DNA of 64,000 nucleotides from Candidatus Planktophila lacus. Lineage in GTDB: Bacteria; Actinomycetota; Actinomycetes; Nanopelagicales; Nanopelagicaceae. The notes under the pieces are model-generated. The model was given only the letters and a program-made list of their open reading frames with translations, was not told the origin of the DNA and did no database searches. The stretch covers positions 1,054,001 through 1,118,000 of the forward strand of contig NZ_CP016780.1 of assembly GCF_002288325.1 (NCBI RefSeq). Direction: 5' to 3'. Numbering within the stretch: the first letter of the stretch is position 1; each line of letters opens with the position of its first letter. The position numbers and the translations under genes were made by a program. Of this stretch, positions 1-64,000 are shown piece after piece.

Positions 1-1514
<1,514 letters not shown>

Positions 1515-1524
1515 GATGGGGGTA

Positions 1525-1554
1525 ATTCTACGGCTTAGAACTGAGAGATGTGAA
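1525..1554 (-). promoter_or_regulatory. predicted promoter of the CorC/HlyC-type gene
   Basis: On the minus strand a TTCACA -35 box (1549-1554) is separated by 18 bases from a TAGAAT -10 box (1525-1530). Transcription would start about 1518, four bases before the ATG at 1514, so the message would be essentially leaderless, which is common in Actinomycetota. Called from consensus match only. Confidence 0.45.
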
Positions 1555-1620
1555 CTCGCCCAGAGGCTATCTCTCTAGCCCCTTCCCTATTTGCCCACGC
1601 TTGGCATATCCTTTGCGAGC

Positions 1621-1693
1621 CTAGCCAACCGGCTAGCACCTTCATCCTACGGACCGTCGGGCACGTACCTGCCCGGAGAAGGAGATACCTTAA
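1621..1693 (+). promoter_or_regulatory. structured leader and ribosome binding site of the sugar ABC ATPase gene
   Basis: Two short perfect hairpins precede the gene: CTAGCC/GGCTAG with loop AACC (1621-1636), and CGGGCA/TGCCCG with a 6-base loop (1658-1675). Directly after the second comes a strong Shine-Dalgarno run GGAGAAGGAG (1675-1684) at normal distance from the ATG at 1694. The second stem abuts the Shine-Dalgarno and could influence its access. No ligand-binding motif is recognised. Confidence 0.4.
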
Positions 1694-2776
1694 ATGGCAT
1701 CTGTTGTATTCGAAAACGCAACACGTATCTACCCAGGCACAACCAAACCTGCAGTCGACAAGTTAAACCTAACCGTTAAAGACGGTGAATTCTTGGTTCT
1801 TGTTGGTCCATCAGGTTGCGGTAAGTCAACATCACTACGTATGTTGGCAGGACTCGAAGAGATCGACGAAGGTCGCATTCTTATCGGTGACCGCGATGTA
1901 ACAAATGTTGCTCCAAAAGATCGCGATATCGCAATGGTTTTCCAGTCATATGCGCTTTACCCACATATGACTGTTGCAGAGAACATGGGATTCGCACTTA
2001 AGATCGCTGGAGTTTCCAAAGAAGAACGCGAAAAGCGCGTTAATGAAGCAGCGAAGTTGCTCGACCTTGAGCCATATCTAGAGCGTAAGCCAAAGGCTCT
2101 CTCTGGTGGACAGCGTCAGCGCGTTGCTATGGGTCGTGCGATTGTTCGCGAGCCACAGGTATTCCTTATGGATGAGCCTCTCTCAAACCTTGATGCGAAG
2201 TTGCGCGTTGCAACTCGTACCCAAATCGCTGCGCTACAGCGCCGTCTTGGAATCACAACTGTTTATGTAACACACGACCAAGTTGAAGCTATGACTATGG
2301 GCGATCGCGTAGCAGTTCTTAAGGATGGTCTATTGCAGCAAGTTGATACACCTCGCAACCTTTATGACTCACCTGCAAATGCATTCGTTGCAGGCTTCAT
2401 CGGCTCACCTGCTATGAACCTTCTCTCTGCTCCAGTAAGTGGCGGAAAGGCGATGCTCGGAGATCTCGCAGTAGACGTTCCAGGATCTGCTGGTTCATCA
2501 GTAACCGTTGGAATTCGTCCAGAAGGCTTTGCTCCTGCATCATCTGGCTTCAAGGTTCTAGTTGAAGTTGTCGAAGAACTCGGCGCAGATGCATTCGTCT
2601 ACGGCAAGCCTGCAGATTCATCTGTGAACTTTGCTAACTCAACTGATGAAGGCGCACAAGTAATTGTTCGCTGGGATCCAAAGCACCCACCAAAGCCAGG
2701 CGACACAATCACTGTCACCGCTGCGGCTGCATCAGTTCACCTCTTCAACTCAACAACTGGAGAGCGTCTAAAGTAA
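1694..2776 (+). CDS. sugar ABC transporter ATPase, UgpC/MsmX/MalK type
   Basis: A 360-residue ABC ATPase of the CUT1 carbohydrate class. Walker [10 protein letters not shown] is at residues 38-46, the signature LSGGQRQR near 136, Walker [10 protein letters not shown] near 157, and the H-loop in [10 protein letters not shown]. The C-terminal part (from about 235) is the TOBE/regulatory region of MalK-like subunits. It energises sugar uptake at the inner face of the membrane. The converging operon at 2847-8308 encodes a binding protein and two CUT1 permeases but no ATPase, so this protein may serve it; such ATPases can be shared among several importers. Ends before a strong bidirectional terminator. 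Confidence 0.95.
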
Positions 2777-2799
2777 TAAACAAGTAATTAATAAGTAGT

Positions 2800-2836
2800 A
2801 AATAACCCCCGTCACGCAATGTGGCGGGGGTTATTT
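2800..2836. terminator. bidirectional rho-independent terminator
   Basis: A 16-bp stem (2800-2815 with 2821-2836, one G-T pair) with a GC-rich core of CCCCCG/CGGGGG, a 5-base loop, and A-rich and T-rich outer flanks on the two sides. It lies between the plus-strand ATPase gene and the minus-strand enolase-like gene and can terminate both. Confidence 0.9.
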
Positions 2837-2846
2837 ACTTTAAGAG

Positions 2847-4115
2847 TTAAAGAGCTTTAAAGGGGCGGGCAAATTCTGTTTCTTCAGTTGCCTCTAACTC
2901 AAGTAAACGATTCCATTTCGCGGTGCGCTCTGATCCATGTGTAGAACCGACTTTAATCTGCTGCGCCCGCCAACTGGTTGCAATATCTGCCAGCCAAGAA
3001 TCTTCAGTCTCACCGCTGCGGGCCGAGACAACCGTTGCAAAGTTATTTGCGTGCGCATGATCTAGGACGCGATGAGTTGAGGTAAGCAGACCATTCTGGT
3101 TGGCCTTGATCAAAATAGCGTTAGCGCTCTTTTCTGCAATACCGCGTTCCAGGCGATGTAAATTAGTTGTAAAGAGGTCATCTCCAAGAATTTGTAGATG
3201 TGCAGGAGCGCTTGCGGCAAAGGCTGACCATGAGGCCCAATCATCTTCGGCAAAGGGATCTTCAATCGATGAAATTGGGTAGGTAGTAACTAGATCAAGG
3301 ATCTCTTCTACGAATTGATCTGGCGAATAAACCTGCCCAGATGTAGTTAACGAGTATTTGTGATCGGCAAAGAACTGGGTTGATGCAATATCGAGTGCCA
3401 GTGAAACTTTTCCAGATAGCCCAAGTTCTTCGATCTGCGACAAAACAAACTCGCAGGCATCGTCGGTTGTTGGGAATGAGAGTCCTAATCCACCTTCATC
3501 AGCAACTAAATGAGTAACGCCATGAGCCTTGCCATCACTTGCTGCTCGTTCACGAATTGCAACGATCCAGGAAAGGGCTTCGGCAAAATTACTTGCGGCA
3601 TGAGGAACAACTAGAACATCTTGAATATCAAGGCTGCGATTGGCGTGGGCTCCCCCAGATAAAATATTTACCATCGGCATCGGCAGTAAGAGCGCACCTT
3701 CTGGCTGAAAGTATCTGACCAGAGATTTACCTGATGCATGCGCTGCTGCTTTTGCAACAGCGAGTGAGGTTGCTAGCGTTGCATTGGCGCCAATTACCTG
3801 ATGACCCGGAGTTGGATCAACCTCGACGAGCAACCCATCTATCGCAGCTAAATTCAGGCTGTGGCCCAATAACTTAGGTGCAATCTTGGAATTAATATTT
3901 TCAACAGCTGAGTAAACAGATTTTCCGGCGTAGAAACTCTCTGCCTTCGTTGTTCCAGCATCTCTGAGTTCGCGTGCCTCATGTGCACCCGTTGAAGCCC
4001 CTGATGGCACTCGTGCGGTGTGAAGCGAGCCATCGCTTAAGGTAATTGTTACCGCAACAGTGGGGCGGCCTCGTGAATCGAGTACTTGATAGCCAAGTAA
4101 CTTCTTAATATTCAT
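2847..4115 (-). CDS. divergent enolase paralogue in a sugar operon
   Basis: A 422-residue protein that aligns over its whole length with enolase (phosphopyruvate hydratase): DSRGRPTV, SGASTGAHEA, the metal ligands D242, E285 (SIEDPFAEDDW) and D312 (GDDLF), the catalytic lysine K337 (ILIKANQ), and K388. Two active-site positions differ from classical enolase: the glutamate corresponding to yeast E168 is D166 (IQDVL), and the histidine corresponding to yeast H373 is A365 (VSARSGETED instead of SHRSGE). It overlaps the upstream kinase gene by one base (TAATG), so the two are probably translationally coupled. It may be a second enolase or an enzyme with a related dehydratase reaction on another phosphorylated acid; the exact substrate is unknown. 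Confidence 0.85.
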   Translation of the reverse strand: MNIKKLLGYQVLDSRGRPTVAVTITLSDGSLHTARVPSGASTGAHEARELRDAGTTKAESFYAGKSVYSAVENINSKIAPKLLGHSLNLAAIDGLLVEVDPTPGHQVIGANATLATSLAVAKAAAHASGKSLVRYFQPEGALLLPMPMVNILSGGAHANRSLDIQDVLVVPHAASNFAEALSWIVAIRERAASDGKAHGVTHLVADEGGLGLSFPTTDDACEFVLSQIEELGLSGKVSLALDIASTQFFADHKYSLTTSGQVYSPDQFVEEILDLVTTYPISSIEDPFAEDDWASWSAFAASAPAHLQILGDDLFTTNLHRLERGIAEKSANAILIKANQNGLLTSTHRVLDHAHANNFATVVSARSGETEDSWLADIATSWRAQQIKVGSTHGSERTAKWNRLLELEATEETEFARPFKAL

Positions 4116-5086
4116 TACTTGGCGCCTTCAAATAGCTGCTCAAAAGTCATAGTCGAATCTAACAGTGCAGACTTGGTGGTGGCTACCAGCCTTTGCTTCG
4201 CAGGCTCATCCAAGTAATTTACTGGTGATACCCCTTCAACCCGAGCCAAGGCGATGAGAGCAACATGTAGCGGAAGACTCTTGGCGATGCTTATCCGACT
4301 AGTTTCGCGATAAGAATTTGGGAAGTTCAAGGCAGTAGTGGCTAACGCATCTTTCTCTGCTTCGCTCTGCGTTCTTATAGTTTTGCATAACAGATGTGCG
4401 CTGACAAAAGCTAAATCAAAGACAGGATTTCCAGTATGTGCGACCTCGAAATCTAAGACTATGGGGCTGTGATCAGGCGTTGCCAGGATGTTCTTTGGCG
4501 AAAAATCTCCATGCACCAAGGCGATTTTCTCGGTCGTAATCTCTTCAATCAACGAGTTAATAACTTGTTGGAGATTAGGGTTCTTATCTGCAACTGCGCG
4601 ATAGAAAGGACTTACTCGCAACTGCTCAAAAAGTTCGCCTTCCATAAACTTCGCCTTAATCGCTGAATCAACGGCAGTTGTGTTGTGCCACTGCGCCAAT
4701 ACCTTGCCGAGTTTTTCACCCATTTCCGGATGGATTCGTCCTTCCAACATATCCTGCTTCCAGTTGGTGCAGGTATTTGGAAGACGTGACATTGTCAAAG
4801 TGAAATTGGCTTCGTCGCAATCAATCAACTCTGGAACGCTATCTGGAGTAATCGATTGATAGACGCGCATCGCCTCTGCCTCAACAATTGCGCGGCGTTG
4901 ATCGGCCACCCACTTTGCTTTTGTCTTTAGCTCAGGCAGAGCCTGCTTAACAACTAACTCGCGCTCGGCACTTTTGACCGCTAAGACAACACAGGAAACG
5001 CCACCTGTGAGAACTTCCACGGTGGCGTTGCCTGAAATTAATCCGCGCTCATTAAGGTAGGAAATTACCGAACCTTCATCGAGCAC
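4115..5086 (-). CDS. APH/choline-kinase-fold phosphotransferase
   Basis: A 323-residue kinase of the aminoglycoside phosphotransferase fold. Visible are the nucleotide loop LTGGVS (26-31), the lysine in LVVK (47), the Brenner motif HGDFSPKN (192-199) with catalytic D194, and DFE (212-214) for metal binding. This fold includes methylthioribose, homoserine, choline and antibiotic kinases. Its place between sugar permeases and an enolase-like enzyme argues for phosphorylation of an imported small molecule rather than antibiotic resistance. It sits 13 bases after the permease gene and one base into the enolase-like gene. The substrate cannot be read from sequence. Confidence 0.85.
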   Translation of the reverse strand: MLDEGSVISYLNERGLISGNATVEVLTGGVSCVVLAVKSAERELVVKQALPELKTKAKWVADQRRAIVEAEAMRVYQSITPDSVPELIDCDEANFTLTMSRLPNTCTNWKQDMLEGRIHPEMGEKLGKVLAQWHNTTAVDSAIKAKFMEGELFEQLRVSPFYRAVADKNPNLQQVINSLIEEITTEKIALVHGDFSPKNILATPDHSPIVLDFEVAHTGNPVFDLAFVSAHLLCKTIRTQSEAEKDALATTALNFPNSYRETSRISIAKSLPLHVALIALARVEGVSPVNYLDEPAKQRLVATTKSALLDSTMTFEQLFEGAK

Positions 5087-5099
5087 GAGGTTTCTTTAC

Positions 5100-5993
5100 T
5101 TAACCCTTTAGCGAACCTGACAAGAGGCCACGTAAGAAGTAACGACCTAAGAATAGGTAGACGAGCAAGGTTGGGATCGAAACGATCAACGATGCAGTCA
5201 TGTTATTTCCGTAGTAAACCTGGTTGCCAGAACCGGTGATGAAGTTAAGCGCTGTTGTTGCAACAGATAACTTCGGTGATCCACCAGTTAAGAAGATCGC
5301 AAAGAGGAAGTCGTTCCAGGCAGATGTGAACTGCCAGATAAGAACAACGACAAAGCCGGGAATTGAAAGTGGCAAGAAGATAGTACGGAAGATACGTACC
5401 ATTCCGGCGCCATCAACACGTGCGGCCTCAATTAACTCGTTTGGAATCGCTGCGTAGTAGTTACGGAAGATCAATGTACAGATCGGAATACCGTAGATAA
5501 CGTGAGCAAATACCAAGACGTAGATCGTGTTACCGATTCCGGCCCACTGATTGAACTTAGTTAGTGGAATCATGATCGCTTGGTAAGGAATAAACATTCC
5601 GAAGAGGAAAGTTGTAAATACAAATGTAGATCCGCGGAAACGCCACTTAGCAAAGACGAACCCGTTGATCGCACCGATTACGGCAGAGATAACTGAGGAT
5701 TGAACTACGAAGAAGAGCGTGCGGAACATTGGTTCGCGCAAGATCTCCCATGTTGGGCCCCAGGCGCTGAAATCAAGTGAAGTCGGTGGAATGAACGCCG
5801 CTGACTGAGTTACACCGGTAATACCCTTAACAGAGTTGATCACCATGATGTAGATAGGCAGAGCGGCGATTACAAAGAGAATCGTTAGCGCGAAATAGCG
5901 GAAGACCAACCAGAATTGACCAACGCCATCGAGTTTCTTCTTATTGCGAACATCAACCTTGCGGGTGACGCGGGATGCGATATCTGAACTCAT
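5100..5993 (-). CDS. CUT1 sugar ABC permease, MalG/LacG type
   Basis: A 297-residue inner-membrane permease with six predicted helices and the EAA loop EAARVDGAGMVRIFRTIFLP near residue 188, the contact site for the ATPase. The cytoplasmic N-terminal extension of about 30 residues and the C-terminal end resembling LLSGSLKG fit the MalG/GtsC subfamily. Its start overlaps the end of the partner permease gene by four bases (ATGA), a sign of coupled translation and equal stoichiometry. Confidence 0.93.
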   Translation of the reverse strand: MSSDIASRVTRKVDVRNKKKLDGVGQFWLVFRYFALTILFVIAALPIYIMVINSVKGITGVTQSAAFIPPTSLDFSAWGPTWEILREPMFRTLFFVVQSSVISAVIGAINGFVFAKWRFRGSTFVFTTFLFGMFIPYQAIMIPLTKFNQWAGIGNTIYVLVFAHVIYGIPICTLIFRNYYAAIPNELIEAARVDGAGMVRIFRTIFLPLSIPGFVVVLIWQFTSAWNDFLFAIFLTGGSPKLSVATTALNFITGSGNQVYYGNNMTASLIVSIPTLLVYLFLGRYFLRGLLSGSLKG

Positions 5994-6895
5994 TTGTTCG
6001 CCTCCTCTGTCTTATTTACATAGATTAGATATGGAATGACTGCTACAGCGATCATCAAGAGGATCAAGATCGCAATTGCAGCTCCCTTGGCGTAGTTCTG
6101 GAAATCGAAGATAACTTGCCACATATAGATCGCAAGAACCTTGGTTACATAGCTCTTAGTTGCGATACCGAAGATGAGGTCGAAGACCTTCATCGAAATA
6201 TGGCCCAAGATAATCAAGACCGTTAAGAATGTTGGTGATAGTTGTGGGAACAAGATGTGGCGATAGATCTTAAATTCGCTGGCGCCATCTACACGCGCTG
6301 CTTCGCGAAGGTCATCCGGAATACCGCGGAAGCCTGCCAAGAAGAGCGCCATCACATAGCCAGACATCTGCCAGATAGCAGGCAGTGACATCGCATACAT
6401 GGAACCAGCTTCAGATGTGTACCAGTCGCTCTGAAGAGCGCCTAGACCTACTTGCTGCAACAGGTAGTTAAGGCCTGTTGCATCTGCATCGCGGGCTGAG
6501 TCCATCAACCAGCGCCATGAAGTTCCCATAGCGATAAATGAGATCGCCATTGGATAGAGATAAGTAGAGCGGAAGAAGCCTTCGCCCTTGATTCCCTTTT
6601 CTAACAATAAAGACATAATCAAGCCGGAGAGCAAACATCCGATCATAAATACTGCAGTGAATTTTAGAAGGTTAGAGAGTGCGTGAGTAAATTCAGGATC
6701 TTGCCAAAGTTCTACATAGTTGGCGAAACCTACATAGCTAACATCTTCGGTGTATGAGTTGGTGCGATTCATCAAAGATTCACGAAGTGTGTAACCAATC
6801 ATTCCGTATACGAAAACCGCCATCGCGATAATTGATGGGAGTACGAAAAAGAATCCGCCCCATGGGCTATGGACTCGATTTTTCTTTACTTTCAC
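5990..6895 (-). CDS. CUT1 sugar ABC permease, MalF/UgpA type
   Basis: A 301-residue permease with six hydrophobic segments and the EAA loop EAARVDGASEFKIYRHILFP near residue 198. It pairs with the downstream permease to form the channel of a carbohydrate importer. It lies 147 bases downstream of the binding-protein gene, and the gap holds a strong hairpin that probably lowers permease expression relative to the binding protein. Confidence 0.93.
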   Translation of the reverse strand: MKVKKNRVHSPWGGFFFVLPSIIAMAVFVYGMIGYTLRESLMNRTNSYTEDVSYVGFANYVELWQDPEFTHALSNLLKFTAVFMIGCLLSGLIMSLLLEKGIKGEGFFRSTYLYPMAISFIAMGTSWRWLMDSARDADATGLNYLLQQVGLGALQSDWYTSEAGSMYAMSLPAIWQMSGYVMALFLAGFRGIPDDLREAARVDGASEFKIYRHILFPQLSPTFLTVLIILGHISMKVFDLIFGIATKSYVTKVLAIYMWQVIFDFQNYAKGAAIAILILLMIAVAVIPYLIYVNKTEEANK

Positions 6896-6961
6896 TTAGG
6901 TGTCGCCTCTCAAAATATTTAGACTATTTAGAAACTTAAGAATCTCTAGAAATATTAAAAG

Positions 6962-7007
6962 TGTCGAAGTTCTGGCGAAACCTTTCGATCCCGCCAGAAC
7001 TTCGACA
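6962..7007 (-). promoter_or_regulatory. perfect 16-bp hairpin between binding-protein and permease genes
   Basis: TGTCGAAGTTCTGGCG (6962-6977) is repeated as its exact reverse complement at 6992-7007, around a 14-base loop. On the transcript it is followed by CACTTTTAATATTT, a weak U tract. Hairpins at this place in binding-protein-dependent transport operons (classically malE-malF) stabilise the upstream message or partly terminate transcription. It could be either here. Confidence 0.75.
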
Positions 7008-7042
7008 ACTTCTTTAAAACACTTACCTAAATAACTAATTAA

Positions 7043-8308
7043 TTAGCTATTTACGTGTGCCTTTAGAGCTGCATCGAGTGCCTTTGCAAAGCCCTTCTTA
7101 TCTTTTCCTCCGCCTGAATAGAAGCGTCCAACTGCTGAGTTGTACGCAGCCATTCCAGCATTGCCCCAGTTAACGCCGTGGACAGTTGAACCGACTAGGC
7201 GATCCTTCTTCCATGACTTCATTGCTGCCTGGAGGTAGCTGTCATATAGCTTTGGATTTGAATCTGTACGAACTGCGATTGAACCCTTCTTAGGGTTGAA
7301 GGCATCCTGTCCAGCCAAAGATCCGCAGACCTTCAACCAGGCGATACCTGCATCGCGGTTTACAGCGCCCTTAGGCAATGTAAATGAATCTGATAGCCAC
7401 TGGTAGATACCGTTAGTACCTGGACCTGGAGCCCATGTGTAGTCCTTGCCTAGCTTTAGGCCTTCTGACTGCCACTGTGATGAAGCCCAGTCACCCATGA
7501 TGAAGAAGCCGGCTTTACCTGTTGTTACAAGCTTGCCTGCATCTGGCCAGTCAAGTGACTTGCTTGAGTTACCGAATGCAAGAATCTTTGCAAGGTAATC
7601 AATTGCCTTAGCAACTTCTGGACCGCTCCACTTTGTCTTACCTGTCCATAGACCGTTGAACTTATCTGGTCCCATTGAAGCAAGTAGTACGTAGTCGAAT
7701 AGGTGAGCAATCGCCCAGTCGCCGTTACCAGCAAGTGCGATTCCGTCGATTCCGACCTTCTTGAACTTGGCCATGTCAACGAGCATTGCATCTAGTGATG
7801 CAGGAGCCTTAGTGATTCCAGCCTTCTTTGCAGCTGCTGGATTCCACCATAGAACGTTTGAACGGTGAATGTTTACAGGAACTGAGTAGATCTTTCCGTT
7901 TGTTGTAAGGGTCTTTACGAGATCCTTAGGGAAAATCTTGTCCCATCCTTCTGACTTGTAAAGGAATGAAAGGTCTTCAACCTGTCCAGCCTTTACATAT
8001 GATGAAAGTTCTTCACCAGCATGTGCCTGGAATGTGTCAGGTGGATTTCCAGCTTGCATACGTGATACAAGAACACCCTTTGCGTTAACGCCAGCTGCAC
8101 CTGCAACTGTTGCGTTAATAAATGGAGTCTTTGGGTTCTTTGCATTGAACTCAGTTGTCATTCCTTCTAGACCTGCAGCTTCTCCGCCTGATGCCCACCA
8201 GGTAAAGATTTCAAGTTGCTTATCAGTTGCAGCAGATGATGCTGGAGCTGTTGTTACAACAAGTGCAAGTGCAGCGAAGACAGCTGCTACTTTTGACTTC
8301 TTTAGCAT
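7043..8308 (-). CDS. sugar ABC transporter substrate-binding protein (glucose/mannose-like)
   Basis: A 421-residue extracytoplasmic solute-binding protein of the family 1 (MalE-like) class. It has a signal peptide (KKSKVAAVFAALALVV, cleavage probably after SSA near residue 26) without a lipobox cysteine. The opening EIFTWWASGGEAAGLEGM and NPPDTFQAHAGEEL resemble the glucose/mannose-binding GtsA group. It lacks a lipid anchor, so retention may depend on the cell envelope. First gene of the operon that continues into two permeases, the kinase and the enolase-like gene. Ligand specificity is inferred from family resemblance only; the nearby araA makes a pentose a possible alternative. Confidence 0.92.
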   Translation of the reverse strand: MLKKSKVAAVFAALALVVTTAPASSAATDKQLEIFTWWASGGEAAGLEGMTTEFNAKNPKTPFINATVAGAAGVNAKGVLVSRMQAGNPPDTFQAHAGEELSSYVKAGQVEDLSFLYKSEGWDKIFPKDLVKTLTTNGKIYSVPVNIHRSNVLWWNPAAAKKAGITKAPASLDAMLVDMAKFKKVGIDGIALAGNGDWAIAHLFDYVLLASMGPDKFNGLWTGKTKWSGPEVAKAIDYLAKILAFGNSSKSLDWPDAGKLVTTGKAGFFIMGDWASSQWQSEGLKLGKDYTWAPGPGTNGIYQWLSDSFTLPKGAVNRDAGIAWLKVCGSLAGQDAFNPKKGSIAVRTDSNPKLYDSYLQAAMKSWKKDRLVGSTVHGVNWGNAGMAAYNSAVGRFYSGGGKDKKGFAKALDAALKAHVNS

Positions 8309-8396
8309 GTAACGCCTTTCTCGATGTAGAGGGATTTCCTACTACGGGATATGTATCAGCCTGGATTTTTTGGGGACCAGGAATCTACATATAGGT

Positions 8397-8425
8397 ATCT
8401 TTGTTCGGGGTTAGGGGTGAGTCAA
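8397..8425 (-). promoter_or_regulatory. possible promoter of the sugar-uptake operon
   Basis: TTGACT (8420-8425) and AAAGAT (8397-8402) on the minus strand are 17 bases apart, about 90 bases before the binding-protein start. The -35 is good, the -10 poor. Upstream lies GTAACGTTTAGGTTAC (8446-8461), an imperfect inverted repeat that could be an operator for a LacI-type regulator. Both are weak calls. Confidence 0.3.
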
Positions 8426-8464
8426 CCCATTGCGGCCCTTTGGCGGTAACGTTTAGGTTACAAA

Positions 8465-8486
8465 GGGCGGGCTAAAAACCCCGCCC
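8465..8486 (-). terminator. terminator after araA
   Basis: A 7-bp all-G/C stem GGGCGGG/CCCGCCC (8465-8471 with 8480-8486) with an 8-base loop begins 14 bases beyond the araA stop codon. The transcript continues with a short U-rich stretch (TTTGT). It separates the mdh-icd-araA block from the sugar-uptake operon. Confidence 0.6.
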
Positions 8487-8499
8487 AACGAAGGGTTCT

Positions 8500-10026
8500 C
8501 TAGGTAAGAGAAGAGAGCTTGTAATAAGCGCCATTCCACTTGATTTCCTTGTGGAACTCATCGCTGGTGGTCCCGGCGCTGATGCGCAAGTGCTCTACGG
8601 AGGCGATATTGGCGAAATCATTTAGGGTCTCGATATCCAAAGATGTACTCAGGACGGTGTGGTGGGAGCCGCCGGCGTAGATCCAAGATTCGGCCGAAGT
8701 GGCAAGAGATGGGGCCGGCTTCCAGACCGCACATGCAACAGGTAACTTCTTTAACTCTTTATCTGGCTTAACAACTTCGATGTCATTTGAAACGATGCGA
8801 AAACGATCACCGAGATCCATTAAACCAACTACGCGACCTTGTGCAGGTGTTGCGTTGAAAACTAAACGAACTGGGTCATCTTTTCCACCGATACCAAGTG
8901 GATGAATTTCGCACTTTGGTTTTTGATCTGTAATTGTGGGACAGACTTCGAGCATATGTGCGCCCAAAACTTTTGGTTCGCCAGGTCCGAAGTGATAGGT
9001 GTAATCCTCCATAAATGAAGTTCCACCTTTCAGGCCTTCGGTCATGCTCTTAATAATGCGAAGTAGTGCTGATGTTTTCCAGTCTCCTTCCCCACCAAAG
9101 CCATAACCCTTCGACATCATGCGTTGCACTGCTAAACCTGGGAGTTGCTTGAGGGCTCCTAGATCTTCAAAGTTAGTTGTAAATGCGGTGAAGTTTCCGG
9201 CTTCTAAGAATCGCTCGAGCGCAATTTCAAGAGATGCCTGATAGCGCAGTGAATCGTGGCGGGCTCCACCTTTTTTAAGTTCGGCAGAAACTTCAAAGAT
9301 CTTTTCATACTCGGCAACTAGCGAATCAATTGCGCTCTCTTCAACTGCAGCAACGGCGTCGACAAGTGCGTTTACACCGTATGCCTCAATAGACATGCCA
9401 AGTGCAATCTGCGCACTTGTCTTATCGCCATCGGTAACTGCGACATAACGCATATTGTCGCCAAAGCGAGCCAGCTTTAAGTTCTGCGCGGTGTGCCAAC
9501 CAATTGCGGCGCGCATCCAATGTGCGATGCGAGTAGTGACGGTCTTATCTGAAACGTGGCCAGCGACAACTTTGCGCGCCATATGAAGTCGAGCTTGAAC
9601 ATGTCCATGTTCGCGGTCTCCGTGCGCTGCCTGGTTTAGATTCATGAAATCCATATCGATGGTTTCCCATGGAAGTTCAGAATTTGCTTGGGTATTTAAA
9701 TGCAAGATCGGAACTTGCAGCGCATTTAGGCCGCCGATCCACATCTTTGCCGGTGAAAATGTATGCATCCAGGTAATAACGCCAATGCAATTTGGATTGG
9801 CAGATGCTTCTAAACAGAGCGCCTTAATTGCTTCAGGCGTTGTAAGAACTGGCTTCCAGGTAGCTTTAATCGGAAGATCACTTGCTGCATTAAGCGTTGC
9901 GACTACTTGCTTAGATTGTTCGGCGACTTGGGCCAAAATATCTTCACCATAAAGTGGCTGGCTTCCTGTGAGAAACCAAACTTCTAAACTTTTTTCGCTA
10001 AGTGATTTCATTCTGGAATAGTACAT
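8500..10026 (-). CDS. araA: L-arabinose isomerase
   Basis: A 508-residue protein of normal AraA length. It opens with [18 protein letters not shown] and keeps the metal and catalytic residues of the family in [11 protein letters not shown] (Glu), [11 protein letters not shown] (Glu), GAHMLEVCP (His) and GGSHHTVLS (His). It converts L-arabinose to L-ribulose with manganese in the cytoplasm. The ATG at 10026 is five bases after the preceding stop codon; a second ATG at 10011 (MKSLSEK) is an alternative start, and neither has a strong ribosome binding site. No araB or araD is in the window. It is the last gene of a colinear run that starts far upstream with TCA-cycle genes. Confidence 0.95.
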
Positions 10027-10031
10027 GAGGC

Positions 10032-10739
10032 CTAGTTATAGGGAAATAGTTCCTCGCTCATTTCAAACTCTCCACGCAATATGTGAACATTGCCGGCGCC
10101 GTACTTGCGCCACTTATCGGTAAGTACCAACGCAGTATTTTCATCGATGCCCAACAGGGCGGTGTCGGCATCTTTTCGAACAATCGCCGCGGTTACGCGA
10201 TCTGGTAACCAACCCAAGAACTTGTCATAGTGTGGAATAACTTCTATATCCGGCAAGAGATTTAAGCCGGTGCTGATATGCGATCTGCGGATGCCAATAA
10301 TTTTTCCGCCAAAGGCCATTGCGCCAGCGGAACACCCAGCAAGCGAAGCGCCATCGCGCCAGCTCTGCACAATCACTTGCCACATTGGAGTATCGACAAA
10401 TATTTCTGCCAAATGAACTGGGTCTCCCCCAGAAAAGTAAATCAAACCAGCGCTCTTGATCTCGGCAATCCACTGTTCATTGAAAGCATCTTCACGAGTA
10501 AGCACTGGCAGATATTTCACTTCGCAACCTATTCGTGCGCCTTGTTCGGCACCGCGTTGGCGCCAAAAATCTAAACGGTCATCGCCTTCTTTCCCGGCGG
10601 CGGTAGGAATCTGTACATAAGTATTTGATTTACCGCGAGAAATACCGAAGCGCAGTAGCTCTGCTTCGAGCAACTGCGCTTCGCGTAAATATTCTCCAGA
10701 ACCAACTAGCGCTAAAGCACCCGGTTGGTGGTCAGGCAT
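10032..10739 (-). CDS. peptidase S51 / type 1 glutamine amidotransferase-like hydrolase
   Basis: A 235-residue protein of the S51 family (dipeptidase E, cyanophycinase and relatives). It has the nucleophile elbow [12 protein letters not shown] with the catalytic serine near residue 138, the loop IYFSGGDP near 105, and HY in VIPHYDKF. No signal peptide, so it is cytoplasmic. It sits two bases after icd and five before araA, so it is probably co-transcribed with both. Whether it cleaves aspartyl dipeptides, cyanophycin fragments or another substrate is not clear; cyanophycinases are usually somewhat longer. Confidence 0.8.
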
Positions 10740-10741
10740 GA

Positions 10742-11956
10742 TTAAGCCATTGCAACTTTCAAGTTCTCATCAATTGAATTGAGGAACTCTTGAGTTGTTT
10801 GGTATGGCGCATCCTTTGAGATGAGAAGAGATAGATCCTTAGTCATCTTTCCTTGCTCAACTGTTTCGATACATACGCGCTCGAGAGTTGCACAGAACTT
10901 CGCGAGTTCCGCGTTGTTATCGAGTTTGGCGCGGTGGGCAAGACCCTGTGTCCACGCAAAGATTGATGCGATTGGGTTTGTTGATGTCGCCTTACCTGCT
11001 TGGTGATCGCGGTAGTGGCGAGTAACTGTTCCGTGCGCTGCCTCTGATTCGCAGATCTTTCCATCTGGAGTCATAAGTACTGAGGTCATCAATCCTAGTG
11101 AGCCGTAACCTTGTGCGACGGTATCTGATTGCACATCGCCGTCGTAGTTCTTACAGGCCCAGACATATCCACCTTCCATGCGAAGTGACATTGCGACCAT
11201 GTCATCGATTAGGCGGTGCTCGTACCAAATGCCAGCAGCATCAAATTGTGGCTTGAACTCAGCTTGGAAGATCTCTTCAAAGATATCTTTAAAGCGACCG
11301 TCGTATGCCTTAAGAATTGTGTTCTTGGTTGAAAGGTAAACCGGGAACTTACGAAGTAGTCCGTAGTTAAGTGAAGCGCGGGCAAAGTCGCGGATTGAAT
11401 CATCTACGTTGTACATCGCCATTGCCACGCCTGAAGATTCGAAGTTAAAGACTTCAGTGTTAATTGGCGCAGAGCCATCTTCAGGAACGAATGAGATCGT
11501 TAGCTTTCCTGGACCTGGAACTTTGAAATCAGTTGCGCGGTATTGATCGCCAAATGCGTGACGGCCGATAACGATTGGCTTAGTCCAGTGAGGAACCAAT
11601 CGTGGCACGTTTGAAATGATGATTGGCTCGCGGAAGATCACTCCACCCAAGATATTGCGGATTGTTCCGTTAGGTGACTTCCACATCTTCTTAAGGCCGA
11701 ACTCTTCAACGCGGGCTTCATCAGGGGTAATAGTTGCGCACTTGATACCAACGCCATGCTTTTGGATAGCGCGGGCAGAGTCAACAGTTACTTGATCATC
11801 AGTGGCATCGCGGTGTTCCATACCTAGGTCGTAGTACTCAAGATTTACATCAAGGTAAGGAAGGATTAAGGAATCTTTGATGAACTGCCACATGATGCGG
11901 GTCATCTCATCGCCATCTAGTTCGACGACAGTTCCGGTTACTTTGATTTTGCTCAT
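10742..11956 (-). CDS. icd: NADP-dependent isocitrate dehydrogenase
   Basis: A 404-residue protein of the homodimeric, eukaryote-like IDH type: [12 protein letters not shown] at the start, [12 protein letters not shown] for isocitrate binding, the Asp-rich [24 protein letters not shown] segment, and [12 protein letters not shown] for NADP. It makes 2-oxoglutarate in the TCA cycle. It follows mdh by 12 bases and precedes the S51 peptidase by two, so the genes are probably one transcript. Confidence 0.97.
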
Positions 11957-11968
11957 ATCTTTTCCTTA

Positions 11969-12934
11969 CTAGAGAGTCTGTACATCTGCCTGCTTGGCAC
12001 GGACTGCTTCCGCAGCTTCCTTTAGCCCAGCAAGTTCTGAATCGGTGAGTTTTGTTTCTACAACTTTCTTTACACCAGAGCGACCGATCTCGGCTTCGAC
12101 TCCGAGGTAAACACCAGAGATTCCGTATTCGCCATCTACCCAAGCGCATACTGGCATTACCGCACCTGAATCTTCGATTACCGCTTTAGCCATACGCGCT
12201 GCTGCAGCAGATGGTGCGTAGTAAGCAGAACCGGTCTTAAGTAGTGCAACAACTTCTGCGCCACCGTTACGAGTGCGATCAACGAGTTCATCAATTTCTG
12301 CCTGTGAAAGAAGTTCGGAAAGTTGCTTTCCATCTACAGTGCAACGGCTTGGGACTGGCACCATCGTGTCACCATGTGATCCAAGAGTTAGCGTCTTGAC
12401 TGAACCAACGGCAACGCCAAGTTTTTCAGCAACAAAGTTTGTAAAGCGTGCTGTATCAAGCATTCCTGCCTGGCCCATCACGCGATTCTTTGGAAAGTTA
12501 GTTGCAAGCTGAGTAAGCGCTGTCATTTCATCGAGTGGATTTGAGACCACAATGATCACTGCATTAGGTGAGTGCTTTGCAATATTTTCAGCAACGCCGC
12601 GAACGATTCCGGCATTTACACCGATCAGATCCATACGGCTCATACCTGGTTTACGTGGCAAGCCTGCTGTAATGACAACAACATCAGAGTTTGCAGTTGC
12701 TTCATATCCTGCGCCATCAGCAGTTGTAGTCGCACCGATGATCTTGGTTTCAAATCCTTCGATAGAACGTGATTGGTTCATATCAAGCGCCAAGCCTTCA
12801 GGCTTTCCTTCGAGGATATCTGTGAGCACAACGGTTTCGAAGATGTTGTATTCAGCTAGACGAAGGGCAGTTGTTGAGCCGTAGAAACCAGCTCCGACAA
12901 CGGTGACTTTTCCGGAAATTGCTTTGGCAGACAT
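11969..12934 (-). CDS. mdh: malate dehydrogenase
   Basis: A 321-residue NAD-dependent dehydrogenase of the LDH-like MDH group: Rossmann motif VVGAGFYGSTTALRLAE near the N terminus, LPRKPGMSRMDL with the two arginines that bind the dicarboxylate, SNPLDEMT, and the catalytic histidine in LTLGSHGDTMV. It oxidises malate to oxaloacetate. A near-palindrome lies 20-40 bases upstream of its start, in the short gap after the DUF3017 gene. Confidence 0.96.
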   Translation of the reverse strand: MSAKAISGKVTVVGAGFYGSTTALRLAEYNIFETVVLTDILEGKPEGLALDMNQSRSIEGFETKIIGATTTADGAGYEATANSDVVVITAGLPRKPGMSRMDLIGVNAGIVRGVAENIAKHSPNAVIIVVSNPLDEMTALTQLATNFPKNRVMGQAGMLDTARFTNFVAEKLGVAVGSVKTLTLGSHGDTMVPVPSRCTVDGKQLSELLSQAEIDELVDRTRNGGAEVVALLKTGSAYYAPSAAAARMAKAVIEDSGAVMPVCAWVDGEYGISGVYLGVEAEIGRSGVKKVVETKLTDSELAGLKEAAEAVRAKQADVQTL

Positions 12935-12954
12935 AACCGACTCTTTCTCTTACG

Positions 12955-12974
12955 TTCTCTTGATATCGAGAGAA
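12955..12974. promoter_or_regulatory. 20-base near-palindrome upstream of mdh
   Basis: TTCTCTTGATATCGAGAGAA matches its own reverse complement at 18 of 20 positions, centred on GATATC. It fills the 43-base gap between the DUF3017 gene and mdh, and no U tract follows, so a protein-binding site is more likely than a terminator. A further CTCTTTCTCT tract lies beside it. Confidence 0.45.
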
Positions 12975-12977
12975 ACT

Positions 12978-13205
12978 CTACAACCCGCGCGGAAGTGAAA
13001 TCGCCACGGCCAAGAGGGCCAGCGCTATTCCGAGGGCTAAATACCGTTCAACTTTTCCAGTTTTCCAATGTGCGATCGCAATCACACCCATACCGATGGC
13101 GATCGCGATCGAGCCGAGGCGAACAAAGGATGCCACCCCAGCTAGAAAACCAAGGCCAATGATTAGGTATGCCAGACGCACACCGATTGAATTTATCTCT
13201 CGCAT
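12978..13205 (-). CDS. small membrane protein, DUF3017
   Basis: A 75-residue protein with two to three hydrophobic helices (about residues 8-27, 30-45 and 52-70). Size, membrane character and position between folD and mdh match the DUF3017 family of Actinomycetota; no function is known. Its start overlaps the end of folD by 13 bases, so the two are translated from one message. Confidence 0.7.
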
Positions 13206-14035
13206 GCTTCAACAACATTCTGAAGCAACATCGCCCGAGTCATCGGTCCGATTCCACCAGGCATAGGCGCAACAAAAGAGGCAATGTTCATAACACCTGG
13301 GTCAACATCTCCGAGTAAACCAGCAGAAGTTCTAGAGATTCCAACATCAATAACAACTGCGCCCTGTTTAATATCGCTCGCCTTTAAGAAATGTGCGCTA
13401 CCAATTGCAGCGATAACAATGTCGGCACGCTTAGTGTGTGAAAGCAAATCTTTAGTGCCGGTGTGGGTCAGAGTTACTGTGGCATTTTCTTGCTTGCGAG
13501 TTAGCAGCAACCCAAGTGGACGTCCCACTGTTAGGCCGCGACCAATAACCACAACTTCTGCACCTGCTAGCGGAATTTTGTAATGGTTGATTAATTCGAC
13601 GATGCCTCGCGGAGTGCATGGAAGTGGTGCATCAAAACCAGAGACAAGTCGACCTAAGTTAATTGGATGTAGACCATCAGCATCTTTTACCGGATCAATT
13701 GATTCCAGAACTAATTGAGTATTTATCCCTTTGGGAAGCGGCAGTTGCACGATATATCCAGTGCACTCTTTAGCGTTGTTTAAATCCTTGATTGCTGCAA
13801 GCACATCGGCTTGCGATGCATCTGCCTTTAGATCAACGCGAATTGAATTGATTCCGACTTCTTGGCAGTCGCGATGTTTTCCCGCAACATAAGAAATAGA
13901 ACCTGGGTCATCGCCAACGAGAACTGTTCCGAGACCTGGCGCAATCCCATTAGCCTTTAGCGAGGTTACGCGTGCAGCAAGTTGCCCTTTGATGGTGGCG
14001 GCAAGTGCTTTGCCATCAAGGATTGTTGCTGTCAT
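13193..14035 (-). CDS. folD: bifunctional methylenetetrahydrofolate dehydrogenase/cyclohydrolase
   Basis: A 280-residue FolD of normal length. The catalytic YVAGK (Tyr and Lys four apart, followed by HRDCQEVGI), [18 protein letters not shown], and the nucleotide-binding [11 protein letters not shown] are all present, with [14 protein letters not shown] near the end. It interconverts one-carbon folate forms and supplies 10-formyl-THF to the PurN and PurH enzymes encoded just upstream, which explains the clustering. Confidence 0.97.
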
Positions 14036-14074
14036 AACTCCAGATCCTATTCGAGTTAGTTGTGGCTAGCGAAA

Positions 14075-15616
14075 TTAGGCGTGCGAGAAGTGGCGTGTGC
14101 CAGTAAAAAACATTGCAATTCCTGCGGCGTTTGCTGCTGCAATTACTTCTTCATCGCGAACGCTGCCACCTGGCTGCACAACCGCTGTTACACCGGCATC
14201 GATCAGAATCTGTAAACCATCTGCAAACGGGAAGAAGGCATCACTTGCCGCAACTGTTCCGGCAACGCGATCGCCAGCGCGCGCAACTGCAAGTTTTGCA
14301 GAGTCCACGCGATTTACTTGGCCCATTCCGATTCCGATTGCTGCCCCATTGTGTGCCAACAAGATCGCATTGCTCTTAACTGCGCGCACCGAGCGCCAAG
14401 CAAATTCGAGATCAGCTAACACTTCAGCGGAAACTGCAGCACCTGTCACTTGCTTCCAGTTAGCTGGAGAATCACCTTCGGCGCTGATCTTGTCGGTATC
14501 TTGAAGAAGTACTCCACCTGATACGGGGCGAATTTCAAAGGGCGATAGAAAGGTATTAGCGCAGGTGAGAATTCTGATGGAAGGTTTACGCATCAGAATT
14601 TCCAACGCTGCTGGTTCGTACTCTGGAGCGATTATTACTTCAGTAAAAATCTGAGACAGCGGTTCGGCCATAGCAACGGTTACTTTGCGATTTGCCGCTA
14701 CGACTCCCCCAAATGCTGAAACGGGATCACATGCATGCGCTGCTAAATAAGCGCTAGCGATATCTTTACCAGTTGCTATTCCACATGGGTTGGCATGTTT
14801 AATGATTGCAACACAAGGCTGTTGGTGATCTAACGCTGCGCGCCAAGCGGCATCAGCATCGGTGTAGTTATTAAATGACATCTCTTTGCCATGGCTCTGC
14901 ACGGCGTTAACAATTCCCGGAGGACCACCGCGATAGATCGCCGCCTTCTGATGCGGGTTCTCACCGTAACGAAGCGAACTCTCACGGTTCCAGATCAAGC
15001 CAAACCAATCTGGAATATCCATACTGATCTGTGTGCCGAGCCAACTAGCGATTGTTAAATCGTATTCAGCTGTGGTGCGGAAAACTTCTAGAGCAAAGCG
15101 GCGTCGTTCTTCTAAAGTGGTTCCGCCTGCTTTTAACGCTGCAAATAAGTCGTCATATTGCGAGACCTTAGAGATAACTGCGACGGAACCGTGGTTCTTA
15201 GCAGCACCACGCAACATTGATGGACCGCCGATATCAATTTGTTCGATGCATTCGGCATATTCGGCGCCAGACATGATCGTCTGCAAGAACGGATAGAGAT
15301 TGATAACAACTAAATCAAAAGGCTCGATATCTAATTCTGCTATCGCCGCTAAATGTTCGGGATTATCTTGATCGGCCAATATGCCTGAGTGAATCTTTGG
15401 GTGCAGGGTCTTTACGCGACCACCCATAATCTCGGGAAAACCGGTGTAAGAACTGACTTCGGTAACTGCGTAACCTGCTTGGGCTAACGTCTTTGCAGTA
15501 GATCCAGTTGAAAGTATTTCAATCTTGGCTTCGGTTAAAACCTTGCCGAGTTCTAAAAGACGATCTTTATCGTAAACGCTTACAAGTGCGCGACGGATAG
15601 CTTTGCGGTCAGTCAT
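14075..15616 (-). CDS. purH: bifunctional AICAR transformylase/IMP cyclohydrolase
   Basis: A 513-residue protein with an N-terminal MGS-like IMP cyclohydrolase domain ([33 protein letters not shown]) and a C-terminal transformylase domain with IIKHANPCG and the terminal GTRHFSH. It catalyses the last two steps of de novo IMP synthesis. Its start overlaps the end of purN by eight bases. Confidence 0.97.
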
Positions 15617-16187
15617 GAGACCTCACTGATTCGTTCAGTAGTTGTTGCAACGTCGCGACATAGAGACGTCTTTCGACAATCTTAATGCGTTCATGCAACG
15701 ACTCTTCAGTATCGCTAGGCGTGATTTCAACTTCTTCTTGAGCGATTATCGCTCCGGTATCTACTCCCGCATCAACCCAGTGGATGGTGGTCCCAGTTTT
15801 TCTAGCGCCAGCGGCCAGCGCATCTCGAACCGCGTGGGCGCCTGGAAAGAGCGGCAACAAAGCTGGATGGCTATTTACGATCTTAAATTTAGATACACAA
15901 TCGGCCGAAAGGATCCGCATAAAGCCCGCACTAACAACGAGGTCAGGTTGTAAATCAGTTAGCGCTGAAATAATTTGTAGATCCCAATCCAAACGATTTG
16001 CTGACACCGCAATTACTTTGCTCGGGATGCCTGCTGACTTTGCGCGATCTAATACCTTGGCACTTGCTTGATCAGAGATCACGCAGGCGATCTCTGCTTT
16101 TAAGTCACCGCTGTGCTGCGCATCGATAATTGCTTGGGCGATACTTCCGCTACCTGAAGCCAGTATGACGATTCGCGGATTAGTCAT
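15609..16187 (-). CDS. purN: phosphoribosylglycinamide formyltransferase
   Basis: A 192-residue GAR transformylase. Catalytic residues are visible in [13 protein letters not shown] (Asn and His) and in WVDAGVDTG (Asp), and LASGSGS at the start is the phosphate-binding loop. It transfers a formyl group from 10-formyl-THF in purine synthesis. Its start overlaps the upstream DUF6350 gene by four bases (ATGA). Confidence 0.96.
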
Positions 16188-17260
16188 CGTTTAGCGCGAA
16201 TTCTTATCTGCGGCAGTAGAACTACCAGCGCGATTCCTAAAGCAATCTCAACTGCGATTGAAAGGGTGAATTTCCAAATTGATAAGCCAACCGCGCTCAT
16301 TGCCGGCGTCATTAAAGAACCGCTGGCTAGATAACTTAAAAGAGCGGTTGCGATCAAGAGATGTACGAAACTTTGAATAAGTGTTGTGGTACTAGAGCTC
16401 TGTGCCCAGATCGCAAGAGCAGCGCCTACGACTACAACTAGTGCGACCGCAATTAGCGCCCACCGTGAAGAAGTTGTAGGAAGCACTGATAGAAGAGGAA
16501 GTGCGGGTAGTTCACCTAAGCGATGCGTGAATGGTGAGACTAAAGTTCCGGCGCCAACTGCAAAGCCAGTTCCGGTGAAGTATCCGAGTATCGATAGCGC
16601 CGCATTGGGAAGATAGAAAGCATTTAGCGCAAATAGTAAGAACGAGCCGAGAATCCCCGGTTGTAAGACGATTGAGATATTTTTAAAGGTCGCAGTATTT
16701 GTAAAGATCAAAATTGCAAGAATGATAAATGAGAAGCCAAGCAAGATTGATAGAACGCGGCTTGCTAAAGATGCTGCCTGCGAAATTCGAACTCGTGATC
16801 CGGCAGTTAATGCCGCTAGGTAGGCGATCCCAAAGGTAAATATGGGCGTTAGATACCACTGTGGTGACACGTTGGTTGAACGGCTAAAGAGCGAAAGAAG
16901 TGTTGCGACCAATGCATATTGACCGGCAAAGATTGAACGAACGCTATTAATGTTATGAAAGTCGCCGTGTAATTTACTAAGGGCTTTAGTGAATCCAACT
17001 CGAAGGGCAAAGAATGGGATCAACATCGCACCAATCGGAAGGAAAGATAGATACCCAATCGTTGTTCCGCTTAAGTTAAATGGAATGTGGTGCGCACCTA
17101 GCCAGAGCCAGAGCGCTGCCCGCATTGGGTCTGAAGTATTTCCAGTTGCGCTTCCAGCTGTCGCCCAGGCGATTAGAGATATAAAGGCAAGCGGAAGAAG
17201 GATTACAAAGACGCTACGCAAAACCTGTGCAAACGAGACCGCTAGGACACGTTGCAACAT
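16184..17260 (-). CDS. polytopic membrane protein, DUF6350 (PerM-like)
   Basis: A 358-residue, very hydrophobic protein with about nine to ten predicted transmembrane helices and short loops. Its place between sucD and purN matches the DUF6350 membrane proteins of Actinomycetota; the mycobacterial member at this kind of locus is called PerM and is linked to cell division. The call rests on synteny and topology, as there are no catalytic motifs. It begins seven bases after the sucD stop and overlaps purN by four. Confidence 0.65.
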   Translation of the reverse strand: MLQRVLAVSFAQVLRSVFVILLPLAFISLIAWATAGSATGNTSDPMRAALWLWLGAHHIPFNLSGTTIGYLSFLPIGAMLIPFFALRVGFTKALSKLHGDFHNINSVRSIFAGQYALVATLLSLFSRSTNVSPQWYLTPIFTFGIAYLAALTAGSRVRISQAASLASRVLSILLGFSFIILAILIFTNTATFKNISIVLQPGILGSFLLFALNAFYLPNAALSILGYFTGTGFAVGAGTLVSPFTHRLGELPALPLLSVLPTTSSRWALIAVALVVVVGAALAIWAQSSSTTTLIQSFVHLLIATALLSYLASGSLMTPAMSAVGLSIWKFTLSIAVEIALGIALVVLLPQIRIRAKR

Positions 17261-17267
17261 TTGACCG

Positions 17268-18149
17268 CTAGCGACCGAGTATGGCGCGCATTAAGCGCGC
17301 AGTTTCACTTGGAGTTTGTCCGACCTTAACGCCAGCTGCCTCAAGAGCATCTTTCTTTGCTTGCGCAGTTCCAGATGACCCAGAAACGATTGCGCCTGCA
17401 TGGCCCATCGTCTTTCCTTCTGGCGCAGTAAATCCAGCGACGTAACCTACAACTGGCTTGGTTACATATTCAGCGATAAATGCAGCAGCGCGCTCTTCAG
17501 CATCTCCGCCGATTTCACCGATCATAACAATTGCAGTTGTATCAGGATCATCTTGAAAAGCCTTTAGGCAATCAATATGTGTTGTACCGATTACGGGATC
17601 TCCACCGATACCAACTGCTGTAGAGAAGCCGATGTCGCGGAGTTCGTACATCATTTGGTAGGTAAGAGTTCCGGACTTAGAAACTAATCCGATTGGTCCG
17701 CGCTTGGTGATATCTGCAGGGATGATTCCGACATTTGACTGTTCTGGGCTGATCAGACCTGGGCAGTTTGGCCCGATGATCTGCGTTGTGCCCTTTTGCA
17801 ATGAGTATGCGTAGAAGTATGCAGAGTCATGAACTGGAATACCTTCAGTGATCACAACAACTAGCGGCATCTTGGCATCAATAGCATCGATAACCGCAGC
17901 CTTTGCAAACTTTGGCGGAACGAATACAACTGAAACATTTGCCCCAGTTGCAGCCATTGCCTCAGCAACGGTGTTAAAGACTGGAAGTTGATGGCCATCG
18001 ATATCGACGCTTTGTCCGCCTTTACCTGGCGTAACTCCACCAACAACTTTGGTGCCTGATGCCAACATGCGACGAGTGTGCTTGGTTCCTTCAGAACCAG
18101 TCATACCCTGAACAATTACCTTGCTTGCAGAATTAATAAAGATAGACAT
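17268..18149 (-). CDS. sucD: succinyl-CoA synthetase alpha subunit
   Basis: A 293-residue subunit. The CoA-binding Rossmann part has [17 protein letters not shown], and the phosphohistidine is in [13 protein letters not shown] near residue 243. [10 protein letters not shown] is the typical ligase loop. With SucC it links succinyl-CoA hydrolysis to nucleotide triphosphate formation in the TCA cycle. The start overlaps the sucC stop by one base. Confidence 0.97.
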
Positions 18150-19315
18150 TACTTTGCCGCCAATTCTGCAGCGCGTGATGCTGCTCCATCCATAGTTTCA
18201 GCCTGCTCAATAAGCGGGTGGTTGGCTGCCTTCAAGATTGCGCGGCCTTCAAGGACGTTGTTGCCATCAAGGCGAACAACGATTGGCTTAGTGGCCTTTG
18301 CGCCAAGTAGCTCAAGTGCTTGCACAATGCCGCTTGCAACAGCATCACAAGCGGTGATTCCGCCGAATACATTTACAAATACGCTCTTTACATCAGGATC
18401 GCCCAAGATGATTGAGAGTCCATCGGCCATTACTTGGGCAGATGCTCCGCCACCGATGTCGAGGAAGTTTGCAGGACGCATGCCGCCGAATTTTTCGCCA
18501 GCATATGCCACAACATCGAGCGTTGACATAACCAGGCCAGCACCGTTGCCGATGATTCCAACCTGACCGTTATCTAGTTTTACGTAATTCAAACCTTTTT
18601 CTTTAGCCGCCGCTTCAAGCGCGTTTGCTGCATCGTGATCTACAAGCGCCTCATGTGTTGGTTGACGAAATTCCGCGTTGTCATCGAGAGTCACTTTGCC
18701 ATCGAGTGCGATGATGCGACCATCTTCGGTCTTAACAAGTGGGTTGATTTCAACGAGAGTGGCATCTTCAGATTGGAAGGTTTCCCATAGTTTTACAAGA
18801 ACATCTGCAACTTGATCTGCGATATCTGCTGGGAACTTAGCCTGCGCAACGATCTCTTTCGCTTTCGCAAGTGAGATTCCATCAACAGCAGTTACTGGAA
18901 CCTTGGCAAGTTTTTCAGGTGCAGTGTGTGCAACTTCTTCGATATCCATACCGCCGGCAACTGATGCCATTACAAGGAATGTACGGTTTGAGCGATCTAG
19001 CAAAATCGACATGTAGTACTCGTCCACAATTGGCGCAGCTTGCGCGATCATAACTTTGTGAACTGTGTGGCCTTTAATATCCATTCCGAGAATGGCGCCG
19101 GCTTTCTCTTTCGCATCGTTTGCATCAACGGCAAGTTTTACACCGCCTGCTTTTCCGCGACCGCCAACTTTTACTTGGGCTTTAACAACTACCTTTCCAC
19201 CCATTGCAGATGCTGCAGCGAATGCTTCATCAGCGGTAGTCGCAACAGCGCCTGCTAAAACAGGTACGCCGTGCTTTTCAAAGAGGTCACGTGCTTGATA
19301 TTCAAAGAGATCCAC
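18149..19315 (-). CDS. sucC: succinyl-CoA synthetase beta subunit
   Basis: A 388-residue subunit with an N-terminal ATP-grasp domain ([39 protein letters not shown]) and a C-terminal ligase domain ([31 protein letters not shown]). The start codon is GTG at 19315. It is the first gene of the long run that continues to araA; a 76-base gap separates it from the helicase gene. Confidence 0.97.
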
Positions 19316-19391
19316 AGATAACTACCATTCGAAGAATTACTAGCTCGTCTTTGTGCTAGCGGATGTGGATAATCCTAATCCTTGCGAAAGG

Positions 19392-21635
19392 CTACAAAAC
19401 CACAACAGGGGCATAGCGCAGCAAGAGGCGTTTTTCGCCGTATTGGCCGAAGTTGATCGTCGCCTCTGATTTATCGCCTTCACCCGCTAGCGCCACAACG
19501 GTGCCGAGACCGAATGTGTCATGTGACACACGCTGACCAACTTCAAGAACCATCGCAGAAGATGTTTTGCCGGTCGCTCTCGGCGGAGGTGTTGTCGGAG
19601 TACGACGGCGAAGTCCAGAACTTCCAGATGAAGATGAGGAACGCGCTTCGTTCTTCCATTCGATTAAATCAGTTGGAATTTCATCTAAGAAACGAGAACC
19701 AGGGTTGTATTTAGGAGTTCCGAAAGTTAAACGATATTCCGCGCGCGAAATATAAAGTCGTTTTTCCGCACGCGTTAAACCAACGTATGCCAAGCGACGT
19801 TCTTCTTCAATCTCTTTTGGATCATCCAAGGTGCGTGCATGCGGAAAGATTCCATCTTCCATACCGGTGAGAAATACCGTCGGGAATTCAAGACCTTTTG
19901 CAGTGTGCAGAGTCATCAAGGTAACAACTCCCCCATGATCTTCACCATCGGGAATGTCGTCTGCATCGGCAACTAGCGAAACTTTTTCCAAAAATCCAGA
20001 GAGCGAAATTTCTTCATCTTCACCGAGCTCTTCAATTGGGCGTTCTTCATATTCCATTGATGCCGAGACAAGTTCCTTTAAGTTTTCAACTCGTACTTCA
20101 TCTTGCGGATCGGTACTGGCCTCAAGTTCAGTCAGTAACCCTGATTGTTCAAGCACCGCTTCGATAATCACAGATGGCTTGGTCTTGGCTTCAACTAGGA
20201 CAGAAAGGGCGGTAAGCATTGAGGTAAATGTGCCGATGGATTGCGCCGCTTTATTGGGAACGCTTGTTGCCTCAGTAACGCGCAGCAGCGCTTGCCAGAA
20301 AGAGATTCCGTTGGCCTGAGAAAAGATTTCTACTTCTTCGAGGGCGCGATCGCCAACCCCACGTTTTGGAAAGTTGATGATGCGGCGCAGCGAGACTTCA
20401 TCATCTGGGTTAGCCAGCACGCGCAGGTAGGCAAGGAGATCTTTAACTTCTTTTCGTTCATAGAAGCGCAAGCCCCCAAAGACTTTGTATGGAATGGCAG
20501 CGCGCATAAAGATCTCTTCAAAGATACGAGATTGGGCATTTGTACGATAGAAAACCGCAGTATCTCCTGGATTGGAGTAACCCATATCTTGCAGTGAGCG
20601 GATTTCAGACTTTACGAATTCGGCTTCGTCATATTCGGATTCAGCGACATAACCGACAAGCGGTGCACCAGCACCGGCATCAGACCACAAGTTCTTCTCT
20701 TTACGAGATTCGTTCTGGGTAATAACTGCGTTCGCTGCGTTAAGGATATTTTGTGTTGAACGATAGTTTTGCTCTAGTAAGACGGTGGCAGCATTTGGAT
20801 AGTCGACTTCGAACTGCAAAATATTGCGGATCGTTGCACCGCGGAAACCATAGATAGATTGGTCGGCATCGCCCACCACGCAGAGTTCGGCAATTGGAAA
20901 GCCATCGCCTTCGGTGCCGGTGAGCTCTTTAACTAAAACATATTGTGCGTGATTGGTGTCCTGATATTCATCCACCAAGATGTGGCGAAAGCGGGAACGA
21001 AAGCGCGCCTTGGTTTCAGGGGATTGTTGCAAAACCTGCACCGTCTTCATAATCAAATCATCGAAATCTAAAGCGTTGGCCTGCTTAAGGCGCTTTTCAT
21101 ACATCGTATAAACATCAGCGACGATAGTTTCAAATTGGTTCTGGGCCGCAGATAGATATTGATAAGGAGTTTGCAGCTCGTTCTTGGCATTTGAAATTAG
21201 CGATTGGAATTGGCGTGCGGGATAGCGCTTGGGATCAAGGTTTAAAGTCTCCATCACCCGCGAAATTAACTTCTGCGAATCGGCAGAGTCGTAGATACTG
21301 AAGGTGCTGCTGTAACCCAGACGTTCGATCTCTTGGCGAAGCAAGCGCACGCAAGCAGAGTGAAAAGTTGAGACCCACATTGATTTTGCGATCGGACCTA
21401 CAAGTTCGGTGACGCGATCTTTCATCTCACCAGCTGCTTTATTGGTAAAGGTGATCGCAAGAATTTCGTAAGGTTTAACAGACCGCGCCGCCATTAAGTA
21501 AGCGATACGACGAGTAAGAACTCGCGTCTTTCCAGATCCCGCACCTGCCACCACTAAAAGAGGCGCGCCTTCGCTGGCAACCGCTTTCTGCTGCTGCGGA
21601 TTAAGCCCCGCCAGTAGCGCTTGCGTATCAACCAT
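19392..21635 (-). CDS. pcrA: ATP-dependent DNA helicase PcrA/UvrD
   Basis: A superfamily 1A helicase. All motifs are present: GAGSGKTRVLTRRIAYL (Walker A), VDEYQDTNHAQY (II), GDADQSIYGFRGA (III), QNYRST (IV), TLHTAKGLEFP (V) and RLAYVGLTRA (VI), followed by a C-terminal Tudor-like domain. The ATG at 21635 (MVDTQALLAGLNPQQQKAV) is chosen over an in-frame start 47 codons upstream because family homology begins here and the upstream codons overlap the divergent gene. Product about 747 residues. It acts in repair and in removing proteins from DNA. Confidence 0.95.
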   Translation of the reverse strand: MVDTQALLAGLNPQQQKAVASEGAPLLVVAGAGSGKTRVLTRRIAYLMAARSVKPYEILAITFTNKAAGEMKDRVTELVGPIAKSMWVSTFHSACVRLLRQEIERLGYSSTFSIYDSADSQKLISRVMETLNLDPKRYPARQFQSLISNAKNELQTPYQYLSAAQNQFETIVADVYTMYEKRLKQANALDFDDLIMKTVQVLQQSPETKARFRSRFRHILVDEYQDTNHAQYVLVKELTGTEGDGFPIAELCVVGDADQSIYGFRGATIRNILQFEVDYPNAATVLLEQNYRSTQNILNAANAVITQNESRKEKNLWSDAGAGAPLVGYVAESEYDEAEFVKSEIRSLQDMGYSNPGDTAVFYRTNAQSRIFEEIFMRAAIPYKVFGGLRFYERKEVKDLLAYLRVLANPDDEVSLRRIINFPKRGVGDRALEEVEIFSQANGISFWQALLRVTEATSVPNKAAQSIGTFTSMLTALSVLVEAKTKPSVIIEAVLEQSGLLTELEASTDPQDEVRVENLKELVSASMEYEERPIEELGEDEEISLSGFLEKVSLVADADDIPDGEDHGGVVTLMTLHTAKGLEFPTVFLTGMEDGIFPHARTLDDPKEIEEERRLAYVGLTRAEKRLYISRAEYRLTFGTPKYNPGSRFLDEIPTDLIEWKNEARSSSSSGSSGLRRRTPTTPPPRATGKTSSAMVLEVGQRVSHDTFGLGTVVALAGEGDKSEATINFGQYGEKRLLLRYAPVVVL

Positions 21636-21663
21636 GGCGCGGAGTCTATTAGGCTTAACTGTC

Positions 21664-22389
21664 ATGGAGCCGCTACCAAATTCAGAGATAAAGCGCGTAC
21701 TTGTCATCAACGCACATCCCGATGACTCTGATTTTGGCGCATCCGGAACTATCGCCCAATGGGTCAAGGCGGGCATTGAAGTCGCCTATGTCTTCTGTAC
21801 TAATGGCGATCAAGGCGGCGAAGAATCGGGCTTCACCAAAGAAGAGATGCCAGCGATCCGCCAGCGCGAACAACGCGCAGCAGGTGCCGCAATCGGCGTC
21901 ACCGACATTACATTTTTAAATTATGTTGACGGACATCTCGAACCAACACTTGGACTTCGCAAAGATATCGTCCGCCAAATTCGCATCAGCAAACCAGATC
22001 GCATGGTCTGCCAATCACCAGAGCGCAATTGGGATCGGATCGGCGCTAGCCACCCAGATCATTTAGCTGCAGGTGAGGCGGCGATCCAAGCGGTTTACCC
22101 AGATGCGCGAAATCCTTTTGCATTCACCGATTTATTAGATAACGAGGGCTTGCAACCACATCGCGTTAAAGAAGTTTGGATGATGGGCTTTGCAAACCCT
22201 GATCACTGGGTTGATATCACCGATACCTTTGATATGAAGATGAAGGCGTTAAACGCACATGCATCACAGACTGCGCACAATAAGGAACTTGAAAATATGG
22301 TGCGCGAGTGGGGTCAACGTAACGCTGGTATGGGCGGATTGCCTGAAGGTCGTATCGCTGAAGCTTTTAAGATTATCAATACCAATTAA
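21664..22389 (+). CDS. PIG-L/LmbE family deacetylase
   Basis: A 241-residue metal-dependent deacetylase starting MEPLPNSEIKRVLVINAHPDD. The zinc motif AHPDDSDFGASGT lies near residue 17, and SHPDHLAAGEA supplies the second histidine group. Family members remove acetyl groups from N-acetylglucosamine-type substrates; in Actinomycetota some (MshB, Mca) act in mycothiol metabolism, but the motifs here do not decide. The ATG at 21664 is 28 bases from the divergent helicase start, so both messages probably have very short leaders. A further in-frame ATG ten codons upstream overlaps the helicase start and is less likely. Confidence 0.88.
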   Translation: MEPLPNSEIKRVLVINAHPDDSDFGASGTIAQWVKAGIEVAYVFCTNGDQGGEESGFTKEEMPAIRQREQRAAGAAIGVTDITFLNYVDGHLEPTLGLRKDIVRQIRISKPDRMVCQSPERNWDRIGASHPDHLAAGEAAIQAVYPDARNPFAFTDLLDNEGLQPHRVKEVWMMGFANPDHWVDITDTFDMKMKALNAHASQTAHNKELENMVREWGQRNAGMGGLPEGRIAEAFKIINTN

Positions 22390-22402
22390 TAAATCTAAAA
22401 AA

Positions 22403-23080
22403 TTATCGAACAGTCACCGATTTAATCTCGATCGGCTGTACCGGAATTCCATCGCCTGCGTAGTAAGCGTTTCCGGTTGATTGATCAACTTGGTACGCGC
22501 CAACTTTTTCAATGCGAAGCAGTAGCGGCAAACCCGTCTTGATCTTGCCCCAGATTGTGTAGCTCGGTGGAAGTGTTGTGTCCTTATAGACCAAGAAGAA
22601 CTGGCTGCCGTTGGTATTTGGGCCAGAGTTAGCCATAGCTACTGTTCCTGCGGGATAGGTAAGAATCTTCTTAGTTGGAAGGTTCTCGTCTTTATAGCCT
22701 TTCCAAGAACCAGGTGAACCATTTCCTTGCGCTGAAGGATCTCCGCATTGCAGAACATAAATGCCTTCAGTAGTTAGGCGGTGGCAGAAAGAGCCATCAA
22801 AATATTTAGAACGAGCAAGCGTTGCTAAGTTGGTAACGGTTTGTGGCGCTGCTGGATCAAGCGCGATAGTAATAACACCACAATTTGTAGTAATCGTCAT
22901 CGTCTTTGCAAGTTTCTTGTCAACGCTAGTTGGTTGCTTAAGCGTTGCTGGCACATGCGCCTTTGACGTTGGCTTGGCGCAACCCTTAACTGAAGTTGGG
23001 CGTTCAGCGGCAGGCGCAGCTGTTGGAGTTAATGAAGCAACAGCGATTGCCAGGGCACAGAGCGCAGAAATTCTTTTCAT
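22403..23080 (-). CDS. secreted cyclophilin-type peptidyl-prolyl isomerase
   Basis: About 225 residues from the ATG at 23080 (MKRISALCALAIAVASL), which gives a proper signal peptide ending near APAAE. An earlier in-frame ATG at 23104 adds eight residues and is less likely. The cyclophilin domain spans about residues 60-220, with FCHRLTTEGIYVLQCGDP, GTVAMANSGPNTNGSQFFLVY and the usual final strands. The arginine of the FHR motif is kept. It would fold exported proteins outside the membrane. It converges on the PIG-L gene with only 13 bases between and no visible terminator. Confidence 0.92.
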   Translation of the reverse strand: MKRISALCALAIAVASLTPTAAPAAERPTSVKGCAKPTSKAHVPATLKQPTSVDKKLAKTMTITTNCGVITIALDPAAPQTVTNLATLARSKYFDGSFCHRLTTEGIYVLQCGDPSAQGNGSPGSWKGYKDENLPTKKILTYPAGTVAMANSGPNTNGSQFFLVYKDTTLPPSYTIWGKIKTGLPLLLRIEKVGAYQVDQSTGNAYYAGDGIPVQPIEIKSVTVR

Positions 23081-23124
23081 AGTCGGGTTCCTATTCCCAT
23101 TCATTCTCTTTGCGAGTGTTCATT

Positions 23125-24678
23125 TCATTCCCACTCGATCGTTCCAGGCGGCTTACTCGTAACATCCAATACAACTCTGTTTACTTCGCGAACCTCATTG
23201 GTAATTCTCGTAGAAATTTTCTCTAGAGTTTCGTAAGGCACGCGCGACCAGTCTGCGGTCATTGCATCTTCACTTGATACCGGACGTAAAACTATTGGGT
23301 GGCCATAAGTACGGCCATCGCCTTGCACACCAACGCTTCGTACATCAGCCAAAAGAACTACTGGGCATTGCCAGATCTGACGATCAAGTCCTGCCGCCTT
23401 TAACTCTTCGCGCGCAATTAAATCTGCATGGCGCAGAATTTCCAGGCGATCTTGCGTTACTTCACCGATGATGCGAATACCGAGCCCTGGACCTGGGAAT
23501 GGTTGGCGCCAAACGATTTCTTCAGGAAGGCCGAGCTCTAAACCAACTTGGCGAACTTCATCTTTAAATAAAGTGCGAAGTGGTTCGACAAGAGTGAACT
23601 TCAAATCATCTGGAAGACCACCAACATTGTGGTGTGACTTAATGTTTGCAGTACCTGTACCGCCGCCTGATTCAACGACATCTGGGTAAAGGGTGCCCTG
23701 TACTAAGAATTCAACATCTCCCCCGGCTGCGATATCTCGCGCTGCCTTTTCGAAGGAACGAATAAATTCACGGCCAATAATCTTGCGCTTAGTTTCCGGA
23801 TCGGTGACTCCAGCAAGGGCACTTAAAAATTGATCAACTGCGTCGACAACTACTAGATCAATACCGGTGGCTGCTACAAAGTCACGCTGTACTTGTTCGG
23901 ATTCGCCGCTGCGCAGCAAACCGTGGTCTACGAATACACAAGTTAGCTGAGCACCTACTGCGCGCTGCACGATTGCGGCAGCAACTGCTGAATCAACGCC
24001 ACCTGAAAGTCCGCAGATAACGCGCTTGCTGCCAATTAGCGTCTTCGCTTTAGCAACTTCATTCTCGGCAATGTTTCCGGTTGTCCAGTTCGGTGTGCAA
24101 CCGGCGATGTTGATCAACCAGTTTTTTAGGATTGCTTGGCCGTGTTCAGAATGTAGAACTTCGGGGTGGAACTGAACGCCGGCAATCTTTCCGCTGGCAT
24201 CTTCGAAAGCGGCAATAGGAGTATCTGCTGTTAATGCACAGATAGTAAAACCTGCAGGTGCTTGAGTCACCGCATCGCCGTGCGACATCCAAACTCTCTG
24301 TGACGCAGGTAGCGTTGCAAAGATCTTAGAGCTTACTTCCGCTTTAATTTCAGTGCGGCCGAATTCTGATTTACCTGTCTGGCTTACAACGCCACCAAGA
24401 GCTGCGGCCATTGCTTGGAAGCCGTAACAAATTCCAAATACTGGAATACCGAGTTTTAGAATTTCAGCATCAAACTTTGGTGCGCGATCTGCATAAACAC
24501 TTGAAGGCCCGCCCGATAGAACAATTGCTGATGGCGCCTTGGCCGAAACTTCTGCAGCGGTGATATGTGATGGAACGATCTCAGAAAAGACATTTGCTTC
24601 GCGAACGCGGCGTGCGATCAACTGCGCATATTGCGCACCAAAATCAACGACCAGTACGCCGTTCTGCGAATTACTCAT
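23125..24678 (-). CDS. guaA: GMP synthase (glutamine-hydrolysing)
   Basis: A 517-residue enzyme. The N-terminal class I amidotransferase has the nucleophile in [10 protein letters not shown] and the His-Glu pair in GVQFHPEV; the ATP pyrophosphatase has [12 protein letters not shown]; the C-terminal dimerisation domain ends with KPPGTIEWE. It converts XMP to GMP. The gene follows guaB3 without a gap, so the three gua genes read as one operon. Confidence 0.97.
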
Positions 24679-25788
24679 TTACGCCCCGTGAATGATTACT
24701 TCTACGCGCTGGAATGACTTAACATCTGAATAACCAGAGGTTGCCATTGCGCGGCGAAGTGCGCCAAATAGGTTCATTGAGCCATCAGATGTATGTGATG
24801 GTCCGTTAAGAATTTCTTCAAGTGTGCCAACGGTGCCAACATTTACGCGCTCACCGCGTGGAAGTTCTTGGTGATGTGCTTCAGATCCCCAGTGCCAGCC
24901 AAGTCCTGGCGCCTGTGTTGCCTTTGCAAGTGGAGAGCCCATCATTACCGCATCTGCGCCAACGGCAATTGCCTTTGCGATATCACCAGAGCGACCAACT
25001 GAACCGTCTGCAATAACGTGAACATATCGTCCACCTGATTCATCTAAGTATTCACGGCGCGCTGCAGCTACTTCAGCAACAGCAGATGCCATTGGAACTT
25101 CGATACCTAAAACTTTGCGAGTTGTGTGTGCAGCGCCGCCACCGAAACCAACTAGAACACCAGCTGCTCCTGCGCGCATCAAGTGCAGCGCACCTGTTGC
25201 AGTAGCGACTCCACCAACAATTACTGGCACATCTAGTTCGTAGATGAATTTCTTGAGGTTAAGCGATGAATCATCATGTCCAACATGTTCTGCAGAAACT
25301 GTTGTTCCACGAATTACGAATATATCTACGCCAGCATCGATAACTGCCTTGTGAAGTTCAGCAGTGCGCTGTGGTGAAAGTGATGCCGCAACTGTGACAC
25401 CAGAATCTCGAATTGTTTTGATGCGCTCTTTGATTAACTCTGGGCGAATCGGTGCGCTGTAAATTTCTTGCATACGTCGAGTTGCATGCTTATCTGGCAT
25501 CGATGCGATTTCACCGAGCGGAATGCGGGGATCGTCATAACGAGTCCAAAGACCTTCTAGGTTCAGAACTCCGAGTCCACCAAGTCTTCCAATTTCAATT
25601 GCAGTTTCAGGAGAAACAACAGAGTCCATTGGCGCGGCCATCATTGGAATTTCAAATTTATAAGCATCGATCTGCCACGCAGTTGAAACATCTTCTGGGT
25701 TTCGAGTACGACGGCTTGGAACGATGGCGATATCGTCAAATGAGTAAGCCTGGCGGGCGCGTTTTCCTGGTGCGATCTCGATATCCAT
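24679..25788 (-). CDS. guaB3: GuaB3, IMP dehydrogenase-related protein
   Basis: A 369-residue IMPDH/GMPR-fold protein of the GuaB3 group that accompanies guaB in Actinomycetota. The barrel features AAPMDSVVSPETA and HVIADGSVGRSGDIAKAIAVGADAVMMGSPLA are clear. The loop that in IMPDH carries the catalytic cysteine reads GFGGGAAHTTR, with no cysteine, so ordinary IMPDH chemistry is doubtful. It lies 11 bases after guaB and directly before guaA. The role of the actinobacterial member is not settled. Confidence 0.9.
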   Translation of the reverse strand: MDIEIAPGKRARQAYSFDDIAIVPSRRTRNPEDVSTAWQIDAYKFEIPMMAAPMDSVVSPETAIEIGRLGGLGVLNLEGLWTRYDDPRIPLGEIASMPDKHATRRMQEIYSAPIRPELIKERIKTIRDSGVTVAASLSPQRTAELHKAVIDAGVDIFVIRGTTVSAEHVGHDDSSLNLKKFIYELDVPVIVGGVATATGALHLMRAGAAGVLVGFGGGAAHTTRKVLGIEVPMASAVAEVAAARREYLDESGGRYVHVIADGSVGRSGDIAKAIAVGADAVMMGSPLAKATQAPGLGWHWGSEAHHQELPRGERVNVGTVGTLEEILNGPSHTSDGSMNLFGALRRAMATSGYSDVKSFQRVEVIIHGA

Positions 25789-25799
25789 AGCGGCCTTCC

Positions 25800-26942
<1,143 letters not shown>

Positions 26943-26959
26943 CTAGTCTAACTTGAGTT

Positions 26960-27835
26960 TTAGGCTCCTAAAGCCTGCTTAATCTGCGCGCAGGCTAGAG
27001 ATAAATCATCAGCAAATGCCACATCGCCGCATTGATCGCGATCCCATCCCGGACCGCCCAAGATAAAGCGGGGCGCTGGGCGGATTGCAGGGATATCACG
27101 GAAGAATTTTGGGTCACCATTTTTTGATAGTTGTGCCCAAAGGAAAACAGCAGGTGGGGCGCTGCGGGTGACAACATTTGATAACGCCTCTAGCGGGGTG
27201 CGTGCACCTAAGAAATGGCAATCAACTTTCGCTTCAGCAAGGGCGGCATGAAGTGCATGCAACGCTAAGCAGTGAAGTTCTTCACCTACGGATGCCAATA
27301 AAACTGGACGAGAATTTAGCGGCGTCTTTAGCTGCTTTGATCGTTCGCGCAGAATTGCAGTAATGGTTTCAGAGAGTAAATGTTCGACTTCAATTCCGGT
27401 GCCTGTTTCTTGCCAGGCATCTCCTACTATTACTAATACGGGAACAATGACTTCCTGCCAACTATCAATAACCCCATATTTTTCAATATCTTTACGCAAG
27501 ATACTTTCTACAAAATTTCGATCGAGTGAATTGGCTGCTTTGACAATTGCAGCGACAACATCTTCGCGAACTTCAAAAGTCTTTAAAATCTTTTCTACCT
27601 TTACTTCGCCTTTATGGGCCAGCGCTTGTTCTGCAGCATCTGCCGGGGCAACGCCAGCAGAGATCAATCGACGCATCAGAGTTAACTTGGCGAGATCACT
27701 GGCGCAATATCTGCGGTGTTCGCCGGCTTCGTGGCTGGAAGGTCCCAGGCCATAACGGCGAGCCCAGGTCCGCAGAGTTGCTGGGGCTACGCCGATTTGG
27801 CGGGCAACGGCTGCAACCGTCAGGAGCTCTTCCAT
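26960..27835 (-). CDS. MerR-type regulator with B12-binding photoreceptor signature (CarH/LitR-like)
   Basis: 291 residues from the ATG at 27835 (MEELLTVAAVARQIG); a start 17 codons upstream at 27886 is possible. The N-terminal winged helix (1-70) has APATLRTWARRYGLGPS and GEHRRY, typical of MerR DNA binding. The middle is a four-helix cap with W141-x9-E151-H152, the signature of coenzyme-B12 light sensors, and the following Rossmann-like domain carries H188 in GEELHCLALHAL, where CarH has its cobalt-binding histidine. Such proteins repress in the dark and release DNA when light breaks the cobalt-carbon bond. Target genes are not shown; it lies 44 bases upstream of guaB and divergent from whiB. 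Confidence 0.85.
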   Translation of the reverse strand: MEELLTVAAVARQIGVAPATLRTWARRYGLGPSSHEAGEHRRYCASDLAKLTLMRRLISAGVAPADAAEQALAHKGEVKVEKILKTFEVREDVVAAIVKAANSLDRNFVESILRKDIEKYGVIDSWQEVIVPVLVIVGDAWQETGTGIEVEHLLSETITAILRERSKQLKTPLNSRPVLLASVGEELHCLALHALHAALAEAKVDCHFLGARTPLEALSNVVTRSAPPAVFLWAQLSKNGDPKFFRDIPAIRPAPRFILGGPGWDRDQCGDVAFADDLSLACAQIKQALGA

Positions 27836-27924
27836 GCGCCTATGGTGGCGTGAACTGGCCCACCTCACCACTTGAAACACGCTCACACCGTGACGAAACG
27901 AACAACTTTTGACCCGATAGGTAC

Positions 27925-27953
27925 TTGAACAACCTATGGCGCGGTTGTATGGT
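27925..27953 (+). promoter_or_regulatory. predicted promoter of whiB
   Basis: TTGAAC (27925-27930) and TATGGT (27948-27953) are exactly 17 bases apart. Transcription would start near 27960, leaving a 24-base leader that contains the Shine-Dalgarno AAGGAG (27972-27977). The divergent MerR-type gene begins at 27835, so its protein could bind in this 148-base gap. Confidence 0.55.
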
Positions 27954-27983
27954 TGGGCTAATCAACAAGGCAAGGAGAAAAAC

Positions 27984-28283
27984 ATGGCTGAACTAACACG
28001 TCTTCCGCTTCCAATCGCAGATCATTGGGAATGGCAGTACGAAGGCGCCTGTCGCGAACTTCCTGCTGAGATGTTCTTTCATCCAGATGGGGAACGCGGC
28101 CCACGTCGTCGCAATCGCGAGAACGCGGCGAAGGCTGTCTGCGCAACATGCCCAGTAATCCAGGCCTGCCGCGCACATGCGCTAGCAGTGCAAGAGCCAT
28201 ACGGAATCTGGGGCGGTTTATCTGAAGATGATCGCGCAGTATTGCTTGGCAAAGAAAAGCCAACTATTTACGAAGCATCATAA
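27984..28283 (+). CDS. WhiB-family iron-sulfur transcription factor (WhiB3/WhiD-like by position)
   Basis: A 99-residue WhiB protein starting MAELTRLPLP; the ATG at 27984 has AAGGAG seven bases upstream, so the in-frame ATG at 27936 is rejected. Four cysteines in the usual order (GAC, then VCATCPVIQAC) would hold a [4Fe-4S] cluster, followed by the turn GIWGGLSEDDR and a basic tail. These proteins respond to redox or NO and act with the principal sigma factor. Placement beside groEL and near guaB is where Mycobacterium carries whiB3 and Streptomyces whiD; orthology is inferred from that. Confidence 0.93.
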   Translation: MAELTRLPLPIADHWEWQYEGACRELPAEMFFHPDGERGPRRRNRENAAKAVCATCPVIQACRAHALAVQEPYGIWGGLSEDDRAVLLGKEKPTIYEAS

Positions 28284-28294
28284 GAAATTAAAGA

Positions 28295-28329
28295 AAAATC
28301 CCCCGCACTCAGTGAGTGCGGGGGATTTT
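28295..28329. terminator. bidirectional terminator between whiB and groEL
   Basis: A perfect 16-bp stem (28295-28310 with 28314-28329) around the loop AGT, with a CCCCCGC/GCGGGGG core and AAAA/TTTT ends. It serves whiB on the plus strand and groEL on the minus strand. Confidence 0.93.
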
Positions 28330-28351
28330 CTATTTACAAATTAGTGGCTAC

Positions 28352-30285
<1,934 letters not shown>

Positions 30286-30347
30286 GGTGGTGCTCCTTTT
30301 ATCTAGTTGTTACGTATAAAACTTCCTCTTTGGGAAGCCTGCGCGAA

Positions 30348-30374
30348 TTAGCAGACTCGACCCTTGAGTGCTAA
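30348..30374. promoter_or_regulatory. CIRCE operator (HrcA binding site)
   Basis: TTAGCAGAC (30348-30356), nine spacer bases, then GAGTGCTAA (30366-30374). The right half matches the CIRCE consensus exactly and the left half at seven of nine positions. It lies at the predicted transcription start of groES-groEL, the normal place for HrcA repression. HrcA itself is not in the window. Confidence 0.88.
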
Positions 30375-30379
30375 CGCTA

Positions 30380-30409
30380 AGCCTAGGGGGCGTTATTCCC
30401 AGCGGCAAA
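30380..30409 (-). promoter_or_regulatory. predicted groESL promoter
   Basis: On the minus strand TTTGCC (30404-30409) and TAGGCT (30380-30385) are separated by 18 bases. The start point would fall at the edge of the CIRCE element, as in other CIRCE-controlled operons. The -35 touches the tsaD stop codon. Confidence 0.5.
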
Positions 30410-31441
30410 TTAAAGACTTACGCGCTCAACTGGCAGCGCAGAGTCAGCATCGAAGGCTTGTGGGCCAGGGGCTCGGCCAGCGGCGACCATCAGCGAGCCT
30501 AGGGCCGCGACCATCGCCCCGTTATCGGTGCAAAGGGCTGGGCTTGGAATCCGTAGGCGAACCCCAGCCTGGGCACAGCGCTCTTCGGCGACTGCGCGAA
30601 GACGTGAGTTAGCGGCGACTCCGCCTGCAATAACAAGTGAATCGATTCCGCTGGCTTTGCATGCAGCAAGTGATTTCTGCAGAAGTACATCGACGATTGA
30701 TTCTTGGAAAGAAGCGGCAACGTCGGCTTTTGCATAATCCGGTGTGCTTTCTAAGTAACGAGCTACCGCCGTCTTTAAACCAGAGAATGAGAAATCATAA
30801 GGACGAGTTGCCCAGTCGTTGCTCGTTGTTAAACCACGCGGGAAGTCGATGGCAGTTGGTGAACCAGATTGTGCTGTGCGATCGATTGCGGGGCCGCCCG
30901 GAAAACCAAGTCCCATAACGCGGGCAATTTTATCGAAGGCTTCACCGGCGGCATCATCCATAGTCGCACCGAGTTTAGTAATCGATGAAGTTATGTCATC
31001 GACTTGCAAAAGCGATGAGTGGCCACCACTTACCAAAAGTGCGATCGTTGGATTAGTTGGCTGATCGTGAGTTAGAAAATCAACGCTGACGTGCGCCGCT
31101 AAATGGTTTACGCCATATAAAGGTTTACCAAGTCCAAGTGCTAAACCACTTGCCGATGCAACACCGACAAGAAGTGCGCCAACTAAACCAGGGCCTGCAG
31201 TGACTGCAACTGCATCAACATCTTTCAATGAAATCTTCGAATCTTTAACGGCCTTTTCAATGCTGGGCAGCATCGCCTCTAAATGTGCACGGCTCGCGAT
31301 TTCAGGTACAACTCCCCCGAAGCGCGCATGCTCATCAACGCTAGAAGCAATTACATTGGCAAGCAGCGTGCGTCCGCGGACAATGCCGATTGCCGTTTCA
31401 TCACAGGAAGTCTCAATGCCCAGGACTATTGGCTCGCTCAT
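30410..31441 (-). CDS. tsaD: tRNA N6-adenosine threonylcarbamoyltransferase TsaD
   Basis: A 343-residue Kae1/Qri7/TsaD-family protein: [15 protein letters not shown], the metal-binding [14 protein letters not shown], and FPGGPAIDR with [13 protein letters not shown]. It transfers the threonylcarbamoyl group to A37 of ANN-decoding tRNAs, with TsaB and TsaE encoded in the same operon. Its start overlaps rimI by four bases. Confidence 0.97.
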
Positions 31442-31896
31442 GCGCCAAACTCCTTACGCATCACAAATGCATCTAAGCCTTGGCCGTAATAATTTTTACG
31501 TGTGGCAATAGTTTGATAACCCAACTTTTCATACAAGGCGATGGCGCTTGAGTTCTCGGTTCCGACTTCTAGCATCATCGCCAAGGCTTGCTTCTCTTTA
31601 GACCATTTTTCGAGTTCGCCCATGAAGTGCGTGGCAATGCCTTTTCGCGCATATTCAGGCAGTACTGCCACCGTTAAAACATCGGCTTCAACGCCTGGGG
31701 CTACGACTAATACTGCGGCATAGCCAATGATCTGATCTTCCGCGTTTGTGGCAACTAAGAAGTGGCGAATTGTTGGAACGCCTTGGAAGGCTTCCTTAAA
31801 TTGTCCGGTTGTCCATGGTGAATCGGCGAAAAGAACTCGCTCCATTGAAACTAGAACCGGAAGATCGAGTTGAATCGCGGCGCGGTAGCTAATCAT
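31438..31896 (-). CDS. rimI: GNAT N-acetyltransferase, RimI type
   Basis: A 152-residue GNAT protein with the acetyl-CoA loop in [14 protein letters not shown] and the segment [15 protein letters not shown]. Position between tsaB and tsaD is the standard place for RimI, which acetylates the N terminus of ribosomal protein S18. Overlaps both neighbours by four bases. Confidence 0.88.
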
Positions 31897-32426
31897 TTAC
31901 GCTCCGCGGTTGGTACTGCATCTGGACGTCGCAAGTACATTGGTTCTGAAATATCCTGTGACTTACTGAGCGCCACCAACTTCTTTAGATCTGGATACTG
32001 ATCGATAATGAAGTCACTTACTTCGGCAGGTTTACTAACTTCAGGGCCAGCAACTCGCTTTCCATCTTTATAACTAGCCCAGTAAATCTCCTTGCGGCGC
32101 GCATCGATAGCAACCGTGTATTCACTCTTATCTATTGCAATTGCATCCAATGAGCAAACACCCATAACGGGAATATCACGTGCCATGGCAAATGTGTGAG
32201 CAAATGTTATGCCAACTCTTAAACCAGTAAATGGCCCTGGCCCCATACCGACAACTACTTGATCTGGCTTTGAGCAAACCGCTAAAGCTTTGACAACGAG
32301 TTCAGTAATCGCAAAACCATGTTCGGTGGCTCCTTCATGAAAGCTTTCAAATAGGACTTTATCGCCGTCGAGAATTCCGACAATTGTTCGTGAAGTTGCC
32401 GTATCAATTGCCAATGAAATTGTCAT
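31893..32426 (-). CDS. tsaB: tRNA threonylcarbamoyladenosine synthesis protein TsaB
   Basis: 177 residues from the ATG at 32426 (MTISLAIDTATSRTIVG); this start overlaps the tsaE stop as ATGA, and an ATG six codons further upstream is rejected. The ASKHA-fold opening and GPGPFTGLRVGI are typical. It is short for the family because the C-terminal subdomain is compact. It forms the dimer with TsaD that makes t6A on tRNA. Confidence 0.92.
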   Translation of the reverse strand: MTISLAIDTATSRTIVGILDGDKVLFESFHEGATEHGFAITELVVKALAVCSKPDQVVVGMGPGPFTGLRVGITFAHTFAMARDIPVMGVCSLDAIAIDKSEYTVAIDARRKEIYWASYKDGKRVAGPEVSKPAEVSDFIIDQYPDLKKLVALSKSQDISEPMYLRRPDAVPTAERK

Positions 32427-32860
32427 AGTTTGAAGCCCGCCCAACGAGGGCCAACCGCACGAATCGTGACTTCACGTTCCTCATCGGTGCGATCAATTTC
32501 AATCTCTAAGCGATCATCTGAAAGGCGAGCAGATTCGGCGCCACCCCATTCGATAACCGTGACTGCACTTTCGCGCGGCGTATCAAGATCGAGATCATCT
32601 AAGTAAAGAGCTGCATTGCCACTTTCAAGTAAGCGATAGGCATCGACATGAATTAACGAGAGCGCACCCTTATGAATGCGAGAGATAACAAAGGTTGGCG
32701 AAGTAACTTCGTTAAAGCCCAACGCTGATCCAATTCCTTGTACAAGAACCGTTTTACCTGCACCGAGCGGGCCATTTAGAAGAATCAAATCACCGGCGCG
32801 CAATTGAGAACCAAGTTGTTGGCCCAGGCCGAACATCTCTTGCGCCGTAGAAATCTTCAC
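32423..32860 (-). CDS. tsaE: tRNA threonylcarbamoyladenosine synthesis ATPase TsaE
   Basis: A 145-residue P-loop protein: GPLGAGKTVLVQGIG (Walker A), the conserved SPTFVI, and VIEWGG near residue 104. It drives turnover of the TsaB-TsaD complex. First gene of the tsaE-tsaB-rimI-tsaD run; a terminator-like hairpin lies just upstream, at the end of the hydrolase gene. Confidence 0.95.
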   Translation of the reverse strand: MKISTAQEMFGLGQQLGSQLRAGDLILLNGPLGAGKTVLVQGIGSALGFNEVTSPTFVISRIHKGALSLIHVDAYRLLESGNAALYLDDLDLDTPRESAVTVIEWGGAESARLSDDRLEIEIDRTDEEREVTIRAVGPRWAGFKL

Positions 32861-32896
32861 TCACGAAGGATAGTTGGTAATAAAAAGTAGAGAATG

Positions 32897-32930
32897 CGAA
32901 AGGGCCCCGAGTTTCCTCAGGGCCCTTTCG
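32897..32930 (-). terminator. terminator after the secreted hydrolase gene
   Basis: CGAAAGGGCCC (32897-32907) pairs perfectly with GGGCCCTTTCG (32920-32930), with an extra GAG/CTC pairing in the loop. It begins 10 bases past the hydrolase stop codon. On the minus strand a U-rich tract appears only about ten bases later, so strength is uncertain. Confidence 0.7.
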
Positions 32931-32940
32931 TACTTCAGAT

Positions 32941-34545
32941 TTATCCGAAGTTGTACTTCAGATCAGTTGGACGATAATCGAGATCATCGTTTAGGTAAGG
33001 AACCTTCTTGGCGATGTATTGAACATACTTGCCAGTTGGGATCTTTCCTGATTTAGCAGAGACAGCCAACATGCGAACCCAGGCCATTGTCTGGTCCGTG
33101 GTGAACGATTGGTGTCCGACGCCAGATGGTGATGGAGCTCCAGCAAGATCAGGCAAGCCTGCTGCTGTGAACTTTGTGTAGGTCTCTGGTGTCATCGCAT
33201 AGAGAGCAAGTGTGTTCCAAACTGGCTTCTTACCAGTCTTGCTTGCTTCCCACTTTGCAAGTGCTGCTTCGTAAACTGCGCGCTTCTTATCTACATAGCG
33301 AGCAGAGTTACCTGAGAACACAAGACGATCTGCTTCATTAGAAAGCAGAATCGTAGGATGCGTTGAGGCAAATGTTGATTTATCGAGCGCCTTGAACTTG
33401 GCGATTGCATCAGCGTTACCTGTAACGCGTGGCACAACAGCTAGAACTCCAAGCATTGCTGCGATCGCTTCATCACCTGAAAGTCCGAGGTTGTAACGAC
33501 CAGCATCGCCCTCATCGAGCATCGCTGCCCAATCAGTCTTTGTGTTGTCGTAGAAGCCAGGACCTGTGAGTTCGGAGATTGATTGACCAGCAAGTGTGCC
33601 GGTTGCAATTGCTTCTCCCATGTTTTCAAGGATTGCAACTGTTGCGTTGATGCTGTGTTCAGCAATGACAGCATTTGTTGAGATTCCATCCATGTGTGCG
33701 CTCTTTGTTGGAACTCCAGTTAGAAGACCAGTTAGAAGTAGCGCTGAACGTTGTGGAATTGGTGATCCCTTAAGTGGTGCTGGATATTCAAGTCCTGGTG
33801 CACCGAGGTTTTTGCTCCAAGTAGTAAGTAGTGCAACTACTTTGAGAAGTTCGCCAACTGATGCCATATGGCCAGGAACTCCCTTAACGCCCATCGCCGC
33901 GCAACCCTTGATGGTTGGGTCAGCAAAGATGCTCAAGAGATAGAAGATGTCGCATGCAGATTGAAGTGCATCAGCAGGAGAAGGAGTAAGTCCAGCCATG
34001 ATGCCGACTGAATCAGCATAAGTTGGATACTTTTCAACGAATGGAGTGATGATTGCTCCCGCTTGGGATGAGCCGTAAACAACCTTCTTCGTAATTCGGG
34101 TTGTGTACTTAGCCATCGCAGTATCGATAACTTCCTTGAGCATTTCTACACGGAAGGTGTTGTTCCAACCACGCATACCCTTGACGGTTCCATCGTATGC
34201 TGCAATGCCATAACCGGCGCGCAGCATCTCTTTTGTGACATCAGTTTTAGTAGTAGCGCTTGCAGGTGTCATTTCTTCGATACCAGTTGGGACAGCTGAA
34301 ACACCTGGGTAGGTTGGACGGAATCCGTGCTCCCAGAAGAACATTGTTCCACCGAAGTTTGTTGGCACGATAAACCGGTATGCAGCGCCATTTGCAAGCG
34401 TTCCATTACATGTTTCAACGCCTGCTGCAGTTGCACAAACAGGTGCTGCTGCAGTTGCCGAAGGTGTAATCGCAACGCTAAGTGTTAGTGCAAGTGTTGC
34501 TGCACCAAGTGTTGCGATTGATTTACGCATTGTTAGTGATTTCAT
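32941..34545 (-). CDS. secreted alpha/beta hydrolase-fold protein
   Basis: 534 residues from the ATG at 34545 (MKSLTMRKS); upstream in-frame starts overlap the previous gene and are less likely. A signal peptide (SIATLGAATLALTLSVA, cleavage near ATAA) is followed by a hydrolase-like body: nucleophile region VVYGSSQAGAI, an Asp in SNEADRLVF and a His in GVGHQSFT near the end, in the right order for a Ser-Asp-His triad. The elbow reads GxSxxG rather than GxSxG. The substrate is unknown. It is the last gene of the branched-chain-type ABC operon and starts next to the binding-protein stop, so it may release the compound that the importer takes up. Confidence 0.7.
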   Translation of the reverse strand: MKSLTMRKSIATLGAATLALTLSVAITPSATAAAPVCATAAGVETCNGTLANGAAYRFIVPTNFGGTMFFWEHGFRPTYPGVSAVPTGIEEMTPASATTKTDVTKEMLRAGYGIAAYDGTVKGMRGWNNTFRVEMLKEVIDTAMAKYTTRITKKVVYGSSQAGAIITPFVEKYPTYADSVGIMAGLTPSPADALQSACDIFYLLSIFADPTIKGCAAMGVKGVPGHMASVGELLKVVALLTTWSKNLGAPGLEYPAPLKGSPIPQRSALLLTGLLTGVPTKSAHMDGISTNAVIAEHSINATVAILENMGEAIATGTLAGQSISELTGPGFYDNTKTDWAAMLDEGDAGRYNLGLSGDEAIAAMLGVLAVVPRVTGNADAIAKFKALDKSTFASTHPTILLSNEADRLVFSGNSARYVDKKRAVYEAALAKWEASKTGKKPVWNTLALYAMTPETYTKFTAAGLPDLAGAPSPSGVGHQSFTTDQTMAWVRMLAVSAKSGKIPTGKYVQYIAKKVPYLNDDLDYRPTDLKYNFG

Positions 34546-34549
34546 GTGA

Positions 34550-35932
34550 TTAACCAACCTTTGGTAGGGCATCGGCTGCAATTGCAGGACGTGTGTACTT
34601 GAGTTCAGTTACAGCGCCCTTTGCAGAGTCTGTTGTCCAAACTTTACGAGTTGCATCAATTGGCTTTAATACTGTTGCTGCATCGTACTTACCGATCCAG
34701 AAACCAGTGAAAGCTTCGTGAGTCTTTGTGCTGTAACCAAGTGGTGACAGCGCCGCACTTGGAAGCTTTGCTGCATTTGCTTCGATGTATTTGATGATTC
34801 CAGGACGTGTTAGATCCTTACCAACACCCAATAGTGCAGATGTAGTTAGGTATCCAATATTCATTCCCTGAAGAATGTTGTTATCCCAACGCTTATCTGG
34901 ACCCTTGTTGAACTCATCGTTGATCTTCTTAAATGCCTTTACGAACTCGTCATCTGCTTCACCTGGTGATGGAGCATGTGATGCTGAGATGGTTCCGGCT
35001 AGAAGAGCCGCTGAAACTGCTGGTGCAATTCCGCGAGCGCCAAGAATTGTCTGGAATGTAGTTGCATCTGCACCTACTGAGATAACGATCCACTGTGCTG
35101 GCTTGTAGCCAATCTTGTTTGCAGAAGAAACTGCTGCAGCAAATGCTGAAGCAACTGCGCCAACGACAACAACATCTACGTTGTTATCTTTGAGCTGCTG
35201 CATCTGAGCATCAAGGCCTGAACCCTGAGTACCCGCGATAAATGTTGCTGCGGTCTTCTTCGCTGTGAATGTCACGCCAGCTGTGGCAAGCCCTTCAACA
35301 GTGTTACGGCCGAAGTCATCTGTCTGATAAACGATACCGACAGTGTTCTTTGAGTAATTCTCCTTGATGTGCTTTCCAAGGATCTTCGCTTCAACGACGT
35401 ATGTGCCGAGGGCGCCGAAAGTTGTTGGGTACTTCTTTGGATCTGTGTAGAAACCGCTGTATCCGCTGTTTACAAATAGATCTGGAATTCCACGACGGTT
35501 AATATCTTTGATAACAGAGATATGTGTCTGGGTTCCAACGCTTCCGACCATTGCAAAGACTTTATCTTTGTTGATCAGCGCAGATGCAGTAGAAACTGTT
35601 AGACCTGCCTTGTATGTATCGTCTTTGACGACCAAAGTTATCTTGCGTCCGTAAACGCCGCCCTTGGAATTTACATAATCAAAGTAGGCGCGCATTGCGT
35701 CATCTACTTTGTTATAGCCTGGGCTTGCTGCGCCAGTTTGAGGTAGTTGCATTCCAAGAACAATTTCAGTGGCTGAAACACCAGGAGTGCTTGCTCCTTG
35801 CGCTGGAACTGCTGAGAGCGCTAGCGCGCCAGCAAGTACAACAGCGGCAGTTGATATAAAACTGCGCGGTGATCTAGACAGAGATGCACGATTTCTCACT
35901 ACATTCACTCTTTCTCTATTCAATGAATGCAA
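34550..35932 (-). CDS. ABC substrate-binding protein, LIV/HAAT family
   Basis: A 460-residue type I periplasmic-binding-fold protein: after a signal region ending near VPAQGAS it reads GVSATEIVLGMQLPQTGAASPGY, the usual opening of LivK/UrtA-like receptors. There is no lipobox. The ATG at 35932 is taken; GTG codons at residues 9 and 12 are possible starts and would shorten the N-terminal extension. Ligands of this family include branched-chain amino acids, urea, amides and aromatic acids, so the substrate is open. Separated from livM by a 151-base gap with hairpins. Confidence 0.9.
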   Translation of the reverse strand: MHSLNRERVNVVRNRASLSRSPRSFISTAAVVLAGALALSAVPAQGASTPGVSATEIVLGMQLPQTGAASPGYNKVDDAMRAYFDYVNSKGGVYGRKITLVVKDDTYKAGLTVSTASALINKDKVFAMVGSVGTQTHISVIKDINRRGIPDLFVNSGYSGFYTDPKKYPTTFGALGTYVVEAKILGKHIKENYSKNTVGIVYQTDDFGRNTVEGLATAGVTFTAKKTAATFIAGTQGSGLDAQMQQLKDNNVDVVVVGAVASAFAAAVSSANKIGYKPAQWIVISVGADATTFQTILGARGIAPAVSAALLAGTISASHAPSPGEADDEFVKAFKKINDEFNKGPDKRWDNNILQGMNIGYLTTSALLGVGKDLTRPGIIKYIEANAAKLPSAALSPLGYSTKTHEAFTGFWIGKYDAATVLKPIDATRKVWTTDSAKGAVTELKYTRPAIAADALPKVG

Positions 35933-36083
35933 TGGAGAAAACGAGGTATCCCCATTGCCACCAACCCTGAACTGGGTTGAACGGCTTCACTTTAACCGAA
36001 TGTGAACGTAAAGTGAATGCGAGGCGACGAAACGCCGAAGGCGGAGGGGTGATCTCACGCCCGTGGGCGCCGCTTTATAACAA
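35933..36083 (-). promoter_or_regulatory. intergenic region with several inverted repeats before the LIV binding-protein gene
   Basis: Perfect inverted repeats: TTCACTTTA/TAAAGTGAA (35986-35994 with 36009-36017), CAACCC/GGGTTG (35962-35967 with 35974-35979), and CAATGG/CCATTG (35930-35935 with 35952-35957), the last overlapping the start codon. They could form message-stabilising hairpins that raise binding-protein levels, or hold a regulator site. No clear promoter hexamers were found. Confidence 0.5.
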
Positions 36084-37091
36084 TTATTTATGCTTGTGTT
36101 TATGCAGGTGGGTACCCGCGACCCCGGCGGGATTAATCACCACGGTCAAAATCAATAAGAGGCTAGAGACCAGGGCGGGCATGAAGTTAGAGACTTGCTC
36201 GCTTAATTCGAATTGGTGAAGCACCGCATCGATCCAATCAGGTAGGAATACAACGATTACCGTTCCGATAAAGGCTCCGAAGATGCTGCGAATGCCACCA
36301 AGAACTGCAGCTGTGAGAAGTAATAGCGAAAGTGAAACTGGGTAAACGCTGGGACCGACCAGACCGCGAAGTCCATAAAGGGCGCCAGATAAACCGGCGA
36401 AGGTTGCCGATACAACGAAGACAAATATTTTTTGGCGCGAGAAGTTGACGCCGCTTAGCGCTGCTGCTGTTTCGTTATCTCTAATCGCGCGCCACATACG
36501 ACCAGTACGTGAGAGCAAAATATTGGAGGCCAAGAACAACGCGATCGCTGCAAATGGAAGTGCTACATAGAGCTGCCATTGTTCGTAACTTGGTTCGCCA
36601 AATAAATTTGTAAACCAAACTGGTGGATAACCAACATCTACCGGTAGTCCCTCATCGCCTTTAAGCACCGACATAAATCGGTTCGCCAGAGTTGGGATCG
36701 CAAGAGCGATAACAAGAGTTGTGCCTGCAAGATATGGCCCAGTTAAGCGCGCTGCTGCAATTCCCAAGAGCAGACCGGCAAGTGCTGATCCAACTATCGC
36801 CAAAGGAATTGCTACCCATAGCGAGTAGCTCTGATTGATCATCAATAGCGCCATGCAATATCCGCCCACCGCCATTAACGCGCCTTGACCAAGTGAGAGT
36901 TGGCCAGAGATTCCGGTTAACAAAGTTACGGAAAGGACTCCGATAAAGAGTATGAGAACTAAAGCCAACTGGGCTTGGTTGTAGGCATCGAAAGTAGATG
37001 CCGCGAAGAGAATTGCTGCGACAAAAAAGATTGTCCGGCGCAGACTCTTGCGAGCGATCGAGTGGTTCTTGGCTTTAGACACGGCGCGCAT
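36084..37091 (-). CDS. livM: LIV-type ABC permease LivM
   Basis: 335 residues from the ATG at 37091, which has GGGAG seven bases upstream; a GTG at 37112 is an alternative. About eight to nine helices, with the family motifs GISGQLSLGQGALMAVGGY and LSGALYGLRGLVGPSVYPVSLSL. It overlaps the end of livH. The C-terminal tail ends HLHKHKHK, rich in His and Lys. One half of the translocation channel of the HAAT importer. Confidence 0.92.
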   Translation of the reverse strand: MRAVSKAKNHSIARKSLRRTIFFVAAILFAASTFDAYNQAQLALVLILFIGVLSVTLLTGISGQLSLGQGALMAVGGYCMALLMINQSYSLWVAIPLAIVGSALAGLLLGIAAARLTGPYLAGTTLVIALAIPTLANRFMSVLKGDEGLPVDVGYPPVWFTNLFGEPSYEQWQLYVALPFAAIALFLASNILLSRTGRMWRAIRDNETAAALSGVNFSRQKIFVFVVSATFAGLSGALYGLRGLVGPSVYPVSLSLLLLTAAVLGGIRSIFGAFIGTVIVVFLPDWIDAVLHQFELSEQVSNFMPALVSSLLLILTVVINPAGVAGTHLHKHKHK

Positions 37092-37986
37092 CCTTTGCTC
37101 CCAAGATTCCACGTGGTCGAATAATCAAGACCAGAATCAATACCGCCAAGATCGCTAAGAAAACATCTTCCGGTGTGTCATAGAAGCTAACAAATGAGAT
37201 AACCATTCCGACAAGGAAGCCGCCAATTACAGCACCAGCCGGGCTATCAAGTCCACCTACAACTGCTGCGGTAAAGCCGATGATCAAAACTAAATCCAAA
37301 GTATTCGGTGAAAGGTTTGAAGTTGGCGTAATCAGAAGGCCAGCAAGTGAAGATGCCGCACCAGAAAACGCCCAGCTAAGTGAGCGAGTGAAGTTAGTTC
37401 TAATTCCACTGAGTCGAGCAACCTCTGAATTCAAAGCTGTGGCGCGCATTGCAAGTCCTACGCCGGTTTTCTTAAAGAAGAGCGTCGTTAAAGCCAAGGT
37501 AGATAAAACAACGGTAATTACAAATACATCGAATGAGGTAAATGGCATCACATTGCCAGCAACGGTGAAACCTTCTTGCGCATATGGCGCTGGAAACCCT
37601 CGTTCCTCAGCAGCCCAAATAATTCCTGCTAAAGCTTGTAGAACTCCCAAAATACCAAGGGATGCGATTACCGGAATCGCCGCGCGCATTGATTCGCTGC
37701 TCAAAAGTTCGGTCTTCTTTTTATTGGATAGTGGGCGCATTACCAAGATATCTAACAAGGCTCCCATTACAGCGCCTACTAAAATTGCAACAACAAATGC
37801 CAACCAGTAAGAATTTCCATTGGTAATCATGGTCGATGCGATGTAAGTGCTAAACATCGCTTGGCCCATCTGGGCATAGTTAAGGATTCCAGCCCCGCGC
37901 CAAACGATGACAAGACCCAGTGCAACTAATGCATAAATTGCTCCGCGAGATGTGCCAGAGAACAGGGCCGCTAGAAATGTATCCAT
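37075..37986 (-). CDS. livH: LIV-type ABC permease LivH
   Basis: A 303-residue permease with about eight helices. Motifs GTSRGAIYALVALGLVIVWRG and LNYAQMGQAMFSTYIA at the N terminus and GGLDSPAGAVIGGFLVGM near residue 230 are typical. Its ATG shares one base with the livF stop codon. It partners LivM. Confidence 0.93.
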   Translation of the reverse strand: MDTFLAALFSGTSRGAIYALVALGLVIVWRGAGILNYAQMGQAMFSTYIASTMITNGNSYWLAFVVAILVGAVMGALLDILVMRPLSNKKKTELLSSESMRAAIPVIASLGILGVLQALAGIIWAAEERGFPAPYAQEGFTVAGNVMPFTSFDVFVITVVLSTLALTTLFFKKTGVGLAMRATALNSEVARLSGIRTNFTRSLSWAFSGAASSLAGLLITPTSNLSPNTLDLVLIIGFTAAVVGGLDSPAGAVIGGFLVGMVISFVSFYDTPEDVFLAILAVLILVLIIRPRGILGAKDARRV

Positions 37987-38699
37987 CAGTACCCCAAATA
38001 TGCGGCGCGCAAATTAGCATCCGCCCTTAACTCAGCTGCTGGTCGATCGGCAACGACTTTGCCAAGTGCCAAAAGAACTCCGTGATCGGCTACGCCAAGT
38101 GCCGTATTGGCATTTTGTTCAACTAGTAAAACTGTGAGACCAGTTGTGCGACAGAGAATATTTATTGAATCAATGATCTGTTCTACAACTAACGGTGCAA
38201 GGCCAAGAGATGGTTCATCTAAAAGCAGTAACTTGGGGCGCGAAACCAGCGCGCGACTAATGGCCAACATCTGACGTTCGCCACCTGAGAGAGTTCCAGC
38301 CAACTGTTTGCGGCGTTCTTTCAAACGAGGAAATAGTTCGAACATCTCATCCTGTGCAGCAATTACATCTGCTTTGAATTTACGGCGCCGAAATAGCGAT
38401 CCCATTGAGATATTTTCTTCAACGGTTAACTCTGAGATAACGGCGTGGCCTTCAGGAACATGGGCGATGCCATCTCGCACAATATCTTCGGCGCGCTTGC
38501 CGATTAGAGATTTTCCGCTCCAGGTGATTGAGCCAGACGCTGGATGTTCTAGGCCAGAGATGGTGCGTAACAAAGTGCTCTTACCGGCGCCGTTTGCACC
38601 GATAACTGTTGTTATCTTCGATTCTTGTGCTGTAAACGAAACGCCGTCGAGTGCAATTACCGAACCAAAACTGGTTACTAAATCTTTAACTTCAAGCAT
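37986..38699 (-). CDS. livF: LIV-type ABC ATPase LivF
   Basis: A 237-residue ATPase with Walker A GANGAGKSTLL, signature LSGGERQMLAISRAL, Walker B LLLLDEPSLGLAP and the family-specific VLLVEQNANTAL. It overlaps livG by eight bases. Cytoplasmic energy subunit, paired with LivG. Confidence 0.95.
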   Translation of the reverse strand: MLEVKDLVTSFGSVIALDGVSFTAQESKITTVIGANGAGKSTLLRTISGLEHPASGSITWSGKSLIGKRAEDIVRDGIAHVPEGHAVISELTVEENISMGSLFRRRKFKADVIAAQDEMFELFPRLKERRKQLAGTLSGGERQMLAISRALVSRPKLLLLDEPSLGLAPLVVEQIIDSINILCRTTGLTVLLVEQNANTALGVADHGVLLALGKVVADRPAAELRADANLRAAYLGY

Positions 38700-39480
38700 T
38701 GTTGACTCCTAATTGATCGGTGCCACTTTGATTTGAAGTTCCAAGATATGCCGCAAGAACTGCTGGGTCGCGCTTAACGGTATCGAAGGATCCGCTGGCG
38801 ATAACTTTGCCAAAATTCAATACGTAGACTTGATCTGAAATCGCACCAATGAAATCAACGTGGTGCTCAACGATGATAATTGCACAGCGTTGCTTTAACT
38901 GCCTTAGCAAGTCGGCGAACTTATCAATATCATCTTGGCCAAGTCCAGCAGCTGGTTCATCAAGAAGTAAAATCTTTGGTTCTGAAACTAGAGCTCTTGC
39001 AATGGATACGCGCTTTGTTTCGGGATACGTTAACTCTGATGGCGTCTTATCTGCTAAATCCAGCGCTCCTGCCCAGGCCAGCGCATCTTGTGCTTTAGCG
39101 CGGAGTTTGCGTTCTGATTTTGCAGATAGCCCAAAGAGATCTTTTAGGAAATTGCTCTCACGCTTCTTATCTGCACCCATCATGACATTTTCAATAACAC
39201 TTAACCCGCTAAATAGACCAACGCCTTGCAAGGTACGGCTTATCTCAAAATTTGCTAGCTCGTAACTTTTTAGCCAATCAACTTTCTTGCCATGGATTGA
39301 GATCTCACCAGATGTCGGTGCGACTAAGCCTGAGATGCAATTAAACAAAGTGGTCTTGCCTGCGCCATTTGGACCAATTAGCCCAACGATCGAATTAGGC
39401 GCAACGTCGATGAAAACATCATCGAGGGCAATGAGTCCACCAAAGTTGACTCGTAAATTTGCAATCGCTAAAACGCTCAT
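38692..39480 (-). CDS. livG: LIV-type ABC ATPase LivG
   Basis: A 262-residue ATPase: Walker A GPNGAGKTTLFN, Walker B KILLLDEPAAGL and H-loop IIVEHHVDFI. The signature region reads LTYPETKRVSIARAL in place of an LSxGQ-type motif, so in the heterodimer one ATP site may use only LivF's signature. Its ATG overlaps the alr stop as ATGA, linking the importer to alanine racemase expression. Confidence 0.93.
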   Translation of the reverse strand: MSVLAIANLRVNFGGLIALDDVFIDVAPNSIVGLIGPNGAGKTTLFNCISGLVAPTSGEISIHGKKVDWLKSYELANFEISRTLQGVGLFSGLSVIENVMMGADKKRESNFLKDLFGLSAKSERKLRAKAQDALAWAGALDLADKTPSELTYPETKRVSIARALVSEPKILLLDEPAAGLGQDDIDKFADLLRQLKQRCAIIIVEHHVDFIGAISDQVYVLNFGKVIASGSFDTVKRDPAVLAAYLGTSNQSGTDQLGVNNA

Positions 39481-40577
39481 GGTTCGTAAATTCTAGGCAC
39501 ACGCGGGCCAATTCGGGTAACTATCTCGTAATTAATTGAGCCCGAAGCTGCACCCCAATCATCTGCCGTGTACTCGCCATCTGCACCGGATCCGAAAACT
39601 GTGACCCAATCGCCAGATTGCGCAGGGGAATCCGCTGCTAAATCAACAACGAATTGATCCATAGATACTCGTCCAATGATTGGCGCTTTTTCTCCCAGAA
39701 AACTGACACCCGCGCTTTGTGCAACACGAGGAATTCCGTCGGCATAACCCATCGCAACCAGTCCTAGCTTGGTCGCTGACTTTGTAACCGCCGTTGCTCC
39801 GTAACCAACTGGGCTTCCGGCGGGAACTTTCTTTACAAGATGTAACTTGGCGCGCAAAGTCATCGCAGGAATTAACCCAAGATCTTTAGATGTACCGAGT
39901 GTTTTTACATCAGGACTTAGGCCATACATAGCAATTCCAGTTCGCACCATGTCAAAGCCAGATGCCTGATCTTTGATCGTGGCAGCTGAATTTGAAAGGT
40001 GGCGAATCAAATTTGGGTATCCAAAAGATTCAAGGGATGCAACCATCTTTTTAAATCGATTGAGTTGACTTAAATTTTGTGGCTGTCCAGGTTCATCTGC
40101 GCGCGCGAAGTGGGAGAAGATTCCAACTATTTCAACCCCGTGTAGATGAAGTGCATCAATCTTCGGCCATTCATCCAAGAATCCGCCACGAGTCATTCCG
40201 GTATCAACTTCTAAATGAACGCGCGGGCGCTTGTCACTTTTTACTGCGCTAACTTCATCCAACGCCTTTATTGATGCAACTGCAATATCGATGTTGTTAT
40301 CTACTGCGCTTTGAAAATCTGATCCCGGTGGAACTAACCACGCCAAGATCGGTGCAGTTATTCCAGCAGCGCGAAGAGCAATCGCTTCTTCAAGGAGTGC
40401 AACACCTAACCAAGTAGCTCCGCCATCAAGTGCCGCTTTTGCAACTGGCACGAGCCCGTGTCCATAAGCATCTGCTTTCACAACTGCCATCAAGTCAACG
40501 CCAGCTTTCGCCTTTAGCGTTGCCACGTTGGCTTTAATTGCAGAGAGATTTACGACTACTTCGGCGCGATTTGTCAT
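39477..40577 (-). CDS. alr: alanine racemase
   Basis: A 366-residue PLP enzyme. The Schiff-base lysine is in [12 protein letters not shown], and the second catalytic base Tyr is in VGYGATAV. It makes D-alanine for peptidoglycan. It overlaps acpS by four bases upstream and livG by four bases downstream. In related Actinomycetota alr is followed by the tsaE group; here the LIV operon is inserted between. Confidence 0.96.
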
Positions 40578-40915
40578 CGTTCCACCACCACCATCGCCGA
40601 TGCGATTCCGGCATCGTGAGATAAAGAAAGGTGCACGCGTGCACCATCTACTAACTCTGCTATCTCGCCGCGAAAGAGAAAATCTGGTTTACCGCTCTCG
40701 TGATTTATGACTTCGGCTTCGTGCCAAGAAAGTCCATGGCCGGCATTAAGCGCTTTCGCTAAAGCCTCTTTGGCGGCAAAGCGCGCTGCCAGTGAATGAA
40801 TTGGTTTTACTTGTTCAGCAGGAGTGAACAGTTTTTCGCGAAGTGATGGCGTGCGCTCGAGCGATTGGGAGAAACGTTCGATATCTACGACATCTATTCC
40901 AATCCCATCGATCAT
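40574..40915 (-). CDS. acpS: holo-[acyl-carrier-protein] synthase
   Basis: A 113-residue AcpS with [12 protein letters not shown] at the N terminus and the magnesium-binding [12 protein letters not shown]. It transfers 4'-phosphopantetheine to acyl carrier protein. Located between the PAP2 gene and alr. Confidence 0.95.
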
Positions 40916-40935
40916 GGGGTGGAGTCTAATTGGCG

Positions 40936-41604
40936 TTAGGAGAGTTGGCTATTAGATGGGTAATAGCGATCTACCGCGATCACCAAAACCAAGAGAGATG
41001 CGCCGATGAATAAACCGCCGAGTAGATCCGAGAACCAATGAGTGTCGCGGACTAAAGAGACTATGCAAACGGTCAAACTAATTGTGGCAACGCCTGCGCT
41101 AGCCAGACGGCCGCGATAACGATCGACGTGGGCATAGCGATAAATTAAATATGCAAGGACTCCCCAAGTAAGAAGTGCATTTGAGGCATGGCCACTTGGG
41201 TATGACATTCCGCCGAAGTGAAGTAGATCGATTCCAACCTTTGGCTTGGTGCGACCTAGGCCAAATTTAAATAGACCTACAACTAAGTTAAGAGAGATCA
41301 ACGAAAGAATTGCCAAATTCAGTGGACGCCAGGTTTTAAATCTCCGCGCAATGTAGAAAGCGGCGATAAGAAGTGCGGTAGCAGTAACGCCACGCAAACC
41401 AAGGTCATCTAATCTGCGAATAATGAATCCACTTACTCCACGAAATTCTGGACGCTCTAGATCATGGATCCATTTGTCGATTTCAATTAGCGGCCCATTA
41501 ATGATTACTTGATGAGTAATTAGGAGAAATCCAGCAAATAGAGCCGCAGACCAGCGCGCAGCACGCACCATCTGGGCGCGACGCGTATCGAGTACTGCCT
41601 GCAT
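40936..41604 (-). CDS. PAP2-type membrane phosphatase
   Basis: A 222-residue membrane protein with about five helices and the three phosphatase motifs: KFGLGRTKP (C1), YPSGHAS (C2), and RDTHWFSD (C3, with His and Asp). Members act on undecaprenyl pyrophosphate or phosphatidic acid; which applies here is not decided. Its neighbours glmS, glmM and alr make a cell-wall lipid-carrier role attractive. Confidence 0.88.
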
Positions 41605-41606
41605 AA

Positions 41607-43451
41607 TTATTCGACCGTAACTGATTTAGCTAAATTGCGCGGCTGATCGACATCATTGCCGCGCGCAATCGCCATTTCGTAGGCAAAGACTTGTAGCGGA
41701 ACTGTAGCCAGGATTGGTTGGAAGAGCGGTGAGCATGCTGGGATGCGAATGATGTGTTCTGCGCCAACAACTTCTGCGCCTTCATGTGCAATGACAATTA
41801 CGCGCGCACCACGAGCTTTAACTTCTTGGATATTGCTCAACATCTTTTCATCTAGCGAGTGATCGCTACCAGAAGGCAAGATCGCGATTACTGGCGTACC
41901 TTTTTCAGCATCGATTAACGCGATCGAACCGTGCTTGAGCTCTCCCCCAGCAAAACCTTCGGCGTGGATATATGCGAGTTCCTTCAGCTTCAAAGCGCCT
42001 TCAAGAACTACTGGATAGCCAATATTGCGACCGATAAAGAGAACGGTTTCAGATTTTGCAAAAGTGCGAGTCAGTGCGCGCAGTGGTTCTACGGTTTCGA
42101 GGATTTGTTCGATCTTGCCCGGTAGCTCGAGCATCTCGTTATATAGATCGCGAACCTGTTTATCTGTAAGTTCACCACGTACCTGCGCTAAGTGCAGACC
42201 AATTAAATCAACGGCAACGATCTGGGTTAGTAGTGCTTTAGTTGAAGCGACTGCAATTTCAGGACCGGCATGTGTGTAGAGAACAGCATCTGATTCGCGC
42301 GGAATAGTTGAGCTATTGGTATTGCAGATCGCAAGTACGCGCGCACCCGCAGCTTTGGCATGGCGGATCGCCATCAAGGTATCCATCGTTTCCCCAGATT
42401 GAGAAATGGCGATAACTAAAGTATTTGAATCAATGATTGGATCGCGGTAGCGATATTCGCTGGCAATTTCTACTTCTACTGAAATCTTCGCCCATTTTTC
42501 GATTACATATTTAGCGATCATGCCCGCGTGGTAAGCGGTGCCGCAGGCAATTACGACAATCTTCTTAAGCGCTTTAATTTCAGCCTCTGACATATGTAAT
42601 TCATCAAGTTCGATCTTGCCGTTATCTGTTAAGCGGCCAATTAGCGTGTCAGCAACTGCCTTTGGTTGTTCGAAGATCTCTTTAAGCATGAAGTGTGAAT
42701 AGCCACCTTTTTGCGCAGATGCTGAATCCCAAGTAATTGCATATTCCTTGGGAACCACTGCTTTGCCATCTAAGCCGATGATGCTGATGCCGGCTGGCGT
42801 CATGGTGATGATCTCGTCCTGGCCAAGTTCCACCGCGCGCTTGGTGTAATCGATAAAGGCTGCAACATCGGAGGCCATAAAGTTTTCGCCATCGCCTAAA
42901 CCAACCACGAGAGGTGAATTACGGCGTACGCCAACAATAACTTCAGGGGCATCGGCGTGAACTGCAACGAGAGTAAATGAGCCGCGTAAGCGCTTTACCG
43001 CATCTAACATCGCAGCAGTTAAATCGCCGCCATGAGATTTACGAAGTTCAGAGAGTAAATGTGCAACTGATTCAGTGTCAGTATCTGATGAAAATTCGTG
43101 GCCGCGTGATTGGAGTTCGGCCTTTAGCTCTGAATAATTCTCGATGATGCCGTTATGGATAACGGCAAGCTTTCCTTCATTGTCAGTGTGCGGATGTGCG
43201 TTGCGATCAGTTGGTCCACCATGTGTTGCCCAACGAGTGTGGCCAATTCCAGAGTGAACAACCGGCATATTTGCAGGCAGTGAGCCTTCAAGATTTGTTA
43301 ACTTACCGGCGCGCTTTTCAATAAATAGAGCGCCCGATGTACCAAGTGCGATTCCGGCTGAGTCGTAACCACGATATTCAAGGCGACGTAGACCTTCGAT
43401 GAGCGGAGTAATTGCAGACTGTGGCCCTGTGTAACCCACAATTCCGCACAC
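41607..43451 (-). CDS. glmS: glucosamine-6-phosphate synthase
   Basis: A 614-residue enzyme with an N-terminal Cys nucleophile (MCGIVGYTG), GHTRWATHG, and two C-terminal SIS domains (AISQSGETMDT, GRNIGYPVVLEGALKLKELAYIHAEGF) ending KSVTVE. It makes glucosamine-6-phosphate from fructose-6-phosphate and glutamine; the next step is by GlmM, encoded six bases upstream. No glmS ribozyme can fit in that gap. Confidence 0.98.
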   Translation of the reverse strand: MCGIVGYTGPQSAITPLIEGLRRLEYRGYDSAGIALGTSGALFIEKRAGKLTNLEGSLPANMPVVHSGIGHTRWATHGGPTDRNAHPHTDNEGKLAVIHNGIIENYSELKAELQSRGHEFSSDTDTESVAHLLSELRKSHGGDLTAAMLDAVKRLRGSFTLVAVHADAPEVIVGVRRNSPLVVGLGDGENFMASDVAAFIDYTKRAVELGQDEIITMTPAGISIIGLDGKAVVPKEYAITWDSASAQKGGYSHFMLKEIFEQPKAVADTLIGRLTDNGKIELDELHMSEAEIKALKKIVVIACGTAYHAGMIAKYVIEKWAKISVEVEIASEYRYRDPIIDSNTLVIAISQSGETMDTLMAIRHAKAAGARVLAICNTNSSTIPRESDAVLYTHAGPEIAVASTKALLTQIVAVDLIGLHLAQVRGELTDKQVRDLYNEMLELPGKIEQILETVEPLRALTRTFAKSETVLFIGRNIGYPVVLEGALKLKELAYIHAEGFAGGELKHGSIALIDAEKGTPVIAILPSGSDHSLDEKMLSNIQEVKARGARVIVIAHEGAEVVGAEHIIRIPACSPLFQPILATVPLQVFAYEMAIARGNDVDQPRNLAKSVTVE

Positions 43452-43457
43452 TGTTAT

Positions 43458-44798
43458 CTACCCCAGCTCTGATTGAACGACCTTTGCCAAGTCGTTTGCT
43501 ATTTCGCTGGCTAGGTTATCACTCTGGGCTTCAACCATCACGCGGACAAGCGGTTCGGTGCCAGATGCTCTTAATAAAACGCGACCATGTTCGCCAAGTT
43601 TTGCCTCTGCCGCTGAAACCGCTGCCTTAATCACTGCAGAATCTGCAAGACGCTCTTTGGCAACGTTCTTAACATTTACCAATACTTGTGGGAAACGCAC
43701 CATTGTTGATGCAAGATCTTGCAAAGGTTGACCTGATTTAACAACTTCTTGCGCAAGTGCAAGAGCGGTCAATATTCCATCGCCCGTTGTTGCGAATTCG
43801 CGCATGATTAAGTGGCCAGATTGTTCTCCGCCAAGTGAATAGCCTTTTTCCAGCATCTTCTCTAATACATAACGATCGCCAACGGCAGTTGTTTCAACGT
43901 TGATATCAGCGTTCTTCATCGCGTGGAAGAAGCCGAGGTTGCTCATCACAGTTGCCACAATCGTGTTTGATTTCAGCGAACCAGATGCTTTAAATCCGCG
44001 CGCCAAAATCGTCATGATCGCATCACCATCTACTTCATTGCCTTGCGCATCTATCGCTAGCGCACGGTCGGCATCGCCATCGTGTGCGATTCCAAAGTCA
44101 GCGCCTTCGCGAAGCACTGCCGTGCGAAGCTGGTGTAGATGTGTAGAACCGCAATCATCGTTGATATTCCAGCCATCTGGGGCATCGAAGATTGAGATTA
44201 CTTCGGCACCTGCACGGCGATAAGTATCAGGTGCAACAGTTGAAGATGCGCCATTTGCACAATCGACAACGATCTTTAAACCCTTTAGCGGAGTTGAAAC
44301 TGAAGAGAGAAGGTGTGAGATATAACGTTCGCGAGCGCTTTCATCGTTGATCGCACGTCCCACACCGCTGCCGGTTGGGCGCTCCCATGGTTCGCCGATG
44401 CGCGCTTCGATCGCTGCTTCGATGGAATCGTCTAACTTTCCGCCACCACGTGAAAATAACTTGATCCCGTTATCGGGCATTGGGTTGTGTGATGCCGAAA
44501 TCATTACGCCAAGGTCGGCACCGGATTCGGCAACTAAATGTGCAATTGCCGGAGTCGGCAGAACTCCCACGCGATAGACATCAACGCCAGCACTAGTTAG
44601 ACCAGCAACAACTGCTGCTTCTAGGAATTCACCAGAGGCGCGAGAGTCTTGGCCTACAACAGCTTTCGGGCGATGTGATTTATCAGGATTTGTTTCAACG
44701 AGAATATGTGCAGCGGCAACGGCGACATCAAGTGCTAATTCAGCAGTTAAATCACGATTGGCTAAGCCACGTATTCCATCGGTTCCAAAGAGTGCCAC
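43458..44798 (-). CDS. glmM: phosphoglucosamine mutase
   Basis: A 446-residue alpha-D-phosphohexomutase: FGTDGIRG at the N terminus, the active phosphoserine loop MISASHNPMPDNGIK, the metal loop DGDADRAL, and the C-terminal RASGTEPLVRVMVEA. It converts GlcN-6-P to GlcN-1-P for UDP-GlcNAc synthesis. It follows rpsI by 18 bases. Confidence 0.97.
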   Translation of the reverse strand: MALFGTDGIRGLANRDLTAELALDVAVAAAHILVETNPDKSHRPKAVVGQDSRASGEFLEAAVVAGLTSAGVDVYRVGVLPTPAIAHLVAESGADLGVMISASHNPMPDNGIKLFSRGGGKLDDSIEAAIEARIGEPWERPTGSGVGRAINDESARERYISHLLSSVSTPLKGLKIVVDCANGASSTVAPDTYRRAGAEVISIFDAPDGWNINDDCGSTHLHQLRTAVLREGADFGIAHDGDADRALAIDAQGNEVDGDAIMTILARGFKASGSLKSNTIVATVMSNLGFFHAMKNADINVETTAVGDRYVLEKMLEKGYSLGGEQSGHLIMREFATTGDGILTALALAQEVVKSGQPLQDLASTMVRFPQVLVNVKNVAKERLADSAVIKAAVSAAEAKLGEHGRVLLRASGTEPLVRVMVEAQSDNLASEIANDLAKVVQSELG

Positions 44799-44816
44799 GT
44801 TGGGGCGCCTTTGAAA

Positions 44817-45311
44817 TTAACGCTTGCTGTATTGCGAACGCTTACGGGCCTTCTTCAGACCGTACTTCTTGCGTTCGATAACACGTGCATCACGTGAAAG
44901 GAATCCAGCCTTCTTAAGCGCTGGACGGTGTGCTTCAACATCGATCTCGTTAAGTGAACGAGCAACGCCAAGACGAAGTGCACCGGCTTGACCAGATACT
45001 CCGCCACCGTTGATACGAGCAAATACGTCGTACTGGCTTTCAGCACCAACAGTGCGGAAAGGCTCGGAGACTAGTTGCTGGTGAACTTTATTTGGGAAAT
45101 AGTTTTCCAGGGTCTTACCGTTTACAACCCAACGTCCTGTTCCAGGTACGAGACGAACGCGAGCGACTGCTTCTTTACGACGACCAGTGCCTGCACCAGG
45201 TGCCTTGATTGCTGGGCGGTTAGTTGCAGCAGCTGGAGTTGCTGAAGAGTATGAAGTAGGAACTTCGTTCTCGTCTAGATCTGTAACTTCGTTATAAGTT
45301 GTATCTGACAT
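44817..45311 (-). CDS. rpsI: 30S ribosomal protein S9
   Basis: 164 residues with the S9 body ([34 protein letters not shown]) and the conserved C-terminal [12 protein letters not shown] that reaches the P-site tRNA. The acidic, Thr/Ala-rich N-terminal extension of about 40 residues is usual in Actinomycetota. Co-transcribed with rplM, 14 bases upstream. Confidence 0.98.
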
Positions 45312-45325
45312 TTGTTATGGGTCCC

Positions 45326-45778
45326 TTACTTTGCGATCTGTGAAACTTGAGTGAATACATATGGTGTTGGTGATTGAGCAGCGTGTGGGTGCTCAGGTCC
45401 TGCGTAAACCTTTAGCTTTGATGCAACCTGCTGGCCAAGACGGTTCTTTGGAAGCATTCCCTTGATCGCCTTTTCAACAGCGCGTGTTGGGTGCTTTTCG
45501 ATTAGCTCGCCGTAAACAGTTGAGCGAAGACCGCCTGGGAAACCTGAGTGGCGGTGTTCAAACTTTGAAAGCGCTTTGTTTCCTGAAAGAGCAATCTTTT
45601 CTGCGTTGATGATTACAACGAAGTCGCCCATATCCATGTGTGGTGCAAATGTTGCCTTGTGCTTACCGCGAAGAAGAACTGCAGCATGTGTTGCAAGGCG
45701 GCCAAGAACTACATCTTGTGCATCGATGACGTGCCATTTACGGACGACATCTCCGGCCTTAGGACTATATGTACGCAT
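45326..45778 (-). CDS. rplM: 50S ribosomal protein L13
   Basis: 150 residues: [34 protein letters not shown] and [10 protein letters not shown] are diagnostic for L13. A strong predicted promoter lies about 90 bases upstream, so rplM-rpsI-glmM-glmS can be expressed independently of the rpoA operon. Confidence 0.98.
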
Positions 45779-45869
45779 GCTTTATTACCTTCTTCTTCTT
45801 AGTTTGAACCTAGTTTGAGCTTTAACTTCTCTGACTTGCCTTCGGCGCCTTATCTGGCGCAGGGGATGA

Positions 45870-45898
45870 ACTTTACCTTTCATGCGTAGCAGGGTCAA
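45870..45898 (-). promoter_or_regulatory. predicted promoter of rplM-rpsI
   Basis: TTGACC (45893-45898) and TAAAGT (45870-45875) on the minus strand, exactly 17 bases apart. The leader of about 85 bases contains a small hairpin GGCGCC/GGCGC-type (45844-45860). This is the best-scoring promoter seen by eye in the window. Confidence 0.65.
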
Positions 45899-45930
45899 AA
45901 TGGCCTAAATCCACGCATACCAGCCGCCCC

Positions 45931-47532
45931 TTAATGGTCGAAGATCGGCTCTGGGCTCTCATAAACCTGGCCATTTGCCCCAAAGACCAAGAAGCGGGTA
46001 AATCCACGAGTAAACCAGCGATCGTGAGTTACAGATAGAACTGTTCCTTCGTAACGATCGAGCGCTTTCTCTAAACTCTCGGCGCTCGCTAGATCTAAGT
46101 TATCGGTTGGCTCATCAAGTAATAACAAAGTTGAACCAGATAGTTCTAGCAATAAGACTTGAAAGCGCGCTTGTTGTCCGCCAGAAAGGGAAGAGAACTT
46201 CTGTTCTGCTTGCTTATCAATTTCATATTTGCGAAGCACGCCTTTAGCGGGGCCAAGTTGAAGTGAATACGTCTCCCACAAGATTTCTAGCAGAGTCTTT
46301 GATTCAAATTCTGGGTGAGCATGGGTCTGTGCGAAGTAACCGATCTCAACGCGTGCACCAATTTTAAAAGTGCCACCGTATTTAACAGTTTCATCGCCAG
46401 CGATCATGCGCAGGAAGTGAGATTTACCGGTGCCGTTCTTACCAAGAACTGCGATGCGATCGCCGAAGAAGACTTCGAAGTTAAATGGTTCCGTTAAGTT
46501 AGCCAGAGATAAGTTTTCAAAGGTAAGTGCGCGCAGACCTGTGCGTCCGCCACGTAAGCCAACCTTTACATCTTGTTCGATAGGTGGCGCTTCTGGTGCA
46601 CCCGCTTCTTCAAATTTACGTAGACGCGTCTGCATCGCGTGGTACTTGCTCGCCATATCGGGAGAGATCGCAGCTTGTACCTGCAAGGTCTTTACTAAAT
46701 CAATTAGGCGTTGGTGTTCTTGTTCCCAACGCAAAAGCATCTCAGCGAAACGTTCGTTACGCGCCTTGCGGGCATCGTGCCAAGTCGAAAACTTTCCGCC
46801 ATGCACCCAAGTGGTATTTCCATTTACGCCTTGTTCTAGAGTCACAATTCGGTTAGCGGTATTTTCAAGTAATTCACGATCGTGGCTAACGAAGAGAACG
46901 GTCTTCTTAGTTGCACCGATAACTTCTTCCAACCAACGCTTTGAAGGAACATCAAGATAGTTATCTGGCTCATCAAGTAACAAGACTTCCTCAGGTCCTT
47001 CTAGCAAGGCACGCAGAACTAATTTTTTCTGCTCTCCCCCGGATAAAGTGTTCACCTTTCGGGCTGCAACTTGATCAAAAGATTTATTTAACATCTCGGT
47101 GCAGCAGACATCCCAAATTAGTTCGAAGTCATATCCCCCGGCATCGCCCCAATCGATAATCGCTTGGGCGTAACTCATCTGATCTTTCTCTGATCCACTG
47201 GCATTCATCGCAGCTTCAGTTGTAACAACTTTTTCAGCGGCATCGCGGATTCGCTTTGGTGCAATTGAAAGCAGTAAGTCCCGCACCGTTGATTCATCGC
47301 GTACCGAACCAATGAACTGGCGCATCACACCTAAGCCACCAGTAATGGCAACCGCTCCTTCATCAGGTTTTAAATCTCCACAGATCATGCGAATTAAAGT
47401 TGTTTTGCCTGATCCGTTAGGACCAATTAGCGCAACCTTGGCGCCATCACCGACACGGAATGAAACATCGTTTAGCAATACTCGGCCGTCAGAGAGCGAG
47501 TATTCAACAGCGCTTACATCAATGTGGCCCAT
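45931..47532 (-). CDS. ABC-F family ATPase
   Basis: A 533-residue protein with two ABC domains in tandem and no membrane part. Domain 1: GPNGSGKTTLI, LSGGEQKKLVLRALL, LLLDEPDNYLD. Domain 2: GKNGTGKSHFL, LSGGQQARFQVLLL, LLLDEPTDNLD. The linker between them (about 240-330) is charged and helical. ABC-F proteins act on ribosomes as translation factors or protect against antibiotics; which subfamily is not decided. Its position beside truA and ribosomal genes favours a housekeeping ribosomal role. Overlaps truA by one base. Confidence 0.93.
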   Translation of the reverse strand: MGHIDVSAVEYSLSDGRVLLNDVSFRVGDGAKVALIGPNGSGKTTLIRMICGDLKPDEGAVAITGGLGVMRQFIGSVRDESTVRDLLLSIAPKRIRDAAEKVVTTEAAMNASGSEKDQMSYAQAIIDWGDAGGYDFELIWDVCCTEMLNKSFDQVAARKVNTLSGGEQKKLVLRALLEGPEEVLLLDEPDNYLDVPSKRWLEEVIGATKKTVLFVSHDRELLENTANRIVTLEQGVNGNTTWVHGGKFSTWHDARKARNERFAEMLLRWEQEHQRLIDLVKTLQVQAAISPDMASKYHAMQTRLRKFEEAGAPEAPPIEQDVKVGLRGGRTGLRALTFENLSLANLTEPFNFEVFFGDRIAVLGKNGTGKSHFLRMIAGDETVKYGGTFKIGARVEIGYFAQTHAHPEFESKTLLEILWETYSLQLGPAKGVLRKYEIDKQAEQKFSSLSGGQQARFQVLLLELSGSTLLLLDEPTDNLDLASAESLEKALDRYEGTVLSVTHDRWFTRGFTRFLVFGANGQVYESPEPIFDH

Positions 47533-48368
47533 TAGTTATCTTCTTCTTCGCGGCGGGCAACGGTCTTCTTAGCGCGCTCAAGTAGCTCTGCCGCATCGGG
47601 ATAATCGACTTTATAAAGGGATAAGCCGTGCGCTGGAAATACCAGCGAATCACTAACGCGCTCTTTATCTTCTAGCAACGTTGATATCCATTCGGGATCT
47701 TTGCGGCCATCGGCAACGCAGACTATTGCGCCGACTAAGTTGCGCACCATTGAGTAACAGAAGGCATCTGCAACAACATCGGCCACTAAGCAACCTTGAT
47801 CGTCGCGGCGCCATTGGTAGGTCTCAAGAGTGCGGATCGTTGTTGCGCCTTCACGGTATTTACAGAAAGCGGCGTAATTGTGGGTGCCAAGCAGCAAAGC
47901 GCTGGCACGGTTCATTACATCTACATCCAATGGGCGATACCAAGATGCGGTATTCAATCGTGATAGCGGCTGAATAACTTTATTTTCATCAAGGATGCGG
48001 TATTCGTAGTAACGACGTAGCGCCGAGAATCGGGCGTGAAAAGCAGTTGGAGCGATCTCGATCTTATTGATTCGTACATCTTCATCAAGAATTCGATTTA
48101 ACTTATAGGCAAGGTCTTCGAGCTCTAGGGTTTCTGGCAGATCAACGTGGATTACCTGTCCTGTGGCATGGACTCCGGCATCGGTGCGACCGGCAACGAT
48201 TGTCTGCGCAGGAGATTGCGCCACAGTGCTGAGTGCGGTTTCGACTACTTCTTGCACGGTGCGGCGATCAGGTTGAATCGCCCAGCCCGAAAAGTTGGTG
48301 CCGTCGTAGGCGAGATCTATCCGTAAACGACGAAACCCACTCTCGGGATAGAGAGTGGGTTCGGTCAT
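47532..48368 (-). CDS. truA: tRNA pseudouridine(38-40) synthase
   Basis: A 278-residue pseudouridine synthase: LRIDLAYDGTNFSGWAIQP, the catalytic Asp in VAGRTDAGVHATGQ, and RNLVGAIVCVADGR. It modifies the anticodon arm. The start at 48368 puts a perfect 11-bp hairpin inside codons 3-12. C-terminal extension of about 15 charged residues (KKTVARREEEDN). Confidence 0.96.
   Translation of the reverse strand: MTEPTLYPESGFRRLRIDLAYDGTNFSGWAIQPDRRTVQEVVETALSTVAQSPAQTIVAGRTDAGVHATGQVIHVDLPETLELEDLAYKLNRILDEDVRINKIEIAPTAFHARFSALRRYYEYRILDENKVIQPLSRLNTASWYRPLDVDVMNRASALLLGTHNYAAFCKYREGATTIRTLETYQWRRDDQGCLVADVVADAFCYSMVRNLVGAIVCVADGRKDPEWISTLLEDKERVSDSLVFPAHGLSLYKVDYPDAAELLERAKKTVARREEEDN
48334..48361 (-). 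promoter_or_regulatory. perfect hairpin inside the 5' end of truA
   Basis: AACCCACTCTC (48334-48344) and GAGAGTGGGTT (48351-48361) form an 11-bp stem with a 6-base loop, just behind the truA start codon and 48 bases after the rplQ stop. It has no proper U tract. It may attenuate transcription from the ribosomal operon into truA or slow initiation there. Confidence 0.55.
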
Positions 48369-48408
48369 TGAAATATTTTTTCTTAGCGCTAAAAGCTAGA
48401 GATAAGTT

Positions 48409-48774
48409 TTAGTTATCTTTCTCAGTTAGAACTTCGATGACTGCCATTGGTGCGTTATCGCCCTTGCGAGGACCAATCTTGGTGATACGTGTGTATCCGC
48501 CATCGCGAGCTGCAAAACGTGGACCGATTTCAGTAAAGAGTGTGTGAACAACGCTCTTATTTGCAATGCGAGCCATGACCTGACGACGTGCTGGAAGGTC
48601 GCCCTTCTTTGCGAAGGTGATTAGCTTCTCAGCCAACGGACGCAGGCGCTTAGCCTTTGCCTCCGTTGTTGTGATCTTTCCATGTTCGAACAACTGCTCA
48701 GCAAGTGTGCGAAGGATTAGACGCTCATGTGATGGGCCGGAACCCAAACGAGGACCTTTAGTTGGTTTTGGCAT
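48409..48774 (-). CDS. rplQ: 50S ribosomal protein L17
   Basis: A 121-residue L17: [40 protein letters not shown] is the diagnostic region and the C terminus ends with MAVIEVL. Directly follows rpoA (11-base gap), the conserved order. Confidence 0.97.
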
Positions 48775-48785
48775 TGTCGTATCTC

Positions 48786-49796
48786 CTAGGCCTGATCTGC
48801 TTCAGCGAAGTCGTCGTCTGATGCATTGAAGTTCTGGTGCTTTGTTGGATCGAATCCAGCTGGGCTGTCCTTAAGAGACATTCCCATTGAGACAAGCTTT
48901 GCCTTGATCTCATCGATGGACTTTGAACCAAAGTTACGGATATCGAGTAGGTCTGCCTCTGAACGGTTTACCAACTCGCCAACTGTGTGAATGCCTTCGC
49001 GCTTCAAGCAGTTGTATGAGCGAACTGTTAGATCGAGATCTTCGATTGGAAGTGCAAGATCAGCAGCGAGAGCAGCATCCATAACAGATGGCCCCATCTC
49101 GATACCTTCTGCATCAACGTTAAGTTCGCGAGCAAGTCCGAAGAGTTCAACAAGAGTCTTACCAGCTGATGCAACAGCATCGCGTGGCTTCATTGATGGC
49201 TTTGTTTCAACATCAACAACAAGACGGTCGAAGTCAGTGCGCTGTTCAACGCGAGTTGCTTCTACCTTGTATGTAACCTTCAAAACTGGTGAATAGATTG
49301 AGTCAACAGGAATGCGACCGATCTCGGCACCCGCTTGCTTGTTCTGTACAGCAGTTACATAACCACGACCGCGCTCAACTGTGAGTTCGATTTCGAGGTT
49401 TGCCTTGCCGTTAAGTGTTGCGATGTGGAGTTCAGGGTTGTGAACTTCAACGCCACTTGGAACAGCGATATCAGCGCCTGTAACAGCACCGGCACCTGAC
49501 TTGCGGATGTAGATGACGCTTGGCTCGTCGTTATCTGATGAGAGCACCAAGTTCTTGATGTTCAAAACGATATCGGTGAGATCTTCCTTAACGCCTTCAA
49601 GAGTGGTGAACTCATGGAGTGCACCAGCAACGCGAATGCTTGTAACTGCTGCACCTGGAATAGATGAAAGCAGAGTACGGCGCATTGAGTTGCCGAGTGT
49701 GTAACCGAAACCTGGTTCTAGCGGTTCGATGATGAACCGTGAACGGTTTTCGGAGATTACTTCTTCACTGAGGGTTGGACGTTGTGCAATTAGCAC
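48786..49796 (-). CDS. rpoA: RNA polymerase alpha subunit
   Basis: A 336-residue alpha subunit with the assembly domain ([32 protein letters not shown]) and the C-terminal DNA/activator-binding domain ([34 protein letters not shown]). The acidic tail ends [14 protein letters not shown]. Located in the standard rpsM-rpsK-rpsD-rpoA-rplQ order. Confidence 0.98.
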
Positions 49797-49857
49797 TGCT
49801 GAGCCTCTTTCTTCTCGCGGAAATCCACTATTTGATTTCCTCTTTTGGAATTAAAAA

Positions 49858-50484
49858 TTACTTGCTGTAGAGCTCAACAATGAGCTGTTCTTGAACTTGG
49901 GTATCGATTACTGAACGTGCAGGGACGCCGTGGATGATGATGCGCATTTGCGAACCAACAACCTCCATCCATGCTGGAACAGCCTTCTCACCGAGTTCTG
50001 CGCTTGCAACGATAAATGGTGTGAGATCGAGTGACTTTGGAAGAACATCGATGATGTCCATTGGAGAAACGCGATATGAAGGAATGTTTACCTTCTTGCC
50101 ATTTACGAGGAAGTGACTGTGACGAACCAACTGGCGCGCCATGTCACGGCTCTTTGCAAAGCCTGCACGGAATACAACGTTGTCGAGACGTGTCTCAAGA
50201 AGAACGAGAAGGTTTTCACCAGTCTTGCCCTGCTTGCGGTTTGCCTCTTCGTAGTAACCACGGAACTGCTTTTCGAGAACACCGTAGATACGTGCGCACT
50301 TCTGCTTTTCACGCATCTGTAATAGGTATTCAGATTCCTTGGAACGTCCACGACCATGTTGTCCTGGTGGATATGGACGAGATTCGATAGGACACTTTGG
50401 TCCATCGCACTTTGCGCCCTTAAGGAAGAGCTTTACTTTTTCGCGACGGCAACGCTTGCAGTCTGCTCCGGTATAACGAGCCAT
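49858..50484 (-). CDS. rpsD: 30S ribosomal protein S4 (zinc-ribbon type)
   Basis: A 208-residue S4 with the S4 RNA-binding domain (RLDNVVFRAGFAKSRDMARQLVRHSHFLVNGKKV). Cysteines in DCKRCRREK and KCDGPKCPIE form the four-Cys zinc-binding N terminus (the C+ type). Primary 16S rRNA binder and often the translational regulator of this operon. Confidence 0.98.
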   Translation of the reverse strand: MARYTGADCKRCRREKVKLFLKGAKCDGPKCPIESRPYPPGQHGRGRSKESEYLLQMREKQKCARIYGVLEKQFRGYYEEANRKQGKTGENLLVLLETRLDNVVFRAGFAKSRDMARQLVRHSHFLVNGKKVNIPSYRVSPMDIIDVLPKSLDLTPFIVASAELGEKAVPAWMEVVGSQMRIIIHGVPARSVIDTQVQEQLIVELYSK

Positions 50485-50500
50485 TTATTCTCTTCCTTCC

Positions 50501-50920
50501 TTAAACTCGACGTGGTTTCGGTGGGCGGCAGCCATTGTGTGGAGCTGGAGTTACATCAGAGATGGCTCCAACTTCTAGGCCTGCTGCTTGCAATGAACGA
50601 ATTGCAGTTTCGCGTCCGGAACCTGGTCCCTTTACGAAAACATCTACTTTCTTAAGGCCGTGCTCCTGTGCGCGACGAGCTGCTGCTTCTGCTGCAAGCT
50701 GTGCTGCGAATGGAGTCGACTTACGTGAGCCCTTGTAACCAACTTGGCCAGATGATGCCCAAGAAATTACAGCGCCGGTTGGATCGGTGATAGAGATGAT
50801 GGTGTTGTTAAAAGTGCTCTTAATGAACGCCTTACCAACAGCAATGTTCTTCTTCTCTTTTTTACGTGTCTTGACTTTGCCCTTTGCAGGAGCAGCAGTC
50901 TTAGATTTAGGAGCGGCCAT
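50501..50920 (-). CDS. rpsK: 30S ribosomal protein S11
   Basis: A 139-residue S11: [34 protein letters not shown] and [12 protein letters not shown] at the end. Its ATG shares one base with the rpsM stop codon. Confidence 0.98.
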
Positions 50921-51297
50921 TACTTAGTCACCTTCTTCTTACCAGCAATTGCTTTACGAGGACCCTTACGAGTACGAGCGTTTGTATGTGTGCGCTGACC
51001 ACGTACAGGAAGTCCCTTGCGGTGACGAATACCTTGGTAGCTCTGAATTTCAACTTTACGACGAATGTCGCCAGCGATTTCGCGGCGAAGATCGCCCTCA
51101 ATCTTGTAGTTAGCTTCGATGTATTCACGAAGCTGTGCGAGTTCTGATTCCTGCAAATCCTTAACGCGTGTATCTGGTGAAATCCCAGTTGCCGCGAGAG
51201 TTGCATGAGAACGAGTTAGACCCATTCCGAAGATATAGGTGAGTGCGATTTCCACGCGCTTTTCGCGTGGGAGATCGACACCAACAAGACGTGCCAT
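50920..51297 (-). CDS. rpsM: 30S ribosomal protein S13
   Basis: A 125-residue S13: [45 protein letters not shown] and a basic Lys-rich tail. It contacts tRNA and the 50S subunit. A 145-base gap with hairpins separates it from rpmJ. Confidence 0.98.
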
Positions 51298-51442
51298 TTA
51301 ATCAACCGATCTGTAATCCGGAGGTCCTTCGCAGTGCTTCTTGATTTGAATCAAGTCTCGGCCTACCGGTCCGAGAGTCCTAAGTAATTACTTACTTAGT
51401 TGCACCACGCGTATTTATGAAGTTGTAGAACTATTGAAGGAA
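51298..51442 (-). promoter_or_regulatory. structured gap between rpmJ and rpsM
   Basis: Unusually long for this operon. It holds TCTCGG/CCGAGA (51356-51361 with 51371-51376), CTTGATT/AATCAAG (51340-51346 with 51349-51355), and the 14-base perfect palindrome TAAGTAATTACTTA (51381-51394). It may be the leader bound by S4 for autoregulation, a partial terminator, or contain an extra promoter; no clean promoter hexamers were found. Confidence 0.45.
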
Positions 51443-51556
51443 TTAACCTTGGCGTTGCTTGTGACGAAGGTTCTCGCAAATCACCATGACGCGACCCTTG
51501 CGGCGAATGACTTTGCACTTATCGCAAATCTTCTTAACGCTTGGATTAACCTTCAT
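51443..51556 (-). CDS. rpmJ: 50S ribosomal protein L36
   Basis: A 37-residue L36 read from the ATG at 51556 ([20 protein letters not shown], ending [11 protein letters not shown]). The CxxC plus later Cys and His give the zinc-binding form. It lies between infA and rpsM, the conserved order. Too short for most automatic gene lists. Confidence 0.97.
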
Positions 51557-51575
51557 GATCTTGCTCCAGTCTTCG

Positions 51576-51797
51576 TTACTTGTAACGGTAAATAATTCGA
51601 CCTCGGGTGAGGTCATATGGACTTAGTTCTACGATCACACGATCACCAGGAAGGATGCGAATGTAGTTCTTTCGCATCTTGCCGCTGATGTGCGCAAGAA
51701 TTTTGTGCCCATTAGTTAGTTCAACGCGAAACATTGCGTTAGGTAAAGCTTCTGCAACGGAACCTTCGATCTCGATGGCGCCATCTTTGCTAGCCAC
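51576..51797 (-). CDS. infA: translation initiation factor IF-1
   Basis: 73 residues if started at the GTG at 51797 ([12 protein letters not shown]), exactly the usual IF-1 length and N terminus; an in-frame start further upstream would add 21 atypical residues. Diagnostic: [39 protein letters not shown]. It assists 30S initiation. No secY, adk or map lies upstream, so here infA begins the ribosomal operon. Confidence 0.95.
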
Positions 51798-51894
51798 TAA
51801 CACCCACTTCTGTTTCAAATTGAACCCACGCCCGTTTGCGAGCGCGGTTGCACCCACCAAAAACCCTCAGGATTTTCGCTAGGCGCGAAGGTGC

Positions 51895-51924
51895 ATTCTA
51901 AAGCCCCGCCCCTTATAAAGGGAA
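51895..51924 (-). promoter_or_regulatory. possible promoter of infA-rpmJ-rpsM operon
   Basis: A TAGAAT -10 box (51895-51900, minus strand) with only a weak TTCCCT -35 (51919-51924) 18 bases away. It would give a leader of about 90 bases. The gap 51798-51988 otherwise holds small GC-rich repeats, such as CGCCC/GGGCG (51960-51964 with 51973-51977), that might end the upstream operon. Confidence 0.3.
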
Positions 51925-51988
51925 ATTGGCTAAATGGCCCCTATTGGACCCCCTAGACACGCCCAGACTTTCGGGCGAAAAGGCGGTT

Positions 51989-52960
51989 TTAGCTCTGGAA
52001 ATCCTCGCGGCGGACCCAGGTCACTAGCACCCAAAGAGAACAGACCAAGGTCACGATTAGGGCTGGGAAGTAGAAGATCTTGTCTACGAAGATGCCGATC
52101 GGTGGCGATCCTGGCATTAGCCCGCGAAGTGAGATCAAAGAATAGGTAAGTGCTGCAGCCCATGTAAGGGAGGAAAGCGTTGGTGGGCGCTGTCCGGTAA
52201 CCACCATGTAAGTCATGATCGTCACCGAAATCATCGCTGTGATCATAAGTAACAAAATGATTGTTACGAGCAACTTAGTTGAATTAGAGCGAACTGCTTC
52301 AAATACTGAAGAAGATTGGCCGTTGTTAAATTCATCTACGGCCATATCAAATGACTTTGCATCATCCATTTTCACCGTTGTAAAGGCATCGTTCCAAAGG
52401 CCGTGGATCATATGGATATCAAAAGTGTCGATCTTCTTTGTGTAATCCAGTGGCAAGATGTTTAGCGTTGCTTGATCGCCATCTTCTAATGTGCCAATCG
52501 CGCTCATTGGTATCTCAAATGAATACTTATCCATTGGATACCAGCCCACATCAGAACGTGCACCAGCACCTGGTTGCTCATCTATCTGAACGTCAAAGCC
52601 ACCGGTCGGAACATCTTTCTTAAAGCTATAGGTATTACTTCCACCATTGCTGGCACCGATCACTGAGTCAACAACTAAATCGACATCTTGGCTCGGCACC
52701 CAGCCACTCTTTAAGCGATAACCAACATCATCGCTATTAGGCCATGGCAGAACACGCGCATTTGCCGTTCCCTCAAGTGGATTAACGCCTGTTACCTGCA
52801 CCAATAGTTCCAGGCGATTATCAGAGCTCATCTCAATTAACTTGTCGTCAATTGCCACTGCATCATCTGCTGGGCTCTGTGAAATAACCACAACTATTCC
52901 GAGATAGGCGACCGTGATCAAGATAAAGGTCTGAAAGAACTTGGTGCGGAAAACTTTCAC
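51989..52960 (-). CDS. membrane protein resembling DUF4436
   Basis: A 323-residue protein, GTG start. One N-terminal helix (about 9-27), a large outside domain (28-225), then three helices (about 230-255, 264-285, 293-315) and a short charged tail. Topology and size resemble the DUF4436 family of Actinomycetota; this is judged by eye. The gene begins eight bases after the sixth secreted paralogue and would be the last gene of that operon, which makes it a candidate membrane partner of the secreted proteins. Confidence 0.6.
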   Translation of the reverse strand: MKVFRTKFFQTFILITVAYLGIVVVISQSPADDAVAIDDKLIEMSSDNRLELLVQVTGVNPLEGTANARVLPWPNSDDVGYRLKSGWVPSQDVDLVVDSVIGASNGGSNTYSFKKDVPTGGFDVQIDEQPGAGARSDVGWYPMDKYSFEIPMSAIGTLEDGDQATLNILPLDYTKKIDTFDIHMIHGLWNDAFTTVKMDDAKSFDMAVDEFNNGQSSSVFEAVRSNSTKLLVTIILLLMITAMISVTIMTYMVVTGQRPPTLSSLTWAAALTYSLISLRGLMPGSPPIGIFVDKIFYFPALIVTLVCSLWVLVTWVRREDFQS

Positions 52961-52968
52961 TAGAGCCC

Positions 52969-54705
52969 CTACTTCTTCTTATAGCCAGCAGGGCACTTTG
53001 GTTTTACCGCAGTGACTTTCTTGCTGGTCTTTCCTTTGATACATGTAATTGTGACAGCCTTTGCAACTGGTTTAGTAGAGGCGCTCGGGGTCGCAAGAGG
53101 GTCAACTTCTTGGGAGAGCTTAACTTTGATGATTGGTGCTGAAAATTCAAAGTTGTTTGCCTTTAGATACAACCAACCGCTCTTCTCACCAACAATTACA
53201 GTTGCAACCTGAGCCTCACCATTTGAGTTAACTACTGAAACTTCTGCGTTAACGGGTGCGCTTGAAAAACCATATATGCACCTAGCTACCTCTGAGCGAA
53301 TGACTAAGTTGTACTGCCCCCGCATAACTGATCCATCGGACATTAAGTGTGGTGCTGCTACTTGATAAGTGAGCGTTCCTGATTTGAATGCAGGAGGTCC
53401 GGCAGAGTAAGTCGTCGCATTTGTCATCAGAACACCATTGATTTGATTAGATTTAGCAAAGCATGCATCCGCACCGTTCATCTCTGATTTCGACAAAGTG
53501 CGAATCGACCAGGTATTTATGTTCGCACTCGCTTTGTCATTAACAGCTGGAAGCCATGCTTTGAGCTCTTGTATAGAACTAACTCCCGATGGAGGAGGGC
53601 TACCTACAAGAGTGTTTTTCAATGGATCTTCGGAACACCATCTGCAGCCATACGTAGTTCCGGGGAATCCACCCTTTAAATAGATATCTTTCAAATTCTT
53701 AGAAAGACTTTGCCACGTTTGTGATATTCCGATTACTGGCACTCGAGTAGTAGTGCCGGTAATCGATAAGCGAACTGCCGGCTTAGGACTAATAGATTCG
53801 ATAGTAATTGTTGGGTTATCTAAACGTCCATGCATCCACCCCGAAGGTGAACTAGAAAGTCGAACTGTGGCAGTGAATTCAACGTCCGCTGGAATTGCAT
53901 GTCGAGTTGCACAAAGTGCATCCCCTGACATAACGCAATCCAGTGTTTCGCCTTCGTAAGGTGGATAAACTCCTACAGCTCCTAAGAAGGGCCTCTTAGT
54001 TTTCTCATCAAATTTCTGCAACACGGATGCCGATCCATCATCAATTGGGGAGTTCGGATCTGATCCACTCCTGTGCACCCCAAGTGGCGCTTTTGATGCC
54101 GCAATAATTGATAAAGCAAATGCAGTATTTGTGAATTGCTCTTGCTTGACGGTTCTACTTCCGCGAAGCCCTGCATCTACAAAATAATCACTACCGCCTT
54201 TATGTTCTAGGCCGATGAACTTCCATAAACCGCCAGAGCTTGCCTCTGGGAGTCGCTCGGAAGATTTGGAAGCATAAGTCGTGTTTATCTTCTTTGGAAA
54301 TACTTCAATAAATTGTCCCTTTATCTCCACCCCCGCTTTTTTCGCGGAAATGCCCTCTAAACAATCAAGAGAATCAGCCGAAGAGCAGACACTTAAACGA
54401 GTAAAGAATTCGAATGTACCCGAATCTTGCTTGCACTTTGAATCTGAAGTAGAAGAACAAAGAAGCGTTCCTTCACTTCCCTCCCATCCCGCTGAATTTC
54501 CTTTCCACGCTAAATAAGGGGCGCCTGCATCAAGGGATTGGGTGCTGCTATCTCTAAATTTTATGTTCACCTGTCCTTGCAATGGCAAGTCAGGTGGAAT
54601 GTATCCCTCATCAACTATGCCGTCTGCGGCGTGCACCAATGAACTACTATTAGAAAAAGATGAAAGAGTTAAGACCAGCGCGATAAAAAAGGATGACTTT
54701 TTCAC
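52969..54705 (-). CDS. secreted tandem paralogue 6 of 6, unknown function
   Basis: 578 residues, GTG start, signal peptide cleaved near LVHA/ADG. Two C-x7-C pairs lie 15 residues apart (CSSTSDSKC and CSSADSLDC), followed by a GLEHKGGSDYFV element, the GWMHGR motif near residue 284, TNATTYSAGPPAF, YQVAAPH, and VARCIYGFSSAPV. After a short Pro/Thr/Ser linker comes the family tail ending CPAGYKKK. No similarity to a known enzyme is recognised. Eight bases separate it from both paralogue 5 and the DUF4436-like gene. Confidence 0.9.
   Translation of the reverse strand: MKKSSFFIALVLTLSSFSNSSSLVHAADGIVDEGYIPPDLPLQGQVNIKFRDSSTQSLDAGAPYLAWKGNSAGWEGSEGTLLCSSTSDSKCKQDSGTFEFFTRLSVCSSADSLDCLEGISAKKAGVEIKGQFIEVFPKKINTTYASKSSERLPEASSGGLWKFIGLEHKGGSDYFVDAGLRGSRTVKQEQFTNTAFALSIIAASKAPLGVHRSGSDPNSPIDDGSASVLQKFDEKTKRPFLGAVGVYPPYEGETLDCVMSGDALCATRHAIPADVEFTATVRLSSSPSGWMHGRLDNPTITIESISPKPAVRLSITGTTTRVPVIGISQTWQSLSKNLKDIYLKGGFPGTTYGCRWCSEDPLKNTLVGSPPPSGVSSIQELKAWLPAVNDKASANINTWSIRTLSKSEMNGADACFAKSNQINGVLMTNATTYSAGPPAFKSGTLTYQVAAPHLMSDGSVMRGQYNLVIRSEVARCIYGFSSAPVNAEVSVVNSNGEAQVATVIVGEKSGWLYLKANNFEFSAPIIKVKLSQEVDPLATPSASTKPVAKAVTITCIKGKTSKKVTAVKPKCPAGYKKK
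52971..53091 (-). repeat. direct repeat: 3' end of paralogue 6, copy of 54716-54836
   Basis: These 121 bases and those at 54716-54836 differ at only about a dozen positions by eye (near 90% identity) and encode the linker end and the two-cysteine tail of paralogues 6 and 5. Flanking parts of the two genes are far less alike, which suggests recent duplication or gene conversion limited to the tail. Confidence 0.75.
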
Positions 54706-54713
54706 GTACCTGC

Positions 54714-56480
54714 CTACTTCTTCTTATAGCCAGCCGGACACTTTGGTTTTACCGCCGTCACCTTTTTACTGGTCTTGCCTTTGATACATGTAATTGTGAC
54801 AGCCTTCGCAACCGGTTTGGCTGAGGCGCTCGGGGTTGGAGTAGCAGATGCAGTAGGAGTTGGTGTTGGCGCTGGTGCATCTTGTTCAAGTTTTACCTTG
54901 ATAGTTGGTGATGAATAAGTAAATCCACCTGCAGAAAGATAGAGCCAGCCGTTCTTCTCACCAAGAATTTCAGTTGCGACCTTTTGATTTCCTTGATCAT
55001 TAACAATTGAAAGCTCAGCCCTAATTGGTGCGCTAGTAAATCCATAAACGCATCGAGCAACATCTGAGCGCATAATCAAGTCATAAGTTCCAAGGAATTC
55101 ATCACCCTTTGTTGTGAAGTGAGGTGCGGCTACTTTATATTCAAGAGTGCCTTCACCCTTATTTAGAGATGGCGGCCCAGCGGAATATTGAGTTGCATTT
55201 GTTGTGACAATTCCGGTTACACCTTTATCGCCACTGGTGAAGCACTGCGAAGCACCTTGAGTTTCATTTTCATCAAGTGTACGTACCGACCATGTACCCA
55301 TGAGAGTTGTTGCCTTATCCCCCACAAAAGGTAGCCACACCTTTAATTGATCCATGCCAAATTTACTTGAAGCCGAAGGAGCAATGATCACATTTCTCGT
55401 CATTGGATCTTCAGTACAGGCGCTACGTCCACAACCTTGCGGCGCTCCATTTGAATTTGGAGATCGAAGTGCGACCTCTGGCTTGTATCCACCTGTTTTA
55501 ATGTCGTACTCATCTTTGAGTGCTTGTGGCATCTCTGGATAGCGATACATCTTATAAACCACTGGAACGGCGACAGGATTTGCTGCGATATAGAAGGAAT
55601 ATCCACTGCTAATTTCGGTAAATGACACGTCTGGCTTTGCAATTCTGCCGTGCAACCAGCCCTTTGGCTTATTTTGAAGCTTTAGCTTTATATAGAACTT
55701 TTTATCGGCAGGGAATGAATATCTCTGAGCGCACAATCTTTCTTTAGCGCTACCTGCCACACAGAAGCTAGTTCCAGAAAAACCGAAGCTAGCAAATCGC
55801 CATTGACCAGCAGGATGACCATCACCGGCGCCTTTCGACATTGACATACCAGAATCAATTTCTTGGATTGCACTATCGCCAGATTCGAGTTTCACCGGAA
55901 AAATCTCGATATTCAAAGCTTGTAAATCTGCCCCATTCGCTTTATTCAGCGTGCCCTGCGTCAGTGCTGATACGTAATACAAGGTTCCACCGTCGTGTGG
56001 TGCACTCGGTAAATCAAAGATACTTCCCGTGGCACCAAACGGTAACCGTAATTTCTCGGATGCTTCAAATTTGTTTAGCGCCTCATTAGGAAAGTATCGC
56101 GAAAAAGCGGCCTTAGTTGTTTCACCACCGGAACTAATCACACCAAAATCTTCAATGCAGTAGACCGTACTAATAGTTCCGCACACAGGCAGCATCGATT
56201 TAAAATCGAGTGATCCTGCGGTGCAATTAGGGTCTTCTGCGCTCTTACATGTTGGATCTTTATAAGCATCGCTTTGGTACTTCTGAAAATCAATCAAATA
56301 TGAGGCTGGTGTTCCTGGAGGGGAATCCAAGAATCTCTGAATATGCATACCGCGATCCGCATCGTTCGGAACGGCCCAGCTTCGTCCCGCATCTCCGACC
56401 GTTTCACCTGCAGCAACTACGGCGGAAGAGCCACCAAATACAAATGCGATGGCAACGATTATTGAAGTTAGTTTTTTCAT
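54714..56480 (-). CDS. secreted tandem paralogue 5 of 6, unknown function
   Basis: 588 residues with a signal peptide (KKLTSIIVAIAFVFGGSSA). Cysteine pairs CKSAEDPNC and CGTISTVYC are 13 residues apart. GWLHGR lies near residue 275, then TNATQYSAGPP, YKVAAPHF and VARCVYGFTSAP. The linker before the tail is an almost pure Pro/Thr/Ala/Ser repeat (PAPTPTPTASATPTPSASA), the longest of the set, suited to span a cell wall. The last 121 coding bases are about 90% identical to those of paralogue 6, although the rest has diverged. Confidence 0.9.
   Translation of the reverse strand: MKKLTSIIVAIAFVFGGSSAVVAAGETVGDAGRSWAVPNDADRGMHIQRFLDSPPGTPASYLIDFQKYQSDAYKDPTCKSAEDPNCTAGSLDFKSMLPVCGTISTVYCIEDFGVISSGGETTKAAFSRYFPNEALNKFEASEKLRLPFGATGSIFDLPSAPHDGGTLYYVSALTQGTLNKANGADLQALNIEIFPVKLESGDSAIQEIDSGMSMSKGAGDGHPAGQWRFASFGFSGTSFCVAGSAKERLCAQRYSFPADKKFYIKLKLQNKPKGWLHGRIAKPDVSFTEISSGYSFYIAANPVAVPVVYKMYRYPEMPQALKDEYDIKTGGYKPEVALRSPNSNGAPQGCGRSACTEDPMTRNVIIAPSASSKFGMDQLKVWLPFVGDKATTLMGTWSVRTLDENETQGASQCFTSGDKGVTGIVTTNATQYSAGPPSLNKGEGTLEYKVAAPHFTTKGDEFLGTYDLIMRSDVARCVYGFTSAPIRAELSIVNDQGNQKVATEILGEKNGWLYLSAGGFTYSSPTIKVKLEQDAPAPTPTPTASATPTPSASAKPVAKAVTITCIKGKTSKKVTAVKPKCPAGYKKK
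54716..54836 (-). repeat. direct repeat: 3' end of paralogue 5, copy of 52971-53091
   Basis: Partner of the repeat at 52971-53091. The corresponding ends of paralogues 2-4 are similar in protein but clearly more different in DNA. Confidence 0.75.
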
Positions 56481-56484
56481 ATCT

Positions 56485-58230
56485 CTATCTCTTCTTATAT
56501 CCGGCTGGGCACTTAGGGTTTACTGCAGTAATTTTTTTGGTGGTTTTACCTTTAATGCAAGAGATGGATGTCTTCTTCTGCACAGCTGGCTTAACAGCAG
56601 GAACTGGCGTTGGACTTGCCTCAGGATTTGGAGTCGCAACAACAACTGGCTTCTCTTGAGAGAGTTTTACCTTCACTACTGGATTCGAGAAAGTAAATCC
56701 GTTTGCAGAAAGCTTTAACCAACCACCTTTTTCGGTGAGAGACGTTGTTGCAACGCGCGCTTGGCCATCTGAAGATGTAACAGAAACTGTGGCCTGAATT
56801 GGAGCATCTGTGAAACCGTAAAGGCAGCGCGCAACCTGTGCATTAATAACTAAGTTATATGAACCCAGAAATTCTTTACCGTCCGGCAAGTAATGCGGCG
56901 CAGCTACTTTGTAATCCAAAGATTCTTCGCTCTTGTTAAATACAGGTGGGCCGGATAAATACTGGGTCGCATTGGTGCTAACAAATCCGCTTAAATTCGA
57001 AATGTTCCGATAGCAAACATCGCTTGTTCCATCAGAGCCCATTGTTTCCCAACGCCAAATTGTTGGAGCTTTGCTTGCCTTGTCTTTCAAAGAAGGCATC
57101 CATGCTAAAAATTCATCCATGGACTCTTGATCGGGTCGCAAGAAGCGAAGTACTGATACCCAGAATTCTGAAGCACATCCATTTGTTGCCGCGCCGCCGG
57201 TTGGATCGTTAGTACATCCAAAGCCAGCTCCGCCAACAGGTTGTCTTACCTTTGAATAGAATTCTGCCATTGACTTAGTTACTTCGGATTTCTTAATCCA
57301 TCCGTACGCACTTGGGACCAGAATAGGGTTTCCTTGAATAGAGACAACTTGATTGCCGCTCGAATCCAAACTAATTTCGGAAGTTACACCATCCATACGC
57401 CCATGCAGCCAGCCTTTAACGGGGTTAGATAATCGCAACTTGAATCCGAATTGTGCATTCAGCGGAAGTGGGTACGGTTGTGCACATTCTGTGCCCGAAT
57501 AAATTGGACAAGCCACAGTTGGGTTTGTCCAAGCGCCTAAACTCAAATCCAACTTGTTGTACCAATTCAGCGATGTTTGAATGCCTGGCAAACTATTATT
57601 TTTGGATTCAACCTTTACTGCGTAAATCGAAGCTCTGATATTTGGCGCATCAAATTTACTTGAGTTTGGAAGACGATAACCATCTGCGGTAACGACAACT
57701 AAATATTTATTTCCGCCAGCATGTGGAAGTCCCGGAATCGTAATCAGCGGCGCAGATCCACCCGATGGCAGTCCTACAGTTGAATCCCCTTTGAAATCTC
57801 CTGCACGCACGCCTGGAAATTGTTCTTTAGACGAGATTTCTAAGTTTGTCCCATCCTGATTTTTGACCGTTATTTCTGAAATACAGTCGGTTGAATCAGC
57901 AGTAGCGCAAATGCCTAGTTGAGCTTTGTATTGAAAGACTGATGCACCAACACATGCAGTGTCAGAGAGTGAGTTACAGAAACCAACACCCGTAACTTTG
58001 CTAACACCTATCTCATTTCCATCACTTTTCTTCCCAACTAGATAGTTGATATTTGTTGGGTATTCGCCTAAACCATTTGCTGACAAGCCGTAAGTTGGAA
58101 ATAACTTCGGACTATCGGCAGGCATCTCAAGAACGTACTGTTCATCAGGTATTTCTGCACCAGTCGCCGGAATCGCAATTCCTACGAGAACTACGGTTGA
58201 TAAAAATGCCGATAATAGTTTTTTCTTCAT
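56485..58230 (-). CDS. secreted tandem paralogue 4 of 6, unknown function
   Basis: 581 residues with a signal peptide ending near PATGA, then EIPDEQ, which resembles the start of mature paralogues 2 and 3. Cysteine pairs CNSLSDTAC and CATADSTDC are 14 residues apart; IPGLPHAGGNKYLVV, YPLPLNAQFGFKLRLS, GWLHGR, TNATQYLSGPPVF, YKVAAPHYLPDG and VARCLYGFTDAP follow. It ends with a Pro-rich linker and the two-cysteine tail (CPAGYKKR). Its start lies four bases inside the end of paralogue 3. Confidence 0.9.
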   Translation of the reverse strand: MKKKLLSAFLSTVVLVGIAIPATGAEIPDEQYVLEMPADSPKLFPTYGLSANGLGEYPTNINYLVGKKSDGNEIGVSKVTGVGFCNSLSDTACVGASVFQYKAQLGICATADSTDCISEITVKNQDGTNLEISSKEQFPGVRAGDFKGDSTVGLPSGGSAPLITIPGLPHAGGNKYLVVVTADGYRLPNSSKFDAPNIRASIYAVKVESKNNSLPGIQTSLNWYNKLDLSLGAWTNPTVACPIYSGTECAQPYPLPLNAQFGFKLRLSNPVKGWLHGRMDGVTSEISLDSSGNQVVSIQGNPILVPSAYGWIKKSEVTKSMAEFYSKVRQPVGGAGFGCTNDPTGGAATNGCASEFWVSVLRFLRPDQESMDEFLAWMPSLKDKASKAPTIWRWETMGSDGTSDVCYRNISNLSGFVSTNATQYLSGPPVFNKSEESLDYKVAAPHYLPDGKEFLGSYNLVINAQVARCLYGFTDAPIQATVSVTSSDGQARVATTSLTEKGGWLKLSANGFTFSNPVVKVKLSQEKPVVVATPNPEASPTPVPAVKPAVQKKTSISCIKGKTTKKITAVNPKCPAGYKKR

Positions 58231-59870
58231 TTCTTCTTATACCCCGTTGGACACTTTGGATTGACGGCTGTTACTTTCTTAGTTGTCTTACCCTTTACAC
58301 ATGTAATTGAGGTTTTCTTTGCAGCAGCTGGTTTTGTGGCAGCTGGAGTCTGGGCAGGCGTTGGCGTACCTTCTTGCGACAGTCTTACTTTGATCGTTGG
58401 GTTTGAATAAGTGAAACCTTTAGCTGAAAGACGTAGCCAATTGTTTTTCTCGGATACGAGAGTTGTAGCTTTCTTGGCTTCGCCATCTGCATAAACAACG
58501 CTTAGCGTTGCCTGAATTGGGGCGCTGGTGAATCCGTAGATACAACGTGCAATATCTGAACGAATCGCTAGGTCATAAGTTCCAATTTGCACTTGGCCTT
58601 TAGAGTCGTAATGCGGTGAAGCGACTTTGTATGCCAAGTCTCCGTTTTGGAACTTCGGTGGCCCGGCAATATAGGCATTTGAGTTGGTGGTAACCATTCC
58701 GGCAACACCTGAATCTCCAATGCATTTCGCATAATCTTGATAACCCTGCATAGTTCTAAATGACCATGTTGATACGGTGGCGTAAGCCTTATCTTTAGCC
58801 ACACCCACCCAGAGCATGTAACGTTCGAAGAATTTATCGTCAAATGAAGGATTGCGTTCATCCATTACCGCTTGAGTTTTTCGATCTTTCGAATCTCCGA
58901 TGAAATAAGCAACACCTGCAAATTGGTTTCCACGAGAGATGAACTCTTCTTGAATCATTGAATCTAACTTTGCTGGCAGGTCCGTATTTTTTGCCCAAAC
59001 AGCAAGAGTAGGAACGGTGATTGCCGAACCTTCAATATTGATAAGTGTCTGTCCATCACTGGTTTTTTCGCTGCTGATTTCAGGCGAACTCAAGCGGCCA
59101 TGGAACCAGCCAATGATCTTGGCACCGGTTTTAACAGAAACTTTAAATGAGGAATCCTGCGGGAATGGCCACCGCTTGAAGCAGTTGGTCTTAGTAGTAA
59201 AGAAACAGGTATCCATCTGCGCGCCATCGATTGGAAGCTTAGATACTGCATAAAGACCGACATCCAGATTTGATGGGCCTGTTCCAGCAACATTTTGAAA
59301 TTCAGCATTTAACTTTGGAATAAGTAGATACTGATCTCCTCCTTGGTGAGTCATCCCAGGTATTGTCCAAATTGAAACGTTTCCGCTATTTGGAATACCC
59401 CTCTGGATATCTCCCGTAAATGGCGTGTTATATCTATTTCGAGAATTTGTACTCATCTGTGAAAAAGAAGAAGTTAGAGTTTCGACAAGTGTTGCAGATA
59501 TTAATGGGTTTTCTCCAATGCGGCCTGAAAGGCTGACTACGCAATCCCTTGTTCTCAAATCAGAACAAGGAGAGAGCGGGGTTTCGAAGAAGAGGTAATT
59601 GCTGCTCTTGCAAGGTTCTTCTTGCGAAGATAGACACGTGGTAGCCCCACTATCGGCAAAGTTCGCACTCCCCCATGCTTCTACATAGGTAAAGGCACGA
59701 TAAAGAGTTCTTTGATCATCGTAATAAGCACCGGAGTAGCCACCAGTGTTTTCAACTGGAGGACGCGGGGTAGTTAATTGTTCATCTGGAATATCTGCAG
59801 CGATGACTGGAGAAAATACTCCTAGTGTTAAAGCAAATACTGTGCAAATTGCAATGAATAACTTTTTCAT
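58227..59870 (-). CDS. secreted tandem paralogue 3 of 6, unknown function
   Basis: 547 residues, the shortest of the set, with a signal peptide (KKLFIAICTVFALTLGVF) and DIPDEQL at the mature start. Cysteine pairs CLSSQEEPC and CSDLRTRDC are 14 residues apart; IPGMTHQGGDQYLLI, GWFHGRLSSPE, YKVASPHYDSKG and IARCIYGFTSAP follow. The tail is CVKGKTTKKV...CPTGYKKK. It overlaps both neighbours by four bases (ATGA), as expected for coupled translation. Confidence 0.9.
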   Translation of the reverse strand: MKKLFIAICTVFALTLGVFSPVIAADIPDEQLTTPRPPVENTGGYSGAYYDDQRTLYRAFTYVEAWGSANFADSGATTCLSSQEEPCKSSNYLFFETPLSPCSDLRTRDCVVSLSGRIGENPLISATLVETLTSSFSQMSTNSRNRYNTPFTGDIQRGIPNSGNVSIWTIPGMTHQGGDQYLLIPKLNAEFQNVAGTGPSNLDVGLYAVSKLPIDGAQMDTCFFTTKTNCFKRWPFPQDSSFKVSVKTGAKIIGWFHGRLSSPEISSEKTSDGQTLINIEGSAITVPTLAVWAKNTDLPAKLDSMIQEEFISRGNQFAGVAYFIGDSKDRKTQAVMDERNPSFDDKFFERYMLWVGVAKDKAYATVSTWSFRTMQGYQDYAKCIGDSGVAGMVTTNSNAYIAGPPKFQNGDLAYKVASPHYDSKGQVQIGTYDLAIRSDIARCIYGFTSAPIQATLSVVYADGEAKKATTLVSEKNNWLRLSAKGFTYSNPTIKVRLSQEGTPTPAQTPAATKPAAAKKTSITCVKGKTTKKVTAVNPKCPTGYKKK

Positions 59871-61561
59871 TTCTTCTTATACCCCGTTGGGCACTTTGGA
59901 TTAACTGCGGTTACTTTCTTGGAAGTCTTTCCCTTTACACAAGTAATCGTCGCTTTTTTAGCGGTGGAAGGTTTAACAGTTGCAACTGGTGAAGGAGTTG
60001 GTGCCGGCGCTGCCTCTTGGGTTAGCTTCACTCGGACGGTTGGTGAAGAGAAGGTGAAGTTATAAGCAGCAAGATTAAGGAAGCCATCTTTTTCGCGAAC
60101 CAAAGTTGTGGCAATGTTTGGTTCTCCTGATTCGGAGACGATTGAGATAGTTGCACCAATCGGTGCTTGCGAGAATCCGTATAGGCAGCGGGCAACTGCT
60201 GAACTCATAACAAGGTCATAGGTTCCCTTGAACACTTCACCTGATGAAGTTAAATGGGGTGCGGCAACCTTGTAATCCAATACGCCTTCACCCTTATCAA
60301 AGCTAGGTGGGCCATCTAGGTACTGGGCTGCGTTTGTCGACACAACGCCGGCAAAGCCATTTCCTTTAGCAAAGCAAGGATTCTGATTGGGATCACCAAA
60401 GGAAATCATGGTCTTTAACATCCACGCCGTTGGCATGCCTTGAGCCTTATCGCCAATCACTGGAAGCCAATTAACAAACTCTTTCATTGTGTTGGCATCA
60501 TTGAAAGCGTTTCCGTCACGGCGAATTGCAATTTCAGAGAGAGATTGATCTTTGGTTCCAAAAGATACGCTTCCATAATTTGGCATTCCAGCGTAATACG
60601 CCTTCAGGCTTGTAGGCATCGCATCGTTATTTACCCAAACGTCAATTAGTGGAACCTTGATCGCATTTGCCTGAACTGTAAGGAGTTGCGTTCCGGAGGC
60701 TTCTTTTTCGATCGTGATATTCGGTGCTTTCATTCGCCCGTGTAGCCATCCGTCAAGTTTGTTATTCATTCTAAATTGCAGACCGAAGGCAACGTTTTGT
60801 GGAAGTGGATAACCCTTAGCGCATTCAGTTTCAAAGCTCATTACGCAGCGACCGGACTCTGGTGGATTTCCTACTGGTGCACCGATGGTCCAATCAACGC
60901 TTGGATACTGCTTTGGATCGATTGACATTGAGTTAAACCCAAAGGCACCTTTTTCGATTGCGACTGCGAAAATTCCAGTCTGCATACGTTGCATGTTAAA
61001 TTTTGCAGTCGGTGAGTTATTGGCATCACGAACGCCAACCATCTCAGATTTAACTAGATACAAATCTCCACCGGCATGAGGTGCGCCAGGGATTCGAATC
61101 AGAATGGCTCCCCCGCCCGTAGGGAGATTTTGTGAAGCATCTCCGACAAAGTCAAACTTTCCTTTGTCTGCAAAGTTGCCCGCAGGGATGATCTCTAACT
61201 CTTTACCGTCATCTGTTTTTGCGAAGACCTTAGTTAGACAATCAACAGTAGTATTTGCATCGCAAATCTGTAGAACGGCGCGGTAGAACTGTCGAATTGT
61301 GAACTCGCAGCCAGCTTGCGAGAGTTTTGAACAGGCAGTGACGCTCTCTACTTTTCCGACTGAATCGAGCTTAAAGCTGATAAGTCCCGAATTGAATCGA
61401 GTGATTTCAGCAGAATCTTGTAGTAAATAGCCTTGGTGATTCTTGGCTGGGGCAGGTGACGATAAATGCTGTTCATCATATGAATCTGCGCCATGGGCAA
61501 GCGTTGGAGCAATTAGCGCTACCGAAATCAGTAGAACTACGAATTTTCCTAAACGCTTCAC
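59867..61561 (-). CDS. secreted tandem paralogue 2 of 6, unknown function
   Basis: 564 residues, GTG start, signal peptide ending near LAHGA, mature start DSYDEQ. Cysteine pairs CSKLSQAGC and CDANTTVDC are 14 residues apart; IPGAPHAGGDLYLV, CAKGYPLP, GWLHGRMKAPN, TNAAQYLDGPPSF, YKVAAPHLTSSG and VARCLYGFSQAP follow. After the Pro/Thr-rich linker comes the tail CPTGYKKK. Separated from paralogue 1 by 123 bases with a strong hairpin. Confidence 0.9.
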   Translation of the reverse strand: MKRLGKFVVLLISVALIAPTLAHGADSYDEQHLSSPAPAKNHQGYLLQDSAEITRFNSGLISFKLDSVGKVESVTACSKLSQAGCEFTIRQFYRAVLQICDANTTVDCLTKVFAKTDDGKELEIIPAGNFADKGKFDFVGDASQNLPTGGGAILIRIPGAPHAGGDLYLVKSEMVGVRDANNSPTAKFNMQRMQTGIFAVAIEKGAFGFNSMSIDPKQYPSVDWTIGAPVGNPPESGRCVMSFETECAKGYPLPQNVAFGLQFRMNNKLDGWLHGRMKAPNITIEKEASGTQLLTVQANAIKVPLIDVWVNNDAMPTSLKAYYAGMPNYGSVSFGTKDQSLSEIAIRRDGNAFNDANTMKEFVNWLPVIGDKAQGMPTAWMLKTMISFGDPNQNPCFAKGNGFAGVVSTNAAQYLDGPPSFDKGEGVLDYKVAAPHLTSSGEVFKGTYDLVMSSAVARCLYGFSQAPIGATISIVSESGEPNIATTLVREKDGFLNLAAYNFTFSSPTVRVKLTQEAAPAPTPSPVATVKPSTAKKATITCVKGKTSKKVTAVNPKCPTGYKKK

Positions 61562-61612
61562 GCGATCCCCAGTCTTAGAAGTTTTTTAGAGTACTTACGA
61601 AGAGACCGCCCC

Positions 61613-61638
61613 CGGTTCACTAATTGCTTAGTGAACCG
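61613..61638 (-). terminator. strong hairpin between paralogues 1 and 2
   Basis: CGGTTCACTAA (61613-61623) and TTAGTGAACCG (61628-61638) form a perfect 11-bp stem with loop TTGC, about 47 bases past the stop of paralogue 1. The transcript continues with a G-rich run and reaches U-rich sequence only later, so it may be a partial terminator or a message-protecting hairpin rather than a full stop. Confidence 0.55.
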
Positions 61639-61684
61639 AGGAACGGTTTTGCCCTCGTTTATCTATATGGAAGAAGTGTCGAAA

Positions 61685-63571
61685 CTACTTCTTCTTATAA
61701 CCTGCTGGACATGCTGGCTTAACTGCGGTGATCTTCTTTACAGCCTTGCCCTTAACGCATGTGATGGTTGTCTTGTTCAAGATCTTGGCAGCAGGCTTGT
61801 AGCCCTTCTTGATGCCGATCTTGAGCTTTGGACGTGAGTATTCAAAGCCAGATACATCGATGATGATTCGGCCGTTCTTCACGCTGATGTTCTTGAGGAA
61901 CGCTGCAGTTCCGCCTTCTTCTGTTGTTAGCGAGATTTCTAGAGCTGAAGCAGCATCATTTGGATTAGTCATACCCCAAAGAAGTGCAGCATCTGCTGTA
62001 GGAATTACCGCCTTGTAGAAGCCCTTGTTCACTGTCACACCATCTGGTGCAAAGTGAGGAGCAGCTGCGCGCCATGTGAATGCCTTATCCGCTTCGCTCC
62101 ATACTGGAGTTGAAAGCCCGCAGACACCGTTTGAACCAACGTACATTCCACCGGAAGTACCTTCAACACCGAAGCCGGAGTTGTCGTCGTTGGCTGCCAT
62201 AGCAATCATCTGGAATTGACGAACGTTGGCCTTTGATACGCCTTCTTCGCCTTCGCAATCCTTAACGTTCTTCGCAAGAGGAACGGTTACAGGAGTACCT
62301 GTGATTGAGATTGCGTTGTATTCGCCACCTGGCTCTTGCTTAACAACGATATCTGTACCAACAGCAACGGTAACGCCGGTCTGCATTTCGCCGACGCGAA
62401 CCTTAACTGTAATTACGATATCTGAATCAAGGCTGACTGCATATGCCTTGTTACCGACCTGGCCTGCGAGGTTGGTCTTCTTATCAGCACCTGTAAGTGT
62501 TGGAAGAACATCGACGAATAGCATGCTTGATACGAACTCGTTAGGAGTACGTGCTTCAACATAAAGTCCGTCATAACCAAGTGCGCCAAGGTTTAGACCT
62601 TGCCAATCAGGGTGTGTCCAGCGACCGACAAGTGTGCGACCGGCTTCAGCTGGTGTACCAACTGCAACGCCAGGTTCTGGAGCAAGTGGAGCTGTTGCAG
62701 CTAATTCAGTTGCTTCAGCAGTTGCGCTCTCAGTAGTTGGTGTTGTTGTGGTTGCAGCAGCTGCTGGATCTGCAGGAACTGCAGCAGGTGTTCCGGCAAC
62801 AGCCCATCCGTTAACAAGAGCATCGCGTGTAACCCAGATAGGAATGATGATTCCCTCTGTAGCCTTAAATGTCTTGGTAGCAGCATCGTAAGTTGTTCCC
62901 CATACTGGACGCTGTTGAGTTGCTGATAGTTCAGCAAGATCAATAAATGTCACGCCAGTAAAGTTAGCAATCTGCTTTGCTGCATCTGCTGCTGTTGGAT
63001 AGAAGAAGAAGAACTTAACTTCATTATCAAGCACGAAGGCAACTGAACCCTTGTAGCAAGCACCAAATGTTGATTTAGTTGATGACTTAGTCGCGTTATT
63101 CCAGCAATCCATTGGATAGCTATAGAAATCTAGCGGCTTATTAATGTCATAAGTCTTAGTTTTTGGATCAAACTTCGCACCCTGTTCTGGGTGATTAGCT
63201 GTCCCGAAAAGTGAAGAGAGATCCTGCATTACGTATTTGCCTGAAGCAAGTACATCGCGCTGGTATTGAGACATCCACCAGTTGTTGTCGATTACTTTTC
63301 CACCCTTGATCTGTGCAACTGGTGCAAAGAAATCAACTGGTGTCTTCTTAGCTGGAACTTCTGCTCCGCTAGGCACATAGGTCAAAGGAATTTTCTGTCC
63401 TGAACCTGTGGCAATTGTTACTGATTCGATGCAATAAATACCGTTTTGAATTACACAGGCATTCATTGGTGACTTAGGCAGGCGGATAGTTGCAGCACTT
63501 GCTGAAGTAGCAGTGAGCAATCCCGCGAGCATTGCTAGGGACGCAGCCCCAGCGATTAGCTTCTTTTTCAC
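61685..63571 (-). CDS. secreted tandem paralogue 1 of 6 (most divergent, first in operon)
   Basis: 628 residues, GTG start, signal peptide ending near SASA/ATI. Only one N-terminal C-x7-C pair (CVIQNGIYC) and no HGR motif, but the C-terminal domain aligns with the others (WRAAAPHFAPDG, then LLWGMTNPNDAASALEISL, FEYSRPKLKIGIKKG) and the tail is CPAGYKKK. It has an extra central segment and a Thr/Ala-rich stretch (about 265-310, including AAAATTTTPTTESATAEATE) absent from the others. Probably the founder or a specialised member. Its leader can fold over the ribosome binding site. Confidence 0.9.
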   Translation of the reverse strand: MKKKLIAGAASLAMLAGLLTATSASAATIRLPKSPMNACVIQNGIYCIESVTIATGSGQKIPLTYVPSGAEVPAKKTPVDFFAPVAQIKGGKVIDNNWWMSQYQRDVLASGKYVMQDLSSLFGTANHPEQGAKFDPKTKTYDINKPLDFYSYPMDCWNNATKSSTKSTFGACYKGSVAFVLDNEVKFFFFYPTAADAAKQIANFTGVTFIDLAELSATQQRPVWGTTYDAATKTFKATEGIIIPIWVTRDALVNGWAVAGTPAAVPADPAAAATTTTPTTESATAEATELAATAPLAPEPGVAVGTPAEAGRTLVGRWTHPDWQGLNLGALGYDGLYVEARTPNEFVSSMLFVDVLPTLTGADKKTNLAGQVGNKAYAVSLDSDIVITVKVRVGEMQTGVTVAVGTDIVVKQEPGGEYNAISITGTPVTVPLAKNVKDCEGEEGVSKANVRQFQMIAMAANDDNSGFGVEGTSGGMYVGSNGVCGLSTPVWSEADKAFTWRAAAPHFAPDGVTVNKGFYKAVIPTADAALLWGMTNPNDAASALEISLTTEEGGTAAFLKNISVKNGRIIIDVSGFEYSRPKLKIGIKKGYKPAAKILNKTTITCVKGKAVKKITAVKPACPAGYKKK

Positions 63572-63575
63572 ATTT

Positions 63576-63636
63576 CCCCCATAGAGATAGGTGAAGCCAC
63601 GGGTATGGCTTCATAGTGGTTACCGCACTATGGGGG
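63576..63636 (-). promoter_or_regulatory. leader able to hide the ribosome binding site of paralogue 1
   Basis: On the transcript CCCCCATAG (63628-63636) can pair perfectly with CTATGGGGG (63576-63584), and the latter contains the GGGGG Shine-Dalgarno just before the GTG start. The enclosed part has its own perfect stem TGAAGCCA/TGGCTTCA (63592-63613). A competing hairpin CATAGTG/CACTATG would free the ribosome site. A four-codon open frame (ATG GGG GAA ATG TGA) ends on the start codon. Confidence 0.5.
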
Positions 63637-63638
63637 CT

Positions 63639-63667
63639 AATTTATGCGCTTTGGGGGCAGGTAAAAA
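63639..63667 (-). promoter_or_regulatory. possible promoter of the six-paralogue operon
   Basis: TAAATT (63639-63644, minus strand) is a fair -10; TTTTTA (63662-63667), 17 bases upstream, is a weak -35. The start point would be near 63632, inside the CCCCC that forms the leader stem. Confidence 0.3.
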
Positions 63668-63676
63668 GGGGGTTTC

Positions 63677-64000
63677 CTAACGGAGTTGAGCTAGATACCA
63701 GTTCCACTGCCACGTTTCACGCGGAGATGTCTCCAAAGAATCCTTGAATTCAGGGAAGGTATAGACCAGCAGCGCCGTGCCTCCAGGCAGAACCGTTGTT
63801 GGCCGTGAGTCACTGACAATCGGGGTGTGATTGGTGAAGATGCCAAGTGATGGAGCAGTCGAAATCAAATCTTGAGTGTTGTTCTGCAGACTCAAAACCC
63901 AAGTAACTGGGCACTGTCCCCTGCCGCATCGCTCCCAAGAAATCTGTAAGCCCGTTGCAGTTAGCCCACCGAGAGTGTCACCGATTCCACCAGCACCACT
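63677..64000 (-). CDS. C-terminal part of an unknown protein (cut by window edge)
   Basis: An open frame runs from the right edge to the stop at 63677, giving at least 107 residues. The visible part has a Gly-rich start (SGAGGIGDTLGGL), two cysteines in WERCGRGQCPVTWV, and beta-like stretches (WVLSLQNNT, TALLVYTFPEF), ending QWNWYLAQLR. It looks like the end of an extracellular beta-sandwich, but no family is recognised. A TTG within it could be read as a start, but the frame is open further upstream so this is a partial gene. It is 105 bases upstream of the paralogue operon and lacks the GYKKK tail. Confidence 0.6.
   Translation of the reverse strand, partial: SGAGGIGDTLGGLTATGLQISWERCGRGQCPVTWVLSLQNNTQDLISTAPSLGIFTNHTPIVSDSRPTTVLPGGTALLVYTFPEFKDSLETSPRETWQWNWYLAQLR

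Follow-up and report, generated by a model that had tools for sequence, protein, structure and literature searches.

Organization of the array

The region between positions 52969 and 61561 of the window (the whole 64,000-nucleotide stretch of DNA analyzed) is filled by five tightly packed paralogous ORFs of the minus strand, P2 to P6, each encoding two closely spaced pairs of cysteines. Are these pairs separate disulfide loops, the ligands of a metal ion, the product of a duplication, or a mere trace of kinship? Features referred to below are the following.

61685..63571, minus strand: P1, ORF of 628 aa, apparently exported; opens the array as a conserved gene and shares 99% identity with its P. 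lacus counterpart
63431..63457, minus strand: P1 loop C39-x7-C47, equivalent of C3-C4 (hhalign probability 97)
59867..61561, minus strand: P2, ORF of 564 aa
61307..61333, minus strand: P2 loop 1, C77-x7-C85 (cysteine positions, homologue alignment)
61238..61264, minus strand: P2 loop 2, C100-x7-C108 (both cysteines in 83/83 homologues)
60821..60847, minus strand: P2 loop 3, C239-x7-C247, missed by the initial annotation (cysteine positions, homologue alignment)
58227..59870, minus strand: P3, ORF of 547 aa
59610..59636, minus strand: P3 loop 1, C79-x7-C87 (cysteine positions, as for all loops below)
59541..59567, minus strand: P3 loop 2, C102-x7-C110
56485..58230, minus strand: P4, ORF of 581 aa
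57952..57978, minus strand: P4 loop 1, C85-x7-C93
57883..57909, minus strand: P4 loop 2, C108-x7-C116
54714..56480, minus strand: P5, ORF of 588 aa
56223..56249, minus strand: P5 loop 1, C78-x7-C86
56157..56183, minus strand: P5 loop 2, C100-x7-C108
52969..54705, minus strand: P6, ORF of 578 aa
54433..54459, minus strand: P6 loop 1, C83-x7-C91
54361..54387, minus strand: P6 loop 2, C107-x7-C115
52969..53052, minus strand: repeat coding for the C-terminal tag of P6, C-x15-C-P-x-G-Y-K-K-K/R (repeat family D2, translation)
51989..52960, minus strand: DUF4436 protein (Pfam PF14494, E 2e-20); closes the array as a conserved gene and shares 98% identity with its P. lacus counterpart

The host is a Candidatus Planktophila with a streamlined genome of 1.38 Mb, and belongs to the Nanopelagicaceae, an abundant family of freshwater actinobacteria. 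All six translations of P1 to P6 start with MK(K/R) followed by a hydrophobic segment that ends in small residues, an arrangement resembling a signal peptide, and the proteins are probably exported and located at the surface. Repeat family D2 is made up of six copies of 84 nt, one at the C-terminal end of each of P1-P6.

Cysteine pairs in the window proteins

The pattern C-x7-C-x13-15-C-x7-C (cysteines C1 to C4) is present in all of P2-P6, with gaps of 14, 14, 14, 13 and 15 residues between the pairs, as the initial annotation had reported. When the five mature sequences were shuffled, the double motif was formed in 17 of 100,000 proteins, versus 5/5 observed. P1 had been said to carry the second pair alone, and this is correct, because the surroundings of C39-C47 align with those of C3-C4 (hhalign probability 97, E 5.8e-11), whereas those of C1-C2 give no alignment (probability 7). 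C3-C4 does not, therefore, require C1-C2.

Each protein has about five cysteine pairs, among them C1-C2 and C3-C4. An additional C-x7-C is found mid-protein in four of the five (C239/247 in P2), the spacing being x9 in P5; P2 has a long pair (396/459) and a pair in the C-terminal tag (541/557) as well. The shared x7 spacing and the mid-protein loop may suggest that one module was duplicated in tandem within the protein, and the pairs had indeed been described as duplicated. However, hhalign fails to align the profiles of C1-C2, C3-C4 and C5-C6 (pairwise probabilities of 1 to 13, 13 for C1-C2 versus C3-C4), at variance with the value of 97 obtained for the P1 loop and C3-C4. Because the C1-C2 and C3-C4 profiles show no such match, a duplication is not detectable in the loops, and this origin is very unlikely.

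Residues within the two loops vary, as the initial annotation had noted, with mean column entropies of 2.8 and 3.1 bits, compared to 1.8 bits in residues 380-515 and 2.5 bits overall. Five paralogues sitting in one tightly packed array might share a cysteine pattern as a trivial by-product of close kinship. Yet P3-P6 are only 34-41% identical to P2, codons 51-150 of the three pairs of array genes compared show 33-41% nucleotide identity, and C3-C4 and C1-C2 persist in 83/83 and 78/83 homologues, respectively, down to 24% identity to P2; kinship by itself is hardly credible as an explanation.

Conservation of the cysteines in homologues

Homologues were monitored in an alignment of 83 rows, P2 included, the other 82 proteins being 24-85% identical to P2. 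C3 and C4 are conserved throughout. C1 and C2 are both missing in the five proteins lacking the first pair, and neither was ever found alone. Loss of a single cysteine, the observation named beforehand by the initial annotation as speaking against the loops, was thus seen at C1-C4 in none of the 83 homologues. Spacing had been called invariant, and is so within P2-P6; outside the window it is mostly but not strictly x7 (C1-C2: x7 in 74/78, x8 in three, x5 in one; C3-C4: x7 in 80/83, x8 in one, x11 in two). The exact double motif with a gap of 13-15 residues is found in 62 of the 83 proteins.

The number of cysteines in the mature protein ranges from 6 to 16 and is even in 83/83 homologues. On the homologue tree, a quick tree with long branches, the cysteine count changed at least 20 times and the presence of C1-C2 at least twice; an extra pair in region 320-372, counted as two cysteines in 21 rows and none in 62, changed at least 10 times. 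Even counts could partly reflect shared descent, but the 20 changes argue otherwise. P1 and its relatives (alignment A4) have even counts in 24/24 cases. Among control ORFs from the window the count is odd in 20/41, a rough yardstick only, because these are whole, mostly cysteine-poor proteins picked by hand from the ORF list. Counts are even in 137 of 138 proteins of a wider set; the odd cysteine of the remaining protein (L129:3122-5200, cut at residue 35) is Cys 42, and may lie within an over-extended start. Cysteines of these proteins evolve in pairs.

Local C1-C2 and C3-C4 bonds are favored because of this pairwise presence and absence and of the even counts. The two small disulfide loops proposed earlier are in this way supported indirectly, and the bonds would be present in P2-P6 as well. 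Four conserved cysteines, set close together as two evenly spaced pairs, could also bind one metal ion (Cys4 zinc or iron-sulfur). Joint conservation of the four ligands does not hold, though: half of such a site would be dispensable, because C3-C4 is retained without C1-C2 in 5/83 homologues and in P1. Signal-peptide-like N-termini, and the gain and loss of the other cysteines likewise in pairs, speak against the site too, and we regard it as very unlikely. Crossed bonds (C1-C4 with C2-C3, or C1-C3 with C2-C4) would draw the region into one compact knot, the four cysteines spanning 31-33 residues around three consecutive predicted strands. Crossing would leave two thiols unpaired wherever C1 and C2 are missing, and in P1 with its lone C39-C47, unless the bonding changed; this arrangement is unlikely, if somewhat less so than the previous alternatives.

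Structural predictions and domain searches

The AlphaFold2 model of P2 is confident (pLDDT 88.5, pTM 0.85), also across the loops (block pLDDT 94-98 over residues 71-120), and strands are predicted in it at 71-76, 90-96 and 108-116. Both loops would lie between consecutive strands in a confidently modeled region, and to this extent the notion of a defined N-terminal module holds; it is weakened by the fact that C3-C4 is universal, yet C1-C2 is missing in P1 and in 5/83 homologues.

P1-P6 are an uncharacterized family. Foldseek returned for P2 a sole hit with E < 0.001 (6lz1_A), not credible at TM 0.15, and the best hit of a second structural search, which barely probed the N-terminal part, (Z 6.0 over 92 C-terminal residues) is below the level of 8 set by the tool. 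No hit at E < 0.001 was found for P1. Sequence searches against solved structures gave none for alignment A3 and one, at E 0.91, for alignment A4. Over residues 70-120 nothing in Pfam or NCBIfam exceeds the curated cut-off in P1-P6; the family match nearest to the loops is VapA S-layer on P2 residues 108-156 (10.8 bits versus a cut-off of 200).

The Phloem protein 2 domain (PF14299) is lectin-like. It matches 10/83 homologues at E <= 0.01 (best 1.9e-4). In P4-P6, where it covers the C-terminal beta region far from the C1-C4 loops, its scores of 14-17 bits fall short of the curated cut-off of 25, and it does not match P1-P3. Bacterial Ig-like repeats of the widespread type YQW..C.......C..I.GAT are similar in that L124:4417-6111, which has five of them, is apparently exported, carries a C-x7-C pair per repeat and ends with the same C-terminal tag as P1-P6. 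The likeness may be one of spacing only: L124 has one pair per repeat and matches Ig-type Pfam models above cut-offs, whereas P2-P6 have their two neighboring pairs in a region free of repeats and do not match these models above cut-offs.

Probable export and candidate oxidation machinery

An oxidizing surface had been deduced from the cysteines. Oxidizing export is plausible, given the signal-peptide-like N-termini and a DsbA-like Thioredoxin_4 protein encoded in the host genome (E 7.3e-26, motif FQCPAC), whose gene adjoins that of a MauE/DoxX membrane protein. On the other hand, neither the VKOR nor the DsbB profile matched the host genome, and the surface location is itself deduced. Because Thioredoxin_4 is present in 66/66 genomes of Nanopelagicaceae, the DsbA-like gene does not set apart the genomes that carry these proteins; VKOR is present in 18/66. 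In other Actinobacteria, exported proteins with disulfide bonds are reportedly folded by MdbA/DsbA together with VKOR (PMC9974433, PMC11208910, PMC12421883). By comparison with these systems, the host shares apparently exported proteins with paired cysteines and a DsbA-like enzyme, and differs by the lack of a VKOR or DsbB match, MauE/DoxX residing beside the DsbA-like gene instead.

P1-P6 do not qualify as sortase-anchored surface proteins: the sortase profile PF04203 has no match at E <= 0.01 in the genome, while 3/14 control genomes match.

Variability of the locus

The genome has 18 genes related to P2 or carrying its tag (20 matches), and those of full length typically encode ten or more paired cysteines. 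Between P1 and DUF4436 the number of paralogues varies from 1 to 5 in the seven loci where copies could be counted. In the P. lacus locus L073, whose P1 and DUF4436 are 99% and 98% identical to the window copies, the best window matches of the three intervening genes are P2 (84%), P5 (97%) and P4 (40%); P3 and P6 are the best match of none.

Low dN/dS values (about 0.06; 0.03-0.09 in 8/9 comparisons with two relatives, the ninth, rpsD, giving 0.01), to be read with dS above 1 and saturated in four of the nine, rule against diversifying selection by point mutation, and an arms race of this type is for this reason disfavored. The tags of P5 and P6 are 91% identical, the preceding eleven 50-codon blocks (before the last) 31-66%, which is only suggestive of recombination. 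Breakpoints at tag repeats were not accepted as proof of tag-mediated exchange, because tags are similar anyway and alignments run into them. A phage origin was rejected: P2 has no match among 50,697 phage records, and in viral contigs 4/38 candidate stretches were confirmed, on a protease-like protein and limited to residues 512-563 or 534-563.

Titles and abstract openings of open-access papers on Planktophila and disulfides, or on Nanopelagicales and secreted proteins, do not mention the P1-P6 family. No DUF4436 paper is among the matches listed for Planktophila or DUF4436, and neither Planktophila nor Nanopelagicales is named among those listed for surface proteins and paralogues. Microdiversification of acI has reportedly been treated in an earlier study.

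Interpretation and significance

Very probably, C1-C2 and C3-C4 are independent local disulfides closing loops in exported paralogues oxidized by a DsbA-type enzyme and encoded in a reshuffled array. Each of the two bonds would close a small loop between neighboring strands of the beta-rich N-terminal region. About five bonds would be formed per protein after export: those of the three short loops, that of the long pair and one within the C-terminal tag, a hairpin. Disulfides may hold the frame while the residues of the loops and a large share of the N-terminal half vary; C3-C4 would be part of a core shared with P1, C1-C2 a staple added in most proteins of the P2-P6 type. The proteins are probably held at the wall or surface via the basic tag, the putative function of this element, paralogue number and alleles being reshuffled between the conserved P1 and DUF4436. 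P1-P6 may have some ligand, or a role against phages or grazers. A bolder view, which we regard as doubtful, is that the locus is a repertoire, shuffled by recombination, of envelope proteins stapled by disulfides and exposed to phages, grazers or ligands, with whole mature domains swapped between conserved signal-peptide and tag ends and bonds made by an unrecognized oxidase pair, MauE/DoxX and the DsbA-like protein, in genomes devoid of VKOR and DsbB.

The data point to a large, reshuffled, unstudied family stapled by disulfides, and not to a new kind of module. The C-x7-C loop is ordinary among exported proteins; the family and its locus are of greater interest. Paired cysteines offer a simple way to test the fold, and also to probe disulfide formation in a cell with no recognizable VKOR or DsbB. 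A genome streamlined to 1.38 Mb still keeps 18 P2-related or tag-bearing genes, and the variable locus between conserved flanking genes is a candidate source of envelope changes in such cells.

The gene array and its cysteine pairs

Six neighbouring minus-strand paralogues (P1-P6), apparently exported, are followed by a DUF4436 gene.

61685-63571, minus strand: P1, first of the six genes
52969-54705, minus strand: P6, last of the six genes
51989-52960: DUF4436 gene, after P6 and before ribosomal protein genes

Genes from P2 to DUF4436 are closely spaced (4-base overlaps or gaps of less than 10 bases); those beyond, named from their sequences, are ribosomal protein genes. The genome is 1.38 Mb in one contig; among named relatives, Ca. 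Planktophila lacus NZ_CP016769.1 (locus L073) is the closest.

As described in the initial annotation, P2-P6 each carry two C-x7-C pairs (C1-C2 and C3-C4), 13-15 residues apart. The pairs lie within residues 77-116, and the double motif occurs in 17 of 100,000 composition-preserving shuffles. P1 does have the second pair only, C39-C47 aligning to C3-C4 (hhalign probability 97), not to C1-C2 (7). The idea that the loops are duplicates found no support in the comparison of C1-C2 with C3-C4 (probability 13), nor did the idea that a third, mid-protein loop (C239-C247 in P2) is a copy of either (1 and 4).

AlphaFold2 models P2 with confidence (mean pLDDT 88.5, pTM 0.85; block means 94-98 at residues 71-120) as a mostly beta protein, C77-C85 lying between putative strands 71-76 and 90-96, C100-C108 between 90-96 and 108-116. 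The P1 model is weaker (mean pLDDT 77.0, pTM 0.56); C47 is also placed at the start of a predicted strand (46-54). Structure and sequence searches with P1, P2 and their alignments returned no reliable known fold, and Pfam only sub-threshold matches to P1-P6, the best to PP2, C-terminal part.

Cysteine pairing across homologues

A non-redundant set of 83 proteins, made up by P2 and 82 proteins 24-85% identical to it, was drawn from 188 complete ORFs that match the family. C3 and C4 are both present in all 83; C1 and C2 are jointly present in 78 and jointly missing in 5, so that single cysteines are never lost from either pair. The x7 spacing, held to be invariant, is conserved but not strict (74/78 for C1-C2, 80/83 for C3-C4), and the exact double motif occurs in 62 of the 83. 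Cysteine number, counted after residue 35, ranges from 6 to 16 and is even in every homologue, as in all 24 rows of the alignment of P1 and relatives, and in 137 of 138 proteins of a wider, redundant set, the sole odd one (L129:3122-5200) being excluded from the 83. As a rough control, 20 of 41 other window ORFs have odd counts. On a quick tree built excluding ten cysteine columns, cysteine number changed at least 20 times, the C1-C2 state at least twice.

Parity fits the disulfide reading, since paired disulfides would produce even counts. The four cysteines might instead form a Cys4 metal site; the second pair is kept without the first in five homologues and in P1, which argues against such a site and, at the level of sequence, for local C1-C2 and C3-C4 bonds.

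Disulfide-forming machinery

A DsbA-like Thioredoxin_4 protein, which bears a CPAC motif, is encoded in the genome, adjoined by a MauE/DoxX protein that carries a CxC pair.

L149:803-1974, own genome near 576 kb: MauE/DoxX-like membrane protein, then directly the DsbA-like CPAC protein

The neighbours are a candidate disulfide-forming pair, MauE/DoxX as re-oxidase being a guess. VKOR and DsbB profiles have no match in this genome; of 14 control genomes, 3 are positive with the VKOR profile and 6 with that of DsbB. In a set of 66 near-complete genomes from the family (own included), 18 have VKOR and all have Thioredoxin_4.

The C-terminal tag

P1-P6 all end in a cysteine tag (C-x15-C-P-x-G-Y-K-K-K/R), the coding 3' ends forming an 84-nt direct DNA repeat of six copies, one per gene (52969-63571). 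Between P5 and P6, identity is 91% in the tags and 31-41% over the first 250 codons, which is compatible with recombination at gene ends, no proof of it; the repeat is a possible recombination site. The same tag ends a 377 aa protein of this genome with a GDSGG motif (L038:5343-6473), matching P2 at its end only, which points to the tag as a general module; the protein matches no Pfam family at E <= 0.01. L124:4417-6111, which also ends in the tag, has five Ig-like repeats at intervals of about 97 residues, with one C-x7-C each. One protein in each of four viral contigs also ends in it:

L168:2352-3557, tag-bearing viral protein
L169:2253-3503, tag-bearing viral protein
L170:2129-3199, tag-bearing viral protein
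L171:3951-5201, tag-bearing viral protein

These feature a signal-peptide-like start; from their GDSGS motif, and not from a family search, we take them to be trypsin-like. A carbamoyltransferase gene lies near the L170 one. No sortase was found in a profile search of the own genome.

Spread and variability

Of 296 genomes of the bacterial family (own included), 69, from 10 of 17 genera, contain P2 matches at E <= 1e-20; 23 genomes of other families gave no P2 match. In a sample of 394 genomes of the class, 32 match the P1 profile, 31 of these being in Nanopelagicaceae; most matches are short and in the tag region, at least 250 profile positions being covered in only 10 genomes, and the single match outside the family is tag only. 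Within the samples searched, the P2 protein family is apparently restricted to one bacterial family. The own genome has 20 P2 matches, corresponding to 18 genes; the tag is found 18 times.

In seven loci with P1 first and DUF4436 last, the paralogues in between number 5 (window), 3 (L073, L074), 2 (L075, L098) or 1 (L078, L099). DUF4436 lies upstream of P1 in four loci (L079, L080, L091, L105); relatives of it occur in 17 of the fetched loci outside the window, with one at only 24% identity. Identity to L073 is 99% for P1, 98% for DUF4436, 97% for P5 and 84% for P2; synonymous divergence is 0.11 for P1 and 1.66 (saturated) for P2, dN/dS about 0.06 for both. Together with copy numbers, these values make the variation look like allele replacement and gene gain or loss, the array proteins themselves seeming to be under purifying selection.

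We infer the export, surface location and biological role of P1-P6, and the function of the tag. The C-x7-C motif is nothing out of the ordinary for exported proteins stabilised by disulfides. Less usual is the complete cysteine pairing across a divergent protein family, and so are a host in which neither VKOR nor DsbB is recognisable, the reshuffled locus, and the apparent confinement, in the samples searched, to one bacterial family.
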